From the IMG/VR virus record IMGVR_UViG_3300031841_002239, positions 1-55,791 of that record: a DNA stretch of 55,791 bases. One strand, written 5' to 3'. Both the position numbers and the translations under genes were made by a program. The stretch comes from a virus. The notes below the pieces were generated by a model. The model saw nothing but the letters and a program-made list of their open reading frames with translations. It had not been told where the DNA came from and did no database searches. Positions within the stretch are counted from its first letter, which is position 1. Every line of letters begins with the position of its first letter. Positions 1-55,791 of the stretch are shown piece by piece.

Positions 1-410
1 ATTGTTTCCATATCTTTATCAGATAACATTGCCGCCTGTCCCCACATCAAGGCACTTTGAGCACCTATCTGTCCTTTGTTTTTATATGTAGTAAGTTTGC
101 TTACAATGTCACTGGAACTTTGTCCTGCTAACATTGGTCCTATACCACCGCCACCATCTGCTCCGTGACATGCGGCACAACCTGCCCATAAACTTCTGAT
201 ATCACTAAACTCGTCCAAGTTAGCCAATGCTTGTTTACGTTGCTCTATTTCTGCTGGTGTACCATTTAATGCTACATACTCAGCATAACATTCACCTATA
301 CACGTGGTATTACTTTTAGCACCACTGTATTCTAAATTTGGATATACTTTAGCAACAAAGAAAATTCCTATTGCTAAACAACCTAATAAACTCATTCCTA
401 ATTCTTTCAT
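1..410 (-). CDS. Membrane-anchored class I cytochrome c (C-terminus cut by window edge)
   Basis: A minus-strand frame starts at ATG 410-408 and runs off the left edge, giving about 136 residues. It opens with a hydrophobic segment (about residues 5-20) fit to be an uncleaved signal anchor. Then comes a short spacer containing Cys 37 and Cys 41, and a heme-attachment motif CAACH followed by GADGGGIGP and LAGQ, as in c4/c5-type small cytochromes. The protein should carry covalent heme c in the periplasm and move electrons in the host respiratory chain. It would need the host Ccm machinery. The start overlaps the glutaredoxin stop in a TAATG junction, so the two are translationally coupled. The distal Met ligand cannot be located for certain because the 3' end is missing. 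A cytochrome c is rare cargo for a T4-like phage. Confidence 0.85.
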   Translation of the reverse strand, partial: MKELGMSLLGCLAIGIFFVAKVYPNLEYSGAKSNTTCIGECYAEYVALNGTPAEIEQRKQALANLDEFSDIRSLWAGCAACHGADGGGGIGPMLAGQSSSDIVSKLTTYKNKGQIGAQSALMWGQAAMLSDKDMET

Positions 411-640
411 TATTTACTTGCTTCTACTAAGGCTTTGTATTCTGTAAAGCCACCAATCTTTTCGCCGTCTACTATAATTTGTGGGAATGTTCTAGCACCA
501 GGAAAAGTTTCCATTAGTGTTTCTCTATCAAAATCCTCATCGAGCATTTTGTATGTAAGTTCGTGTCCTTCTCTTTCTGCTAATGCTTTTGCTTGTACGC
601 AGAATGGACATTGTGGTTTGCTGTATATTTCTACTTTCAT
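410..640 (-). CDS. grx: Glutaredoxin
   Basis: This 76-residue protein has a CPFC dithiol active site (residues 11-14), the cis-Pro element TFPQIIVDG (about 52-60) and the following GGFTEY glutathione-binding turn. These are the hallmarks of a class I glutaredoxin of normal length. It reduces disulfides with glutathione. In T4-like phages such proteins commonly support ribonucleotide reductase, though no reductase is visible here. It sits between the cold-shock gene (upstream, touching) and cytochrome c (downstream, one-base overlap). Confidence 0.93.
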   Translation of the reverse strand: MKVEIYSKPQCPFCVQAKALAEREGHELTYKMLDEDFDRETLMETFPGARTFPQIIVDGEKIGGFTEYKALVEASK

Positions 641-855
641 TATTCTACTTTTGTTCTAGGCGTTAAATCGCATGTTGATTGTATTTCCATACCGTTAATT
701 TCTGTATCAAAATCTACTTCCATTCCTGCTGATAATACTGCAGGTGATGTAGGATTAGTGACATGATGTCTTTTAATGTATATGTTTGACTTTCCAACAT
801 TTACTACGCCGTAGTTTTTTCTGCTGTTCCAAAAATTAATTGTACCTTTTTTCAT
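640..855 (-). CDS. Cold-shock-domain nucleic-acid-binding protein
   Basis: This 71-residue protein begins MKKGTINFWNSRKNYGVV, the first strands of a CspA-type OB fold with the aromatic RNP1-like element. The second RNP element (YIKRHHV) is less canonical. It should bind single-stranded RNA or DNA. The ATG lies five bases after a CATAAATA box (861-868), so it may be transcribed late with almost no leader. The stop touches the glutaredoxin start. Confidence 0.8.
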   Translation of the reverse strand: MKKGTINFWNSRKNYGVVNVGKSNIYIKRHHVTNPTSPAVLSAGMEVDFDTEINGMEIQSTCDLTPRTKVE

Positions 856-859
856 GCTT

Positions 860-1141
860 TTATTTATGTATATCTATACTGATCTTAACAAAAACAAGGT
901 CTTTTTCGTCTTCAAAAGATAAGACCATTTTTTGTTTTTCAAACCATCTTTCATCATTGTAGTTCATATCTGGATTAGGTTTAAAATGCCAACCCCACCT
1001 TTTTTTACATAGTTTATGTATTACAGGTATAAGTGACATAGATAATCCATATACAGGTGTTATCCAATTATATCTAAAAATCTTATTGTAGCCACAATTT
1101 TCGGGTATTTCAAATTCAGAAGTCTTCAAAATTTCCACCAT
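860..1141 (-). CDS. Hypothetical protein, 93 aa
   Basis: I do not recognise this protein. It is rich in aromatic and basic residues (KRWGWHFKPNP in the middle) with an acidic, hydrophobic C-terminal strand pattern. It has no obvious signal peptide or membrane segment. The start overlaps the end of the upstream 58-residue gene by 26 bases, and the stop touches the late-promoter box of the cold-shock gene. The compact packing and shared strand support it being a real phage gene. Confidence 0.6.
   Translation of the reverse strand: MVEILKTSEFEIPENCGYNKIFRYNWITPVYGLSMSLIPVIHKLCKKRWGWHFKPNPDMNYNDERWFEKQKMVLSFEDEKDLVFVKISIDIHK
861..868 (-). promoter_or_regulatory. Late promoter box CATAAATA, 5 bases before cold-shock ATG
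   Basis: The octamer CATAAATA on the minus strand matches the T4-late -10 consensus (TATAAATA) at seven of eight positions. It is followed by AAAGC and the ATG at 855, the same close spacing as at several other genes here. Confidence 0.5.
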
Positions 1142-1292
1142 CTACTTCAATACTACCTGTAGTATTAGGCTTTTCATTTTGCTCAGGAAGATTAGACAAT
1201 ATATCTAAAAGATAATCTACATTTATAGTAAATTGATTATGTCCTTGTTCTTTAAGATTTTTAAGTTGTAATTTTAGTTTGTCCAATTCTTT
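1116..1292 (-). CDS. Hypothetical small protein, 58 aa
   Basis: Start chosen at ATG 1292, preceded by AGGA about 9 bases upstream. The frame stays open further upstream, but only inside the neighbouring gene. The protein has a charged coiled-coil-like N-terminus (MKELDKLKLQLKNLKEQ) and an acidic tail ending GGNFEDF. Function unknown. Both ends overlap neighbours, typical of coupled small phage genes. Confidence 0.55.
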   Translation of the reverse strand, partial: KELDKLKLQLKNLKEQGHNQFTINVDYLLDILSNLPEQNEKPNTTGSIEVDGGNFEDF

Positions 1293-1809
1293 CATTAAGT
1301 TTCCTGTCCTTATTAATTTGCTTAAGAACAATCTTGCATTCATCCTCTGTTTTAAAAGGCCCTCTAAATCCATATTTAATAAGTGTGCTATACTTAGGAC
1401 CATGTCCGTGTTTCCAACACTTATCAAAATTTATGCAATACCAACCTGCGGCATAATAAATGTCACTGTCAGGAGTTTTAGTATATAAAGGAACATCAGG
1501 ATCATAGTTAGGCTCACTTGGATCTAATGGATAAGGAGTTTCATAATCAACAAGATGCCCTTTAATATAAAATGCTTCTGGCTCTGTTGGCGAATCTGTT
1601 ATTTGCTGTGAAAAAATTTCTGCATTTCCAAAATACTCTTGTACCTCTTCTTCGTTGTCTAAGGCAATTCCTTTAGAACCATTGATGTAAAAGAAATGGT
1701 TTTGGACATCTTTATTTAAGATACCCATTTTATTTTTACCTTGCCTTACAAGCCATGCTACATCAGATATCTGCTGTAATGATGCTTTAGTTTTATTATT
1801 TTTTACCAT
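1261..1809 (-). CDS. Hypothetical protein, 182 aa
   Basis: No family recognised. The N-terminus is basic. The central part is proline- and aspartate-rich with several tyrosines (DPSEPNYDPDVPLY), then a GWYCINFDKCWKHGHGPKY stretch whose Cys and His residues could bind metal. The C-terminus is a charged helix. It is soluble by appearance. It overlaps the next gene by 32 bases and the previous gene by 7, consistent with one polycistronic early operon. Confidence 0.65.
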   Translation of the reverse strand: MVKNNKTKASLQQISDVAWLVRQGKNKMGILNKDVQNHFFYINGSKGIALDNEEEVQEYFGNAEIFSQQITDSPTEPEAFYIKGHLVDYETPYPLDPSEPNYDPDVPLYTKTPDSDIYYAAGWYCINFDKCWKHGHGPKYSTLIKYGFRGPFKTEDECKIVLKQINKDRKLNERIGQTKITT

Positions 1810-2045
1810 GCTCTATTCTCCTTATTACCATAGTCTTCGTCTTTACCAACAACTACTCCACCAATGGAATAAAGTTGTTTATTTGGTTCTCCTTTATCAT
1901 TTTTAAATAATTCAGGACAAACATCTCTTCTCATTTGCCTATATACTTTGTCCTGATCGGGACTAGTAAATATCCAATACGGGTTTTTAGGCCAATCCAA
2001 GCAAATTCTTTTCATTGCTTCTTCTACAGGATCAGGCTTTTCCAT
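1803..2045 (-). CDS. Hypothetical protein, 80 aa
   Basis: Small soluble protein with WPKNPYWIFTSPD near the N-terminus and a KNDKGEPNKQ turn. No known domain seen. The ATG lies inside the last codons of the RNase H gene (14-base overlap), so it is probably translated by coupling to it. Confidence 0.6.
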   Translation of the reverse strand: MEKPDPVEEAMKRICLDWPKNPYWIFTSPDQDKVYRQMRRDVCPELFKNDKGEPNKQLYSIGGVVVGKDEDYGNKENRAW

Positions 2046-3024
2046 TCATGAACTCCGCATAATCTCCTGGATTCTGACTCATACGTTCTAGATTCCATTT
2101 AGCACAAAACTTCATAAAATATATACCAACTTGCTGTTTAGATTCTTTCTCTTTTGCTTCTGCAATTCGTTGTTTACATTCTGCTTTTATCTCATCAGGT
2201 TGTTGTGTTAAATCAATTAGTATTTTATTACGTTCAAAATCGTCTTTCACTCTGTGTTCTTGCTCTTCATGATCTACCCAACGTTGTAGCATAAAGTTAT
2301 TGTAATTGTATCCGCCTGTGTGCCTATCTTCATAGGCTTCTGTAATTCCTGTTTTATTTTTAGTGCCTTTTAATCTAGCACCAGGATAAGCACTAAACAC
2401 ATTATCACTAGAGTCGCCTCTAACACACTTCTCAAACAAGACCCATTCAGGTACTACTGGAGTTTTCTTTTCATTTGTCTTTTTGTCTATTACCCACTCA
2501 CCTGTTTTACAATCTTTAAACCCTTCTAAACTAACAATTTGATCTGTTGTACCGTTATATTGTGTTACATTGTCTGCAATTAACTGATAAAAGTCACTGT
2601 CTGTACTTATAATTACATGATTATCTTCTGGATGTTCTTGTATCCAAGTAGCAATTAAGTCATCTGCTTCAGCATTAGGCTGTTGTATAACACTACAATT
2701 AGTACGTTTATCTAAAAACTCTACCATATCATTATAAGATTCAAAAAACAATTCGTCATCTTCTTGCTCTCTGACACTTCTTTTATCCATTGTGACTTTA
2801 CGGTTTGCTTTATATGGAGTATAAAAGTCTTTACGCCAAGAACGTCCTTCTAAACACATAACAACATGATCGCCATCAAAATCTCGCCATACTTTCTTAA
2901 TACTATTAAACATAATATGCATAGCCATTCCAACTCGCATATCAATATCTCTTCCCCCACCAACATGTTTGGCACGGAAGAACATGTTTAAACTATCTAC
3001 TAATATGTATGTCTTTTTACTCAT
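2032..3024 (-). CDS. rnh: T4-type RNase H (5'-3' FEN-family nuclease)
   Basis: This 330-residue protein (T4 Rnh is 305) has the FEN/PIN acidic motifs in order: D10 in ILVDSLNMFFRA, E119/D121/D122 in NAEADDLIA, D142/D144 in STDSDFYQL, and D204/D207 in RGDSSDN, followed by a helix-hairpin-like region. These residues bind two metal ions. In T4 the enzyme removes RNA primers and adjacent DNA from Okazaki fragments. The K/N/T-rich section around residues 172-190 looks like an insertion relative to T4. It lies in the same operon as small unknowns, downstream of QueE and FolE. Confidence 0.9.
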   Translation of the reverse strand: MSKKTYILVDSLNMFFRAKHVGGGRDIDMRVGMAMHIMFNSIKKVWRDFDGDHVVMCLEGRSWRKDFYTPYKANRKVTMDKRSVREQEDDELFFESYNDMVEFLDKRTNCSVIQQPNAEADDLIATWIQEHPEDNHVIISTDSDFYQLIADNVTQYNGTTDQIVSLEGFKDCKTGEWVIDKKTNEKKTPVVPEWVLFEKCVRGDSSDNVFSAYPGARLKGTKNKTGITEAYEDRHTGGYNYNNFMLQRWVDHEEQEHRVKDDFERNKILIDLTQQPDEIKAECKQRIAEAKEKESKQQVGIYFMKFCAKWNLERMSQNPGDYAEFMNGKA

Positions 3025-3265
3025 TATTAAATCCTAAGTCGTCATTTATTATAGCATCAAAAGGCGATTCTTTCAAGTTCTTTTCACGAAGTTTTTCAAA
3101 GTCTCTTGTTAAATCGTATTTTAAATGTTTCCTAAAATTAGCCAATATATACTCTACTTCAGCAGATGTAAAATCCTCTAATTGCTTTTCTACAACTGGC
3201 TCTATAGACTTAACTAGGATCGCTAGTTTTGTCTTGGCCTGTGTTTCCATTTGTTCTGATGACAT
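3017..3265 (-). CDS. Hypothetical protein, 82 aa
   Basis: Short, charged, mostly helical by appearance, ending in an acidic tail (NDDLGFNNE). No known family. A second ATG five codons in (3250) is an alternative start. It overlaps RNase H by 8 bases and the upstream gene by 56 bases, a long overlap that makes the exact start uncertain. Confidence 0.55.
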   Translation of the reverse strand: MSSEQMETQAKTKLAILVKSIEPVVEKQLEDFTSAEVEYILANFRKHLKYDLTRDFEKLREKNLKESPFDAIINDDLGFNNE

Positions 3266-3734
3266 CAGTTTCTCCTTCTTGCTGTAAGCCGTAATCTTGG
3301 TCTGCTATTTCTTGTACTAATACTGTTCTACATACGTCATTAAACCACTTATTAACAACATCTTCATCATTTTCGCCTCTATACCCGTTCTCATGTAAAA
3401 ACTTAACAAAATGATCGTTCCAGTCTAATTCCATATATCCTGCTTTAGCATTTTCAGGATTTACGTCTAATTTAAGAACATTTACATATGGTGCCTGTGT
3501 AATATCAGCAACTGCTTTTTCATGTTCATATTTTCCAATTTTACCATTTTTAAGTTGTACATCAAGTTTAGCAATTTCCTTATCTTCATCAGTTTCTGCT
3601 TCAATTTCTGCTAATGCTTCTTCTAACTCTTCTCCATCATAATAATATTCTGCTTCTGCTATTGCACGAGTCTTACCTTTAAGACCCCAACTAGCAGGCA
3701 TCATGCTAAATGGTAGTTTAGTTTTCTTTGACAT
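3210..3734 (-). CDS. Hypothetical acidic protein, 174 aa
   Basis: Begins MSKKTKLPFSMMPASWGLKG, followed by a very acidic helical stretch (about residues 32-50) and later ELDWNDHFVKFLHENGYRG. No catalytic motif is visible. It resembles the conserved unknowns interspersed with replication genes in marine T4-like phages, but I cannot name it. It overlaps the downstream gene by 56 bases and the upstream membrane protein by 17. Confidence 0.6.
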   Translation of the reverse strand: MSKKTKLPFSMMPASWGLKGKTRAIAEAEYYYDGEELEEALAEIEAETDEDKEIAKLDVQLKNGKIGKYEHEKAVADITQAPYVNVLKLDVNPENAKAGYMELDWNDHFVKFLHENGYRGENDEDVVNKWFNDVCRTVLVQEIADQDYGLQQEGETDVIRTNGNTGQDKTSDPS

Positions 3735-4164
3735 CTTCTTTCTCCTTTAATACTGCCGTAACACTTTTTATTGTACAGGTGTGTTTACTTGGCCTGCCAA
3801 AACTAATTGGTATAATTTTATCGCCTCTGCCTATAGTATTAAATCCGCCCCAAGGCTGGAATACTATTCGTTGTGCGAAGGAAAGATCATAACAATAATA
3901 TAACTCTATATCGTATTCTTGTTTTCTAGTAGTTCTAACTCTAATTACATTATTATTTTGTATAGAATAACCTCTAATACTTCTCATATTAATACTTTTA
4001 ACTTGTAAATCTTGTTTAGTTACAGCAATACCGTGTTCTGTATACCCAACAATTTCTTTTTCATCTGCTTTTGTTTCAAATGCCACCATCATTAAAAACA
4101 TTACAAATGCTGTTATCAGCAAAGGAGACATGTTCTTTATAAAATTCCAATCGTGTTTATCCAT
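3718..4164 (-). CDS. Membrane-anchored periplasmic protein, DUF6491-like
   Basis: This 148-residue protein has one hydrophobic helix (about residues 13-29, LLITAFVMFLMMVAF) followed by a polar domain of about 110 residues, so it is probably anchored in the inner membrane facing the periplasm. The domain pattern is RSIRGYSIQNNNVI, then a paired Cys (YYCYDLSFAQ), a glycine-rich turn and GRPSKHTCTIKSV. This resembles the small bacterial family DUF6491, but I place it only tentatively. It sits directly downstream of queE with one base between the genes. Role in infection unknown. Confidence 0.5.
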   Translation of the reverse strand: MDKHDWNFIKNMSPLLITAFVMFLMMVAFETKADEKEIVGYTEHGIAVTKQDLQVKSINMRSIRGYSIQNNNVIRVRTTRKQEYDIELYYCYDLSFAQRIVFQPWGGFNTIGRGDKIIPISFGRPSKHTCTIKSVTAVLKEKEDVKEN

Positions 4165-4165
4165 A

Positions 4166-5065
4166 TTATTTTCCTATTGCGTTACCGTATATATGTACGT
4201 GAACTCTGCTCGTATAATTGTAGCCACGTTGTATGGCTTCGTCGGCTATACTTGCCTCTGTTTGTACTAGGCCTTCAAAGGTGCCGCCAACTCCCATGAT
4301 CCATACAGGGAAGTTACAGCCGGCATCTCTAAATAATTTTGTGTGTTCTTCTACTTCTCTCCAACTTTCATCTGTGCCATTTACCACATACTTCAATTGA
4401 CCATGTGGACTTACTTCTGCATATCTGCCTATTACTTCTGGCTTGATTGCTTTTTTGTTCTTCTCACCAGCAGTACTCCATAGTTTAGGACTAAGGCTCC
4501 AATACCATTCTGAACCATTAGCCCATGCTGGATATTCTGAGCTAATATAATTAGCAAACTCATCTGTTATAGGCTTTGTGCCATTTGTTTCCACAGTTAC
4601 GTTCATTGGCTTATTGCCTCTGCGTTTAAATTCTTCTATAACACTAATCATACCAGGCTGTGTGTTTTTAAGCATTGGCTCGCCACCTGTAAACACCATA
4701 TGCACACTTTGTTTTGTAACAGGATGTACAAATTGGGAGTGCGGCAGAAGGGCTGTAAGTTCGTCTACTGCCTCCTCTACCGTCTTATCAGTAATTAAGT
4801 GCTTATACTTTTTGCTCCAAGTATAACTACTATCACAACCTTTTTCAAACACAGGCAAATCAAATACATTTGTTATGTCTGTAATATCTAACTTTTCATA
4901 AGGTAAATCATATGTGCTTGGATCAGTAGGATCACTTTGTCCAAAGCCATTACATTGTAAATTACATAGGAAGAATCTCATCCACAGACTAGGAATACCA
5001 ACATACTGTCCTTCGCCTTGTGCGGAGTAAAATGTTTCGCTATATTTTAATGTAGTGTTATCCAT
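4166..5065 (-). CDS. queE: 7-carboxy-7-deazaguanine synthase, radical SAM
   Basis: This 299-residue protein starts with the QueE signature SAQGEGQYVGIPSLWMRF. The first two cluster cysteines are C34 and C38 (CNLQC). The usual third cysteine appears to be displaced to C77 in GCDSSYTW, after a loop of 38 residues. A glycine-rich SAM-binding strand, MVFTGGEPML, follows. QueE converts 6-carboxy-tetrahydropterin to 7-carboxy-7-deazaguanine (CDG). FolE lies just upstream, and a QueD-like gene and DpdA lie in the next operon, so the product probably feeds DNA base modification. It overlaps the upstream unknown by 8 bases. Confidence 0.88.
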   Translation of the reverse strand: MDNTTLKYSETFYSAQGEGQYVGIPSLWMRFFLCNLQCNGFGQSDPTDPSTYDLPYEKLDITDITNVFDLPVFEKGCDSSYTWSKKYKHLITDKTVEEAVDELTALLPHSQFVHPVTKQSVHMVFTGGEPMLKNTQPGMISVIEEFKRRGNKPMNVTVETNGTKPITDEFANYISSEYPAWANGSEWYWSLSPKLWSTAGEKNKKAIKPEVIGRYAEVSPHGQLKYVVNGTDESWREVEEHTKLFRDAGCNFPVWIMGVGGTFEGLVQTEASIADEAIQRGYNYTSRVHVHIYGNAIGK

Positions 5066-5558
5066 CTTGTTCTTTTAAAAAATTTATAAAATCCTGTTTA
5101 TCAAATTCACCGTCAGTAATATCCATTATAGCACTATATACAATATTATGCAAGTCACTAGATTGGAATGTAATACTGCCATTTAATTCATCTTCAAAAG
5201 ATTCAATAGCACACATTCTAAATCCTTTATCATATAAAATGTCAAAATTGTCTTCTTTTTCAAGAAATACTTTACCATATTGTATTGCTTTTAAAAAATA
5301 CACATCAGACATTTGTCTTGCTTCTATAGTAAGTTGACCAACTTCCTCATTTACATTTTCGAGCTGTAAGTGTATACCAGCATCTAACTTGTCTAAATCA
5401 GCAACACAGTCAAGACATTCCATAACCTCAAGTGGTGTTAACGGGTATCTAGTGCAAATCCAATCCATATTGAATCTATCACAAATTGCATCAGTAACCT
5501 CTCTAACAGGCACAGCATGTCTGCCTATAACTAAGTGACCATTACGAGTATTAATCAT
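5058..5558 (-). CDS. Hypothetical protein between FolE and QueE, 166 aa
   Basis: ATG 5558 is chosen because it overlaps the FolE stop (TAATG). The longer frame would need a TTG inside folE. The N-terminus reads MINTRNGHLVIGRHAVPVREVTDAICDRF. The rest is mixed helix and strand with several Cys, and no catalytic motif I know. Tight coupling on both sides suggests a job connected with deazaguanine synthesis, or simply co-expression. Confidence 0.6.
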   Translation of the reverse strand: MINTRNGHLVIGRHAVPVREVTDAICDRFNMDWICTRYPLTPLEVMECLDCVADLDKLDAGIHLQLENVNEEVGQLTIEARQMSDVYFLKAIQYGKVFLEKEDNFDILYDKGFRMCAIESFEDELNGSITFQSSDLHNIVYSAIMDITDGEFDKQDFINFLKEQDG

Positions 5559-6247
5559 TAGGTTCCGCAAGAATGTTGTTGCTGTAGTTTAATGTTATCG
5601 AAAAATTCTTTCTTAGTACTCTGGTCTTCCATAAATCTGCCTTCCAATACAGTTGTTTGTGTTAAACTGCTATGTGCTAATACACCTCTGTTCTCTACGC
5701 AACCGTGTGTTGCTTGTATGTAAACACCTAAGTTTACACTACCAGTTGCCGCCTTAATTTCTCTAGCAATATCATTAGCAAGTTCTTCCTGTAATGTACC
5801 ACGTCTTGCACACCATTGTGCAATTCTAGTGTACTTAGAAAGCCCTATGAGCGTTTCTCCTGCAATAATACCTATGTATGCAATACCTTTAACAGGCTGA
5901 TGATGGTGTGAACACATACTTTGTATTTCACTTCTCACAACCAACATACCTTTATAACCTTCTTCAATGTCATTAGGAAATGCTGTAGCATTAGGCATAT
6001 CGTTATATCTGCCCCACATAAGTTCATTGATATACATTTTAGCAAGACGTTTAGCAGTACCTTGACTGTTAGGGTCATTAAATCTATCAATTAGTAGTGT
6101 GTCTAATACACCTTCAAAATGAGGAATAAGTTCTTCAATAAGTGCTTGATCATCACCTTCGTCCATAAATGCTGAAACATTATCACTTGCCCAATACTTA
6201 GCACCAGCATCTTTAATTCTTTGTGTTATTTTCTCACTAGTCTTCAT
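5558..6247 (-). CDS. folE: GTP cyclohydrolase I
   Basis: This 229-residue protein contains the FolE zinc motif CSHHHQPVKG, the GLSKYTRIAQWCARR core and the C-terminal zinc cysteine in THGCVENRG. It opens GTP to dihydroneopterin triphosphate. That is the first step toward folate, or, with QueD and QueE, toward 7-deazaguanines. It is a complete, normal-length enzyme. Its stop overlaps the next ATG, and its start overlaps the YdcH-like gene by 11 bases. The FolE-QueE arrangement makes DNA hypermodification the most likely purpose. Confidence 0.94.
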   Translation of the reverse strand: MKTSEKITQRIKDAGAKYWASDNVSAFMDEGDDQALIEELIPHFEGVLDTLLIDRFNDPNSQGTAKRLAKMYINELMWGRYNDMPNATAFPNDIEEGYKGMLVVRSEIQSMCSHHHQPVKGIAYIGIIAGETLIGLSKYTRIAQWCARRGTLQEELANDIAREIKAATGSVNLGVYIQATHGCVENRGVLAHSSLTQTTVLEGRFMEDQSTKKEFFDNIKLQQQHSCGT

Positions 6248-6437
6248 TTTTCATTTCCTTAATTCTTTCTTTTAATTCTTCAATTTCCCTTTTAAGAGCA
6301 AGTTTTTCGAACTTCTCTTGTCTAACTTTGTCATCACTATCATGATGTTCCCAATGCCTTGTAATTTTCTTATCTAGTTCTCGGTGTATGTTTTCCAAAT
6401 GTTTTAAATGATTTGTTAAACTTTTTACCGTACTCAC
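6237..6437 (-). CDS. DUF465/YdcH-like small coiled-coil protein
   Basis: Start chosen at GTG 6437, which overlaps the upstream TGA (GTGA) and has AGGAG about 8 bases before it. The product of about 66 residues shows the pattern LKHLENIHRELDKKI...KLALKREIEELKERI, an amphipathic helical hairpin like YdcH/DUF465. It probably self-associates. Function unknown. Confidence 0.6.
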   Translation of the reverse strand: MSTVKSLTNHLKHLENIHRELDKKITRHWEHHDSDDKVRQEKFEKLALKREIEELKERIKEMKNED

Positions 6438-6925
6438 TTCCACCACTCCTCATAAGGAAATACAATCCATTTTTCTTCTTCTGGCGTCACTCTATTACCT
6501 GTAAAACTTACATGCTCAAATGCACTACTCTCTTTATCGAATAGTGTAGCATACTTTAAGCCTTCATGCAATGCCAATAGGTTATTATTTTCTTCTGAAT
6601 CCCATTTATCCACAACACCTTTAATACCGTTTAAAGTATGTCCTGAATCATTAATGTCATCTACAAGTAAAATATCTTCACTACTGTATTTAGATAAAAT
6701 AGTCTCTAACCTAGTGGATTCCTTGATCATGTCATGATCTCTTGTTTGCCATTCAAAGCCATGGAAAGGAACTTCAAAGTAATGACTTAGCATTACGCCC
6801 ATTACATAGGCACCTCTGCCAGGCCCAATTACAACATCAGGTTTAAAACCACTTACATGAATTTGTCTTGTTATTTCGCTAAGATCTTTGTCTAGATCTT
6901 TGTTAGAATAGTATAGTTTTGCCAT
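6434..6925 (-). CDS. Purine phosphoribosyltransferase-like protein
   Basis: This 163-residue protein carries the type I PRTase PRPP loop ILLVDDINDSGHTLNGI (about residues 95-111) and an upstream PDVVIGPGRGAYVMGVMLS segment that resembles the pyrophosphate loop. Length and motifs fit xanthine/guanine phosphoribosyltransferases, which turn free bases plus PRPP into nucleotides. It is the first gene after the consensus promoter at 6932-6959. Being followed by FolE and QueE, it may help recycle guanine or handle deazaguanine bases (inference). Confidence 0.82.
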   Translation of the reverse strand: MAKLYYSNKDLDKDLSEITRQIHVSGFKPDVVIGPGRGAYVMGVMLSHYFEVPFHGFEWQTRDHDMIKESTRLETILSKYSSEDILLVDDINDSGHTLNGIKGVVDKWDSEENNNLLALHEGLKYATLFDKESSAFEHVSFTGNRVTPEEEKWIVFPYEEWWK

Positions 6926-6931
6926 AATATT

Positions 6932-6959
6932 ATTATAGCAGAAAAGATTACAATGTCAA
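6932..6959 (-). promoter_or_regulatory. Sigma70-type promoter, TTGACA-N16-TATAAT
   Basis: Perfect -35 (plus-strand complement at 6954-6959) and perfect -10 (6932-6937) hexamers with 16 bases between, pointing into the phosphoribosyltransferase-FolE-QueE-RNase H operon. The -35 lies within 2 bases of the end of the galE-like gene. Confidence 0.85.
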
Positions 6960-6960
6960 G

Positions 6961-7926
6961 TTATTTTTTCTTGGACGATTGAAATTCTATTTCTGACTTT
7001 ACAATGTCCTCTAAAGAATTTGTTGGTTCCCAACCAAATAAATCTATTGCTTTAGAAATATTTGCATCTGTTTTTGCGGCGTCGCCTTCTCTTTTTGGAC
7101 CATATTCAACATCAATTGTATTGCCTGTTTGTGCTTCTACTTCTGCTATAACTTGCTTAATACTTTTAGGAGAACCAGCACCAATGTTAAATACACCACT
7201 ATCGCCACCATCAAACAGATAGTTTAATGATGCCAAATGAGCTGTTGCTATATCCAATACGTGAGTATAATCTCTAACACAGGTTCCATCTATTGTGTCG
7301 TAGTCATCTCCGTTTACTACAAACTTTCCTCCATTTAGTGCCTTGTCTACTAAAACAGGCATTATATGTTCTTTAGGATCTAACTGATACCCAAATCCTT
7401 CATAACTACCTGCGGCACAAAAATATCTTAAACTATTATAAGTAAAATCGTGTACTGCTGATAGATCTTCTAAAATAGTTTCCACCATTGCCTTTGTTCT
7501 ACCATAAGGTGTTTTAGGATTGATATCATCTATTTCTGAGTTCAGTAAGTTGTCTGAGTCTCCGTAAACAGAACTTGAACTACTGAATACAAAATGTTTT
7601 ACACCACCGTCTATAGCATGATCTAATAGTTTAATAGAATTTTCTACATTGTTTACATAGTATTCTTTTGCTTCTGCAATACTTTTAGGTACACTATGAT
7701 GAGCCGCCAAATGAATAATTGCATCTGGTTTTGTCATTTCAATAACACCTTTAATTTGAGAGTTGTTAATATCAAATGGATATTGTGTTACGCCCTCTAT
7801 GGGTCTTTTTACTCTGTCTACATTAATAACATTGTAACCAGAATCAGCAAGTAACTTACAGGTTACACTACCTATAAAGCCACTACCACCTGTTACTAAA
7901 ATTGTTTTTTCTTCATTACTGCTCAT
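6961..7926 (-). CDS. galE: NAD-dependent sugar epimerase (UDP-glucose 4-epimerase type)
   Basis: This 321-residue extended SDR protein has the NAD-binding TGGSGFIGS (residues 12-20), FSSSSSVYGD (active-site Ser/Thr strand) and the catalytic Tyr-x3-Lys in PYGRTK. The C-terminal half has the sugar-binding RYFCAAG and the VRDYTHVLDIA motif. The whole layout matches GalE or close epimerases acting on UDP-sugars. It overlaps the glycosyltransferase start by 4 bases, so the two likely work together on a glycan or on glucosylated DNA. Exact substrate unknown. Confidence 0.87.
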   Translation of the reverse strand: MSSNEEKTILVTGGSGFIGSVTCKLLADSGYNVINVDRVKRPIEGVTQYPFDINNSQIKGVIEMTKPDAIIHLAAHHSVPKSIAEAKEYYVNNVENSIKLLDHAIDGGVKHFVFSSSSSVYGDSDNLLNSEIDDINPKTPYGRTKAMVETILEDLSAVHDFTYNSLRYFCAAGSYEGFGYQLDPKEHIMPVLVDKALNGGKFVVNGDDYDTIDGTCVRDYTHVLDIATAHLASLNYLFDGGDSGVFNIGAGSPKSIKQVIAEVEAQTGNTIDVEYGPKREGDAAKTDANISKAIDLFGWEPTNSLEDIVKSEIEFQSSKKK

Positions 7927-8924
7927 ATTTTGTCGCCTGTGTTATCTCCAACACCAAACCAGGTTTGCATTACCTGATCTGTGTTTAAGACTATTTGTTG
8001 CTCTTGATAATCATTAAGTGCATTAATTACCATATCCACACTTTCATCAAATCTATCAAATAGTTTTGTATCTGGATATAGTTCAGGATACACTAGTCTA
8101 TTAGGCAATACAGGTGTACAACCTAAATATACGGCTTCAGCAACTCCAAAGCCAAAGTTTTCTTGCAAGGCATAACTTACTACTGCTTTACTTTTTCCTA
8201 GTAAACTGTAATATTCTTCCTTGCTAAGATCCATTTCCTGCGTTTTAAGAAATTGTATATCCCTATCAAGTCTTTTAGATACTTGCTCTCGCAGTTCATT
8301 AAACAACCAAGGTTGTTTCTCATCACAAAGTCTACCATTAAAAATAACAATATCTTTTTTAGTTTGCCCTTTGTGTTTTTCTAATCCTGAATAGTCTACA
8401 GGTAAACCTGAAACAACTAATTTATTAGGATTAACCATTCTTTTCTTTATAATATCATTTTTAATGAAATTACTTGCACAATAAATTGTATCACTAATAT
8501 CAAAAATAATATCTTCAAAGTTCTTTGCCCAACGTTCCATATCCCTAACAAAGTCTGTATCAGTAAAACTACCTGCATGTATGATGCCTGTAATTTTAAG
8601 GTTATCCATCTTGTTAAAATATTTCATGTAAGCAATACTTTCTATTCCTGGGAACCATATATCACTAAAGAATAAGGTATCACCATCTGTTATGACACCT
8701 CGTTCTATTAAGTCTGATATCTCTGCTATTTGCAATGCTTTAAATTTACTTGTAAAAGCAGAATTTAAAAATTGTCCTTCAGGAAGTGGAGGAGTTTCAT
8801 ATGTAGGCATAACTTTAATATAGTCAATATTTTCTCTGTTAAGATATTCCTCAATAGCAATATCCATATGAACAGTATATCTACCATCTATGTGTTCTAA
8901 AGGAACATATATTAATTTACTCAT
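7923..8924 (-). CDS. GT-B family glycosyltransferase
   Basis: This 333-residue protein fits a GT4-like fold. The C-terminal half has a strand-turn DIVIFNGRLCDEKQPWLF and the acceptor/donor motif ALQENFGFGVAEAVYLGCTPVLPNR, with the E-x7-E-like pair of retaining glycosyltransferases. The N-terminus lacks a signal peptide, so it acts in the cytoplasm. Coupled to galE, it could decorate phage DNA, or host or virion surface sugars. The family cannot settle which. Confidence 0.78.
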   Translation of the reverse strand: MSKLIYVPLEHIDGRYTVHMDIAIEEYLNRENIDYIKVMPTYETPPLPEGQFLNSAFTSKFKALQIAEISDLIERGVITDGDTLFFSDIWFPGIESIAYMKYFNKMDNLKITGIIHAGSFTDTDFVRDMERWAKNFEDIIFDISDTIYCASNFIKNDIIKKRMVNPNKLVVSGLPVDYSGLEKHKGQTKKDIVIFNGRLCDEKQPWLFNELREQVSKRLDRDIQFLKTQEMDLSKEEYYSLLGKSKAVVSYALQENFGFGVAEAVYLGCTPVLPNRLVYPELYPDTKLFDRFDESVDMVINALNDYQEQQIVLNTDQVMQTWFGVGDNTGDKI

Positions 8925-9060
8925 CGCCTAAATCTCCATAATCAACAACATCAGTAATTTTGTCATCTAAACTTTGTGCAAAATCGTTTTTCTTATCTGC
9001 CTCATTTTTAGAAATAAAGTTAGGCTTAGATTCTGTATTACTTTTGTCGTCTTTTTCCAT
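8917..9060 (-). CDS. Hypothetical acidic small protein, 47 aa
   Basis: ATG 9060 is chosen over an extended non-ATG frame that would run into the histone-like gene. The protein is highly charged (MEKDDKSNTESKPNF...) and ends DVVDYGDLGDE. It is probably disordered and unrecognised. It overlaps the glycosyltransferase start by 8 bases. Confidence 0.45.
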   Translation of the reverse strand: MEKDDKSNTESKPNFISKNEADKKNDFAQSLDDKITDVVDYGDLGDE

Positions 9061-9061
9061 A

Positions 9062-9238
9062 TTACATTGAATTCCTTTTTTCTTGGATTTCAGTTCTTCT
9101 TGTTTTAGCAAGTTTAGTAAGTTCCATAAGTGCCTTTCTAGCTCTTGTTGAACTAGCCTTTACACCATTTACTTCAAACTTTTCATGTTCTGCTAAGTAT
9201 GTTTCCATTGCTACTTTTAATTGTAGATGCGTTTCCAT
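9062..9238 (-). CDS. Histone H1/Hc1-like small DNA-binding protein, 58 aa
   Basis: A strong AAAGGAG ribosome site precedes ATG 9238. The product has the pattern FEVNGVKASSTRARKALMEL followed by TKLAKTRRTEIQEK, basic and helical. It resembles the Hc1-like proteins seen in cyanophages and T4-like marine phages. It probably binds or compacts DNA, or organises modified phage DNA. The gene lies between the QueD-like gene and a tiny unknown. Confidence 0.6.
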   Translation of the reverse strand: METHLQLKVAMETYLAEHEKFEVNGVKASSTRARKALMELTKLAKTRRTEIQEKRNSM

Positions 9239-9250
9239 ATTTTTCTCCTT

Positions 9251-9625
9251 TTATGGTAATTTTACATATTCCATTTCAGCACCATTTTCATTATCTTCTG
9301 CTACTGAAATTTTTACCCAACGGCCAGGATACTTATTCTGTATCTGTTCCGCCAAATTATCTGCGATCATCTCGCATGACTTGTTATTAAGTTGTATAAC
9401 TTCTTCGTTATACAAACTTTCAAGCCATCTTTTAAACTGTATAAACTCGATGTCTCTATCATCATGAAACACTTCAATCCACACTTTAAAGTGGAAAATA
9501 TGTCTGTGTTTATACCCTAAAAAACTTACGTCGTCCCAATCGCCTGTTGCTAAATTAGGATCTGTGTCTGCTCCAGGATAGAAATGTATCCCTTCTTTAC
9601 TAAATGTTACCCAAATACTTCTCAT
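9251..9625 (-). CDS. queD: QueD-like / 6-pyruvoyl-tetrahydropterin synthase family protein
   Basis: This 124-residue protein has the length of QueD. Possible zinc histidines are H14 (GIHFYP) and H40/H42 (YKHRHIFHF). A strand pattern IEFIQFKRWLE follows, then NKSCEMIADNLAEQI and a C-terminal VAEDNENGAEMEY that resembles the family's acidic pocket. QueD makes 6-carboxy-tetrahydropterin from FolE's product. The usual active-site Cys just before the HxH is not in its expected place, so it is either diverged or uses another residue. Its place in one operon with DpdA, and FolE and QueE in the next, supports the call. Confidence 0.65.
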   Translation of the reverse strand: MRSIWVTFSKEGIHFYPGADTDPNLATGDWDDVSFLGYKHRHIFHFKVWIEVFHDDRDIEFIQFKRWLESLYNEEVIQLNNKSCEMIADNLAEQIQNKYPGRWVKISVAEDNENGAEMEYVKLP

Positions 9626-9651
9626 AATAATCTGCCTTCTATAGTGTTTAT

Positions 9652-9828
9652 TTACAGTTTATCCAGTTCTTCAATCAGTTCTTCTGGTATTTCTGCACCG
9701 TTTTTTATTAAGAATTTAAACAATAAAACTACCAATGCCTGTATATCTTCCTCATATTGGAAGTCTCCGTCATAAGATGCGTATGTTTGTATTCCGTCAT
9801 CGTCTGTTGCTGTTATATCTATTTTCAT
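9652..9828 (-). CDS. Hypothetical small acidic protein, 58 aa
   Basis: ATG 9828 overlaps the TGA of the upstream gene. The sequence begins MKIDITATDDDGIQTYASYDG and ends in an acidic helix EIPEELIEELDKL. It is not recognised. A small acidic partner of neighbouring enzymes, or an inhibitor, is possible but unproven. Confidence 0.55.
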   Translation of the reverse strand: MKIDITATDDDGIQTYASYDGDFQYEEDIQALVVLLFKFLIKNGAEIPEELIEELDKL

Positions 9829-10331
9829 TCTACTGGCTTATCGCCTCCATCAGTGTATTTAGACCAAGGAATAAAATGTTCCTTATCTAATACATCTTGT
9901 AATTGCATTGACCAAGTACCTTCATTGGTCTTGTCAAACCCTTTATCAGCAATTTTAAATGCTGTATTAAAGTTGTATTTAGATGAACTAGGCAATACTG
10001 CGGTTATAACAGGTATAAAATTGCTATAATCATGTAACCCCATTTTAAATATATCTTCTGCATACTTAACTTCAAATTCTAATGTAACCTTAACACCATT
10101 ATCGCATAAATGCAAAAGTAGTTCTTCCCAAAGTTTCCATTGATCAAATCTCTCTGCATCAAAATAGCATAAGTGTATATGAGTACATTTTTCATTTAAT
10201 GCTCTACTTAAAATTTCTTCTACTGGTTGCCAACCTGCTACAAACAAAGTAGTTTCACCTTGTGCAACGGTATGCTCAACTTCTTTACCAACAAAGAATT
10301 TTACGTCATTAAAATTAGGCTTATCTTTCAT
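9825..10331 (-). CDS. Hypothetical protein next to DpdA, 168 aa
   Basis: No PP-loop, so it is not QueC. The sequence alternates strands and helices, for example THIHLCYFDAERFDQWKLW and VKVTLEFEVKYAED, and carries a moderately conserved-looking FIPVITAVLPSSSKYN. It lies 3 bases from dpdA and overlaps a tiny acidic gene. Its position inside the deazaguanine operon suggests a role in that pathway. Confidence 0.65.
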   Translation of the reverse strand: MKDKPNFNDVKFFVGKEVEHTVAQGETTLFVAGWQPVEEILSRALNEKCTHIHLCYFDAERFDQWKLWEELLLHLCDNGVKVTLEFEVKYAEDIFKMGLHDYSNFIPVITAVLPSSSKYNFNTAFKIADKGFDKTNEGTWSMQLQDVLDKEHFIPWSKYTDGGDKPVE

Positions 10332-10334
10332 TTA

Positions 10335-11870
10335 CTATGCCTCAAAGTCTCCAGACATAATATCATGTGTTTTAGCACCAATATCATCATCCATATCAAA
10401 CTCTTCCTCTTCAAAGAAAGCACCAAATCCTGCATTAGTTTTAGCACCAAAGCTCAACTCATCTAATAATTTAATATTTTTTTCAATTAAGTCATATGCT
10501 TCATCAATAGATAATTTAGGGTCTAATACTTCCTGACAAAAACTATCGAAGTATAATGCTTTTGCAGGTACATAAGGACTAAACTCATTACTCTTACCAC
10601 TTGATTTGTCTTTTATAAAGTCACTGTAATGTATATTAGTTCTGTACTTTTCTACATCTGCTAACCTGTTTGCTTCTTGTACCGCAGTAATATGGTTGTA
10701 CACACTATGACCCATGTAATATAAGTAACTTTGTGTGTCCCAACTTGTACTGTCTGGTCCTTTTGCTTTACCGTTCTTGTCTTCGTCTCCTTCTGCCATT
10801 GCACAAATATCTCCAGCAGTTAGCCTGCTCATTATAGGAGAGTGTGCAAAAGGCATAGGCATATCAGACCCTTTAAGTGCCTGATTGTCTATTGCTCTGT
10901 CCATTAAGTAACTGAACTTCTTAGGATGGAAACTGTTATGTGTATATGTACTACCATATGCACTATTAACAAACGGACTTGCGGCATCCATACTCAAACA
11001 TATTTCTGGACTATCATGTTTTCTTAACATTCTTTGTATGCTAGTTAAGTAACATGCCCAGTCTAGTTTACCTGTACCTAGGAAATGTATCCAACCTTTG
11101 TCTTTAAGTAAGCCATCTTCTCTAAGTTTTAATATACGTCTTAGTGCCATTCTCATATTACGTTTTTGTAAATCAGCAAATGCATATCCTTCTAATGCAA
11201 GTTCACTATTGCCATATGCTTCTTGGCAAAACTTAGGATCACTAAAGTTTTTAACATTTTCATACCACTCATCACAAGTAGGTTGGTCAACACCACTCAT
11301 TACATTTAAGAACTTACACTTACCTGGTGTTCTGTTCTTCATGTAGTAATCTAAGTTGTACAAACTAATTGTCATAGTTTGCTCAAATGTTTCTAAACCT
11401 GTTTTCTTATTAAAAGGAGGGAAGGCGGCAAAAGGAGGTACATCAAGTGTCATTGCCCAATCACATTGTTCTTCTTCCCATTTAAGTATTTTATCTACTA
11501 GCTCTATCCTGGCAGGATCATCTGGGTTAATAGCATTAGCCCAATCCATTTTAATAACACCTGTGGCAATCTGGAAACCACCGGAGTCTCCTAGTATCAT
11601 TGTTTTACTTCTATCTCTGTCAGTAATCATAGGCTCGCCATCTAACTTTGTTAAGTCTAACTGAGCATGACCGGCTGAATACAATCCCCAAGGATAATGA
11701 TAGTAAGTGTCTTTGTCTTTTAGGAAATCCATACCTTCATGGCCTAATTCAAAGCCTTCAGGTATCCTGCCACCATCTTTAGCAATTTTTTCTAATTGCT
11801 TTACATAGAAACTACTAATAGCAGGTAAGTATAAGGCGTAGTCTCTTTGTGTCTTTCCTAAATCGTACAT
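10335..11870 (-). CDS. dpdA: DpdA-type deazaguanine DNA transglycosylase (TGT fold)
   Basis: This 511-residue protein has the TGT-family active-site segment LGDSGGFQ (D95 in residues 95-100), then AMTLDVPPFA near residue 142, a conserved-looking FLGTGKLDWACY, and CLSMDAASPF near residue 297 where the catalytic Asp is expected. TGT enzymes swap guanine for a 7-deazaguanine base. The phage DpdA branch does so in DNA, which protects against restriction. It is longer than tRNA TGTs and lacks an obvious zinc CxCxxC site. It overlaps the gp45 stop by one base and is in the same operon as the sliding clamp, which fits action on newly made DNA. Confidence 0.85.
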   Translation of the reverse strand: MYDLGKTQRDYALYLPAISSFYVKQLEKIAKDGGRIPEGFELGHEGMDFLKDKDTYYHYPWGLYSAGHAQLDLTKLDGEPMITDRDRSKTMILGDSGGFQIATGVIKMDWANAINPDDPARIELVDKILKWEEEQCDWAMTLDVPPFAAFPPFNKKTGLETFEQTMTISLYNLDYYMKNRTPGKCKFLNVMSGVDQPTCDEWYENVKNFSDPKFCQEAYGNSELALEGYAFADLQKRNMRMALRRILKLREDGLLKDKGWIHFLGTGKLDWACYLTSIQRMLRKHDSPEICLSMDAASPFVNSAYGSTYTHNSFHPKKFSYLMDRAIDNQALKGSDMPMPFAHSPIMSRLTAGDICAMAEGDEDKNGKAKGPDSTSWDTQSYLYYMGHSVYNHITAVQEANRLADVEKYRTNIHYSDFIKDKSSGKSNEFSPYVPAKALYFDSFCQEVLDPKLSIDEAYDLIEKNIKLLDELSFGAKTNAGFGAFFEEEEFDMDDDIGAKTHDIMSGDFEA

Positions 11871-12616
11871 TAACTTCTCGCAGGTAATAAGTATGTGTAT
11901 TTTGCCATTCCGCTGTCTACAATAATTTGTAGTAGGCCTTGATCATTAATACTCATTACACAATTACCAGTATCACTTAGCCTTAATATTTTTAATACAA
12001 TATCTAAAGGCCATTTCCAGTCACCTGTAATGCTACCATCAATATCACTATTAATTAAAATTTTTGTTCTGTCACTTACACCATCACCAATATGGAACCA
12101 TAAACTAGTACCATCAGTTTTAGGACTAAAGTTCGCCTCAAATCCACCTAACACACTATTAAAGTATGCCATGTCTTTTAAATTTTTATCAGTAGGCACA
12201 ATGTTTAAATCAAACTCAGCACCTTTAAACTTAATTGCTTTAAGTTGCTGGTTAATAACATCTGCTAACATAAATCTGTAATGTGCATCATTTCCATCTG
12301 CACTTGTAAATTCTACTTCAACAGGAACAGTTTCGCCATTACGGTCTTGTGTGTTTATTTTAACGTCTGAACCTTCGCCATCAAATCCAGGATATTGTAA
12401 GTAGCCCTGTAATACCTGCATTCTGCTTAACCCAACAGTTGAGTCCACAAACTCAGGATAAGGGTTATGTGTCTCACCTTTAAAGATTACAGTTTTGTCT
12501 GCATCTACTGTTTCAACAGTAGTTTTTTCAACATCACCGGAAATCTTAACCATTTCAAATATACCTAAACCATGTGTATGTTTAAGTACGTCTTTCATTA
12601 TGTCTTTAATTGCCAT
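11870..12616 (-). CDS. 45: Sliding clamp gp45
   Basis: This 248-residue protein (T4 gp45 is 228) has the start, length and strand-rich pattern of T4-like clamps. It includes the ILKILRLSDTGNCVMSIND region and a C-terminal AKYTYLLPAR. It tethers the polymerase to DNA and, in T4, also activates late transcription through gp33/gp55. A consensus promoter lies upstream, and dpdA follows with a one-base overlap. Confidence 0.85.
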   Translation of the reverse strand: MAIKDIMKDVLKHTHGLGIFEMVKISGDVEKTTVETVDADKTVIFKGETHNPYPEFVDSTVGLSRMQVLQGYLQYPGFDGEGSDVKINTQDRNGETVPVEVEFTSADGNDAHYRFMLADVINQQLKAIKFKGAEFDLNIVPTDKNLKDMAYFNSVLGGFEANFSPKTDGTSLWFHIGDGVSDRTKILINSDIDGSITGDWKWPLDIVLKILRLSDTGNCVMSINDQGLLQIIVDSGMAKYTYLLPARS

Positions 12617-12640
12617 TCATTTCTCCAAGATTAATATATC

Positions 12641-12668
12641 ATTATACATTGTTATTTAGATAAGTCAA
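12641..12668 (-). promoter_or_regulatory. Sigma70-type promoter, TTGACT-N16-TATAAT
   Basis: -10 TATAAT (complement at 12641-12646) and -35 TTGACT (12663-12668), 16 bases apart, 25 bases before the gp45 ATG. It should drive clamp, DpdA, QueD-like, histone-like, glycosyltransferase and epimerase genes together. Confidence 0.82.
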
Positions 12669-12687
12669 GTTGTTTTTAACCATTTTT

Positions 12688-15363
12688 TTAGAATTCAAAA
12701 AACGTTGATAACGTTTCACTTTGTGTAGTCCTGCTTAAATCAAAGCCCATAGGACCAATAACATTAGCAACTTTTTTATCTAATACTGTTTCTTCCATTG
12801 CCTCTTCATCAAATGGTAAATCCTTAAACCATTGTGGCAAATTAAGTTCATCTGTAGGATATGCTACACTAGTATATCCCATTGGATTATTTTTAAGTTT
12901 ACATACAATTACTTTAGCACCGTCTGTTACTGATAAACTATACGCATCACTGTTTGCTTTTTTAAGATTGTTCCAATTAATACTAGCTCTAACATGCCCA
13001 GGTATCATATTGCTTTTGCCTTCATTTTTAAGAGCATGTAATTTATGTAACGTATTTGTATTAGGTGCTCTGGCTTGCTCCATCATTTTAGATGTATACA
13101 TAGTAACATTATTAGCACGTTTAGGCATACCCTTGCCCCATGGCTCTAACTCTTTAAAATACTTTTTAAACTCTTTAATTTTTTCTATTACATGTTCTTC
13201 GCCTAAACCATTTAAACAATCTACTAATAATTCTTCTAAAAAGTCTTGTATAAACTCAGGAGTGTCAGAACGTTTAATTTCTAAACCCATTGCCTTTAGT
13301 TTGCCACCTTCAGGCTGATAACCTTCAATATCTAAACACAATATACCATATCTCTTTTTAGTTAAAAACAATCCTGCTCTGCCAACAACTTCTCTACCAG
13401 CAATCATTACAGCACCACGTTCCAAAGGAACATTAAATGTGTCTTTTAAAAACTTAGGAAATGTACCACTCACTGTGTCTGATACATGATCATATAACTT
13501 AATAGCACTATCCATATCTAATGCTTGTTCACCCATAATAGGTGCCGCACTAAAATACACAGAATCAGTATCACCATAAATTATTGTTTCGCCTTCATAA
13601 TCATATTCGCCTGTAAATATTCTGTTTGTCTCAGCCGCCATATGCTTCGTAATAGCTCTGCCTGTTAGTGTTGTGCTTTGTCCTATACGTTTGTCATAAA
13701 ACCTACAATGAGGATTAAGTATTGCACCATACAAACTGTTTAACTGAATCTTTTTAACTAACTGCCTTTTATCCCAATATACCTGCTCTGCGCCTTCTGA
13801 TTCTTTTTTCTTCTTCTGCATACGTTGTCTATCAGTATACCAAAGTTCCAATAAGCCAGGCACAATACCTTGTACGTCAGTTGTAAATATTGTGCCGTTA
13901 GCACTAATATTCCAGGGTTGGCCACTATTAAAAACTAAGTTATAAACGTCAGCACCTGTTACTTCATGTACTCCACCATCTTCCATTTCTAACTTCATCA
14001 TATGGTCAACGTCTTTGCTTTTAACAAACTCAAACTCGTTTGTACCAAACTTGCCATGCCAAGCATCAGCAAAACTTTTCTTCTCTAATTTTTGTGCATT
14101 TGTAATTTCTTCTAATGTATAACTAGGATCTAATTGTCCCACAATAGTCTCAGGCGCCATATTAAGAGCCCTAAACACACTAGGATATAGACTGTTTAAA
14201 TCCATACTGCCTACCCAGTCATGATATCCTTTCTTAGGCGTAGCCACAAAGGCACCTGCCGCACTATCACGTTCAGATGATTTAGGCTTATCAGGAACTA
14301 CCATGCCACGTCTATGTGCTTCATTTATAATTGCTTGTTCAGTTGTTGCTACAGCACCCATAGTTGTTGGAATTAATACTGTATTTTCATGTGCAATAAT
14401 GTTTGCTAGATCAACAAACTGTAGTTTCTTATCCAGTTTATCCAACAGCATAACGTCTTGTATGTTATATTCACAAAACTTTAAGAAGTCATGATTGTAA
14501 AGTCTATCTAAACTACCTTCATATGGAACTTTCTTTTCACCAACTTCCATTTCACCAATATAGTCTAATCTATAACTATGGCGTTCTTCATAGTTATATT
14601 TTCTATAAAGCTCTAAGTAATCTAAATGTATTCTACCTACTAAATCATATGTAACAACTTCACTGCCAAACTTTTCATACTCTCTTCTCTTAGGCAGTTT
14701 TTTCATCAAACACATACGTCTTGTTTCTGCTTTACCTAATGTTTTAGTAATCCTATTAACTGTATAAGGTATATCATATCCTTCACTGTTCCAGCCACTA
14801 AGTACGTCAGCATCTTCTATAATATCTAAAAATGTATCTAACATCTCCTTTTCTGTTTTAAACAGCATTACTTCAGGTAGAGGCTTAACAACTTCTTGTG
14901 CCTGTTCCCAACTTAAAGTTTTAGGAGGTACTGCTAAACATATCATTGCATCCATCCACTGTAAGTAAACACCTATTGCTGTTATGGGAGTAAATGGGTC
15001 AGAAGGACTACTGTATCCACGTTGTGGATCGAAGTCTACCTCAATATCAAAAAATGCTACATTTAGATCTGGTGCATCAGCACCGTTGTAGTCTTGTGCT
15101 AATACTTTATTAATAGGCCTTATATCGCTCTCGAATGTTTTATTACTGCTATGTATACCTAAATTTTTCTTAAAGTCTTTTATATTAGCACATCTTAGTT
15201 CAGTTACAGGGTCACCGTAAATGCTTTTATGTTTACCATGTGGGTCAGCATAATAAAAATTATGTGTGGGACTTATTTCTTTTATAATACGTTTGCCATC
15301 AATACGCTCAACGACAGTAACAATGTCCTTGCCTTGATCGTAAAATGCGTCAACGTAACTCAT
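12688..15363 (-). CDS. 43: DNA polymerase gp43 (family B)
   Basis: This 891-residue protein is close to T4 gp43 (898). It has the exonuclease Asp-x-Glu in FFDIEVDFD, motif A DLNSLYPSV, motif B KIQLNSLYGA and motif C YGDTDSVYF. The C-terminus ends LSTFFEF, consistent with the clamp-binding tail of T4 polymerase. It is a complete replicative polymerase with proofreading. It has its own promoter and stands next to gp45. Confidence 0.97.
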   Translation of the reverse strand: MSYVDAFYDQGKDIVTVVERIDGKRIIKEISPTHNFYYADPHGKHKSIYGDPVTELRCANIKDFKKNLGIHSSNKTFESDIRPINKVLAQDYNGADAPDLNVAFFDIEVDFDPQRGYSSPSDPFTPITAIGVYLQWMDAMICLAVPPKTLSWEQAQEVVKPLPEVMLFKTEKEMLDTFLDIIEDADVLSGWNSEGYDIPYTVNRITKTLGKAETRRMCLMKKLPKRREYEKFGSEVVTYDLVGRIHLDYLELYRKYNYEERHSYRLDYIGEMEVGEKKVPYEGSLDRLYNHDFLKFCEYNIQDVMLLDKLDKKLQFVDLANIIAHENTVLIPTTMGAVATTEQAIINEAHRRGMVVPDKPKSSERDSAAGAFVATPKKGYHDWVGSMDLNSLYPSVFRALNMAPETIVGQLDPSYTLEEITNAQKLEKKSFADAWHGKFGTNEFEFVKSKDVDHMMKLEMEDGGVHEVTGADVYNLVFNSGQPWNISANGTIFTTDVQGIVPGLLELWYTDRQRMQKKKKESEGAEQVYWDKRQLVKKIQLNSLYGAILNPHCRFYDKRIGQSTTLTGRAITKHMAAETNRIFTGEYDYEGETIIYGDTDSVYFSAAPIMGEQALDMDSAIKLYDHVSDTVSGTFPKFLKDTFNVPLERGAVMIAGREVVGRAGLFLTKKRYGILCLDIEGYQPEGGKLKAMGLEIKRSDTPEFIQDFLEELLVDCLNGLGEEHVIEKIKEFKKYFKELEPWGKGMPKRANNVTMYTSKMMEQARAPNTNTLHKLHALKNEGKSNMIPGHVRASINWNNLKKANSDAYSLSVTDGAKVIVCKLKNNPMGYTSVAYPTDELNLPQWFKDLPFDEEAMEETVLDKKVANVIGPMGFDLSRTTQSETLSTFFEF

Positions 15364-15386
15364 AGATGTGCTATCCTCATACTGTT

Positions 15387-15415
15387 ATTATACAGTAATA
15401 GTAGTATAAAGTCAA
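15387..15415 (-). promoter_or_regulatory. Sigma70-type promoter, TTGACT-N17-TATAAT
   Basis: -10 complement at 15387-15392 and -35 complement at 15410-15415 with 17 bases between, 24 bases before the polymerase ATG. Confidence 0.85.
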
Positions 15416-15419
15416 TTAA

Positions 15420-15683
15420 TTATAGTGTTTTACCAACAGATTCCAAAATAGTTTCTAGTTCGTCAAACTTATCGAACTCATCTTGGAACTTGGCTTTGTG
15501 AGCAATCTTTACTGCTTTCATTAAAACACCAGGCTTAAGATCCATTTCCTCTGCTATTGCTTTAACAGTTTCACGGAGGCCTGTGCTTAGAGCATCAACT
15601 TCATGTAGAACTTGATCTCCTTCCTGAATTAATTTTTTAAGCCTTGCTACTTCTTCTTGATTGAATGTTTTATTAAATGCCAT
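15420..15683 (-). CDS. dsbA: DsbA-like double-stranded DNA-binding protein, 87 aa
   Basis: ATG 15683 is chosen, with AGGA 8 bases before it; the longer frame begins with TTG. Residues LSTGLRETVKAIAEEMDLKP, followed by a helical MKAVKIAHKAKF, match the small DsbA protein of T4-like phages. In T4 it binds DNA and modulates late promoters. It lies immediately upstream of the polymerase promoter. Confidence 0.72.
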   Translation of the reverse strand: MAFNKTFNQEEVARLKKLIQEGDQVLHEVDALSTGLRETVKAIAEEMDLKPGVLMKAVKIAHKAKFQDEFDKFDELETILESVGKTL

Positions 15684-15894
15684 TGTTTGTATCCTGTATG
15701 CCAATATTTATTTGTAATGGTTCTATTATAACAGGATTTACGGTAGAGTCAACAGATATTTCAAAAACACCTTTAACTCCTGGAAATTGTTGGAAAGATA
15801 GGTTTTCTAGAATAGACCTATCTGTTATTTTTTGATTAGTTTTTTTATCGTAAGCGATAAATTCGTTGCCATTATAATGGACTTCTAAAATCAT
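15673..15894 (-). CDS. Hypothetical protein, 73 aa
   Basis: Begins MILEVHYNGNEFIAYDKKTNQ, a beta-rich pattern with a predicted strand repeat toward the C-terminus. Unrecognised. It overlaps dsbA by 11 bases and the upstream gene's stop by one base. Confidence 0.55.
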   Translation of the reverse strand: MILEVHYNGNEFIAYDKKTNQKITDRSILENLSFQQFPGVKGVFEISVDSTVNPVIIEPLQINIGIQDTNNGI

Positions 15895-16202
15895 TACACC
15901 TCTACAGAGGCTTCAAATGTAAATTTAATATCAGGAAACTCTTCAAAAAGTTGATCTGATATCTCATCTCCCTCTACTGAATCTATTTCATCTTCAAGTA
16001 TGATTTCGTATATAAACATATCACCTTCGTCATCTTCGCTAGTGTATGCCATTACTTCTATACCTACTTTAGATTTTTCGTCATCATATGCTGTTAAAAG
16101 TTTAGTTGGTACAACACTTTGTACAATATCGAAATACACAATAACGTCCTCATCACTGAGTTCTTCTCGTGTCAACATTCTTACAAAGTGTTTAATGAAC
16201 AT
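15894..16202 (-). CDS. Hypothetical acidic protein, 102 aa
   Basis: ATG 16202 is preferred because it follows the upstream stop at 16207 closely and has a purine-rich TAAAGGTAAG before it. The longer frame enters the EF-hand gene. The protein is strongly acidic (TSEDDEGDMFIYEIILEDE) with no hydrophobic segment. Unknown function. Confidence 0.55.
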   Translation of the reverse strand: MFIKHFVRMLTREELSDEDVIVYFDIVQSVVPTKLLTAYDDEKSKVGIEVMAYTSEDDEGDMFIYEIILEDEIDSVEGDEISDQLFEEFPDIKFTFEASVEV

Positions 16203-16206
16203 ACTA

Positions 16207-16533
16207 TTACTTACCTTTACTAAATGCTTGAGCACCAAAGAAAGCGGCAACAATACCAGCAACTGCTACAAAGTATGTAGCCGCCATATCGCCTAATATT
16301 TCACTTGCTTGGTTAAGTCCAGCCAATACTGCAATTACTACAGCAAATGGATATAGTAACATACCACTTAAGGCAAACCATGCCATGCTTCTTTGAGCAT
16401 CACGCATAGCATCCATATCTTCTAATTCTTTACGTTTAAATTCTAAAAACATTGCCTCTTCGGCCTTGCTTACTTTTCCATCACCGTTTGTGTCAGCAGG
16501 ATGAAATTCTTTCTTAACTGTGTCTTCTGCCAT
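16207..16533 (-). CDS. EF-hand membrane protein, candidate holin
   Basis: This 108-residue protein has an N-terminal EF-hand-like loop DTNGDGKVSKAEE (about residues 14-26) followed by two transmembrane helices (about 50-72 and 83-103). The Asp/Asn/Asp ligands of a calcium loop are present. Small two-helix membrane proteins expressed late are common holins. A late box GATAAATA lies 29 bases before the ATG. A calcium-sensing N-terminus on a membrane protein would be unusual. Holin function is inference from topology and promoter. Confidence 0.6.
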   Translation of the reverse strand: MAEDTVKKEFHPADTNGDGKVSKAEEAMFLEFKRKELEDMDAMRDAQRSMAWFALSGMLLYPFAVVIAVLAGLNQASEILGDMAATYFVAVAGIVAAFFGAQAFSKGK

Positions 16534-16736
16534 TGTATAACTCCCTAATTTGTTATACTAGTATTTATCAATATTTGGCCTCAGGCTATCAAGGGAAAAC
16601 CCCTCTATTCGATCGCTATCTAATAAGAGAGGTTCTTTCTAATCTGATCGAGTTATAGACCTTGATCAGTTGTCTGGCAAATTATGGTTTTTTAGTTTTA
16701 AGAGTGTTCTAACCACCGGGCACCCGGAAAATCGCT
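16534..16736. other. 203-base structured non-coding gap
   Basis: Besides a late box at 16562-16569, this gap holds a long nested fold. GCC/GGC and ATCAAGG/CCTTGAT arms enclose TCTAT-TCGATC paired with GATCGA-GTT-ATAGA and an inner AAGA/TCTT hairpin. A second stem near 16700-16736 pairs AGAGTG with CGCTCT around CCGGGcaCCCGG. No open reading frame is visible. Confidence 0.6.
16562..16569 (-). promoter_or_regulatory. Late promoter box GATAAATA before EF-hand gene
   Basis: GATAAATA followed by CTAGTATAAC and a GGGAG ribosome site, 29 bases before ATG 16533. Confidence 0.7.
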
Positions 16737-17405
16737 CTATTTGGTTTCGTCTTCGATGAACTTGATACGGTTAACAACTGTTTCCTGTCCACTATGGTAT
16801 TTACCTTTACTCTGAGATTTTACAAATCCTTCAAGTGTAACCTTTTTACCTTTTTCAATTTTTTTGTCTGTAAAAAATTTAAGTATATGCTGATTTTTTA
16901 CACTACAAGTAACAATGTAGCTCATTGTTCTAGGTATATATCTAGTAAATTCTACAACTGCATCTATTCTTTCTCTTTGATGCAAAGTACCAATATTTTG
17001 ACTGGTTCTAGAAAGTTCCATTTCTCTGTCAGTCCAATTATCTTGATCTACTTTATTTAAGTAAACTTTAGGCAAACTTGCCGCAATACCTAATTTGTCT
17101 TTAGCAATATCTTTAGAACTGACTAACTTTAATACATTGGTTTCAAACTCTGTAAGATCACGTTCCATTGCTTTAAAACTTAGACCTGAAAGATATTCTT
17201 TTACTTCTGTAGCAGTAGTTTTATCTGCATCAGTTATTTTAAACTTTTTATCAGTAAAGAAATAATCGTATAATAAATCACTATTACAAGTTGACTTCTC
17301 ATACTTTCTATCAAACCTTACTTGTTCTTTTTTTATGAATCCGTCATTAATTCTGTGCGCCGCACAACTTACTGCTAATACTTCTTCGATTGGAAATGTT
17401 TGCAT
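16737..17405 (-). CDS. Hypothetical protein, 222 aa
   Basis: No known domain is recognised. It is basic and lysine-rich. The C-terminal half (TMSYIVTCSVKNQHILKFFTDKKIEKGKKVTLEGFVKSQSKG) reads like an OB-fold with VTLEGFV strands, so nucleic-acid binding is possible. Near the start is a PIEEVLAVSCAAHRIN helix. It is the only gene between a consensus promoter and the structured gap. Confidence 0.65.
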   Translation of the reverse strand: MQTFPIEEVLAVSCAAHRINDGFIKKEQVRFDRKYEKSTCNSDLLYDYFFTDKKFKITDADKTTATEVKEYLSGLSFKAMERDLTEFETNVLKLVSSKDIAKDKLGIAASLPKVYLNKVDQDNWTDREMELSRTSQNIGTLHQRERIDAVVEFTRYIPRTMSYIVTCSVKNQHILKFFTDKKIEKGKKVTLEGFVKSQSKGKYHSGQETVVNRIKFIEDETK

Positions 17406-17435
17406 TTTTCTACTCCTTTACCTAATATATTATAT

Positions 17436-17463
17436 ATTATAGCAAAATTTAAGAACTTGTCAA
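17436..17463 (-). promoter_or_regulatory. Sigma70-type promoter, TTGACA-N16-TATAAT
   Basis: -10 complement at 17436-17441 and -35 complement at 17458-17463. The -35 overlaps the last codons of the HAD gene. It drives the 222-residue unknown. Confidence 0.83.
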
Positions 17464-18053
17464 GTATTATCTACAATTAAATTATAAATTTCTTCCCAAT
17501 TCTTAACAACATTAGCATCACCAGTAAAGTCTAAATTATGCCCATGTTCTATAAGAATACCATTAAGCCCTTCTTTTATTCCAGCATTTAAATTTTCTGG
17601 CTTGTCCTCTATCCAATAATTTCCTGGATACTTAGGCCCATACTCAGCAAGTATTTCATCTTTATCAGCACCTGTATCTAAACATACAACTTCTATAAAT
17701 GCATCTCCAAATAACTTTTTAAGATTTCTTTCTCTTAATTCTTTTGCATAAGGATCTAAACTTAAACTAGTAATTGCTATAAACTTGTACTGGTGTTGTT
17801 CGTGTAATTTCTTAACAAAGTATTGTGCATCACGAAGTGGAGGAAGGAATCCTATTGCCGCACTTTCATTAAATACTTTAACCATTTGTGAGCCTTGCTC
17901 TTTAGAAATACCGTATCTATCACCAATATTGTACATATACTGAGCGCCTTCAACTTTACTATGTCCATGATGTTCCATCCAAACTGAAAACCCTTCTTCC
18001 CAATCCAGTACAACACCATCGCAATCTGTTAAAATAATTTTATCTTTCTTCAT
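17460..18053 (-). CDS. HAD-family phosphatase (5'-nucleotidase-like)
   Basis: This 197-residue protein starts with HAD motif I ILTDCDGVVLDW (nucleophile D10, acid D12). Motif II is AITSLS, and motif III/IV is at NYWIEDKPENLNAG. The size and simple cap fit deoxyribonucleotidase-like phosphatases. It may adjust nucleotide pools. Substrate not determinable. It has its own promoter at 18077-18104. Confidence 0.8.
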   Translation of the reverse strand: MKKDKIILTDCDGVVLDWEEGFSVWMEHHGHSKVEGAQYMYNIGDRYGISKEQGSQMVKVFNESAAIGFLPPLRDAQYFVKKLHEQHQYKFIAITSLSLDPYAKELRERNLKKLFGDAFIEVVCLDTGADKDEILAEYGPKYPGNYWIEDKPENLNAGIKEGLNGILIEHGHNLDFTGDANVVKNWEEIYNLIVDNT

Positions 18054-18076
18054 ATTATTTCCTATGTTACAGCACT

Positions 18077-18104
18077 ATTATACTAAGAAACTGTATTTTG
18101 TCAA
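18077..18104 (-). promoter_or_regulatory. Sigma70-type promoter, TTGACA-N16-TATAAT
   Basis: -10 complement at 18077-18082 and -35 complement at 18099-18104, driving the HAD gene. It lies back-to-back with the late box of the divergent plus-strand gene at 18127. Confidence 0.84.
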
Positions 18105-18114
18105 GTGTTTTTTG

Positions 18115-18121
18115 TTAAATA
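18115..18121 (+). promoter_or_regulatory. Late-type box TTAAATA, 5 bases before ATG
   Basis: TTAAATA followed by GTATT and ATG 18127. The same GTATTATG context recurs after GATAAATA at 54898. Confidence 0.5.
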
Positions 18122-18126
18122 GTATT

Positions 18127-18699
18127 ATGGCATACAAAAAGAAAATACTATTTCCAGACTATTTATTTGAGGGACAACTAGAGGTACCTAGTGATTTAAA
18201 TAAAAACATTCAGGAAAGTTTAAAAAAGAATAAAGAATCTGGTATTACTACAGAAACTGTTTATGGCTGGTTTACAAACAAGCAGTTTCCTTGTGAAGGT
18301 ATTATACCACAACTTGCAAACTTATTAGCAAAAAACTTTGTAGGCAATGTAGTTAATAATTTTGACTTGGGAGTTGCAAGAGATATTAATTTGCTTAACC
18401 CTTGGCTCATATCTACTAACCCTAACCATTCTTTCCCTACAACTTTAGAGCCACAAAGATGGTACAATGCAGGTGTATATTTACAAACAACTAATAAAGG
18501 TAGTCATTTAAAATTAGATAACTATACATCTAAAGTTTATGCAGGACAAAATACACAGGAAAATAGTGTTTATATAAAACCTAAACAGTATAAAGTAATA
18601 TACTGGCCTAGTCATATACCCTGGAGTTTAACTCCTAATATGAGTATGGTAGAAACAACAATGCTTATTTGTACTTTTAGAGCTGATGCTAAAAAATAG
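18127..18699 (+). CDS. Hypothetical protein, 190 aa
   Basis: ATG 18127 is chosen because it sits 5 bases after a late box; the longer frame would cover that promoter. The C-terminal half (RWYNAGVYLQTTNKGSHLKLDN ... KPKQYKVIYWPSHIPWSLTPN) has the strand order of a small double-stranded beta-helix as in phage 2OG-oxygenase-like proteins. The catalytic HxD is not present, so I do not call it an enzyme. It is the only plus-strand gene in this part, so it was probably inserted. Confidence 0.6.
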   Translation: MAYKKKILFPDYLFEGQLEVPSDLNKNIQESLKKNKESGITTETVYGWFTNKQFPCEGIIPQLANLLAKNFVGNVVNNFDLGVARDINLLNPWLISTNPNHSFPTTLEPQRWYNAGVYLQTTNKGSHLKLDNYTSKVYAGQNTQENSVYIKPKQYKVIYWPSHIPWSLTPNMSMVETTMLICTFRADAKK

Positions 18700-18700
18700 T

Positions 18701-18718
18701 GTGGCCCCGAAGGGCCAC
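18701..18718 (-). terminator. Hairpin terminator GTGGCCC-CGAA/TTCG-GGGCCAC
   Basis: A perfect 7-bp GC stem with a four-base loop. On the minus strand it is followed by ACTATTTTTT, so it terminates the riboswitch-peptide transcript. Confidence 0.8.
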
Positions 18719-18725
18719 GTATGCC

Positions 18726-18890
18726 TTAAGGATAGAAAGGATTATCTGTTATATAATCAGGTAACTCAGATTTTCTTTTAGAGTTAGTGACCATACGAGG
18801 AAAGAATTTTTCCTGCAAATCAGATTTTCTTTTTTCTCTTCTAAGGGCTAATTTGACTGCACGTTTAATTTGTGCGTTTTGATTAGTCAT
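18726..18890 (-). CDS. Riboswitch-controlled basic peptide, 54 aa
   Basis: A short gene with a strong AAGGAG ribosome site 5-6 bases before ATG 18890. The product is basic (MTNQNAQIKRAVKLALRREK at the start) and ends DNPFYP. It has no membrane helix. It lies directly downstream of two glutamine-type aptamers and upstream of a terminator, so it is the only gene in its transcription unit. This matches the layout of the Downstream-peptide/glnA RNA class, whose typical downstream gene is a short ORF. Function of the peptide unknown. Binding to a nitrogen-metabolism protein is a guess by analogy. Confidence 0.8.
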   Translation of the reverse strand: MTNQNAQIKRAVKLALRREKRKSDLQEKFFPRMVTNSKRKSELPDYITDNPFYP

Positions 18891-18911
18891 GTCATCTCCT
18901 TTTACAAAGAT

Positions 18912-18975
18912 GCGTTCCTTCGGTCTAATTACCTACTTCCGTCGTCGCTCTACATTTAGAGTGGCGATGAACGAG
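18912..18975 (-). promoter_or_regulatory. Glutamine riboswitch aptamer 2 (glnA/Downstream-peptide class)
   Basis: On the minus strand this copy has CGTTCA, a 10-bp variable hairpin with loop AAATGT, then CGGAAGTAGG, a GGT/ACC mini-stem and CGAAGGAACG. CGTTC pairs with GAACG to close the element. These are the conserved blocks of the glutamine-binding RNA. The downstream CATCT/AGATG pair flanks the ribosome site, a possible expression platform. Confidence 0.88.
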
Positions 18976-18981
18976 TTCAGT

Positions 18982-19042
18982 ACGTTCCTTCGTCCCAATT
19001 GACTACTTCCGTTCACTGCTACATTTAGAGTGAATGAACGAG
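18982..19042 (-). promoter_or_regulatory. Glutamine riboswitch aptamer 1 (upstream tandem copy)
   Basis: A second copy 70 bases upstream shares the CGTTCA, AAATGT loop, CGGAAGTAG and CGAAGGAACG blocks. Its stems are changed in a compensating way: the mini-stem is GTC/GAC instead of GGT/ACC, and the long hairpin uses TTCACT/AGTGAA. Covariation with fixed loops shows that RNA structure is selected. Confidence 0.88.
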
Positions 19043-19058
19043 TGTAACTTGCGTTACA
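19043..19058. other. Small perfect hairpin TGTAAC-TTGC-GTTACA
   Basis: A 6-bp perfect stem with four-base loop lies between the late box and the first aptamer, at or near the 5' end of the riboswitch RNA. It may protect the transcript end. Confidence 0.5.
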
Positions 19059-19063
19059 TTAAA

Positions 19064-19071
19064 TATTTATC
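19064..19071 (-). promoter_or_regulatory. Late promoter box GATAAATA for riboswitch-peptide unit
   Basis: GATAAATA on the minus strand, just upstream of the hairpin and the two aptamers, with the tail-fibre terminator immediately before it. Confidence 0.68.
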
Positions 19072-19082
19072 TTTACTCAAAA

Positions 19083-19108
19083 AAAGGGCGGTTAAAAAAC
19101 CGCCCTTT
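19083..19108 (-). terminator. Strong terminator after tail-fibre gene
   Basis: AAAGGGCGGTT pairs with AACCGCCCTTT around a four-base loop. A long T-run follows on the minus strand. It could also work on the plus strand. Confidence 0.9.
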
Positions 19109-19135
19109 AAAGTTACTCCCTACCCTAGGATATTA

Positions 19136-22100
19136 TTATACCCAGTTGTAGTGAACTGAGGCCACTGCCGCACCACTTGTTGGTGCAACTGCGTTATCAC
19201 TTGCATCAAAGAATGCTAACGTTACCGCCGCATTTTTTGTTAAAGTAATGTCGCCATCTAGTTCTATAATATAGTTACCTACTGTAGCCGCATCTGCGTC
19301 TGCTTTAGCAACAAGTGTACTACCTGAACCACCGTTCTCTTTAATAGTAATGTAATTAACACTATTACCTGCAAAGGCTGTACTTACTTTTAATACTATT
19401 TTCTCAGCATAATAAGTTCTGCTGGAAACGTTAGGTACCGTACCAATAGAAGCCGTTGTGGCTCCACTTGTTACAGCCGCTCTTAATAAAAGTCCGTCAC
19501 CGCCGTTGTTAGCAACATAGTCAACAACTGCCGCTGAAGTTGGAAGAGTAGTATCGTTATCGTTATTACTAATTCCATCTGCTTCATCAACAAATTTTGT
19601 TACAGTAATGCTTTCGCCACTGTCTGTTAATGAACCAAAACTTACAGCACCACTAATAGTAGCACTTGTACCGATGAGTCCAGCCGCTTCAAAATCAGTT
19701 GCCGCTAGTGTTAAATCACCAGCAGTTGATCCGTCTGCAGTTGTAGTCGCCGCTACAAATCTATCTGTACTTTGATCCCATCCTAAGAAACCGTTGTTTC
19801 CATCGGAGCCTCTTTCATAAATGTGACCAATGTCATTAGGGTTAGCACCAGTTAATCCACTTTGTAGTGTAATTAAGGTGTCAGTTATTGTTGTGTTAGT
19901 TGAATTAACACTAGTTTGTGTACCACTTACAGTTAAGTTACCACCAACTGTTACATCACCTGATGTAGCAATAGTTGTAACACCTGAAATAGCACCACTG
20001 TTAATACTTGCTACGCCATCAGTTAATGTACCTGCTGATACTTGTCCTGAGAAAGTACCTGCTGTCATATTAGTTAGTGTTGCATCAAGGTTTACAGTTA
20101 ATGTATTATCAGCACCTGCTGTAGTAATATTAGTACCACCTGCGATGTCTAAAGTTTCGCTGTCTAAGTCTATGCTTAATGCTCCACCTGAGTCACCTTG
20201 GAAGTCTAAATCAGCCGCTGTTGCAACTGAATCTACGTATGCTTTAACTGATTGTTGTGTAGGAACAAGAGTAGCACTATCACTAGCCATGTTATCTTCA
20301 TCAACAAATCCAGCAATAGTAATACTACCATCACTTAATGATCCATACTGTACAGTACCACTTGCTGTAACATTTACAGCACCTGTTACGTTACCTGCTG
20401 TTACAGTTAATGCACCATCTGTTAAAGTTGTTGCACTAACACTTGTTAATCCAGATACTGAACTTGCTAGTCCAACAGTAATAGTATTGTTACTAACTGT
20501 TGTTGTAGTTTCGTTTGATGTACCTGCAAAGTTAATTGTGTCAGTTCCTACTCTTACAACGTCATCTGAACCACTGTCAGCACCGATTGTTAAATCTGAG
20601 CTAATAGCCGCTGTTCCGGCCGCTGTTAAACGTCCTTGATCGTCAACTGTAAAAGTTGGAATTGCTGTTGCACTACCATATGAACCTGCTGTAACGGCAG
20701 TATCGTCAAGAGTTACAGTTAAAGTATCAGTAGCCGTAGCCGCTGTTGTTATACCTGTTCCACCTGCGATGTCAACTGTGTCTCCACCGTCAACTGTTTG
20801 CGTACCACTGTCACCTGTTAATGTCCAAGATGTTGAAATACTTGCAGTTGAAGCCGCTGTAATTCTACCTTGTGCATCTACAGTAATAACTGGAATAGCA
20901 GTTGAACTACCATAGTTACCAGCCGATACTGCTGTATTGTCTAGGCTCACAGTTAAAGTTTGTCCTGAACCGACTGTTGAAAGTCCTGTTCCACCAGCAA
21001 TGTCTAGCACTTGTGAATCAAGGTCTACACTCAATGCACCACCTGAATCTCCTTGGAAATCTAGGTCTTGTGCGGTAATTTGTGTATCAACGTATGCTTT
21101 AACTGATTGCTGTGTAGGTACTTTAGTTGCAGAGTCTGAAGCCATATTGTCTTCATCTACAAATGTAATACCTGAGATTGTACCATCACTAAATGATGTA
21201 CCTTCTACAGCACCAAATTTTACAGCACCTGCTGAACCTGACATAACTGAACCTGAGTCAGTTGCATCTGGAATAAATGTAAATACACCAGTACTATCGT
21301 CGAATCCAAAGAATCCTAATTTAGCACCACTGCTGTTATATTTAAAGTTTATACCTCTATCTAAGTTATCATCACTTGCATCATCACCAACTGTAAAAAT
21401 TGGATCTGAAACTTCTACTGTTGTAGAGTTTGTTATAGTTCTTGTTCCAGTAACTGTTAAGTTACCATTAATTGTAACAGTATCTGCTGTTATGTCGTCT
21501 GATAAGAAACTACCTGTAACACTTAGGTTATTACCTACTGTTACATCGTTAGGTAAACCTATTTGAATTTGGTTATTACTAACTGTTGTTTCTATTTCGT
21601 TACTTGTTCCAACAAAGTTCAAAGTGTCAGTTCCAACTGTAACAGTATCATCAGAACCACTATCGGCTCCAATTGTTAATACACTTGAGGTAGCCGCAGT
21701 ACTTACTGCTGTGACTCTACCTTTTGCGTCAACTGTTATTACTGGAATTGCAGAACTTGATCCGTATGAACCGGCACTAACTCCACTGTCTGCTAAGGTT
21801 GTTGCGATAGTGGCAGTATTACCTGCACCTGTAAATGTCGCACTTCCTGTTGCATCACCTGACAAAGCAACTGTTACTGCTGAAGTAAATTCTGTTGCTT
21901 GACTGGCTGTACCAGTTAAGTTACCAACAAACCCTGTACTAGCAGTAATTGTGGTACCTGTAATAGCCGCCGCCGAGTTGGCTCCGATTATTGTACCATC
22001 AATAGCACCGCCATCAATGTTTACTGAGTTTGCCGCCTGAACGGATAAGTTTCCAAGTCCCAAGTTGGTTCTTGCATCACTGGCTCCAGTTGCACCTGTA

Positions 22101-22423
22101 CCACCATTTGCTACTGGTAAAGCACCAGTTACATCTGCAGTAAGATCAATTGATCCAGCGGACATAGTACCGCTTGAAACTTTTATAACACCAGAACTAC
22201 TACTGAAATTTTGTCCTGTACCACCGTACTGTGTTCCGATTGCCGTGCCATTCCAAGCACCCGCCGTAACTGTTCCTAATCTAATATCTTCTAGAGTAGT
22301 ACCGTTACTTTGCGTTAGGTCAAATCTTCCGTTACCAGCATCGTATATTAAACGACCCCCGGATTTTCCCATTTGCACATCGGCCGCAATACCTTTGATA
22401 CCAAAGTTTTTTATGTCAGCCAT
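19136..22423 (-). CDS. Large repetitive tail-fibre-like protein, 1095 aa
   Basis: A low-complexity, T/S/G/A/V-rich protein with recurring units such as GSYGSSSAIPVITVDAKGRV and LDIAGGTG. A longer block (FVDEDNMASDSAT...VPTQQSVKAYVD) occurs twice, near residues 425 and 710. Repeats like these are typical of marine phage tail fibres and structural adhesins. It has no signal peptide. It has its own late promoter and leader hairpin and ends at a strong terminator. It probably forms a trimeric fibre that touches the host. The long plus-strand frames over this gene are shadows of the repeats. Confidence 0.8.
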   Translation of the reverse strand: MADIKNFGIKGIAADVQMGKSGGRLIYDAGNGRFDLTQSNGTTLEDIRLGTVTAGAWNGTAIGTQYGGTGQNFSSSSGVIKVSSGTMSAGSIDLTADVTGALPVANGGTGATGASDARTNLGLGNLSVQAANSVNIDGGAIDGTIIGANSAAAITGTTITASTGFVGNLTGTASQATEFTSAVTVALSGDATGSATFTGAGNTATIATTLADSGVSAGSYGSSSAIPVITVDAKGRVTAVSTAATSSVLTIGADSGSDDTVTVGTDTLNFVGTSNEIETTVSNNQIQIGLPNDVTVGNNLSVTGSFLSDDITADTVTINGNLTVTGTRTITNSTTVEVSDPIFTVGDDASDDNLDRGINFKYNSSGAKLGFFGFDDSTGVFTFIPDATDSGSVMSGSAGAVKFGAVEGTSFSDGTISGITFVDEDNMASDSATKVPTQQSVKAYVDTQITAQDLDFQGDSGGALSVDLDSQVLDIAGGTGLSTVGSGQTLTVSLDNTAVSAGNYGSSTAIPVITVDAQGRITAASTASISTSWTLTGDSGTQTVDGGDTVDIAGGTGITTAATATDTLTVTLDDTAVTAGSYGSATAIPTFTVDDQGRLTAAGTAAISSDLTIGADSGSDDVVRVGTDTINFAGTSNETTTTVSNNTITVGLASSVSGLTSVSATTLTDGALTVTAGNVTGAVNVTASGTVQYGSLSDGSITIAGFVDEDNMASDSATLVPTQQSVKAYVDSVATAADLDFQGDSGGALSIDLDSETLDIAGGTNITTAGADNTLTVNLDATLTNMTAGTFSGQVSAGTLTDGVASINSGAISGVTTIATSGDVTVGGNLTVSGTQTSVNSTNTTITDTLITLQSGLTGANPNDIGHIYERGSDGNNGFLGWDQSTDRFVAATTTADGSTAGDLTLAATDFEAAGLIGTSATISGAVSFGSLTDSGESITVTKFVDEADGISNNDNDTTLPTSAAVVDYVANNGGDGLLLRAAVTSGATTASIGTVPNVSSRTYYAEKIVLKVSTAFAGNSVNYITIKENGGSGSTLVAKADADAATVGNYIIELDGDITLTKNAAVTLAFFDASDNAVAPTSGAAVASVHYNWV

Positions 22424-22456
22424 TTTGTATCTCCTAATACTTATGTGTTCTAATTC

Positions 22457-22489
22457 GTTATCGATAACGTTTCGCTTTCGCTGAACGTT
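22457..22489 (-). promoter_or_regulatory. Leader palindrome and GNRA hairpin before tail-fibre gene
   Basis: The leader of about 70 bases holds the palindrome GTTATCGATAAC. Overlapping it is a hairpin whose minus-strand RNA pairs AACGTT with AACGTT around GC-GAAA-GC (a GNRA tetraloop). An AGGAG ribosome site follows before ATG 22423. It may stabilise the late mRNA. Confidence 0.5.
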
Positions 22490-22494
22490 ACTAG

Positions 22495-22502
22495 TATTTA
22501 TC
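22495..22502 (-). promoter_or_regulatory. Late promoter box GATAAATA for 1095-aa fibre gene
   Basis: GATAAATACT on the minus strand, 72 bases before ATG 22423. Confidence 0.72.
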
Positions 22503-22519
22503 GTTTTAAGGGTTTTTTA

Positions 22520-24529
22520 TTATACGTAGGTTAGTTTTACTGTTACATTTCCAGCACTGGCATTGTAATGATTACAACGTGCTCTTACAGTAATGTCTTG
22601 CGTTTCAGATGCAGGGTACACATACTCTGGATTACAAAGATAAGACCCTAATCCAGTTAAGTCATTGCTAGGGCTATCACAAAATACATCTGGGTCTGCT
22701 ATAGTTCCAACTTCAATATTTGGAGAACCACCTGAGTGTCCTGTAAAGGCTGTATGAACTTCAACACTGACACTTTGTATTTTTCTGCCTGGAGATATAT
22801 TACCCATATTGGTTGTTGTGCTTGTTCCAAAGCCGCCAACTGGCATTTCAAAGTTTACTGTTAAAGTTTTAGCATCTACTGTAGCACTATCCTGATTACT
22901 AACCTCTACCCAAGCACTTCCTGTATAAAGGTATAGACCCCATTCGCCGTCACCTTTGTTAGTAACGTATGCTTGGTCACCTGCTTGTGAGCTTAAACTG
23001 TCTCTTGCACTTATGTCAGCAACAAGTGTTGTTCCACCCGTTCTAATACCTTGTTCAATGTTCATTGCTAGTGGATACATTCCTGTATGTCCACTTGCTA
23101 TACCTGTACCTACCCTAAAATTTTCTGTTCCTTCATATATGTCAATAGGGCCGCCATCTGATCTTGTAAGTTTTAGTTTGCTTGTACCTGGACTAGCATT
23201 AGTTAAAGGATATCCTGTTAAACTACTACCACCTGCAAAGGGATTGCTATTTGTATCTGCATTTCCATTAGCAAATGTAATAGCATTACCATTTTCTTCC
23301 GTAAGTGTTAATACTGTTGCAGTTGAACTAATGGTTAAATTGGCTATATTTGCCGCAGTAATATCTGTAGCCATATCTTGTGGTGTTGATACACCTGCAT
23401 ATTGTGAACCGTTTGTAGTAAAGTTTACAAGAGTATTACCACTACCACTATCAATGTATGCACTAAATGGAGTATAACCACCTACCAATCCATATATAGC
23501 AGTACTTGAATCACTGTTAATAGCATTAGGTGTAGGTATTGTTGTGGCAACCACATTAGTGTTTGCAACATTGTTTATTTGGCTTACTATTTGTGAAAGT
23601 GTTGCATTAGCATTATTAGTACCACTAAAGGTTACTGTTTTTGTATTTAATAAAATGCTATGAGTATCTGGTACAGAAGGATCATTTACTGTTCCTGTTA
23701 ATACTGTGGGGATAGAATCTTGTACTTTTAAAAATGCTATCTTACCAGTATCACTAGTTGTAAATTCTCCTGCACTACTAACATAAATGTAATCACCTTG
23801 ATTACCAGGTATGCTAGGTTCAAAATCTATAATTTGGTTGTTAGGCATAATCATGAACTGGTTAGGTCCCGGTCCTGCCTGAGTTACAACACCTATCATT
23901 TTAGCCATTGTGGATGTGTTTGCTTTACTAAACCCTGAACTACTTACAGCAACTATATCACCCTTATCTAATCCATGAGCTGTTTGCTCTAATACATAGT
24001 TTTGTTGTGGGTTTAAGTATTCAAATCTACTTGCTATTGTGGGATAATAACTTGAACTAACGGTTGTTGGTAAAGGATCCAACATTGGGATACCTTTTTC
24101 ATTTAAACTAAAGACAACACCTGCTCCATTACTAGGTGCTCCATTACCATTACTTGCTCTAAATGTGTTATACCTTAACCAGTCTTCAACAATACAGGTT
24201 ACTGAATTTGCTGTTTTAGATGATACTGAAATAATTTTCCAGCAGTCACCACTTGTTGCTTCAGATAACCAATCCCCCACAACAATGTCTAAACCGTTAT
24301 ATTTAAAATCGTCTCTTGTTAAGTGGGAGCCATGTTGTTGTTCAGTAACACTAAATGTTACTTCCCATTGATAATATTTCTTTGTGCCTGAACCTGAATA
24401 CCATAAATCACCACTACCATTTTGGTGTGGCCAGTATGCATATCCATTTACAGATGATATACTAGTTGCTAATACCTTATTAGGTACGTTAAGTTCTATC
24501 TGTGTGGATTTGTAGTTACTAATTGCCAT
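22520..24529 (-). CDS. Virion structural / tail-fibre protein, 669 aa
   Basis: Not matched to a single family. The N-terminal third (WPHQNGSGDLWYSGSGTKKY ...) has a beta-rich adhesin-like pattern. The middle has repeated TLTVNFEMPVGG and NANATLSQIVSQINNV stretches. The C-terminus ends in an immunoglobulin-like strand pattern (SAGNVTVKLTYV). Between the two large fibre genes, with an AAGGA site before the ATG and no promoter of its own, it is most likely part of the same fibre or distal tail. Confidence 0.7.
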   Translation of the reverse strand: MAISNYKSTQIELNVPNKVLATSISSVNGYAYWPHQNGSGDLWYSGSGTKKYYQWEVTFSVTEQQHGSHLTRDDFKYNGLDIVVGDWLSEATSGDCWKIISVSSKTANSVTCIVEDWLRYNTFRASNGNGAPSNGAGVVFSLNEKGIPMLDPLPTTVSSSYYPTIASRFEYLNPQQNYVLEQTAHGLDKGDIVAVSSSGFSKANTSTMAKMIGVVTQAGPGPNQFMIMPNNQIIDFEPSIPGNQGDYIYVSSAGEFTTSDTGKIAFLKVQDSIPTVLTGTVNDPSVPDTHSILLNTKTVTFSGTNNANATLSQIVSQINNVANTNVVATTIPTPNAINSDSSTAIYGLVGGYTPFSAYIDSGSGNTLVNFTTNGSQYAGVSTPQDMATDITAANIANLTISSTATVLTLTEENGNAITFANGNADTNSNPFAGGSSLTGYPLTNASPGTSKLKLTRSDGGPIDIYEGTENFRVGTGIASGHTGMYPLAMNIEQGIRTGGTTLVADISARDSLSSQAGDQAYVTNKGDGEWGLYLYTGSAWVEVSNQDSATVDAKTLTVNFEMPVGGFGTSTTTNMGNISPGRKIQSVSVEVHTAFTGHSGGSPNIEVGTIADPDVFCDSPSNDLTGLGSYLCNPEYVYPASETQDITVRARCNHYNASAGNVTVKLTYV

Positions 24530-24539
24530 AACTTAATCC

Positions 24540-27500
24540 TTAATCGTACACTACAAATTCTACCCAGGCATGAGTAACAGTTCCAAAACTCCTACTTGCA
24601 CCAGTTTCTGTTTCTCTTAGTCTCAGTTTAAGTGCAATACTTGATGATCCATTAAACAATGTAGGTGAGCCTGAGCTTCCGCCACCTGCTATTTCTCTAA
24701 GTGCCATAGTTGTTTCTAAAGGAACAACTGAATATTTGTTGTTAGTATAATCGTAACCATATATTATTACTGATGCTGGTGGATAATTTATTGAGCTGTC
24801 AAAGTTTACTGTAACGTCTCCTCCACTAGCACTATCAATACTAACACTATCAATTAAACTTGTAGAGTCTGTTATGCTACCTAAATTACCACTTGAAAGG
24901 TAATTAAGTTTAAATCTTTGTACTGTGGCTCCACCGCCACCGCCACCGGAGTTTAAATCTGCCGCTGGTGCCCATGCACTACCATTCCATTTAAGGACTT
25001 GGCCACTGCTTGGACTTGATGCCGAAACATCTGTTAGACCATCTAATGTACTGGCGCCACCTGATTGTGCAACCCAGTCATAATCTGAACCGTTCCAACT
25101 TAATACTTCGTTAGTACTTGCTGAACTGGTATTTAAATGTGTATCTACTGCGGCATCGTTATATGAGCCTGATACACTTCCTAATAAACTTGTTAAGTCA
25201 ACATTACCACTTTGTCCTGTTAAACTAATTACGTTGCCACTTAGTGTTAAATCTTGGCTATCTGTTTCTGCTTTTAAGTATGGTGATAACATAGTAGTTA
25301 AATCTACTGTGTCGTTGTTACCACTAATTGTAATTACATTACCACTTACACTTAGAGTTTGGTCTACGGCTCCATCGGCTCCATCGGCTCCATCATTACC
25401 TGCTGGACCTTGTGGACCAGTTGCTCCTGTAGGACCTGTAGGACCTGTGGCACCTACGGCTCCTTGTACATTTCCACTAACTGTAATAGTAGAGGCATCG
25501 TTCATTGTTAGTGTTATTGTACCACTGCTTACTGCGGCACTACTAATTGTTTGGCCGTCAGCACCTGCTGGACCTGTAGCACCTGTTGAACCTGTTGCAC
25601 CAGTATCACCTTGTGGGCCTTGTACACTTCCAACATTTTGTGTTGATGTATTACTATATGTTAATAATAAATTCCCACCACTTACTGTTGCGGCTGTTAC
25701 GCCATTACCTGTTGCACCTGTGGGTCCTGTTGCACCTGTGGGTCCAGTTGGACCTGTTGCTCCAACACCACTAAAGTCTATTGTGGTGCCGTCATATGTA
25801 AAGTTACTACCACTTAATGTTGGTGTAGGTCTTGATTGTACATCACTAAAGTTTCCAGTGAATGCAACCGTACTTAATTCTGTATTGCTGTTTGCTAATG
25901 CATTGGCTACTTCTGCCAAACTGTCTAAGTTTACATTGGCTCCGCCTATTAATGTGTTGACTTCTGCATCAACATAAGCCTGCATATTTGTATTTGCTGT
26001 TGTAATATCACTTGTGGTTGGTATTTTATTCCATGAACCACCGTGTGCAAAGTACATGGCTCCGTCTGAATGTGAGTGTGCAATAGCACCATGGTATGTT
26101 GTAGCATTAGGGAAGTCTGTTTGATTAGCATAGTAGAATCTTGTCTTACCTAAATCTACAGTACTTGAGCTTCCGCTAATTGTTAATATATTTGCACTTA
26201 AACTTAAAGTTTGTTCTAATGCTGATAAGTCAACACTATTACCGCTACTCACTGATAATGTTGATGTTCCTGCATTCCAACTTAGTGTTTGTGCATCATT
26301 GTCTGTTACCCAAGCATAATCACTTCCGTTCCAACTTAGTACCTGACTAGCACTTGCGCCACTTACGTTTAAATGACTATCTACTGAATCATTATTAAAT
26401 GTTCCTGCAACTGCACCTAGAGCCGATGTTAAATCAACATTACCTGATTGGCCTGTAAGGCTTATTACGTTACCACTAATAGTTAGGTCTTGTGAGTCAG
26501 TGCCTCCGCCGGCACTTGCTAATGCTGATGTAAGATCTACAGTACCACCATTAGTTAAACTGATTACGTTACCACTAATACTTAAATCTTGTGTATCAGT
26601 ATCAGTGTCTGTTGTTTTGTTTGTCCAGGCATAATCTGAACCGTTCCAGGTTAATACTTGACCTGAAAGTGCACCACTTCTATTTAAATGAGTGTCAACT
26701 GCCGCATCGTTATAACTTCCACCACTACTTACGTTTGCTGGTGTAAATGTAAATACACCTGCATTATTATATGTTAAACTTCCATTGCCACTTGGTGTTG
26801 CTGTGGTTACACTAAATGATGTTAATTGTACATTACTGCCGCCACCTGAGCCTGTTTGGTCACCTGCTTCAAATTTACTTGTACTACTATTCCAAATTAG
26901 TACTTGGCCGTTTGTTATACCACTTGCGTCTACATCATTAAAGTTTGCAATATCCATTGCGGCCGCGGCCGTTGATGGGTTTATACCAAATGTTATAGTA
27001 TCTGAATTAGCAAGTGTGGTAATTGTTGTGCCTGTACCTGCGGCTAAAGTTAAATCGTCTTCTAGTCTTTCTGCACTAACAGTTGTTTGTCCTGAAACAA
27101 TTATGTTAGCAAATCCTAAACTTGCATTGCCGCCACTTCCACCACTACCGCTTACTGCTACTGTATCTACTGAACTTATTCTACCATAAGTGTCTACTGT
27201 TATACGTGGAGCATGAGTAGTGTTACCATATACACCTGCTGTTACACCTGTTGCTACTAAATTAAGAACAGCATTTGCTTTGTTGCCGGTGCCACCAGTA
27301 ACAGTAATCTGTCCTGATGTTCCTGTAATACTATTAGTATAGTCTGCTGTTAGACTTGATGCCGAAGTAGTTGTAATCTCAACTGGAGTTACACCTGTTA
27401 TTTGTCCTTTACTGTTTACTGTAATAACTGGCGTATGAGTTGCGTTACCATGTGTTGCCGCCACATTGGCCGCATCAGTAACGTCAGCAATATATACACC

Positions 27501-27815
27501 TGAAGCATTACTAAGTAATCCTCCTCCTGACCCTGCTGTAACATTAAGTGTTAAGCCTGACTTATTAATACCATTACCTGCCGCATATACATCAAGTGTA
27601 CTAGGCTTCCAGGTATTATCTGCTTGGAATACTAAAGTTTGTCCTACACTAGGAGCATAAGCACCAGAAGTAACAACATCAGTTAAAGTATCAGTTGTGA
27701 TATCGTATTGTGAAATCTCTAAGTTACCAGATGGTCTTACTCGTAAGAATTTACCAGCCTGTAATGTTGTAATATCAACGTCGCTTAATGTTATAAATGT
27801 GTTTGCAAATGACAT
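24540..27815 (-). CDS. Tail-fibre protein with collagen-like repeats, 1091 aa
   Basis: The protein has two clusters of Gly-x-y triplets (GATGPTGPTGATG and GPQGPAGNDGADG, roughly residues 690-830), which should fold as a short collagen triple helix, so the fibre is a trimer. Flanking these are near-identical blocks (SGNVISLTGQSGNVDLTS and QVLSWNGSDYAWV) used four or more times. The C-terminal 150 residues are a separate globular domain, probably the tip. Late box at 27849-27856. Confidence 0.82.
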   Translation of the reverse strand: MSFANTFITLSDVDITTLQAGKFLRVRPSGNLEISQYDITTDTLTDVVTSGAYAPSVGQTLVFQADNTWKPSTLDVYAAGNGINKSGLTLNVTAGSGGGLLSNASGVYIADVTDAANVAATHGNATHTPVITVNSKGQITGVTPVEITTTSASSLTADYTNSITGTSGQITVTGGTGNKANAVLNLVATGVTAGVYGNTTHAPRITVDTYGRISSVDTVAVSGSGGSGGNASLGFANIIVSGQTTVSAERLEDDLTLAAGTGTTITTLANSDTITFGINPSTAAAAMDIANFNDVDASGITNGQVLIWNSSTSKFEAGDQTGSGGGSNVQLTSFSVTTATPSGNGSLTYNNAGVFTFTPANVSSGGSYNDAAVDTHLNRSGALSGQVLTWNGSDYAWTNKTTDTDTDTQDLSISGNVISLTNGGTVDLTSALASAGGGTDSQDLTISGNVISLTGQSGNVDLTSALGAVAGTFNNDSVDSHLNVSGASASQVLSWNGSDYAWVTDNDAQTLSWNAGTSTLSVSSGNSVDLSALEQTLSLSANILTISGSSSTVDLGKTRFYYANQTDFPNATTYHGAIAHSHSDGAMYFAHGGSWNKIPTTSDITTANTNMQAYVDAEVNTLIGGANVNLDSLAEVANALANSNTELSTVAFTGNFSDVQSRPTPTLSGSNFTYDGTTIDFSGVGATGPTGPTGATGPTGATGNGVTAATVSGGNLLLTYSNTSTQNVGSVQGPQGDTGATGSTGATGPAGADGQTISSAAVSSGTITLTMNDASTITVSGNVQGAVGATGPTGPTGATGPQGPAGNDGADGADGAVDQTLSVSGNVITISGNNDTVDLTTMLSPYLKAETDSQDLTLSGNVISLTGQSGNVDLTSLLGSVSGSYNDAAVDTHLNTSSASTNEVLSWNGSDYDWVAQSGGASTLDGLTDVSASSPSSGQVLKWNGSAWAPAADLNSGGGGGGATVQRFKLNYLSSGNLGSITDSTSLIDSVSIDSASGGDVTVNFDSSINYPPASVIIYGYDYTNNKYSVVPLETTMALREIAGGGSSGSPTLFNGSSSIALKLRLRETETGASRSFGTVTHAWVEFVVYD

Positions 27816-27848
27816 TCAATTTTATCCTAATAGTGTATTATATTACAC

Positions 27849-27856
27849 TATTTATC
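27849..27856 (-). promoter_or_regulatory. Late promoter box GATAAATA for collagen-like fibre gene
   Basis: GATAAATAGT on the minus strand, 34 bases before ATG 27815. It lies between that gene and the stop of the next upstream gene. Confidence 0.7.
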
Positions 27857-27859
27857 ACT

Positions 27860-28276
27860 TTATGCTGATAAAATTACTTTGCTTATAGATCCGTATGAAG
27901 GGTCATAGGTAGTGCCGTCTCCGACATGGGCTCTGTCCATTCTTACACGTAGATATGTAAAGTTTCCTCTAAACGTATATGCTTCTGAACCATTGCCTGG
28001 ATTATTACTGTTAAACTGAACGTAACTAAGGCCTGCTGAAAACTCAGTACCATTAGTAACTTCTGGTTTGATAGGAAACCAATCTGAATCTGTAGGTGTA
28101 GTGGCTAAACTAGCCTCTACATGTAATCTGCCTATATATTGGTTATAAACTACTTGAATTGTGTGCCAGCCATCAGAATATCCGTAAAAAGAATCTCCTT
28201 TTACGGAATTGCTTGTTTCATTCATAGTGGTTCCTGTGGAACCAATAATATTAATACTTCTTCTGTTAGTGGGCAT
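27860..28276 (-). CDS. Virion structural protein, 138 aa
   Basis: A beta-rich protein beginning MPTNRRSINIIGSTGTTMNE. It ends with FRGNFTYLRVRMDRAHVG, a pattern seen in small marine-phage virion proteins that decorate the tail or capsid. No enzyme motif. It is the first gene of the late fibre cluster, with an AGAGGA site and a late box 27 bases upstream. Confidence 0.65.
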   Translation of the reverse strand: MPTNRRSINIIGSTGTTMNETSNSVKGDSFYGYSDGWHTIQVVYNQYIGRLHVEASLATTPTDSDWFPIKPEVTNGTEFSAGLSYVQFNSNNPGNGSEAYTFRGNFTYLRVRMDRAHVGDGTTYDPSYGSISKVILSA

Positions 28277-28302
28277 TAAAAAAATCCTCTAAATAATAAT
28301 AC

Positions 28303-28310
28303 TATTTATC
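28303..28310 (-). promoter_or_regulatory. Late promoter box GATAAATA before 138-aa virion gene
   Basis: GATAAATAGTATT on the minus strand, 27 bases before ATG 28276. Confidence 0.7.
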
Positions 28311-28312
28311 AC

Positions 28313-28777
28313 CTAGACGTTTTCTAATCTCTCCATTAGTCTTTCAGCACGATTAGTAACTTGTCTATACCACTTACTATCTCTGCCTTCAACACCTGCT
28401 TTTTTCCAATCCTGAGATTCAAGAGCCTTCTTAAAGTTTTTAAATCCTGATAATCTAGTTCTACCCATATTAAACATCATGTTTACTAATATTTGTTGAA
28501 CTTCATCTGGCCAATCACCAAAGTCTTCGTATAATACTTCACACTCTGATATTGCTGTATCTAAATCTTTTTCAAAACATTCTTTGACTCTATCCTCGTC
28601 TACAGGAGTTCCTACTGGCTTTCCATATTCTGGGTCTGATTCTAAAACCAAATGTCCAACACCAAATGTTGGGAGTCCCAAATGATCATGATATACTTCA
28701 TATACCACTCCTTCATCTATTTTAAGTTGTTCAAAGACCGCTTCACGATCTAAATTTGTATCTTTTCCAAAAAACAT
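28313..28777 (-). CDS. e: T4 E-type lysozyme (GH24 endolysin)
   Basis: This 154-residue protein (T4 E is 164) has the catalytic triad E22, D31 and T37 in LKIDEG, YHD and PTFGVGH, at exactly the spacing of T4 E11/D20/T26. The C-terminal NMMFNMGRTRLSGF and SKWYRQVTNRAERL regions also align with T4. It cuts the MurNAc-GlcNAc bond of peptidoglycan at lysis. There is no signal peptide, so it needs a holin. It is the last gene of the operon that starts with DnaJ and ClpA. Confidence 0.95.
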   Translation of the reverse strand: MFFGKDTNLDREAVFEQLKIDEGVVYEVYHDHLGLPTFGVGHLVLESDPEYGKPVGTPVDEDRVKECFEKDLDTAISECEVLYEDFGDWPDEVQQILVNMMFNMGRTRLSGFKNFKKALESQDWKKAGVEGRDSKWYRQVTNRAERLMERLENV

Positions 28778-29409
28778 TATTTCTCCAATAATTTTACTTT
28801 TTGTATTTTGTCTATATAGTCACCATAACTTAATTTAAGAAATGGATAACCCTTTTTAAATTCTTCATGTGTTAACCACAAGTAATTAACATACCATCTA
28901 TCTGAATAACTGTCATGAAGTCTATACTCATCAAAACTACCTTTAATAAAATCTGAAATCTCTTTAGCACCTACTTCGTCCTGAAATCGTCTAAATAAAG
29001 ATATTTTGATAGGATAGTTTCCGTACCAGTATTTATTCCTATATACATACTCTGTGTCTGAATCTAGAAGACTGTCCAAATGGTCTTGATCTAGTGGAGC
29101 ATGTAAAGACTTTAAATAATCTGTATGTTGAAACCGTTTAATTACACTATCTACAACATTCTTTTCATGTAGATATATGTTAATACTTTTAGATGTCATT
29201 TGCATTCTGTAATGCCAAGTATCATGGTGTATTGTATTAACTAAATCTGCTAAAAATAAAATATCATAATGAAATTGATTACCGTCGAAACAAAGTTTGT
29301 ATTGATAATCACCATAGTAAATTTTTTCACTAGGAGTTACTTTTATTCCTTTATATGTATCGCCCAAAGGTATACATGAGTTTTTAGTGCTTTGAGTGTA
29401 GAATGCCAT
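28777..29409 (-). CDS. Hypothetical protein, 210 aa
   Basis: An unknown protein, unusually rich in Tyr, His and Asp (for example WHYRMQMTSK and YVYRNKYWYGNYP). It contains no Walker or metal motif. Its ATG overlaps the ClpA end by at most a few bases, and its stop overlaps the lysozyme ATG by one. It shares an operon with ClpA and could be an adaptor, but nothing in the sequence proves this. Confidence 0.62.
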   Translation of the reverse strand: MAFYTQSTKNSCIPLGDTYKGIKVTPSEKIYYGDYQYKLCFDGNQFHYDILFLADLVNTIHHDTWHYRMQMTSKSINIYLHEKNVVDSVIKRFQHTDYLKSLHAPLDQDHLDSLLDSDTEYVYRNKYWYGNYPIKISLFRRFQDEVGAKEISDFIKGSFDEYRLHDSYSDRWYVNYLWLTHEEFKKGYPFLKLSYGDYIDKIQKVKLLEK

Positions 29410-29410
29410 A

Positions 29411-31600
29411 TTATGTTAAAAAGGTATATTCCTCATTTACATAATCAACTGATATATTAATATCTGACAAGTCTTCAAATAAAACTTTCTTACTTAGTGG
29501 TTTTTTAACTTTATCTTCAAAAACTCTTTTTAAAGGTCTTGCACCCATACTTGGTTCATATCCATCATCAGCAAGTTGTTGCCTAGCATTAGCAGTTAGG
29601 CTAATAGTAACTGTGCTTTCATTTTCAGCAAGTAACTCATTTGTTTCTTTAACAAGCCTATCAACTATTAACAACATTAACTCTTTAGCAAGTTTATTAA
29701 ATGTAATAACTGCATCTAATCTGTTTCTAAATTCAGGAGAGAAGAATTTCTCAACTGCTTTATCGACTGCTTTAGTTTTTGTTTGATCTCCAAAACCAAT
29801 TTTTAGTCCCTCAGCATCTGTGGCTCCTAAATTACTGGTCATAAGTAATATAACATTACTAAAATCTACTTTTTTACCTGTACTGCCTGTTAAATGTCCA
29901 TCATCCATTACCTGTAATAATACTTGTAATACTTCTGGTGCCGCTTTTTCTACTTCATCAAGTAGTAAGACACAGTTAGGATTTTCTTCAACTTCTGCTA
30001 AAAGCAATCCTTGTCCTAATTTTCCTTCGGCGTGTCCTACATATCCTGGAGGTGCACCAATTAGTTTGGAAACTGAATGTCTTTCCATATACTCTGACAT
30101 ATCAAACTTAACCAGTTTACATTCTAATTCAGTTGCAAGTGTTTTAGCAGTTTCAGTTTTACCTGTACCTGTAGGACCAACTAACAAGAAACTACCAATT
30201 GGTTTGTTTTTCTCTCTGAGTCCTGACTTACTAACTACAATGTTCTCTACAATTTTATCTACTGCTTCATTTTGTCCAAACACAACCTTTTTAATTCTGG
30301 TATCTAAGTTTTTATATGTGTCCACACTCTCTACGTCTATAACATCAACACCTACATGGGATATCTTACTAATAACATGGATAACATCTTTTAGTGTAAC
30401 ATCTTGTTCGCCACGTAATTTTACTCTGGCACCTGCGGCGTCTATAACGTCTAACGCCTTATCTGGAAATGCTTTGTTTTTAATATATCTGTGACATAAG
30501 TCAACTGACTTTTCTAAAATGTCTTGACTGTATTTTACTTTGTGAAAGTCCTCATAATAGTTATTGAGACCTTTTACAATTTCTTTTGTATCTTCAATAT
30601 TAGTTTCCATTATATCTAGTTTCGCAAACCTACGCATTAATGCTCTGTCCTTCTCAAAACTGTCAGCAAATTCATCTGGTGTTGTAGCACCTATAGTAAG
30701 CAGTCTGCCTTTGCCTAACACAGGCTTAATCATGTTTGCAATGTCAACACTACTGCTACCAGCACTACCGGCACCCATAATCATATGTATTTCATCTATA
30801 AACAATATGGCATTAGGACTAGCCTCTAATGTTTCAAGTACTGTCTTGAACCTCTCCTCAAAGTCTCCTCTGTATCTGGTACCAGCAAGTAAATCGCCTA
30901 CTGCTAAACTGTAGATAATTTTATTTTGTATAACGTCAGGAACATCACCATCAACAATACGTTTAGCAAGACCCTCTGCTACCGCTGTTTTACCTGTACC
31001 AGGTTCACCAACTAACACTACGTTATTCTTTTTACGTCTAGCAAGTATATGTACAAGCTCATCTACTTCCTCATGTCTGCCTATAAGGTTGTCTATTCTG
31101 TTCTTTTGTGCTTCTTCATTTAAGTTAGTTGTGTATTCTTTTACAAGCTCTGTACTTTTATCGCTATTGTATTTGTGTTCTAAAAAGTCAACAATAATAT
31201 TTTTATCTAGGCCATTTAATTGGCAAAAGTAAGCCGCATGTGAATTTTGTTCGCTTAAGATACTTAAAAACATATCTAAAGGCTTCACTTCTTCTCTACC
31301 ACTAAAAATAACCTGTGCTAAAGCACGTTGTATAATTCGTTCTGTGGAGGCAGTTTTTTTAGGTTCCCCTTTAACTCCATGCTCATTGGTTAATCCATTA
31401 AGTACAGGATCGTCTAAATACTGATTTATGTCTTCAACAATATTATTTAAATCCACACTAAGCTCTTTTACTAGCTCTGCAATGTCTTCATTTTCCAAAA
31501 GACAAAACATAATATGTTCTAAGGTGACATATTCATGACCTTTGTCCTTGGCAAAATTTACTGCGTTTTGAATGATACTATCTATATATTTGCTTTCCAT
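29411..31600 (-). CDS. clpA: ClpA-type AAA+ unfoldase
   Basis: This 729-residue protein is near E. coli ClpA (758). It has a Clp N-domain (residues 1-150), first ATPase domain with Walker A GEPGTGKT (198-205), Walker B ILFIDE (265-270) and pore loop TRYRG. The second ATPase domain has Walker A GPTGTGKT (475-482), Walker B LLLDE, pore loop GAPPGYVG and a C-terminal D2 domain. The IGF motif at 601-603 is the loop that docks into ClpP. There is no ClpB middle domain. Together with the phage ClpP at 48659-49249 it can form a complete ClpAP protease. Confidence 0.92.
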
Positions 31601-32393
31601 AAGTGCTTCTTTGTTTTATATTATTTAAAGTTTCTTTATCTTCGTCATTGGTTATAATGGGTATGTCTAACTCTATGAGTATGTATAGATCACCAACAAC
31701 ACCATATTCAGGCATTCTCATACCTAATCCGCTCATTTTTAATCTACTACCATGCTCTATTCCTGCTGGAACTTTTAGTTCGTATCTTTTATTGTCCACA
31801 TGAACAATAGTAATAACACAACCTGTCATGGCATCTATGGCATTAATATTATGCCTTAAAAATAAATGCTCTCTATCTCTACCCCAATTATTAGGAAACT
31901 CTATATGTAACCTAACAATTAAATCACCTGCTGGTAATCGTTCATCTCTAACAGGACCTTTACCTGCAAGTCTCAACCGAGTACCATCATTAACACCTTG
32001 AGGTATATTTAATTCGTAACTGCCGTAACCTGTATTTACTACTACTGTACTACCAGTATATGTTTGTAATAATGTTACGCCTAAATCAACTATACCGTCA
32101 GGATTTTTAACTTGTCTTTGATTGTGTCTCCTTTGTCCAAATATATCGCCAAATATATCTGCAAAGGGACTGTTACCAAAACCTTGTCCGAAACCTTCAA
32201 AAGGGTTAGGGTTATCATACTGAGCACGTTGTTCTGGATCACTTAGTGTATCGTATGCGGCCTGCACCCTTTTGAATTGTTCTTGGTCACCACCTTTATC
32301 AGGATGATGCTTACTCGCAAGTTTGCGGTATGCCTTCTTAATATCCTGCTGACTGGCGTCTTTGCTTACGCCAAGTGTTTCGTAGTGATCCAT
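31578..32393 (-). CDS. DnaJ/CbpA-like type II J-domain chaperone
   Basis: This 271-residue protein has a full J domain with HPD at residues 30-32, a Gly/Phe-rich linker ([16 protein letters not shown]) and two C-terminal beta-sandwich substrate domains. It has no zinc-finger region, as in CbpA. It should stimulate host DnaK and hand over clients. It overlaps clpA by 23 bases and starts the operon after a consensus promoter. Confidence 0.92.
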
Positions 32394-32399
32394 AGTCTT

Positions 32400-32428
32400 A
32401 TTATACTACCTTATGGTTTAGAAGTCAA
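32400..32428 (-). promoter_or_regulatory. Sigma70-type promoter, TTGACT-N17-TATAAT
   Basis: -10 complement at 32400-32405 and -35 complement at 32423-32428, just past the terminator of the TonB gene. It drives DnaJ, ClpA, the 210-aa unknown and lysozyme. Confidence 0.83.
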
Positions 32429-32431
32429 GAA

Positions 32432-32454
32432 AAAGGGTGCCAAAAACACCCTTT
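32432..32454 (-). terminator. Terminator after TonB-receptor gene
   Basis: AAAGGGTG pairs with CACCCTTT around a 7-base loop, followed by more T on the minus strand. It separates the receptor gene from the DnaJ promoter. Confidence 0.85.
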
Positions 32455-32473
32455 ATTCTGTTCTTGGTATCGT

Positions 32474-35400
32474 TTAGAAAACGTATTTAAGTCCAAGTTG
32501 TAAACGGTAAGTACTTCTATAGTAATTGGTAACTTGGTTATCAATTCTATCTATGTTCATACCATAAGCAGGTCTGTATTCATAAGACCAACTACCATCA
32601 CCATTGTTGATAGGAGTTGCTTCTGCAATACTTCTTGCTGTTCCGTTTGCTTTGGTTTGTTTACCCCAATCGCTGTCAAGCAAGTTGAGTAAGTTTTCAA
32701 CATCAAGTGTAATTACAAATTTATCCTTGTCTGTTAAACCTAACCCAGGAAGTTCCTGTGTAAATTTAAAGTCAAGTCTGTAATTCCAATCTGTTTCAAA
32801 CTCATTAATTGGTGCAAAACCACCTGCATACTTACCTAACCCTGAGGCGGCAATGTAGGCATTAAAGTCGTCTGCAAACCAACTTGGTATAATTACGTCA
32901 GTTCCAGATCCGTCTGGGACATAGAATGCCGCAGTTTCGTCTCTTGTTGACTCTCTATCAAGACCCCATAAAGCACCATCTTTGTATTGGCCTAATGTGT
33001 ATGAGAAAGGCTCACCACTTACAGCACTAACAATAAATGTAAATCTACTTGGAGAGTTAGCAATTAAGTTTGCAGTATAGTTACCAACAAAACTTAATGT
33101 GTGTTCTCTTTCGTAAACTGATCTATGCATTACGTCTTCATTAAAGTCATCATACTTAGTAGTATACTTAAAGTTAGAAATGTTTCTACTTGAAGTTAAG
33201 TTACCAACAGTATCAACATCTTGCCATGTGTAGTTTGCATAAAAGTCAAACCCATTTTCAAATGCTTTACTTACACTAACTGCAAACAATTCGCTTTCGC
33301 CTTTGTCTGTGTTAGTGAGTAACATGTCATAACCTCTGTAGTCATAAAAACGTTCCATTGCTTTACTACATAAACTATAATCAGCATAGATATCTCTGCC
33401 ATCTGGTCCAACACCAATTGGTAAGTTGGTAACAGGAATATCACAATTGGCTACACCGGCAAATGCTGGGTTACCAAGTCTTAGTTGTTTATAGTGTAAG
33501 TCTTTGTCAGTTCTAGTCATTAAGAAGTCTGCACTCATGTAGTAGCCATCGCCCATTACCCAATCAGCACCTACAGAAAGTTTTAACTCTCTTGGTAACT
33601 CAAAGTTTGGATCTAGGATATCTGCAAATGCAGGTCTAAAACCTTCCTGACCAGGTTGATAAATGTAACTGTCAAATGTTGTTGTATCAAAACCATCGAA
33701 CCCTGCGGCCGCTGATAATGGTACGTTAGCATTTTGGATACCAATACCGTCATTACTGAAAGTACCGCCCATCCATACATTTGGTCTACCACCTGTAAAG
33801 TATCCAGCACCACCTCTGAACGTTAGTTCTTGGAAAGCACCGAAGTCGTCTGCGTCATAAACAAAACTTACTCTAGGTAAAAATACATCCTTTCCGTCTA
33901 GGCTGACATCATTTCTGATACCATAGTAGCCGTTAAGTGTATCGTTATACTTAGGTGCATCGTCCATTGAGATTTTCTCATAACGTGCTCCATAGTTAAG
34001 TGTAAGTCTGTCACTGTAATCCCAAGTATCTTGAACATAGTAACTAGTTGTTTCTATTTCAAAGAAAGCGGCACCATCGGCTGGATTACCACTTGGGGAG
34101 TTTCTATAGTCAATGCTATAAGGATTCTTGTTCTCAAAGTCTTCAATACTTGCGTATTCAAGAACACCGTCTGAGTATGCAACGAACCCGTTTGCTACAT
34201 CAACACCATTTTTAGAAATACCCGCAACCAATTCATGTGAACCAATTAAGTAAGATAATTCAAACTCTAATTCACTTGATTGTGTTTCTAAAAAGTTGTA
34301 ATGTCTAAATGGATCAGGTCCTACTAGGACTTGTGGTCCTCTATCGCCTTCTCCTAACTCTACGATTGCTCTCATAAAGTCATCGCCACCAACACTTGCC
34401 TGTGAAGTTTCAACAAGTCTATCACCATATCTAAATGTAGTAGATAGTCTGTCATTCCAATCACTAAACACTTGGAAACTGTCTGCTGTCAAGTCTGTAG
34501 TTTTAATATAGTTACCACTTGTAAGTGCTAATACTGTATTTGAACCACCATACTCTCTAACGTCATTGTTTTCTGATGTCTGGTTTGTGTAAGTTGCTCT
34601 GTGTGAGTCATTAATGTTCCAGTCTAGTTTAATTAGCATATCTTCATCAAGTAATGAATTAACACCACCTGAGGCCGAACCTGCGTCATACCCATACACA
34701 TCATTAGCAATGCCAATAATTCTGTCTGCGTCTGCTACAGTTACACCATCAACTTCTCTAAGGGCACCACTACCAGCGGCTCCCCAGATACCTGGTTCAC
34801 TTTTCTCAAATTTGTCATAGTTTACAAAAAAGAATAACTTATCCTCGAGGATAGGTCCGCCTAATGTAAAACCTTTTGTGTCTTCCTCAAACTCACCAAC
34901 AGTAAGTTCTTGGCCGTCAATCTCATCTCCAACCCAACTATCGCTAGTTGTAAAGCCGTAAACAGATCCTGACAGTTCGTTGGTACCTGACTTAGTAACA
35001 ACGTTAATAACACCTGCTGTTGACCCTGAGTCTCTGACATCATAGTCTACAACACTAACAGATACCTGCTCTACTGAGTCAAGTGATAGAGGAGATTTAA
35101 CTCCTGGATAACCACCATACTCTAGACCAAAGTCATCTGATTGCCCAATACCGTCAACTTGAAATTGACTGTATCTAGCATTAGTACCTGCAATCGAAAT
35201 ACTTTCAGTATCATCGCCATTAAAAGAAATACTGTAAACATTCACAAAAGGTTGTGTTGCTACTGCATCTTTAATGTCTCTGTTGACACTGGCAATATCC
35301 ATAATTTGATCACCGGTTAATGTACTTCTAGGACCAGTTATAAGTCCTGAAGAGTTTAATGCTTGTCCAACAACAACTAATTCTTCAACTGCATCTGAAC

Positions 35401-35728
35401 TCGTAAGAGCAATTTTAACTCTAGAAGTTTCAGATAGTTCAAGATAGATGTCGCTCAACTCAGCATACCCACCTGCACCACTAACAACGATCTTATAAGG
35501 ACCACCAACACGTAGATTCCTTGCAAGGAATACTCCGTCTTCGTTTGTTGTTTGAGTTGATGCTGAACCTGATGGTTCATGGATAATGGAGACTGATGCT
35601 CCTGATACTTCTGCACCTGAGGATGTTAGTACTGATCCTCTGATTGCTGAAGTAGTTTCTTGGGCGAATACCGGAACACTTATTAAAAGTGTGGCGGCTA
35701 ACCCAAGGAATAGTTTGCGAATATTCAT
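32474..35728 (-). CDS. TonB-dependent outer-membrane receptor with carboxypeptidase-regulatory-like N-domain
   Basis: ATG 35728 has GGAG 5 bases before it; a GTG two codons upstream is less likely. The 1084-residue product has a cleavable signal peptide (MNIRKLFLGLAATLL...VFAQ), a carboxypeptidase-regulatory-like Ig domain (about 25-110), a TonB box (VEELVVVG), a plug (about 120-260, with VDGIG and GVINVVTKSGT) and a long beta-barrel ending in Phe (LQLGLKYVF), the signal for outer-membrane insertion. It resembles Oar-like receptors that import large substrates. No frameshift is visible. It is flanked by terminators, so it is a moron-like cargo gene. Likely ways it helps the phage: nutrient import, receptor masking or superinfection exclusion (inference). 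Confidence 0.92.
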   Translation of the reverse strand: MNIRKLFLGLAATLLISVPVFAQETTSAIRGSVLTSSGAEVSGASVSIIHEPSGSASTQTTNEDGVFLARNLRVGGPYKIVVSGAGGYAELSDIYLELSETSRVKIALTSSDAVEELVVVGQALNSSGLITGPRSTLTGDQIMDIASVNRDIKDAVATQPFVNVYSISFNGDDTESISIAGTNARYSQFQVDGIGQSDDFGLEYGGYPGVKSPLSLDSVEQVSVSVVDYDVRDSGSTAGVINVVTKSGTNELSGSVYGFTTSDSWVGDEIDGQELTVGEFEEDTKGFTLGGPILEDKLFFFVNYDKFEKSEPGIWGAAGSGALREVDGVTVADADRIIGIANDVYGYDAGSASGGVNSLLDEDMLIKLDWNINDSHRATYTNQTSENNDVREYGGSNTVLALTSGNYIKTTDLTADSFQVFSDWNDRLSTTFRYGDRLVETSQASVGGDDFMRAIVELGEGDRGPQVLVGPDPFRHYNFLETQSSELEFELSYLIGSHELVAGISKNGVDVANGFVAYSDGVLEYASIEDFENKNPYSIDYRNSPSGNPADGAAFFEIETTSYYVQDTWDYSDRLTLNYGARYEKISMDDAPKYNDTLNGYYGIRNDVSLDGKDVFLPRVSFVYDADDFGAFQELTFRGGAGYFTGGRPNVWMGGTFSNDGIGIQNANVPLSAAAGFDGFDTTTFDSYIYQPGQEGFRPAFADILDPNFELPRELKLSVGADWVMGDGYYMSADFLMTRTDKDLHYKQLRLGNPAFAGVANCDIPVTNLPIGVGPDGRDIYADYSLCSKAMERFYDYRGYDMLLTNTDKGESELFAVSVSKAFENGFDFYANYTWQDVDTVGNLTSSRNISNFKYTTKYDDFNEDVMHRSVYEREHTLSFVGNYTANLIANSPSRFTFIVSAVSGEPFSYTLGQYKDGALWGLDRESTRDETAAFYVPDGSGTDVIIPSWFADDFNAYIAASGLGKYAGGFAPINEFETDWNYRLDFKFTQELPGLGLTDKDKFVITLDVENLLNLLDSDWGKQTKANGTARSIAEATPINNGDGSWSYEYRPAYGMNIDRIDNQVTNYYRSTYRLQLGLKYVF

Positions 35729-35773
35729 AACCACTCCTGTGTTTCGCTGTAATATAAAATATTACACTTGTGT

Positions 35774-35800
35774 GAACAAAAATTAGGCTTACGCCTAATT
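35774..35800 (-). terminator. Terminator upstream of TonB-receptor gene
   Basis: AATTAGGC and GCCTAATT form a perfect 8-bp stem around GTAA, followed by TTTTTGTT on the minus strand. It would end transcripts from the spanin operon. Confidence 0.85.
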
Positions 35801-35827
35801 CAATTTTGCAGGATAATCCTACACCCA

Positions 35828-35835
35828 TATTTATA
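35828..35835 (-). promoter_or_regulatory. TATAAATA box directly before a terminator
   Basis: The exact T4 late consensus TATAAATA, located 28 bases before the terminator stem. Any RNA started here would be very short unless it reads through. Confidence 0.45.
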
Positions 35836-35907
35836 GATACATGTATTCATTAATGTATAAATTGGTGTAAAATGAGTGGTTTTGGAAATTAAATTATATG
35901 TTAATTT

Positions 35908-36498
35908 TTAGTCGTCTTTTCCAAATATTTTAGGTGTAAGTCTAGTTATTGCTTTATTATCTTTAACTTCAAATTCTGCTCCAACGCCTTTTTGGCCGTT
36001 GGGTAAAGTTACTTCTCTATAATAAACAATTACTTCGCCCATTTGTTTAATGTAACGTTTGATCTCTTGCATGTCCTCAGCCATAACCTCATAGTCACCA
36101 ATTGATGTAGCAACAAATACAACTTCACCGTTGTTTTGTTTTTTCATTGTGTCAATGAATCTATCAAAGTAAGTGTAGCCTACTGGCCAATCTGGATTTT
36201 CTCTTTCGCTAAGTTCACATGTTTTGGGTCTAGTTAATTGATGTGTACCATCTTCTTTAACAATGTGATTACCATTCTCATCAAGTTTCATAACTTTCTG
36301 ACATGGGTTAGTAATTTTTGCTTCAGACACAACATACCATGTTGGTGCTGTGAGTTCTACTGGACGTGGTAATGCAGGTTGCATTATATCTATCTGTATA
36401 GGTTTAGAAACTATCTGGACAGGCTTAGTGCCCATCATTGAACATCCACTAGTCAGGAATAACAGGAGTGTCAAGCTCAAAAATTTGCTGTGTGTCAT
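35908..36498 (-). CDS. Outer-membrane spanin-like lipoprotein (Rz1 type), 196 aa
   Basis: The N-terminus has a lipoprotein signal: basic start, hydrophobic LTLLLFLTS and lipobox TSGC with C19 as the lipidated residue. After it comes a proline-rich segment, then a globular domain. Its start lies inside the neighbouring membrane protein gene in another frame (50-base overlap), as in Rz/Rz1 pairs. It should anchor in the outer membrane and help fuse membranes at lysis. It is longer than classic Rz1, so a related envelope lipoprotein is the alternative. Confidence 0.72.
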   Translation of the reverse strand: MTHSKFLSLTLLLFLTSGCSMMGTKPVQIVSKPIQIDIMQPALPRPVELTAPTWYVVSEAKITNPCQKVMKLDENGNHIVKEDGTHQLTRPKTCELSERENPDWPVGYTYFDRFIDTMKKQNNGEVVFVATSIGDYEVMAEDMQEIKRYIKQMGEVIVYYREVTLPNGQKGVGAEFEVKDNKAITRLTPKIFGKDD

Positions 36499-36832
36499 CT
36501 TCTAATCCCTCAAATACGGCTTCGGAAGCCTTGTTAAATCTTAATTCTATTAGTCCTGGTTTTGCTACTGCTAAACTATTTAAATTATGTTTGGCAAAGA
36601 TTGCCAAATACTGAGCCTTCTCTTGCTCAATCTCTGCATTCTTTCTGCTCATGTTTTGTAATGCCTTGCCTTGTTTTTCAAACGATTCTTTCATCGCCTC
36701 CATGGCAAGTTTTTGTTCTTGGACGGCACCTTCAAGTGCCATGTTGTTTGCTTTTAGTGTTACGTTTTCTTGGTATAAAAAATATCCACCAATACCTAAC
36801 AATAAAATAATGCCTATAAAAAATTGGTTCAT
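36449..36832 (-). CDS. Inner-membrane spanin-like protein (Rz type), 127 aa
   Basis: One N-terminal transmembrane helix (about residues 4-20) is followed by a long charged coiled coil (about 25-80), the typical i-spanin layout. The end overlaps the lipoprotein start in a different frame. Together they form a two-component spanin for outer-membrane disruption after endolysin action. Confidence 0.75.
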   Translation of the reverse strand: MNQFFIGIILLLGIGGYFLYQENVTLKANNMALEGAVQEQKLAMEAMKESFEKQGKALQNMSRKNAEIEQEKAQYLAIFAKHNLNSLAVAKPGLIELRFNKASEAVFEGLEDDTQQIFELDTPVIPD

Positions 36833-36838
36833 CTGTGT

Positions 36839-37630
36839 CTAACTCACTTTAGTTACTAATATATCTGTGTTTGCTGGATTATAAATTACAATATACTCGT
36901 CTATTGGCATTGCTCTCATTTCTCCCAGCATAGCATTTAATTTTGACATAGCAACTTTATCAAAATCTAGTTTAAGGGCACTTTCAGTTATACCTACTTC
37001 TTCCATTACACTAGTGCTGTTTCCAAAATTTACTATTTCTAAACTAGCAATATCTCTAGAGCCTCTTAGGTGTAAAACGTTATCAGTTATACCTGCTTCT
37101 AATAAACTACTTGCTTTTAAAAACTCTAAAATTTTACTACTATTGTCTTTTGCTTCTTCTTCAAGTCTTAATTCTTCTGCTTGTTGTTCTGCTTCTAATT
37201 TTTGTGCCATAAATTCGTCCTTGGAAAGATAATTTTCTGGATCTTGTTGAATGTATTGCTCTAATACATCATCATTTAATTTAATAATATCATCGCTTAA
37301 TGTTGTTGACACTTCCCAATTTAGTTTGCCGGATAACCGTTCTACTTCTTGTACAATATTTTTAATTTTACTAAGTGCATCTTCGTTTCTATCTAACTCC
37401 ATAAAAACCATATAATAGTTTTCTGGATTAGGGTTAGGAGAAACTTCTACATCTCTAATTTCTATAATACTATTATTAATAAAATGATAAAGATCTTTTG
37501 CTGGTGCTGTTTCGTTTAAATACAAACCAATTACCATTACATCTTCTGTTGCACCTGTTTTAGGCACAAATTCATCTATACTAATTTTTTTAAGTATAGT
37601 ATTTTTAAGATCTCCTTCTTTTAATGCCAC
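36839..37630 (-). CDS. Hypothetical virion-associated protein, 263 aa
   Basis: No domain is recognised. The central segment (about residues 135-165) is a strongly charged helix (KLEAEQQAEELRLEEEAK). On both sides are mixed alpha/beta sections with FVPKTGATEDVMVIGLYL near the start. It lies between a late-expressed gene and the spanins. Position suggests a virion or assembly role. Confidence 0.6.
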   Translation of the reverse strand: MALKEGDLKNTILKKISIDEFVPKTGATEDVMVIGLYLNETAPAKDLYHFINNSIIEIRDVEVSPNPNPENYYMVFMELDRNEDALSKIKNIVQEVERLSGKLNWEVSTTLSDDIIKLNDDVLEQYIQQDPENYLSKDEFMAQKLEAEQQAEELRLEEEAKDNSSKILEFLKASSLLEAGITDNVLHLRGSRDIASLEIVNFGNSTSVMEEVGITESALKLDFDKVAMSKLNAMLGEMRAMPIDEYIVIYNPANTDILVTKVS

Positions 37631-37631
37631 G

Positions 37632-38159
37632 TTAGATCCCTGCCTGATTTATTTGTTCTTGACCTACCTGAGCATTACTATCTGTATCTTCGTTGTCAAT
37701 GTACTCATCTTCTTTTGCTTCAACATGTTGAGCACTGAACTCATCTACATAACGTCTAGGCATGTCAATACTTACAACCCAAACTGGATTGCTGTCTGCT
37801 TTTGGTGTAAAACGTTGACCACCATCTGGTCTAACACTTATTTCAACGTCATTAAAATTCTCTACTTTTCTAGGAGTTTCTAATGAATCTTTTGAATATT
37901 TTACTAAACAATCTCTAGCAATAAGTCTTTTTGCACCTTCAGGATCTGGCATTTCCTTTAAAGGATATAGCAATTTAACATTTACATAATGTCTACCTAT
38001 GCTAGGTCCTTCTAGTATTTCGCCCTTGTCCCAATTCTTAAATGCATACAGATCTAGTTCATCTAGTGTTTTTTCAAACTCCATAAGCATATCTAACAAA
38101 GTATTAGACTTAGACACTTCTGTTATTTTGTCGTTTAATAGTTTTACTGAAATTGTCAT
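37632..38159 (-). CDS. Hypothetical late protein, 175 aa
   Basis: ATG 38159 is chosen because it lies 5 bases after a late box; the longer frame begins inside that promoter. Sequence: MTISVKLLNDKITEVSKSN, a mixed fold with VKLLYPLKEMPDPEGAKRL and a long acidic tail. Not recognised. It is probably a baseplate or tail-tube-associated protein by neighbourhood, weakly supported. Confidence 0.6.
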   Translation of the reverse strand: MTISVKLLNDKITEVSKSNTLLDMLMEFEKTLDELDLYAFKNWDKGEILEGPSIGRHYVNVKLLYPLKEMPDPEGAKRLIARDCLVKYSKDSLETPRKVENFNDVEISVRPDGGQRFTPKADSNPVWVVSIDMPRRYVDEFSAQHVEAKEDEYIDNEDTDSNAQVGQEQINQAGI

Positions 38160-38164
38160 ACAAC

Positions 38165-38172
38165 TATTTATC
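38165..38172 (-). promoter_or_regulatory. Late box GATAAATA, 5 bases before ATG (GTTGT-ATG)
   Basis: GATAAATA-GTTGT-ATG on the minus strand. The same arrangement occurs at 40666-40673 and 50961-50968. Confidence 0.68.
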
Positions 38173-38200
38173 ATTTAGTGATATATTAACTATGTTGTTT

Positions 38201-38229
38201 TTGTCTTATATTCTACTACTAAGTAATAT
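38201..38229 (+). promoter_or_regulatory. Possible sigma70-type promoter for phoH
   Basis: TTGTCT (38201-38206), 17 bases, TAATAT (38224-38229). Weaker than the minus-strand set but well spaced, and nothing better is visible upstream of phoH. Confidence 0.45.
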
Positions 38230-38303
38230 TGTAATGAAATTTTACAAAAACAATTTATGATAAACAACCATATAAAAAGTTGGCACACAGAGAAAGCAAA
38301 CTA

Positions 38304-38337
38304 CCGTGATGGGATACCGCCCATGCACGGTTTTTTT
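38304..38337 (+). terminator. Terminator-like hairpin in the phoH leader (possible attenuator)
   Basis: CCGTG-ATGGG pairs with CCCAT-(G)-CACGG, a 10-bp GC-rich stem with one bulge, followed by seven T. It lies in front of phoH on the same strand, with no plus-strand gene before it. Confidence 0.72.
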
Positions 38338-38360
38338 ATGGCTTATACAAGGAGAAATTC

Positions 38361-39104
38361 ATGTCCAGAAAGGCTAGAAAGAAGAATTGTAACAAATATA
38401 GAAAACAAAAAGGAGGAGATTATTTGAGAGTAATACAGGGTGGAGCCCTACAAAGAAACAGACAAAAGGAAGTTAAGATTGTACCTCGCAACTTCCACCA
38501 AGATGACTTACTTGGATTATTAGAGGACAAAAACATCAACATAGTGTTTGCCATTGGGCCAGCAGGTACAGGTAAAACACTCATTTCAACATTAGTGGGT
38601 ATTAAGGAACTCAAAAACGACAATATAAACAAACTAGTAGTAACGAGACCAGCAGTAAGTGTAGATGAGCAACATGGGTTTTTACCAGGCACACTACAGG
38701 AAAAAATGGCGCCATGGACTAGACCAATTTTTGATGTGTTTGAGGAATATTACTCACCAGATCAAATAGAGTTTATGCTAGGCGATAACAAAATAGAAAT
38801 AGCACCTTTGGCTTATATGCGAGGTAGGACATTTAAGGATTCATATATTATTGCGGATGAAATGCAAAATGCTACTGATAACCAAATGAAAATGCTACTA
38901 ACCAGAATAGGTGAAAACAGCAAACTGGTGGTAACAGGAGATTTAAATCAGCATGAACGAGGCTTTGAAAGTAATGGCTTAAAATGTATCATGGAAAGAC
39001 TACATACGGCAAATTCAGATAGAATTAAAATGGTAAACTTTACAAATAAAGATATTGAAAGACATCCTGTTGTAACAGAAGTATTAGACTTATATAACAG
39101 TTAA
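38361..39104 (+). CDS. phoH: PhoH-like ATPase
   Basis: This 247-residue protein has Walker A GPAGTGKT (residues 66-73), the PhoH-type TRPAVSVDEQHGFLPG, Walker B SYIIADEMQNA and a VVTGDLNQHE sensor motif. PhoH-like proteins are common in marine phages, with an unsettled role in RNA metabolism or stress. It is the main plus-strand gene in the central region, with an AAGGAG site before ATG 38361. Confidence 0.94.
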   Translation: MSRKARKKNCNKYRKQKGGDYLRVIQGGALQRNRQKEVKIVPRNFHQDDLLGLLEDKNINIVFAIGPAGTGKTLISTLVGIKELKNDNINKLVVTRPAVSVDEQHGFLPGTLQEKMAPWTRPIFDVFEEYYSPDQIEFMLGDNKIEIAPLAYMRGRTFKDSYIIADEMQNATDNQMKMLLTRIGENSKLVVTGDLNQHERGFESNGLKCIMERLHTANSDRIKMVNFTNKDIERHPVVTEVLDLYNS

Positions 39105-40660
39105 AGATTTTTATAGTAATCGATCTTACGACCAACGTAATTAAAGATGTGGTCTATTTGTGCTTGGGTATAGTTTAGCCTGGCTTTATAAAACTTTTCT
39201 GGATCGGTTTCCTTATTGACAGAGTCTAAATCAAAATTTAAGGCTTTAGCAACAATATGATCCCATCCAGAAAATGTATGTATGCCCCTTTTTGAATTGT
39301 ATGTATGCAATAATTTACACATTTGCTTTGCAGTCTTTACGTTAGCATGTTCATGACTCCAAAATAAACTAGTATCCTGAGTATGATGATAGTATCCTGG
39401 TTGATTACCTAAAAATTTTATTCCAAATTTTTCTGGTTGTCTAGAGAATTCACTGGCATGTTCTGAATTTACATGGGACGAACTCCTCCCTATCATCAAA
39501 GGATAAAAATCTACACCATCTAATAAATTCTCTTGGGTTACTATCTTCATAGTTTCTTTTATATGACTTAAAGGTTCTTTAGGCAACCCCACAATGACAG
39601 ATGCGTTGTATCTCCAATGTGGGTACTTTTTTCTTATATGTCTAAAAAAATTAAAAATGTCTTCTCTTTTAATTCTTTTTCTTACAACTTTATTTGCTTC
39701 CTCATGAAAAGATTCTAATCCAAACCAAGCATTTTGAAATCCACATTTATCTAATAATGGCAATACATGTTTTTTTCTCATAAGCAGATCAAATCGAATA
39801 AATCCGCCAATGTTTGGTTTATAGTCTAATAACTCGGTAGCATCTTTGAGAACCATTAGTTTTTCTTCATCTTCATTTACAGTATCATCTTGTATAGAAA
39901 AATTTGTTATTCCAAATTTGTCTTTGGCAGTTTGCATATACTCATATATTTGATGAGCTTTAGATGTAGTAACTTTTTTAGCACCTCTATATTCAAAACT
40001 ACAAAACGTACAATTAAATTTACAACCTATTCTTAATTCCATTTGAATAACATCATGTTTAGTTAAACAATAATCATCATACAATTTAGGTATAATTGGC
40101 TCCTCTTGTACATCTGAGGTTTTAGGAGATAGTCTTTTAAATTTGCCTATAGGCATCATATGGTCATCTATATCTATTTCATTGTCTAACCATTGTTCTA
40201 AAATATGTAATGCCCTGCCAGAAAAAATATAATTTGGATATATAGAGTTTTTATCATTACTTTCTTTGTACATTGGTGTTGGTCCACCTACTATAAACAT
40301 AAATTCTATATCTTTATCTAAAAGTATTTTTAAAACTTTTTGTATAACATGATTTGGATTAAGTATATCTATAGGACTTAAAGCACTTAAACAAATAATA
40401 GGTTTACTAAAATTATTTTTTTCTAGCCATGTGGTAATGCAATATTCTAATTGGTCTACTGTAAACCAATCTGTATAATTAATTACTGTGCTGGGTATAT
40501 TTCTTTCTTTGAAAACATCATTCAATCCAAATGGAGCAAGTGGTCTCATTATAAATGGATACCAATCGTCGTGTATAGTATTTTCTTTCTGATATGGCGT
40601 AGAGTAATTTGTAAACTCTAATATAATTGCATTATCTATATCTTGGATGTCAGAAATCAT
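39101..40660 (-). CDS. Radical SAM protein with N-terminal B12-binding-like region, 519 aa
   Basis: The cluster motif CKFNCTFC (C-x3-C-x2-C, near residue 216) is clear. It is followed by FSIQDDTVNEDEEKLM and AWFGLESFHEEAN, as in the radical SAM TIM barrel. The first 190 residues alternate strands and helices (IICLSALSPIDI, FMFIVGGPTPM) like a cobalamin-binding Rossmann domain, but the DxHxxG motif is not seen. The substrate cannot be told. A late box 5 bases before the ATG indicates late expression. It overlaps the phoH 3' end by 4 bases, tail to tail. Confidence 0.8.
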   Translation of the reverse strand: MISDIQDIDNAIILEFTNYSTPYQKENTIHDDWYPFIMRPLAPFGLNDVFKERNIPSTVINYTDWFTVDQLEYCITTWLEKNNFSKPIICLSALSPIDILNPNHVIQKVLKILLDKDIEFMFIVGGPTPMYKESNDKNSIYPNYIFSGRALHILEQWLDNEIDIDDHMMPIGKFKRLSPKTSDVQEEPIIPKLYDDYCLTKHDVIQMELRIGCKFNCTFCSFEYRGAKKVTTSKAHQIYEYMQTAKDKFGITNFSIQDDTVNEDEEKLMVLKDATELLDYKPNIGGFIRFDLLMRKKHVLPLLDKCGFQNAWFGLESFHEEANKVVRKRIKREDIFNFFRHIRKKYPHWRYNASVIVGLPKEPLSHIKETMKIVTQENLLDGVDFYPLMIGRSSSHVNSEHASEFSRQPEKFGIKFLGNQPGYYHHTQDTSLFWSHEHANVKTAKQMCKLLHTYNSKRGIHTFSGWDHIVAKALNFDLDSVNKETDPEKFYKARLNYTQAQIDHIFNYVGRKIDYYKNL

Positions 40661-40665
40661 GCAAC

Positions 40666-40673
40666 TATTTATT
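40666..40673 (-). promoter_or_regulatory. Late box AATAAATA, 5 bases before ATG (GTTGC-ATG)
   Basis: AATAAATA-GTTGC-ATG 40660, located right at the end of the clamp-loader gene. Confidence 0.62.
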
Positions 40674-41595
40674 ACATACTATTCATTTGTAATTCAATCA
40701 ACGTTGCTGAAAGATTAATTTCTGGGTCAGCACATAAACTGCTCTTGGCCATGCCATTTCTGATAATAACGACTGCTTGATCTTGTTGCTGTTCTGTGTT
40801 GCCCCATAGCTCTAAGTTTCTATACATAAACTTGTATATGTCATCATACTCTTCTGGTCTTGCTTGGTTGCAAATTAATGTTCTGGCATCTTTGTACTTG
40901 CCTGCCTTAAACATTTCAATAGCACTCAGCATCCAATCACTAGATGCTTTATCTCCGTCTTGGGGACGTTGTAGAGTGCCTTCTATTACATTTTGCTGTA
41001 CCAAGTTAATACTTTTACGCAAGTCAGGATAACTTGCTTGTACATAAGTGTCTAGTGTTTCTAAATCTACTTCCACATTTTCATCAATACAAATTTGTGC
41101 CAGCCTGGCTGTAAACTCTGTTATGTCTAACTTTTCAATATGGAAGCCTTGACATCTACTATGTAGTGCAGGAATAATCCTCTGCGGATAATTACAAGTT
41201 AAAATAAATCTACAACTAGTGTGATACATTTCCATTACACCACGAAGTGCCGCCTGACCATTAGGAGTAATATAATCTGCTTCGTCTAGGAGGACGTATT
41301 TTATATCGCCAAACGGCATAGTGGATGAAAAATTTGTAATCTTTGTTCTTATGGTTTCAACATTGTTCTCATTACTGGCATTTATTTCCAGTATGTCCAT
41401 ACTGTCTATGTCAAGTTCTGCAAGTAAAACTTTTGCTAGTGTTGTCTTACCTGTTCCGGGGGCACCACTGAATAGCAAGTGTGGTAGTGCCCCTTCTTCG
41501 ACCCAGCCACTTACCTGCTGGCGTTGACCCTCATCTCGAAACACATAGGTACCTATGCTTGAGGGTCTGTATTTCTCTGTCCAAAGTTCTTTCAA
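40672..41595 (-). CDS. 44: Clamp loader large subunit gp44
   Basis: This 307-residue protein (T4 gp44 is 319) starts MKELWTEKYRPSSI. It has Walker A SGAPGTGKTT (43-52), Walker B VLLDEAD and the sensor/arginine-finger SRC in LHSRCQGF. It loads gp45 with ATP. No gp62 small subunit is recognised nearby. It is either outside the window, diverged or among the small unknowns. Confidence 0.93.
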   Translation of the reverse strand: MKELWTEKYRPSSIGTYVFRDEGQRQQVSGWVEEGALPHLLFSGAPGTGKTTLAKVLLAELDIDSMDILEINASNENNVETIRTKITNFSSTMPFGDIKYVLLDEADYITPNGQAALRGVMEMYHTSCRFILTCNYPQRIIPALHSRCQGFHIEKLDITEFTARLAQICIDENVEVDLETLDTYVQASYPDLRKSINLVQQNVIEGTLQRPQDGDKASSDWMLSAIEMFKAGKYKDARTLICNQARPEEYDDIYKFMYRNLELWGNTEQQQDQAVVIIRNGMAKSSLCADPEINLSATLIELQMNSM

Positions 41596-41870
41596 TGTAT
41601 CACCTTTTTTGTTTCTTCGTTTAAATCGTCTACCAACACACTAACGTCTTCATCTGATAGTCCTTCCCATTCTAGGAATTTGTTTGATGTAATGTCTTCC
41701 ATTATAGCACTAAACTCTTCAGGGTCAAGTCTTCTTTTTAATTGTTTTATGGATACTGCTAACATAACACTTGCAACACTTATAGGATCGATACCTTCTG
41801 CCATTTGATCTTCAAATACAAAAGTTAATGTATCTATAAGATCTTGCAGTTCTTGATCAGTTACTATCAT
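41592..41870 (-). CDS. Hypothetical acidic helical protein, 92 aa
   Basis: A strongly acidic, mostly helical protein (TDQELQDLIDTLTFVFEDQ at the start, DEDVSVLVDDLNEE near the end). It lies directly upstream of gp44 with a 4-base overlap. The place is where T4 has gp62, but length and sequence do not support that name. Confidence 0.6.
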   Translation of the reverse strand: MIVTDQELQDLIDTLTFVFEDQMAEGIDPISVASVMLAVSIKQLKRRLDPEEFSAIMEDITSNKFLEWEGLSDEDVSVLVDDLNEETKKVIH

Positions 41871-42027
41871 TTGTTTGATCCTTTTTTGCGTCTAGTTTTT
41901 CAAAAGTTTTAGTATACCATGCATTACTACAATAAGCATCACAAAATACATTCAGTTTATCAGGAGTATAATATTTTACATCGTTAAGTGCTACGGTCTT
42001 TTTACACTCACTGCACTTAGCAAACAT
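41857..42027 (-). CDS. Small zinc-ribbon-like protein, 56 aa
   Basis: Begins MFAKCSECKKT and later has FCDAYCSNAW: two Cys pairs (C5/C8 and C29/C33) that can hold one zinc ion. Such small ribbons bind nucleic acid or proteins. It starts right after the stop of the upstream gene and overlaps the next by 14 bases. Confidence 0.7.
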   Translation of the reverse strand: MFAKCSECKKTVALNDVKYYTPDKLNVFCDAYCSNAWYTKTFEKLDAKKDQTNDSN

Positions 42028-42267
42028 TTAACTTCCAATAAAACCTGTAGATTCTATATCGTGGTAATCACCGTCTCTTGTAAACTTTCTTACAATAGTA
42101 GTTACCTTAACACCATGCTGAGTGTACTCATAACTTTTAAATTCTTGCTGTAATAAATTGTCTCTTGGTTGCTCAAATATAAGATCGTTTCTGTAATCTG
42201 AAATTACTCTTGTGCCAGTTTTTTCTCTGTTGTATTCTGCGACAGGGTTTACTGCTGTTTTGGTCAT
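42028..42267 (-). CDS. Hypothetical protein, 79 aa
   Basis: Basic, with an N-terminal MTKTAVNPVAEYNREKTGTR and a strand pair VKVTTIVRKFTRDGDYHD. Unrecognised. It is the first gene after the promoter at 42291-42318, and it leads the operon that contains gp44. Confidence 0.55.
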   Translation of the reverse strand: MTKTAVNPVAEYNREKTGTRVISDYRNDLIFEQPRDNLLQQEFKSYEYTQHGVKVTTIVRKFTRDGDYHDIESTGFIGS

Positions 42268-42290
42268 TACATTCTCCTATTTAAGTGTAT

Positions 42291-42318
42291 ATTATACACT
42301 ATTAAGAATGATTGTCAA
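42291..42318 (-). promoter_or_regulatory. Sigma70-type promoter, TTGACA-N16-TATAAT
   Basis: -10 complement at 42291-42296 and -35 complement at 42313-42318 inside the 3' end of the upstream gene. It drives the gp44 operon. Confidence 0.83.
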
Positions 42319-43651
42319 GTAATATTTCCATTAAATTTGATTGGCTGTTCCACCAAAACTCTTTACTTCGTACAAGTTTATTATTTTTTTCTACCCTTGC
42401 AATCATGTCGTGATCTGGTTTAGGGAAGTTCCTAGCACAGTCTAGCATTTTATCTATCCTAACAATATCATCTTGCTCACTGTCATAATCGTATGTGTAG
42501 TAATCAGTTAGCATATCGAATCCTAACTCTTCTAATATCTTTACAGTTCCTGCTCTGCCATTTATAAATATAGGTTTACAATACAAAAATCCTTTTAAAA
42601 TCTTTTCGTCCCAATCTCCTACATAATAAGGTTTAAGTGGATTAATAGGTTCTTCAGTAGTTTTGCCTGTAACTGTTTGTTGTGGTATATAAATGTATAC
42701 TTTATCCATAAGATCGTGTGGGAAAGCATCATACCAAGATTTATGCTTCATGCTATGATCTCCACGATCTTGATTTATTCTGTCTAAATTAAACGACCTG
42801 TTCCAGGGATAACTCATTTGCCTAGGTGTTTTGCCAAACAAGTCAAAATATTCTTCTACATAAGAAAAGAAATCTGTATCAGTAATTTGTATAAATCTAT
42901 CCATCTCATGCCATTGGCTGAACTTATTCATACTCCACTCAGTATCATCTAACATTCCTTTGTGATGCATTTTTACAATACCCATTGCTCTGTTTGGTCT
43001 AAACACATTATTAGGACAAAAATATCGTATAGGATACTCTTTGCCTGGAACTAAATTTCTAAATCCACTTTTGAGACTAGGATCTTCGTCCATAGCATCG
43101 AACAATGCAAGTCCGCCTAGACATGAATAATTACTTATAATCTGTCTAAAGCCAATTTTATCTAATACATTAGTTCTATTCCAAGACAATGTGCTACAGT
43201 AAAACTGCCCAACATCTAAGCCTTGTAAAATATCAATTTGTGTTTCAGTATCCAGAAAGTTTCCAGGGAATATAGTTTCATTATTATAATCCCATACTAC
43301 TGCTATCTTGTGAGGATTGTTTGGGTCTGCCAGAATTTCTAAATCATGTAAAATTTCTTTATAAAAATTATTAAACCATCTCCATGTAGGGAAATGCATA
43401 GGCACCCATACTACGTTAAGCCAACCCTCTTCCTCAAATACTTCTTCTAATTTAGGATAGCAATAACTTATTTGCGGTGTTACAGAAACTTTAAACTCTA
43501 TAGGTGTTTCAAATTCAGGATCTATAGGACATTCATATTTTTCAAAATGCTTGTAAAACTCATATGTATGAGAAGATTCTGTTGTAGGCATTCCGGGCTC
43601 TTGTATGTCATTAGTCATAAAATGCCGTAGGAAAATATGATTTACTTTCAT
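42302..43651 (-). CDS. Hypothetical glycosyltransferase-like protein, 449 aa
   Basis: The C-terminal third has KILKGFLYCKPIFINGRAGTVKILEELGFDMLTD, which reads like the nucleotide-sugar domain of a GT-B or exostosin-type transferase. The N-terminal part is rich in Trp, Phe and Pro. No single decisive motif, so the call is tentative. It is coupled (one-base overlap) to the UDP-sugar dehydrogenase-like gene, which supports a sugar-related role. Confidence 0.5.
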   Translation of the reverse strand: MKVNHIFLRHFMTNDIQEPGMPTTESSHTYEFYKHFEKYECPIDPEFETPIEFKVSVTPQISYCYPKLEEVFEEEGWLNVVWVPMHFPTWRWFNNFYKEILHDLEILADPNNPHKIAVVWDYNNETIFPGNFLDTETQIDILQGLDVGQFYCSTLSWNRTNVLDKIGFRQIISNYSCLGGLALFDAMDEDPSLKSGFRNLVPGKEYPIRYFCPNNVFRPNRAMGIVKMHHKGMLDDTEWSMNKFSQWHEMDRFIQITDTDFFSYVEEYFDLFGKTPRQMSYPWNRSFNLDRINQDRGDHSMKHKSWYDAFPHDLMDKVYIYIPQQTVTGKTTEEPINPLKPYYVGDWDEKILKGFLYCKPIFINGRAGTVKILEELGFDMLTDYYTYDYDSEQDDIVRIDKMLDCARNFPKPDHDMIARVEKNNKLVRSKEFWWNSQSNLMEILLDNHS

Positions 43652-44457
43652 TATTTGCTTCTTTGAGTTTTATTTTTATCTATTGCTTTCTTTAATATAG
43701 ATAAATCTGTTTTTTTAAGTTTACTGTAATAAACTAATGCCTCTGTGTCTTTAGGAAAACAATGACCACCAAAGCCAAACTTACCGTCTGTGCCAGGTAC
43801 TGACATATGAGTATCTCCTATACGGCCATCTTGTGATAACATTTCGGTAAAGTTCTCCCAAGGTACTTTGGTGCCACTAGCCATATGCAATTCATACAGC
43901 TCATTAAAAAATGTAACTTTGGTTGCTAACCAACTATTAATAGTATATTTAATTAAACTTGCTGTGATAAGATCAACTTTAAATGTTGGCACAATTTTTA
44001 CTGAACTATGTCTAACGTATGCTTTCTCTACAGTATCACAATCCTTCCACTTACCACCTAATACTTGCATATTTGGATTTATAAAATCTTCAAAACTATT
44101 TGCTTCTGTTAAAAATTCAGGATTGTAAACTATTTTTAAAACAAAGTCCTTTTTCATTTTTATTAAATGATCTGGAGTAATTGTACTTTTTATAACTACA
44201 ATTCCTTTGTATTGCAAGTCAGATAATTCGCCTAACACTTGTCTAACTGAACTTACGTCTACGTCCATGTGACTGTCTTGCTTAGGTGTAGGAACACATA
44301 CAAACACAATTGATGTATTAAAGTTAACTAATTGAGATATAGTGTTGTTGTTTAGTTTTGTATCAACTATAAATTGGTCTACATTTTTATCAAAGCCATT
44401 AGAAACTGCGGAACCTACAAAACCTTTTCCTATTATTCCTAACTTTAATGTATTCAT
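43651..44457 (-). CDS. UDP-glucose/GDP-mannose dehydrogenase family, short form, 268 aa
   Basis: Rossmann start LGIIGKGFVGSAV, then VFVCVPTP, the VYNPEFLTEA strand and the catalytic-cysteine motif GFGGHCFPKD near residue 231, all classic for nucleotide-sugar dehydrogenases. The protein stops about 30 residues after it and so lacks the third, UDP-binding domain (full enzymes are about 390-450). It may act as a truncated enzyme, with a partner, or on another substrate. Confidence 0.8.
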   Translation of the reverse strand: MNTLKLGIIGKGFVGSAVSNGFDKNVDQFIVDTKLNNNTISQLVNFNTSIVFVCVPTPKQDSHMDVDVSSVRQVLGELSDLQYKGIVVIKSTITPDHLIKMKKDFVLKIVYNPEFLTEANSFEDFINPNMQVLGGKWKDCDTVEKAYVRHSSVKIVPTFKVDLITASLIKYTINSWLATKVTFFNELYELHMASGTKVPWENFTEMLSQDGRIGDTHMSVPGTDGKFGFGGHCFPKDTEALVYYSKLKKTDLSILKKAIDKNKTQRSK

Positions 44458-44727
44458 TTAATCCACATAAGGTATGCTGTCGTGTTTTCCTGATATTCGG
44501 TCTACTGCTTTATTAACCTTTTGCTCCGCAATCCATTCTTCCTCACCTGCATAGGTAGGACACTTTTCGCTTTCTAATATACGCTCACATTCCCATTTAA
44601 CTTCATATATTTTTTGCTTACATGCAAAGCCGTTAAATCCGTCTATACGTGGATCAGTCATAACACCAAACCATTGGTATAATTGTTCCTTAATTGTTTT
44701 TTTGCCTGTGCGTTCTATGTATGGCAT
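44458..44727 (-). CDS. Hypothetical protein, 89 aa
   Basis: ATG 44727 overlaps the stop of the small membrane gene upstream (TAATG). It is charged, with MPYIERTGKKTIKEQLYQWF at the start and Cys at IYEVKWECERILESEKCPT. No family recognised. It sits just upstream of the dehydrogenase, with no gap. Confidence 0.6.
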   Translation of the reverse strand: MPYIERTGKKTIKEQLYQWFGVMTDPRIDGFNGFACKQKIYEVKWECERILESEKCPTYAGEEEWIAEQKVNKAVDRISGKHDSIPYVD

Positions 44728-44894
44728 TATTTTTTTACTAACCCGTGTTCGTGCCCTACTGCTGATACAACAAGGAATGTTGATAGTATAAGCCACCATG
44801 GACTTAAATCTGCAAAAATTACTCCGGCAAGTATTGTTATACCTGTTGCACCTATTGTTGTAATGCCTGTCTTTTCTCCGCTACTTAACTTCAT
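44727..44894 (-). CDS. Small two-helix membrane protein, 55 aa
   Basis: Begins MKLSSGEKTGITTIGATGIT, then two hydrophobic helices (about 11-27 and 30-46), ending HEHGLVKK. It overlaps neighbours in ATGA and TAATG junctions. Size and topology fit a holin-like or membrane-modulating peptide, but the operon appears early, so lysis is not its obvious role. Confidence 0.65.
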   Translation of the reverse strand: MKLSSGEKTGITTIGATGITILAGVIFADLSPWWLILSTFLVVSAVGHEHGLVKK

Positions 44895-45253
44895 AATGTT
44901 TTCTTATGTTCAAATTCGTAACTTGCCGATTTTATATTAATCTGGTCGCTTGGTTTTTCGTCTGCAACTGCTAAACACCCTGCAGGGTCTACTTTCCAAA
45001 TCTCTTGGCCATTTTCCAACCTGTCATCTTTTACCTTAAATCCTTCTGTCCAACGGCCATATTCCACATATACCCATTGTCCTGGTTGTAAAAAATCTAC
45101 ATCAGGTCCTACATCAAAGACTTCCATCCATCTGGGAGTTACTCCAGATTCTTTACCTAATGTTTTTTTGATTATAATACCTGAGTTTGTTACAGTATCA
45201 CCAAAGTCGGCGTTAATGCAAAAGATATTATCAGTCCTTGGTCTTATCCTCAT
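44891..45253 (-). CDS. GroES-like co-chaperonin (gp31-type), 120 aa
   Basis: Starts MRIRPRTDNIFCINADFG and shows the GroES fold pattern: SGIIIKKTLGKESGVTPRW (a possible mobile loop), VFDVGPDVDFLQPGQWVYVEYG (the conserved roof/base strand), and KVDPAGCLAV near the C-terminus. T4 gp31 replaces host GroES so that GroEL can fold the capsid protein. Length fits. Sequence is diverged from GroES, so the confidence is moderate. Confidence 0.7.
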   Translation of the reverse strand: MRIRPRTDNIFCINADFGDTVTNSGIIIKKTLGKESGVTPRWMEVFDVGPDVDFLQPGQWVYVEYGRWTEGFKVKDDRLENGQEIWKVDPAGCLAVADEKPSDQINIKSASYEFEHKKTL

Positions 45254-45710
45254 CTGCTTCTTCCTCTGTGTAATAAGGAACCATTTCTATATCACCATTA
45301 GGAAGTTCAACTTCTTTAAAGCCTAGTGGCTCTTGACTGTCGAACGATTCTTCTTCAGGTGCTGTTGGTTCTGGTTCTTTTTTAGTTTGTGTGTCTGGTT
45401 GTACTTTACTAGTTCGTACATTTTCTTTAGCAGTTTTAGATGTTTTAACTTCTTGTAAGTTATCTTCCTGTGTAAATTCTACCTGTGGCGTATTGCCTTT
45501 AATACTTTGTTGTGCTGTGCTGGCCATAGGATTATCTTCATAATATGCTCTTACTCTTTCTTCAGCAGGAGTTAACACAACCCCGTCTGGTCCTAAAACA
45601 TTACCATGAGCATCAGTACCTGCATTTCCCACCGCAGGTCTATCTCCCTGTGAGGCAATTAAGGCATCCATATCTATAACTTGACCTTTGTTTGTTTTGC
45701 GTTGTACCAT
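45231..45710 (-). CDS. Hypothetical acidic disordered protein, 159 aa
   Basis: Begins MVQRKTNKGQVIDMDALIAS and becomes highly charged, with a TKKEPEPTAPEEE stretch and a C-terminus YYTEEEADEDKTKD. Probably mostly disordered. Some marine T4-like phages have similar proteins, but I cannot assign a function. It overlaps the GroES-like gene by 23 bases. Confidence 0.6.
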   Translation of the reverse strand: MVQRKTNKGQVIDMDALIASQGDRPAVGNAGTDAHGNVLGPDGVVLTPAEERVRAYYEDNPMASTAQQSIKGNTPQVEFTQEDNLQEVKTSKTAKENVRTSKVQPDTQTKKEPEPTAPEEESFDSQEPLGFKEVELPNGDIEMVPYYTEEEADEDKTKD

Positions 45711-45711
45711 A

Positions 45712-46170
45712 TTATTTTAAAAATTCCTTTATGTCTAATCTATATTTATGACTATTGACCTTGTGGACCCCCAAAATATAGAGTAAATAACTGGAAACAC
45801 TACTACCTCTGCCTACACCCCATACTAAATTATGTTTACGCATTGTATCAACAATCCATATTAATAACTGTAGTACAGGGAATAAACCTCGTTCTTTATA
45901 CATTTCTAACTCCATCTCTACTCTCCCTATCTCGTCGGGATCACGTTGTATAAGTTTGTCATGTATATACTTCTCAACATCTAGTTCTTTGTAATGCTGT
46001 GGTATATTAAATTCTTTACTGATTCTGGAAACATCACTTATATCGTTGAGTTCCAGTTCTTTAGCAACTTTATTGAATTGTTTAATATCCACAAATGCAA
46101 TATCAGATATATCCTCACCTCTATAGAGTAATTCAATACCAGTTTGCTCGTCGGCTAGATAGTTTTCCAT
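45712..46170 (-). CDS. DNA polymerase III alpha (DnaE)-like fragment, 152 aa
   Basis: The C-terminal 50 residues (VWGVGRGSSVSSYLLYILGV and HKVNSHKYRLD) match the conserved GRGS...SYLLGI...DP.R.L segment of bacterial DnaE, at the edge of its palm domain. The N-terminal part has the charged helical pattern of the preceding DnaE region. The protein has no palm aspartates, so it cannot polymerise. It may be a captured interaction module. It has its own consensus promoter. Confidence 0.7.
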   Translation of the reverse strand: MENYLADEQTGIELLYRGEDISDIAFVDIKQFNKVAKELELNDISDVSRISKEFNIPQHYKELDVEKYIHDKLIQRDPDEIGRVEMELEMYKERGLFPVLQLLIWIVDTMRKHNLVWGVGRGSSVSSYLLYILGVHKVNSHKYRLDIKEFLK

Positions 46171-46176
46171 AAGTAT

Positions 46177-46205
46177 ATTATATATGAAAAATATGTAAAA
46201 GTCAA
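46177..46205 (-). promoter_or_regulatory. Sigma70-type promoter, TTGACT-N17-TATAAT
   Basis: -10 complement at 46177-46182 and -35 complement at 46200-46205, 7 bases before the DnaE-like ATG, so the mRNA would be leaderless or nearly so unless the true start is downstream. Confidence 0.75.
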
Positions 46206-46206
46206 T

Positions 46207-46977
46207 CTATTTGTCTTTGGGTACCAGTTTAGGTTTAAACTTTTTATTCTTAAAGTCTACTTCTAGTAATTCACCACTTGAAGTGTCTGCGCCACTTTCT
46301 TCAATAACGTCTTTTATTTCTTTTCCGTAAATGTCTGCGATCACTTGTCCTTCTATCTGTGCAAGTGGCTCTTCCATTCTTTTTAATATGTCTTGATTTA
46401 TATCTTTATTAAAGAACTCCTCTTTTTCTTCTTTGCTACTTGCTATATTATCAAATGTGCTGAAGTCTCTTCTACGCCACCAGGGAGTTTCCCAAAAGCT
46501 CAGTTCGCCTATCCATTCTGAAATAGTAGGCAACTGATCGTATTCGTCATCGTCTGCAAACATACTATATGCTATGCCATCAATTTTGTCTTTTATGCTG
46601 ATACTTTCTACAAAACTATTTTCGTGACAAATATAATTTAACTTACAATGTAGTGCCATAGCCAAACAGGCGTCACTTAAATCCGGCAGTATTAAAAAGT
46701 TGTTATCATGACTTGCAAATGCTCTTTCGACGACAGCCTTACTGTCCATATCATATACAATACTCTGATGTAATTGATCATATAAAAAGGAATTAATTGT
46801 ACTAAAACTAATATTTTGTTGTAGGAATGCCTGCTTACGAGTTTCTGTTTCCTCTACATTAGTCCTTAAACTGTATTCTATTTCATATGTACAAGACTTT
46901 ACTTGTCGTCTATCTTCGTTATCATAAACCCATACCATGTGTACTGGTATGTTTTTAGTTATTTGCATTATGTTCAT
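46207..46977 (-). CDS. Hypothetical protein, 256 aa
   Basis: An unknown protein with a Trp-rich middle (LSFWETPWWRRRDF) and an acidic C-terminus ending KPKLVPKDK. It lacks recognisable motifs. The start overlaps the upstream gene by 4 bases (ATGA), and its stop lies beside the -35 of the DnaE-like promoter. It closes the ClpP-SufE operon. Confidence 0.6.
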   Translation of the reverse strand: MNIMQITKNIPVHMVWVYDNEDRRQVKSCTYEIEYSLRTNVEETETRKQAFLQQNISFSTINSFLYDQLHQSIVYDMDSKAVVERAFASHDNNFLILPDLSDACLAMALHCKLNYICHENSFVESISIKDKIDGIAYSMFADDDEYDQLPTISEWIGELSFWETPWWRRRDFSTFDNIASSKEEKEEFFNKDINQDILKRMEEPLAQIEGQVIADIYGKEIKDVIEESGADTSSGELLEVDFKNKKFKPKLVPKDK

Positions 46978-47402
46978 TTTGTTGCTCCAAATTTAGGTAC
47001 TTCTATTGTAAACTCTGAACTTGGTTGTGGTTGCTGTTCTACTTTAGGTTGTGATACCGTCTCTGCTCTTTGTTCTGGTGTTACTGTTAAAGGTTTCTTT
47101 TCCTTCTTTTGTGTGTAAAAGTTACTAAGTGTAGTTAAAAGTTCTTGTTCTGAATACTCTGGTGTATATACAACAGATTCTATCTCTCCTATCTCCAATA
47201 CGTCTGGAGTCTTGTCATTATTTTCTATAATTACTGCCATAAGATCAGATTGCCTTTCACTACACATGTCCAACATTCCTCTTACCTGTTGAAACATGGG
47301 AGAGTTTTGATCCATTTTATATAATTTGTCGTTAAGTTTTTTAATCTCTTCAAACAGTTTATCTGAATCCATTTCCTGGATCTTTTCCCAATAATCACTC
47401 AT
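46974..47402 (-). CDS. Hypothetical protein with coiled-coil N-terminus, 142 aa
   Basis: Charged helix at the N-terminus (SDKLFEEIKKLNDKLYKMDQ), then a C-terminal Pro/Gln/Lys-rich stretch ending EVPKFGATK. Likely a structural or scaffolding protein by appearance. Not recognised. Confidence 0.6.
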   Translation of the reverse strand: MSDYWEKIQEMDSDKLFEEIKKLNDKLYKMDQNSPMFQQVRGMLDMCSERQSDLMAVIIENNDKTPDVLEIGEIESVVYTPEYSEQELLTTLSNFYTQKKEKKPLTVTPEQRAETVSQPKVEQQPQPSSEFTIEVPKFGATK

Positions 47403-47643
47403 CGTCGTTAAAGTTCATTTTAAACATTGCTAAGAATGTTTTTGTTCTAAATCTTACCTCATACATAGTTACTTGAAAATCTTCCATAGGCCTTAACCCC
47501 ATACTGAGACATACACCACTAACACTTTGATTTAATTGCTTAGGTGTTCTTTTGGATAACTTAGCCTTAATAGTAAGTTGATGTGCGTTTTCCTTCCACG
47601 ACATCCAATTATCAAATCTTTCTAAATTAGTGCTCTTCTGCAT
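47395..47643 (-). CDS. Hypothetical basic protein, 82 aa
   Basis: Begins MQKSTNLERFDNWMSWKENA and has a basic segment (KAKLSKRTPKQLNQ) followed by a strand-rich C-terminus. It overlaps both neighbours (8 and 17 bases). Unrecognised. Confidence 0.55.
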   Translation of the reverse strand: MQKSTNLERFDNWMSWKENAHQLTIKAKLSKRTPKQLNQSVSGVCLSMGLRPMEDFQVTMYEVRFRTKTFLAMFKMNFNDDE

Positions 47644-48478
47644 AATAACTATCTAGTGTTGTTTCGTGTATATGTAAATATTGATTTCTTTGTCTAAAAA
47701 TAATATCTATTTCAGGTGTTACCCTAATAAAGTTTTCTATAGTATAACTTTGTTCGTTGCCCCAGGCTCTGCAATTATATGCTCTTATTTTGTAGTTTAA
47801 TTTTGTACCAAAATTTTGATGTATATTATGATTAAACACTTCTGGGTCTATGCCTACACTTAAAAAATATGCAGTTGAATCAAATACGTCATGCGTATCA
47901 CAAATAAGTGTAGGCACATTGTTTTGTGCTGTACGTTTATCCAGCATAATTGTAAATCTATTATTTTCGCAGGTTAATTTGCCGTAGTTGTCTGATACAT
48001 CTTTATACTTAAACCCTATCTGTAAATAATGATCTATAATATTTTCATTGTGGCAATTCATTTTAACTCCACTTATGTAATTAAGATGTTTAAGTGTCTT
48101 AGAGTCAGAGTCTATAATATCATAGTTCTCTTCTAAATTTGAATTGTAATGATTTATTTGTTTTTCTGTAAGCAGGTAAGTTTTAATTCCTATACCATTG
48201 TCTACAAAATAAAAATCAGTAGTAGTGTCGAGTGTTGCTTTTAAATTGAAAATATCATTATCGTTAGCATTGAAACCTATACCAGTTATGCATGGAGATC
48301 GTTTGGAATTATCTTTACGCAGAAGTAGTATGCAACTTTGTAGATTCCAAAATCCTGTACTGCCAGTATTATGTTGCGTTCTGTGTATAAAACCTAAACG
48401 TGTTAATTCAGTTTCTATTTTCTCTGTCTCTACAACTGAGGTGTCATAACTGATTTCTATAAAACTAAATTCTGCCAT
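47627..48478 (-). CDS. VOC-superfamily-like protein (two tandem modules), 283 aa
   Basis: The first part reads TELTRLGFIHRTQHNTGSTG followed by a strand, a helix and ITGIGFNANDNDIF, which is the beta-alpha-beta-beta-beta pattern of a VOC module. The second half repeats it (HYLQIGFKYKDVSDNYGKL). VOC proteins such as dioxygenases and glyoxalases bind a divalent metal with His/Glu. Here the ligands are not clearly in place, so a binding function rather than catalysis is possible. This is a low-certainty fold call. Confidence 0.4.
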   Translation of the reverse strand: MAEFSFIEISYDTSVVETEKIETELTRLGFIHRTQHNTGSTGFWNLQSCILLLRKDNSKRSPCITGIGFNANDNDIFNLKATLDTTTDFYFVDNGIGIKTYLLTEKQINHYNSNLEENYDIIDSDSKTLKHLNYISGVKMNCHNENIIDHYLQIGFKYKDVSDNYGKLTCENNRFTIMLDKRTAQNNVPTLICDTHDVFDSTAYFLSVGIDPEVFNHNIHQNFGTKLNYKIRAYNCRAWGNEQSYTIENFIRVTPEIDIIFRQRNQYLHIHETTLDSYYAEEH

Positions 48479-48620
48479 CTTGTTTTTCTTCTTGTGTGTC
48501 TGATGTATCGCAACTGTTACAACAATCGTCAGTACCGCACTTATCGTGAAGTACTCCTTCCTCGTCGTATCCTTGCTCGTCTACCTTTTTGGGTATGTAA
48601 ACTTTTGGTTTTATCTCCAT
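48465..48620 (-). CDS. Small Cys-rich protein, 51 aa
   Basis: Starts MEIKPKVYIPKKVDEQGYDE and has a compact CGTDDCCNSC cluster near residue 37. Four close Cys can bind zinc or another metal. It overlaps the VOC-like gene by 14 bases. It lies immediately downstream of clpP and may be a metal-dependent adaptor, unproven. Confidence 0.55.
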   Translation of the reverse strand: MEIKPKVYIPKKVDEQGYDEEGVLHDKCGTDDCCNSCDTSDTQEEKQDGRI

Positions 48621-48658
48621 ACTAATATTTAGCAGGAGAATTCCGTAGTTATAGCAGT

Positions 48659-49249
48659 TTAGGTTCTATTAGATATAATTTCGTCCACTAATCCAAAGTC
48701 TAATGCTTCTTGAGATGTCATAAAGTTATCTCTATCCATAGCCGCCTCAAACTCTTCATAAGTTTTACCTTTGGTATTATGTAAAACGTATGCCTCTGTG
48801 AGTTCCTTTTTAATACGGATTATCTCATTAGCACGAATTTGAATATCACTTGCTTGTCCACTTGCACCACCTAATGGTTGGTGTATCATATGTCTGGCAC
48901 CAGGTAATATAAAACGTTTACCAGGAGCACCACTATTAGCAAGGAAACTTCCCATACTAGCCGCCTGTCCCATTACAATAGTAGACACATCTGGTTTTAT
49001 ATATTGCATTGTGTCGTACATTGCCATACCACTTGTTACAGTTCCGCCAGGACTATTAATGTAAAAATTAATATCAGCATCACTATCCTCTGCTTCAAGG
49101 AAAAGTAACTGAGCACAAATACTATTTGATACTGCGTCGTTTACTTCTCCATTAAGGAATATGATTCTTTCTTTTAGTAGTCTACTATAAATGTCGTAAC
49201 TACGTTCGCCTTGAGCGGTCTTTTCTATTACATATGGTACAAAGTTCAT
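48659..49249 (-). CDS. clpP: ClpP serine protease subunit
   Basis: This 196-residue protein has the catalytic triad S98 (GQAASMGSF), H123 (HMIHQPLGG) and D172 (MDRDNF) at the same residue numbers as E. coli ClpP after the propeptide-bearing N-terminus. The oligomerisation helix and handle appear intact. It forms the 14-mer proteolytic core and needs a Clp ATPase. The phage encodes a ClpA with an IGF docking loop. Confidence 0.97.
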
Positions 49250-49253
49250 GTTA

Positions 49254-49625
49254 TTATTTACCTTCAGTTAGTTGTATAATTTTGTTAATAATGGCCTGCA
49301 TACCCTTTTGCCTTTGTACTGTTAAGTTTTTTGTGATACTGTGAAAGTCTCCAAAACGAATTGTACTAGGATCTGGTGTTGCTACCTCGGCCACTAGCCT
49401 TGCAATACCTTTTACCATAAAGGCATCACTGTCAGTTTGTATATCCCAAACTCCGTCTACTTTTTCAGCAGTAATCCACACAGCACTCTGACAACCACTC
49501 ACATAGTTTTCATTTGTTCTGATATTACTTACGTCATCCATGTCGCCACCAATCTCCAGAAGAATGTCATAGAACATCTCCTGGTCATGAGACACAGATT
49601 TTAGTTGTTCAAGAAGATCTGACAT
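49254..49625 (-). CDS. sufE: SufE-like sulfur-acceptor protein
   Basis: This 123-residue protein has [11 protein letters not shown] (C45, equivalent to the sulfur-accepting Cys of SufE), then [15 protein letters not shown] and the C-terminal SRSQG-like RQKGMQAI. SufE carries persulfide from the cysteine desulfurase SufS to the SufBCD scaffold. It is a complete, normal-length protein. It is the first gene after a consensus promoter and directly upstream of clpP. It may help build Fe-S clusters for QueE and the second radical SAM protein. Confidence 0.9.
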
Positions 49626-49631
49626 ACTATA

Positions 49632-49659
49632 AGTATATAGTATTTTTTTAGATTGTCAA
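49632..49659 (-). promoter_or_regulatory. Sigma70-type promoter, TTGACA-N16-TATACT
   Basis: -10 complement at 49632-49637 (TATACT) and perfect -35 complement at 49654-49659, driving sufE, clpP and the following unknowns. Confidence 0.8.
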
Positions 49660-49663
49660 GTAA

Positions 49664-50002
49664 TTATCCGCAGTATGAGTAATAGGTATCGTATTCAGCA
49701 CCACTTGTAAGTTGTGCCAATGTACTGATGTCACCGTTAGTTGCTTTGTAAAGCTCTTTTGGATCTGCATCATCTTTGCTGAAGTAAACTACATAGTCAG
49801 CCGCATCATTAATACCATCTGTGGGATTATCGATTCTTTCTACAGGAGTATATCCATCAAAAGCACTTAATGGTGATACACCGCCAGGCGCCGCTTGACC
49901 AATATGCTCTCCTACAACTACGTCTGTTTTTGAACTAACTTCACTGCTTTTACTTGCATACCATTCGGCCGCATCTGCTGGATAGGTTCTGTCTGTTGGC
50001 AT
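49664..50002 (-). CDS. Hypothetical late protein, 112 aa
   Basis: Begins MPTDRTYPADAAEWYASKSS. It is Asp/Tyr-rich and shows no membrane helix. The late box and a GGAG site before the ATG suggest a virion protein. Not recognised. Confidence 0.62.
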   Translation of the reverse strand: MPTDRTYPADAAEWYASKSSEVSSKTDVVVGEHIGQAAPGGVSPLSAFDGYTPVERIDNPTDGINDAADYVVYFSKDDADPKELYKATNGDISTLAQLTSGAEYDTYYSYCG

Positions 50003-50023
50003 TTTTAAAACTCCAATAAAAAT

Positions 50024-50731
50024 TTATATACAAGTATTTATCTTCCAAACATAATCTGTGTAAGTCATAAACGGTTTATTGTTGGCAGTTATGCTTGTTA
50101 ATAAATCATTTGTATATTTTAATTCAAACTTCACAGACTCCTGTAAAGCAGGCCAATGCCATTGTTCATTTTTATTTGGTTGCACCAATAAATGATTGAT
50201 TGGCATTTGTTCTAAATGCCAGTTGTCTGTTAATCTGTATTCTGTGTGTTTAAAATTTCTGCAATCCTGGTCTTTAAGTGTAGTAAGTTTAAATATTCCT
50301 CCCTCTGTAACTGTATTACTATAGTCTAAAAATAAAACATTTACTCTATCAAAATACGAATTATGGAAGTACAGTCTTGTTCTGCCAGGATGTACATCAA
50401 AATAAGGCTTGCCTTTTATAATAGTAAAATTAATAACAATAAAGTCATCAAACAAATTACCTGAAAGTAAATCCTGTTGTAACAACCATATGTTTACCAA
50501 TTTGTCCATTGTTTGACTTACTGGACTATCAGGTGTTTGTACTTTCCATATAAAGTTATTAAAGTCTTGTCTAACACGTTCTATAAGTGTAGGTAAGTGA
50601 CCGTAGTCTCCCACAGCATTAACTATTTCAGATAGTTTGCTGATTCCAGTGTATGCTGTTGCGCCATGCTTTTTAGCACTATGCAGTAAGCCAAGTAAGT
50701 CTGTGTTGTAAGCACCATCAATATCTGTCAT
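50024..50731 (-). CDS. Hypothetical protein, 235 aa
   Basis: No domain recognised. The first half is helical and the second half strand-rich, with YFDVHPGRTRLYFHNSYFDR. It is coupled to the upstream gene by a 14-base overlap. Probably a virion or assembly protein by neighbourhood only. Confidence 0.6.
   Translation of the reverse strand: MTDIDGAYNTDLLGLLHSAKKHGATAYTGISKLSEIVNAVGDYGHLPTLIERVRQDFNNFIWKVQTPDSPVSQTMDKLVNIWLLQQDLLSGNLFDDFIVINFTIIKGKPYFDVHPGRTRLYFHNSYFDRVNVLFLDYSNTVTEGGIFKLTTLKDQDCRNFKHTEYRLTDNWHLEQMPINHLLVQPNKNEQWHWPALQESVKFELKYTNDLLTSITANNKPFMTYTDYVWKINTCI
50035..50042 (-). promoter_or_regulatory. Late promoter box GATAAATA before 112-aa gene
   Basis: GATAAATACTTGT on the minus strand, 33 bases before ATG 50002; the leader carries a GGAG site. 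Confidence 0.7.
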
Positions 50732-50948
50732 ACTCTTGGCCGTCCCAGGTTAATCTAAATGTATTATATATGTCTTCGTTTTTAAATGTTGCCACTAAGC
50801 CTTTGCCTTTTACTCTATCAAGCTCTATGTCCTGAAACAAATAGAAGTATCTGGCACACCAAAGTAATACTTCACCTTTGATGTGATTACATTTCATACT
50901 TGCAGGTATTCCACTTCCTCCTGCCGGCAATTTAAATCGAACTTGCAT
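50718..50948 (-). CDS. Hypothetical late protein, 76 aa
   Basis: ATG 50948 (MQVRFKLPAGGSG...) is chosen because it sits 5 bases after a late box; the longer frame runs into the divergent promoter. It is short, soluble and basic, with a conserved-looking MKCNHIKGEVLLWCARY. Unknown. Confidence 0.6.
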   Translation of the reverse strand: MQVRFKLPAGGSGIPASMKCNHIKGEVLLWCARYFYLFQDIELDRVKGKGLVATFKNEDIYNTFRLTWDGQEYDRY

Positions 50949-50953
50949 GTCGA

Positions 50954-50961
50954 TATTTATG
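50954..50961 (-). promoter_or_regulatory. Late box CATAAATA, 5 bases before ATG 50948
   Basis: CATAAATA-TCGAC-ATG on the minus strand. It shares its first base with the plus-strand box, so the two promoters are back to back. Confidence 0.58.
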
Positions 50962-50968
50962 ATAAATA
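50961..50968 (+). promoter_or_regulatory. Late box GATAAATA, 5 bases before ATG 50974
   Basis: GATAAATA-GTTGC-ATG on the plus strand, the same close pattern as at 38165 and 40666 on the minus strand. Confidence 0.68.
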
Positions 50969-50973
50969 GTTGC

Positions 50974-51330
50974 ATGAGGATAACAGAAATAGATAATTAT
51001 AAAAATTACGACAATCCCACCAATACTGAACTTGATAAAGAAATGAAACAAGCAGACGATATGTATTGGAAAAAGAAAGCAAAAGAGTTGGAGTTTGGTG
51101 GCTTACCACATCCTTACAGTAAACCATATCATTTTGTGAGTACCTTTAGAGGTAAAGTATCTGGACAAGGACCTCTGAGTGGTAAAACATTAAACAAGAT
51201 ACCAGGATCACACAGTGACTGGATTAAACATGGATTTCAAAAATCTAAAAGGCCAGACTTTGAAGGCTCTACAACTTATTATATAAATGCTACTGTTCTG
51301 AAGCATCTGGTTGACACAAATAAACTTTAA
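50974..51330 (+). CDS. Hypothetical late protein, 118 aa
   Basis: ATG 50974 (MRITEIDNYKNYDN...) is chosen because of the late box; an earlier ATG at 50947 overlaps both promoters. The protein is charged, with YWKKKAKELEFGGLPHPYSKP and later SGQGPLSGKTLNKIPG. It is soluble and of unknown function. It is the first plus-strand gene in the right part. Confidence 0.6.
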   Translation: MRITEIDNYKNYDNPTNTELDKEMKQADDMYWKKKAKELEFGGLPHPYSKPYHFVSTFRGKVSGQGPLSGKTLNKIPGSHSDWIKHGFQKSKRPDFEGSTTYYINATVLKHLVDTNKL

Positions 51331-51474
51331 CCATTTATAAAGACTTGACTTTTAAAAAATTCGTGCTACACTCACGATTACTTGTTCGTATAGACAGGGC
51401 TATACGAGACTCGGCAGGTTTGCGGAGTAAATCCACTACCCGCCGTCGAGCGGTAAGGAATCAAGGGCATACTT
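51331..51474. ncRNA. Structured GC-rich RNA with its own sigma70-type promoter (candidate)
   Basis: A TTGACT-N16-TACACT promoter (51345-51372) points to the right into a GC-rich stretch of about 95 bases. This holds a perfect 8-bp hairpin TCGTATAG-ACAGGG-CTATACGA, a CTCG/CGAG-closed domain with GCGG/CCGC arms and a CCG/CGG mini-stem, and has no frame. It lies between convergent genes. A pure terminator role is the alternative. Confidence 0.55.
51345..51372 (+). promoter_or_regulatory. Sigma70-type promoter for candidate ncRNA
   Basis: -35 TTGACT at 51345-51350, 16 bases, -10 TACACT at 51367-51372. It belongs to the same family as the minus-strand promoters but faces a non-coding stretch. Confidence 0.6.
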
Positions 51475-51711
51475 CTAGTTGAAGAATCGGCGATATGTTT
51501 TTAGCACCCACAAGTTAAACTTAGGCTTCTCCCATTGGCGTTCGTGTACATAGTATAAAAACATTTTAGTGAGCACTTCTAGACTGGCAATACTGGCACC
51601 CATAGTAACATTTCCAGTTATTAACCAAGACAGAAGAAAGGTATCAGCACTTGCTAGAACTCTCCAGGTGCATGTTTTTACCAAACTAATTATATGGGCT
51701 CGTTTCTTCAT
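51475..51711 (-). CDS. DUF2061 membrane protein, 78 aa
   Basis: The segment LVKTCTWRVLASADTFLLSWLITG and KMFLYYVHERQW are typical of DUF2061, a short two-helix membrane protein. In bacteria it is found alone or fused to adenylylsulfate kinase. Function unknown. It is the last minus-strand gene before the plus-strand block and ends close to the candidate ncRNA. Confidence 0.85.
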   Translation of the reverse strand: MKKRAHIISLVKTCTWRVLASADTFLLSWLITGNVTMGASIASLEVLTKMFLYYVHERQWEKPKFNLWVLKTYRRFFN

Positions 51712-51719
51712 ATAATTAT

Positions 51720-52412
51720 TTAACTGATCCTGGTGTTAAAGTAATCAGCCCACATAATGTTTTGCTGTATAGATAAGTGATTAAATGTTTTACTGTTATA
51801 TATCTGTGTGGGTATTGTACCATTAAGAGTCATTATGTCTATATAAGTATCCATAAACTCTGCAAATAGTTCTACACAATCGTTGTTTACACTAAACCAT
51901 ACATGTGGAATTGCTAAATCCTGTAGCATACATAATGCTTTAATAGTATACTGATGCTGAGTTTTATCTGGTAGCTCTCCACTTATAACCTTTCGCTGAC
52001 ACTCTAACAGAAATTGTTTGCTGTAATTACTTAATCCAGTATCGTCATCTAACCAATTTAAATCTCTTACTCCCCATCTGCCAGGATTGGTATCAGGTTT
52101 AACATCACACTCTGGTGGTTGTCCAGTACGAGTTTCACACCAGTTCCAGAAGTTTGTCATGTTTTGACTGTTTATACCCAATGAGGTAGGCATATGAATT
52201 CTGCTACAGGGAGGATAGTCATATATAACATAGTCTGGTAATTCTGAATGTTCCACAGCATATTTCAGCATCAGATACTGACTGCGTGGCGATTGTGGTG
52301 TGGTAGCATAAACTATGGGCTCACAATTTAATTGAGATATCCAGTCACGTTTGCCTCCACCACGATAGTAGCCACTACAAAAACTGCCACCAAATATCCA
52401 TACTGTATTCAT
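51720..52412 (-). CDS. SGNH-hydrolase-like protein, 230 aa
   Basis: Starts WIFGGSFCSGYY with S10 as block I serine in a G-x-S context. Near the end FNHLSIQQN gives a His for block V. Between them are Trp-rich, acidic stretches unlike enzymes of known specificity. SGNH proteins are esterases or acyltransferases. No signal peptide. A late box (TATAAATA) sits 7 bases before the ATG. The base composition is less AT-rich than the rest of the window. Confidence 0.65.
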   Translation of the reverse strand: MNTVWIFGGSFCSGYYRGGGKRDWISQLNCEPIVYATTPQSPRSQYLMLKYAVEHSELPDYVIYDYPPCSRIHMPTSLGINSQNMTNFWNWCETRTGQPPECDVKPDTNPGRWGVRDLNWLDDDTGLSNYSKQFLLECQRKVISGELPDKTQHQYTIKALCMLQDLAIPHVWFSVNNDCVELFAEFMDTYIDIMTLNGTIPTQIYNSKTFNHLSIQQNIMWADYFNTRIS

Positions 52413-52419
52413 ATATCTT

Positions 52420-52427
52420 TATTTATA
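52420..52427 (-). promoter_or_regulatory. Late box TATAAATA, 7 bases before ATG 52412
   Basis: Exact T4 consensus on the minus strand, divergent from the box at 52440-52447. Confidence 0.68.
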
Positions 52428-52439
52428 AACTACTGACTT

Positions 52440-52447
52440 AATAAATA
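52440..52447 (+). promoter_or_regulatory. Late box AATAAATA, 6 bases before ATG 52454
   Basis: AATAAATA-CTGATC-ATG on the plus strand, the start of the plus-strand block. Confidence 0.62.
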
Positions 52448-52453
52448 CTGATC

Positions 52454-53008
52454 ATGAACGTGGAAATGATTAATCCAAAATACCCTGTGTGGAGTATTAC
52501 TGATATGGAACTCACACAATTAGATTACAGGCGTGGTGAATCCAAAGGGTACCCTGGCAGATATCATTTAGATATCGTTAGCCCGGCAGACGATATCAAT
52601 CAGTTTGTGTCAGAATGGTGTAAACAATATGCTGATATAATTCGAATTGCTAAATCTGATAACATAGAACTCTGGGGTCAGATCTGGAAACACTATGCTG
52701 ACAATATCAGTATATCAGAAAATGTAGAGTTTACAGCAGATGAGCCTGGCTTCGCAATGGGACCACACACTGATAACAGATGGATAGTGGCAGTACTGAT
52801 AATTAATTTAGTGGACAATCCTGGAGGCAGTACCAATTTCCCACACCTGGACTGGCAGGCTTCAGATGCAGAGGGCGATGGTGTGTTCTTTTTGAACCAC
52901 ATTAATACTGCTCACAGTATCGATTGGCAAGGCACAACAGACAGATGGATAGCATACCACACTATCACAATAGAGGACATATATGAAAATATTAATACTG
53001 GGAGATAG
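52454..53008 (+). CDS. 2OG-Fe(II) oxygenase-like protein, 184 aa
   Basis: Catalytic pattern is complete: H105-x-D107 (GPHTDNRW), distal H154 (NTAHSIDWQG) and R164 (TTDRWIAYHT) at the usual spacing for 2-oxoglutarate-dependent dioxygenases. The WQASDAEGDGVFFLNHI strand also fits. It could hydroxylate a protein, a base or a sugar. The next gene overlaps its end by 26 bases. Part of a co-linear plus-strand block. Confidence 0.8.
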   Translation: MNVEMINPKYPVWSITDMELTQLDYRRGESKGYPGRYHLDIVSPADDINQFVSEWCKQYADIIRIAKSDNIELWGQIWKHYADNISISENVEFTADEPGFAMGPHTDNRWIVAVLIINLVDNPGGSTNFPHLDWQASDAEGDGVFFLNHINTAHSIDWQGTTDRWIAYHTITIEDIYENINTGR

Positions 53009-53573
53009 TTGGGCGGCTGACTGGAGCGGTCAGTATGATCAGTATCAGGGCTGGCCTAACATACTGGCAGAACATCATAATGTCACTAACCGAGCACAGG
53101 CAGGTGTAAGCCAGTATAGTATCAACCAGCAACTACATCAGTCAGACATTGCTGACTATGACACCATAATAGTCAGTATCACATCGCCCTACAGACTGTA
53201 TACTCCGCAACACCCTGTACATCAGACTGGCTTACATGCCAATAGTGATTTAATATATACAGATTTAGAATATCATTTAACCCAACAACCAGATAACCCA
53301 CAAATACAGAGTGCTATAGGTTTTTATCGACATCACTTTGATACTGCTCAGGCAGAGTATATACATCGACTGCTGGTGCGTGACCTGTTAAGCGATCTGG
53401 AGCCCAATAACACCATAGTGACCAGTAACATAGCACATAACGAAATTGTGGTGGATCACATGTTCACTTATGTGGACGGCCACAGCATACATCAGAGTTA
53501 CCCAGGCAAAATTAATCACATGAATGAAGAAGGCAATCAGTTGTTTGCCCACAGCATACAGAGTTTGTTATGA
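52983..53573 (+). CDS. SGNH/GDSL hydrolase-like protein, 196 aa
   Basis: Block I LGDSWAADW (S9), a glycine block II (AGVSQYSINQQL), a block III candidate (VSITSPYRLY) and block V NHMNEEGN with the catalytic His. All elements are in the right order and the length fits. No signal peptide, so it acts in the cell or virion. It overlaps both neighbours. Confidence 0.78.
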   Translation: MKILILGDSWAADWSGQYDQYQGWPNILAEHHNVTNRAQAGVSQYSINQQLHQSDIADYDTIIVSITSPYRLYTPQHPVHQTGLHANSDLIYTDLEYHLTQQPDNPQIQSAIGFYRHHFDTAQAEYIHRLLVRDLLSDLEPNNTIVTSNIAHNEIVVDHMFTYVDGHSIHQSYPGKINHMNEEGNQLFAHSIQSLL

Positions 53574-54268
53574 AAATTAGTCGGCATGTGGTAGACGGAT
53601 ATCCAGTATGGATAATAAAAAATGCACTCAGTAAACAGGTGTGCAGAAAATGGTTTGAATTCTATCAGAAGGAGGTGGTGTTCTGTGCCGGCAGTACTGA
53701 GTCAGATGATAACAAACAGGTCACATGGTGTAGTGGCAATACTGCTGAACAGATGTATCAGGTGTTTGGAGACAATCCCTATCTGCCAGACTGGAATACT
53801 GAACATGGGACCGAATTCACACACCAGCATGTACATCGTTGCCATGTTAATCTGTTTACTGACCAGCACACCTTTGTGGGACATCGTGATGTGGATAAAT
53901 CAGAACCCAAATCCGGATTAGTTACACTATGGTTTGGTAACCCTGGCTGGCAAACTGACTGGCAGGGCGGCTTCTATCTGGGAGAATCAGATGAACTGTA
54001 TGTGCCCAATGAGTTCAACACACAGGTTATATTTCCACATCAGTTATGGCATCGCATAGAAAGTGTATCGGAACCTCATCAGTTCAGACTCACAGTATAT
54101 GTGGGTTATTGTGATACCAAACTCCGTGCGTTTACTCCCACAGATATGCATAATCACTGGAGCAGAGATCCAGTCAGTAACAGACGCATAAACAGACATG
54201 TGGTGCTTCAGTATGGTGGCTCATCCAGTCAGCGAGTTCGCTGGCATCCAGTATTACCTGATAAATGA
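53570..54268 (+). CDS. 2OG-Fe(II) oxygenase (prolyl-hydroxylase-like), 232 aa
   Basis: H105-x-D107 (VGHRDVD), distal H161 (FPHQLWHRIE) and R173 (QFRLTVYV) are present, with PNEFNTQVIFPHQLWH as in prolyl-4-hydroxylase-like proteins. The substrate is unknown. Virion or host surface modification is possible. It overlaps the upstream and downstream genes by 4 bases each. Confidence 0.83.
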   Translation: MKISRHVVDGYPVWIIKNALSKQVCRKWFEFYQKEVVFCAGSTESDDNKQVTWCSGNTAEQMYQVFGDNPYLPDWNTEHGTEFTHQHVHRCHVNLFTDQHTFVGHRDVDKSEPKSGLVTLWFGNPGWQTDWQGGFYLGESDELYVPNEFNTQVIFPHQLWHRIESVSEPHQFRLTVYVGYCDTKLRAFTPTDMHNHWSRDPVSNRRINRHVVLQYGGSSSQRVRWHPVLPDK

Positions 54269-54888
54269 AGACCGTGTCAGGTTTCTGGGACGTGCCTGAC
54301 AATCCCAAACCCAGTTATCAGCAGGGTCACATACAGAGTGTGAAATGGGATCAGACAGATTTATTCCTGACAGAACACAATTTCCCATATGAACACCTAC
54401 CAGCACACCAGATACTGACTGATAAAACACCCCGAAACCCTGAGTATTTAAAGTTTGGCAGACAGATATCAGCCACCGCACTAAAACGTTTAACTCCCAT
54501 ACTGACCAGTAAAATACTGTTACTGAAACATCTGGCAGAACTTTACCCAGCAGAAGACTACTATATGTGGATAGACTGTGTGAATACTGAAAACCTGGCG
54601 GAAATCAGTAATACTGAATCAGATAAAATCCTGTGCAGTCAGTATACTGGAGACAGATGGGAACGACAGAACATCACACTATATGGAGATATACCGAATC
54701 CATACCAGACCTGGTTATTAGCACAGGTGATCAAAGTACCAGCACACAGACTGGATAAACTGTGTGATGCCTATGTGGAAGCCGTAAAATATGTTGACAG
54801 CAGATATCCAGTTACTGATGCAGAGTTTCCGTTAGCCAGGGTATATGATCAACATCCTGATTGGTTTGAAATCATAAACAGGCCTTAA
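54265..54888 (+). CDS. Hypothetical protein of the SGNH/2OG block, 207 aa
   Basis: Begins MKTVSGFWDVPDNPKPSYQQ, with a YMWIDCVNTENLAEISN strand. The DCVN acidic site recalls GT-A glycosyltransferases, but no DxD is clear. The codon use is like its block neighbours. Unrecognised. Confidence 0.65.
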   Translation: MKTVSGFWDVPDNPKPSYQQGHIQSVKWDQTDLFLTEHNFPYEHLPAHQILTDKTPRNPEYLKFGRQISATALKRLTPILTSKILLLKHLAELYPAEDYYMWIDCVNTENLAEISNTESDKILCSQYTGDRWERQNITLYGDIPNPYQTWLLAQVIKVPAHRLDKLCDAYVEAVKYVDSRYPVTDAEFPLARVYDQHPDWFEIINRP

Positions 54889-54897
54889 CGGGTATCT

Positions 54898-54905
54898 GAT
54901 AAATA
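54898..54905 (+). promoter_or_regulatory. Late box GATAAATA, 5 bases before ATG 54911
   Basis: GATAAATA-GTATT-ATG on the plus strand, between the stop of one gene and the ATG of the next. Confidence 0.68.
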
Positions 54906-54910
54906 GTATT

Positions 54911-55534
54911 ATGAACGACAACATGCAGGACATCTTAAAGAACTATTACGCCAGTGGTGGGAAGACTCTGTTCGAATCCGCAGAACAGTCTGACAGCACA
55001 ATACCAGACCGAGCCCGTAAAATAATAGCCACTTACAGCAGACAATCTGGATTTAAATCACCTGTGAAACCAGACATAGCCGCTATATCAGGTACTCCTG
55101 AAGAGGATTTACTTGCAGAAATAGAAAGCCAGTTGGTTAAAAGTTATACCAGTGACTCTAAAGTTGATTATAGTTATGTGAATAAAGCATGGCGACTGCA
55201 TGTAATGAATTTAAAGATGTCTATTCCTTCAAGGCATATGCTCAAAAGAATCCCAATGCCAAAAATGAATCAGAATTTTATCAACAATCTTGCTAAACAG
55301 GATGCCACAAGATATTTAACAATGTATCTGCAAGACACCGATCTGGATCATCCAGTTCTGGGTGATCATCCAGTTCTGGATCATCCAGTAAAAGCAAAAA
55401 CAGGCTTTGACGGTCGCCAGAGAAGCTCTGTAAAAGCAAAAAAGTTATCAGATTTAGTTCTAAATCAGCCTTTAAAAGCAAAAGCAAAAAAGTTATCAAA
55501 GTTATCAGATTTAGTTCTAAAAAAGCCTTTTTGA
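54911..55534 (+). CDS. Hypothetical protein with degenerate C-terminal repeats, 207 aa
   Basis: The first 130 residues (NMQDILKNYYASGGKTLFE...) appear globular and helical. The rest consists of repeated DHPVLD and KAKKLSDLVL units encoded by tandem DNA repeats (about 55340-55525). The repeats are AT-rich, unlike the first part. The C-terminus may be a repeat-expanded tail. Function unknown. Confidence 0.6.
   Translation: MNDNMQDILKNYYASGGKTLFESAEQSDSTIPDRARKIIATYSRQSGFKSPVKPDIAAISGTPEEDLLAEIESQLVKSYTSDSKVDYSYVNKAWRLHVMNLKMSIPSRHMLKRIPMPKMNQNFINNLAKQDATRYLTMYLQDTDLDHPVLGDHPVLDHPVKAKTGFDGRQRSSVKAKKLSDLVLNQPLKAKAKKLSKLSDLVLKKPF
55340..55525 (+). repeat. Two tandem imperfect repeat clusters in the 54911 gene
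   Basis: First, GATCATCCAGTTCTGG occurs with small changes three times (about 55347-55390). Second, a unit built on AAAGCAAAAAAGTTATCAGA and TTTAGTTCTAAA occurs twice (about 55430-55525). Both keep the reading frame. Confidence 0.75.
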
Positions 55535-55722
55535 ACCCTTAATTTTATACAATCCCAATAGTTGACGGAAGGGTCTTAAACAGACAGTAGACTTTTTCTG
55601 ACGAAAAAAAATTTTTCTGCCCAGACTGGGCTTCTATAGTGGTCAAACAAAAATGGGCTCGTATATAGCCCTGCTGTCATGAAATATCACTTTCTGTCGA
55701 CATACTGGTCGGGGTGGGGATT
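55535..55722. other. 188-base gap with two small hairpins
   Basis: No gene is seen. It holds CCCAGACTGGG and a GGGCT/AGCCC hairpin at about 55652-55670, plus A/T runs near 55600-55615. These could end converging transcripts. Confidence 0.5.
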
Positions 55723-55791
55723 TTATATATTTTCTGACTTTTCCAGGAATTCCAGAATGTCTGCCTGGTCGTGACCGTCTGCCATCATGAG
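55723..55791 (-). CDS. C-terminal end of an unknown minus-strand gene (partial)
   Basis: An open frame enters from the right edge on the minus strand and ends at TAA 55725-55723. The readable end is MMADGHDQADILEFLEKSEN then Ile and stop. The two Met codons could be the start, making a 21-residue peptide, or internal. Too short to name. Confidence 0.4.
   Translation of the reverse strand, partial: LMMADGHDQADILEFLEKSENI

Follow-up and report, generated by a model that had tools for sequence, protein, structure and literature searches.

The window analysed here, a single IMG/VR record of 55,791 bases, comes from a marine T4-like phage and carries two type-I glutamine riboswitch aptamers in tandem ahead of one small basic peptide gene. 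Our overall reading, to which we give a probability of roughly two in three, is that this unit is a portable late cassette which would switch peptide synthesis on in response to glutamine, that it is shared with the host as a regulator of nitrogen sufficiency, and that SAR86, a marine bacterium that is abundant and has hardly been cultured, is the likely host group.

Two type-I glutamine aptamers form a separate late transcription unit

A cmscan search of the whole window at Rfam gathering thresholds returned exactly two RNA-family matches, both on the minus strand, both to RF01739 (cut-off 35 bits) and both spanning the full length of the model: 52.2 bits (E = 1.2e-8) for the copy next to the peptide gene (aptamer 2) and 50.0 bits (E = 4.9e-8) for the upstream copy (aptamer 1). 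An earlier, sequence-only reading had described two minus-strand elements of the glnA/Downstream-peptide class, 61–64 bases long and 70 bases apart. Their number, strand and glnA (type I) identity were borne out by the covariance models, whereas the Downstream-peptide (type II) identity had to be dropped, RF01704 giving no match in the window at the gathering threshold, and the dimensions were corrected to 67 nt (aptamer 2) and 64 nt (aptamer 1), with a start-to-start offset of 67 nt. The covariation between the stems that it had pointed out is present in P3, which reads GUC/GAC in the upstream copy and GGU/ACC in the downstream copy. Judged by its sequence, the riboswitch genuinely belongs to an established class and has a tandem arrangement already known there. 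At the linchpin position, aptamer 2 has both G23 and C60 and aptamer 1 has U60, so that the contribution of aptamer 1 may be weaker in the clade of the window phage.

The order of elements proposed from the letters alone, running from a late promoter through the tandem aptamers and one short basic ORF to a terminator, agrees with the coordinates found (19071–18701, minus strand; Table 1). Of the 12 window copies of [GT]ATAAATA, which looks like the late-promoter motif of this phage, 7 have the start of a same-strand ORF no more than 100 nt downstream, against an expectation of 7% (binomial p = 5e-6). The predicted terminator is a strong hairpin followed by a T run, and the tail-fibre-like gene upstream has a terminator of its own, which makes the cassette a separate transcription unit. 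The hairpin at the 5' end of the leader has altered yet still complementary arms in many related leaders, and may protect the 5' end. A 2OG-Fe(II) oxygenase-like gene (18064–18699, plus strand) is convergent with the cassette, its end adjoining the cassette terminator.

Table 1. Positions of the cassette elements and the neighbouring terminator in the window.
Feature	Position	Strand	Basis
T4-type late promoter GATAAATA	19064..19071	-	[TG]ATAAATA in relatives' leaders; enrichment in the window
5' leader hairpin TGTAAC-GCAA-GTTACA	19043..19058	-	recurs in many related leaders
Glutamine riboswitch aptamer 1, type I, U at linchpin position 60	18979..19042	-	RF01739
Glutamine riboswitch aptamer 2, type I, C60 intact at 18912	18909..18975	-	RF01739
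Shine-Dalgarno-sequestering hairpin CAUCUUU-GUAAAA-GGAGAUG	18893..18912	-	predicted fold and covariation
54-aa basic peptide ORF, family A (MTxYQ...RAVK...(L/W)PxYITDNPFYP)	18726..18890	-	relatives and dN/dS
Intrinsic terminator GTGGCCC-TTCG-GGGCCAC ACTATTTTTT	18701..18718	-	hairpin and T run, z -4.3
Terminator of upstream tail-fibre-like gene (19136-22423)	19083..19108	-	z -5.2

The DNA polymerase encoded in the window is of T4 type, with its best isolate matches below 48% identity and found in jumbo phages such as Sinorhizobium phage Phosso. Further genes include a clamp loader, PhoH, a head maturation protease, tail fibres, and QueE and GTP cyclohydrolase homologues.

A constrained peptide family travels with the tandem leader

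A first scan of viral contigs yielded 33 relatives of the 54-aa peptide, and further scans brought this family, here called family A, to about 40 distinct members of 45–56 aa, all basic (median pI 10.1). Residues T2, P44, Y46, N50, P51 and Y53 are invariant, and the C-terminus nearly always follows the pattern given in Table 1 or a close variant of it. Pairwise dN/dS ratios of 0.06–0.54 indicate a translated, constrained protein, which AlphaFold models as one long basic helix (residues 2–29) with an extended tail (pTM 0.38). Family A had no relatives in Pfam, NCBIfam, PHROGs or the PDB, and comparison with the known glutamine synthetase (GS) inactivating factors and DUF4278 gave no Pfam or NCBIfam match; a PDB search with an IF7 sequence gave no useful match. 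A tblastn search of 50,697 phage records with the peptide gave no match, and thus no isolate carrying family A was found. A YRGV-like DUF4278 motif was seen in family-A or other riboswitch peptides (L028:3986-4138, L209, L022 and L125); within family A it is confined to L028, L209 and L022/L035 and lies below HMM detection. From these sequences it looks as though peptide modules were recombined behind a common switch.

In marine viral contigs, nearly all family-A members stand behind the same tandem leader. Among the matches listed, 39 of 44 family-A elements have it, against 12 of 92 other viral elements; the linkers between paired aptamers in family-A leaders measure 6–9 nt, [TG]ATAAATA lies upstream of aptamer 1 in 40 of the 44 (near variants in the other 4), and directly 3' of P1 of aptamer 1 no more than 3 of the 39 doublets have TA instead of C. 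The cassette is found behind a tail-fibre gene, as in the window, behind gp23 and in several other places (gp23 and some neighbour names were read from the sequences, gp23 being confirmed by a match to Melnitz and HTVC008M), and with so many different genome positions it behaves as a movable unit. An identical cassette is present on a second contig (L004).

A hairpin formed by the 3' strand of P1 of aptamer 1 and the 5' strand of P1 of aptamer 2 is present in the minimum free energy (MFE) structure of the window and was considered as a coupling device. Its mean probability over 50 doublets is only 0.13–0.21, and we therefore do not claim it as such. Given this, and U60 in aptamer 1, a steeper glutamine response from the tandem arrangement would be no more than plausible.

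Phage glutamine riboswitches precede short basic peptides

At least 136 distinct aptamer leaders were collected from viral contigs, a sample in which the peptide searches have raised the share of family A. Among the matches listed, 133 of 136 leaders have an ORF preceded by a Shine-Dalgarno site no more than 60 nt away. For the 122 complete peptides that are distinct, a length of ≤65 aa and a pI >9 each hold in 98%, compared with 60% and 33%, respectively, in a control that looked for ORFs in the same manner from random positions of these contigs. The peptide families are A, YRG-repeat (DUF4278-related), GTSGY, W-x2-YC, MTxYQxWC and DPRLQ. One YRG-repeat peptide (L110) passes the Pfam cut-off for DUF4278, and the W-x2-YC and MTxYQxWC families are related to each other (96%); family A matches the Melnitz-type W-YC family weakly (probability 29%) and the other W-YC family not at all.

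Among isolates, Pelagibacter phage Mosig has an RF01739 element 17 nt before a 51-aa ORF, and S-PM2 (L230:1060-1180) has weak, degenerate tandem aptamers, below the Rfam cut-off, before S-PM2p192, a 56-aa YRG peptide. The glutamine riboswitch of phage Melnitz has been published as controlling tmRNA (PMC9004378). However, an unannotated 32-aa ORF, MTLYQQWCYLKAQKEYRRRQKILMYFRIRLKG, lies directly 3' of that riboswitch (L239:871-969; MZ577097, about 46470-46568, plus strand) with a C60-anchored Shine-Dalgarno hairpin visible in the sequence, while the tmRNA is upstream, which calls into question the tmRNA as the assigned target. Phage glutamine riboswitches thus appear, as far as these leaders indicate, generally to precede short basic peptides.

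The cassette and a broader glutamine regulon occur in SAR86

A first scan of bacterial genomes with the peptide profile gave no match. Scanning bacterial genomes with the aptamer pattern revealed a family-A cassette on a 73.8-kb contig of the SAR86 single cell AG-461-M22, next to ilvB, ilvC, pssA-like and quinone oxidoreductase genes, the last of these neighbours being kept in two more SAR86-order genomes. Over a stretch of about 60 nt, aptamer 1 of AG-461-M22 shows no difference from phage copies, for example that of L013. The family-A profile matched 6 of 199 SAR86-order genomes and 0 of 197 Pelagibacterales, a contrast set defined as the order of a Pelagibacteraceae genome.

RF01739 scores above cut-off in 79 of the 199 SAR86-order genomes (about 40%), where it precedes glutamine synthetases, gltB (glutamate synthase), Gcw_chp and TonB-receptor-like proteins, and other small peptides. 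The type-I switches before such genes are often tandem or triple (L381, L382, L360, L395, L407, L440 and others). A second SAR86 chromosomal peptide family, of 52–54 aa and ending in KKDVFFPYYL or KKDLFFPYYL, stands behind the same tandem leader (L361, L362, L363, L419, L427, L443 and L451). By sequence resemblance, type-I aptamers also precede an ammonium transporter in SAR116 and other alphaproteobacteria, and DUF4278-like and IF7-like small proteins in cyanobacteria.

The chromosomal cassette and the SAR86 glutamine regulon together point to SAR86 as the likely host group of the window phage, and suggest that phage and host share both a nitrogen-status switch and a small protein. Given how few SAR86 genomes have family A, transfer may have run from phage to host or from host to phage. 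With the cassette shared and with GS and glutamate synthase in the SAR86 regulon, a regulator of nitrogen sufficiency common to phage and host would be its likely context.

Our leading guess for the function of the peptide is the damping of host nitrogen or ammonium assimilation, favoured because the sensor, the polarity of the switch (see below) and the gene company in SAR86 all concern nitrogen. From the basic helix and the invariant C-terminal tail we tentatively infer that it probably binds a host protein and thereby lowers nitrogen assimilation or glutamine synthesis. A real, if minority, possibility is that the peptide acts as a general phage factor late in infection, such as one that binds nucleic acid or the ribosome, which glutamine merely times and which has no role in nitrogen metabolism: the riboswitch peptides are all strongly basic with a long predicted helix, and matched no nitrogen protein, but homologues with the same switch sit on SAR86 chromosomes, where the other riboswitch targets are nitrogen genes. 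It is doubtful, though worth stating, that the glutamine-switched small basic peptides in phages of several host groups all inhibit host GS or ammonium assimilation, with family A as a SAR86 nitrogen regulator shared with phages and the heterotroph counterpart of the cyanobacterial GS inactivating factors.

A C60-anchored hairpin suggests that glutamine switches translation on

Directly 3' of P1 of aptamer 2, the leader folds into a hairpin whose 5' arm starts at C60 and which covers the Shine-Dalgarno site (MFE -6.1 kcal/mol; pairing probability 0.96–0.99 in the full leader). Every family-A leader among the matches listed has a C60-anchored hairpin, and its arms vary together: CAUCU/AGAUG, CAAUC/GAUUG and CAUUUUC/GGAGAAUG in family A, and CACCU/GGGUG in other families. 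Among the matches listed, 9 of 19 distinct 5' arms in viral leaders have a complementary match among the 12 nt that precede the start codon; 1000 shuffles of this one-per-arm test gave a mean of 2.2 and a maximum of 6.

In the solved glutamine riboswitch, the ligand brings G23 into P1 to pair with C60 (PMC11477058), and for types 1 and 2 in cyanobacteria glutamine binding reportedly activates expression (PMC6316151). As C60 is needed both by the G23 pair and by the hairpin, the simplest reading is that glutamine would switch translation on. Without glutamine, the hairpin starting from C60 of aptamer 2 would cover the ribosome site, as predicted from fold and covariation; with glutamine bound, G23 would capture C60 and P1 would be stabilised, as is known for the class from the work of others. 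The capture of C60 would melt the base of the hairpin and turn peptide translation on, the second aptamer probably sharpening or shifting the response, and the peptide would be made late in infection in a glutamine-replete cell. SAR86 chromosomes agree with an ON switch for the peptides: there the C60-anchored hairpin precedes peptides and gltB, while a different platform, with CCGUUAAAC...GAGUUUAAC, is common to the GS leaders.

At the level of secondary structure the hairpin and P1 can coexist, and the switch hinges on the C60 conflict alone. With C60 the only shared residue, coaxial stacking on P1 could instead favour the hairpin in the bound state, turning glutamine into an OFF signal and confining the peptide to nitrogen-starved cells. 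We consider this unlikely, since the C60 paired in the hairpin is required for the G23 linchpin pair, the characterised switches of types 1 and 2 activate, and gltB, which has a C60-anchored hairpin in SAR86, encodes a glutamine consumer. A reading of the aptamers as passive relics, with constitutive synthesis of the peptide from the late promoter, is very improbable: aptamer 1 has U60, and isolates HTVC023P, HTVC103P and HTVC104P have a peptide of another riboswitch-linked family with no detectable aptamer, but both window aptamers keep the conserved blocks and score at least 15 bits above cut-off, and the C60-anchored hairpin covaries.

Comparison with known glutamine riboswitches

Tandem glutamine riboswitches and phage-borne glutamine riboswitches were already known. 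The peptide family, the cassette shared by host and phage, the wide extent of the regulon in SAR86 and the short-basic-peptide output of phage switches appear to be new, although some of these points may have been noticed earlier. A review described glutamine riboswitches as restricted to cyanobacteria (PMC6316151); the present data extend them to about 40% of the sampled SAR86-order genomes and to GS, GOGAT and ammonium transporter genes. They also place a metabolite sensor of nitrogen status inside phage late gene control, tie it to a peptide family common to phage and SAR86, and single out a class of unannotated phage proteins that is concrete and can be put to the test.

The window pair shares aptamer sequence and structure with the type-I class (glnA motif, RF01739), of which tandem copies (Weinberg 2010, PMC2864571) and 157 doublets (PMC9481103) have been described; it differs in its T4-like phage context, in the late promoter ahead of it and in a cistron that consists of a single peptide gene. 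In having two same-class aptamers in its leader, the cassette also recalls pseudo-cooperative tandem riboswitches. The type-II Downstream-peptide riboswitch (RF01704), which controls short ORFs of 17–100 aa (PMC2864571), resembles the cassette in output but not in aptamer. The Melnitz and Mosig switches are likewise phage-borne RF01739 elements followed by a short basic ORF, but have a single aptamer and peptides of families other than A. The gifB (IF17) riboswitch of Synechocystis differs in that family A has no IF17 or DUF4278 homology by profile search, and the host of the window phage, unlike that of gifB, is probably not a cyanobacterium; the two systems have in common a type-I aptamer, a small protein and a glutamine-ON response (PMC6316151), which we infer for the phage cassette.
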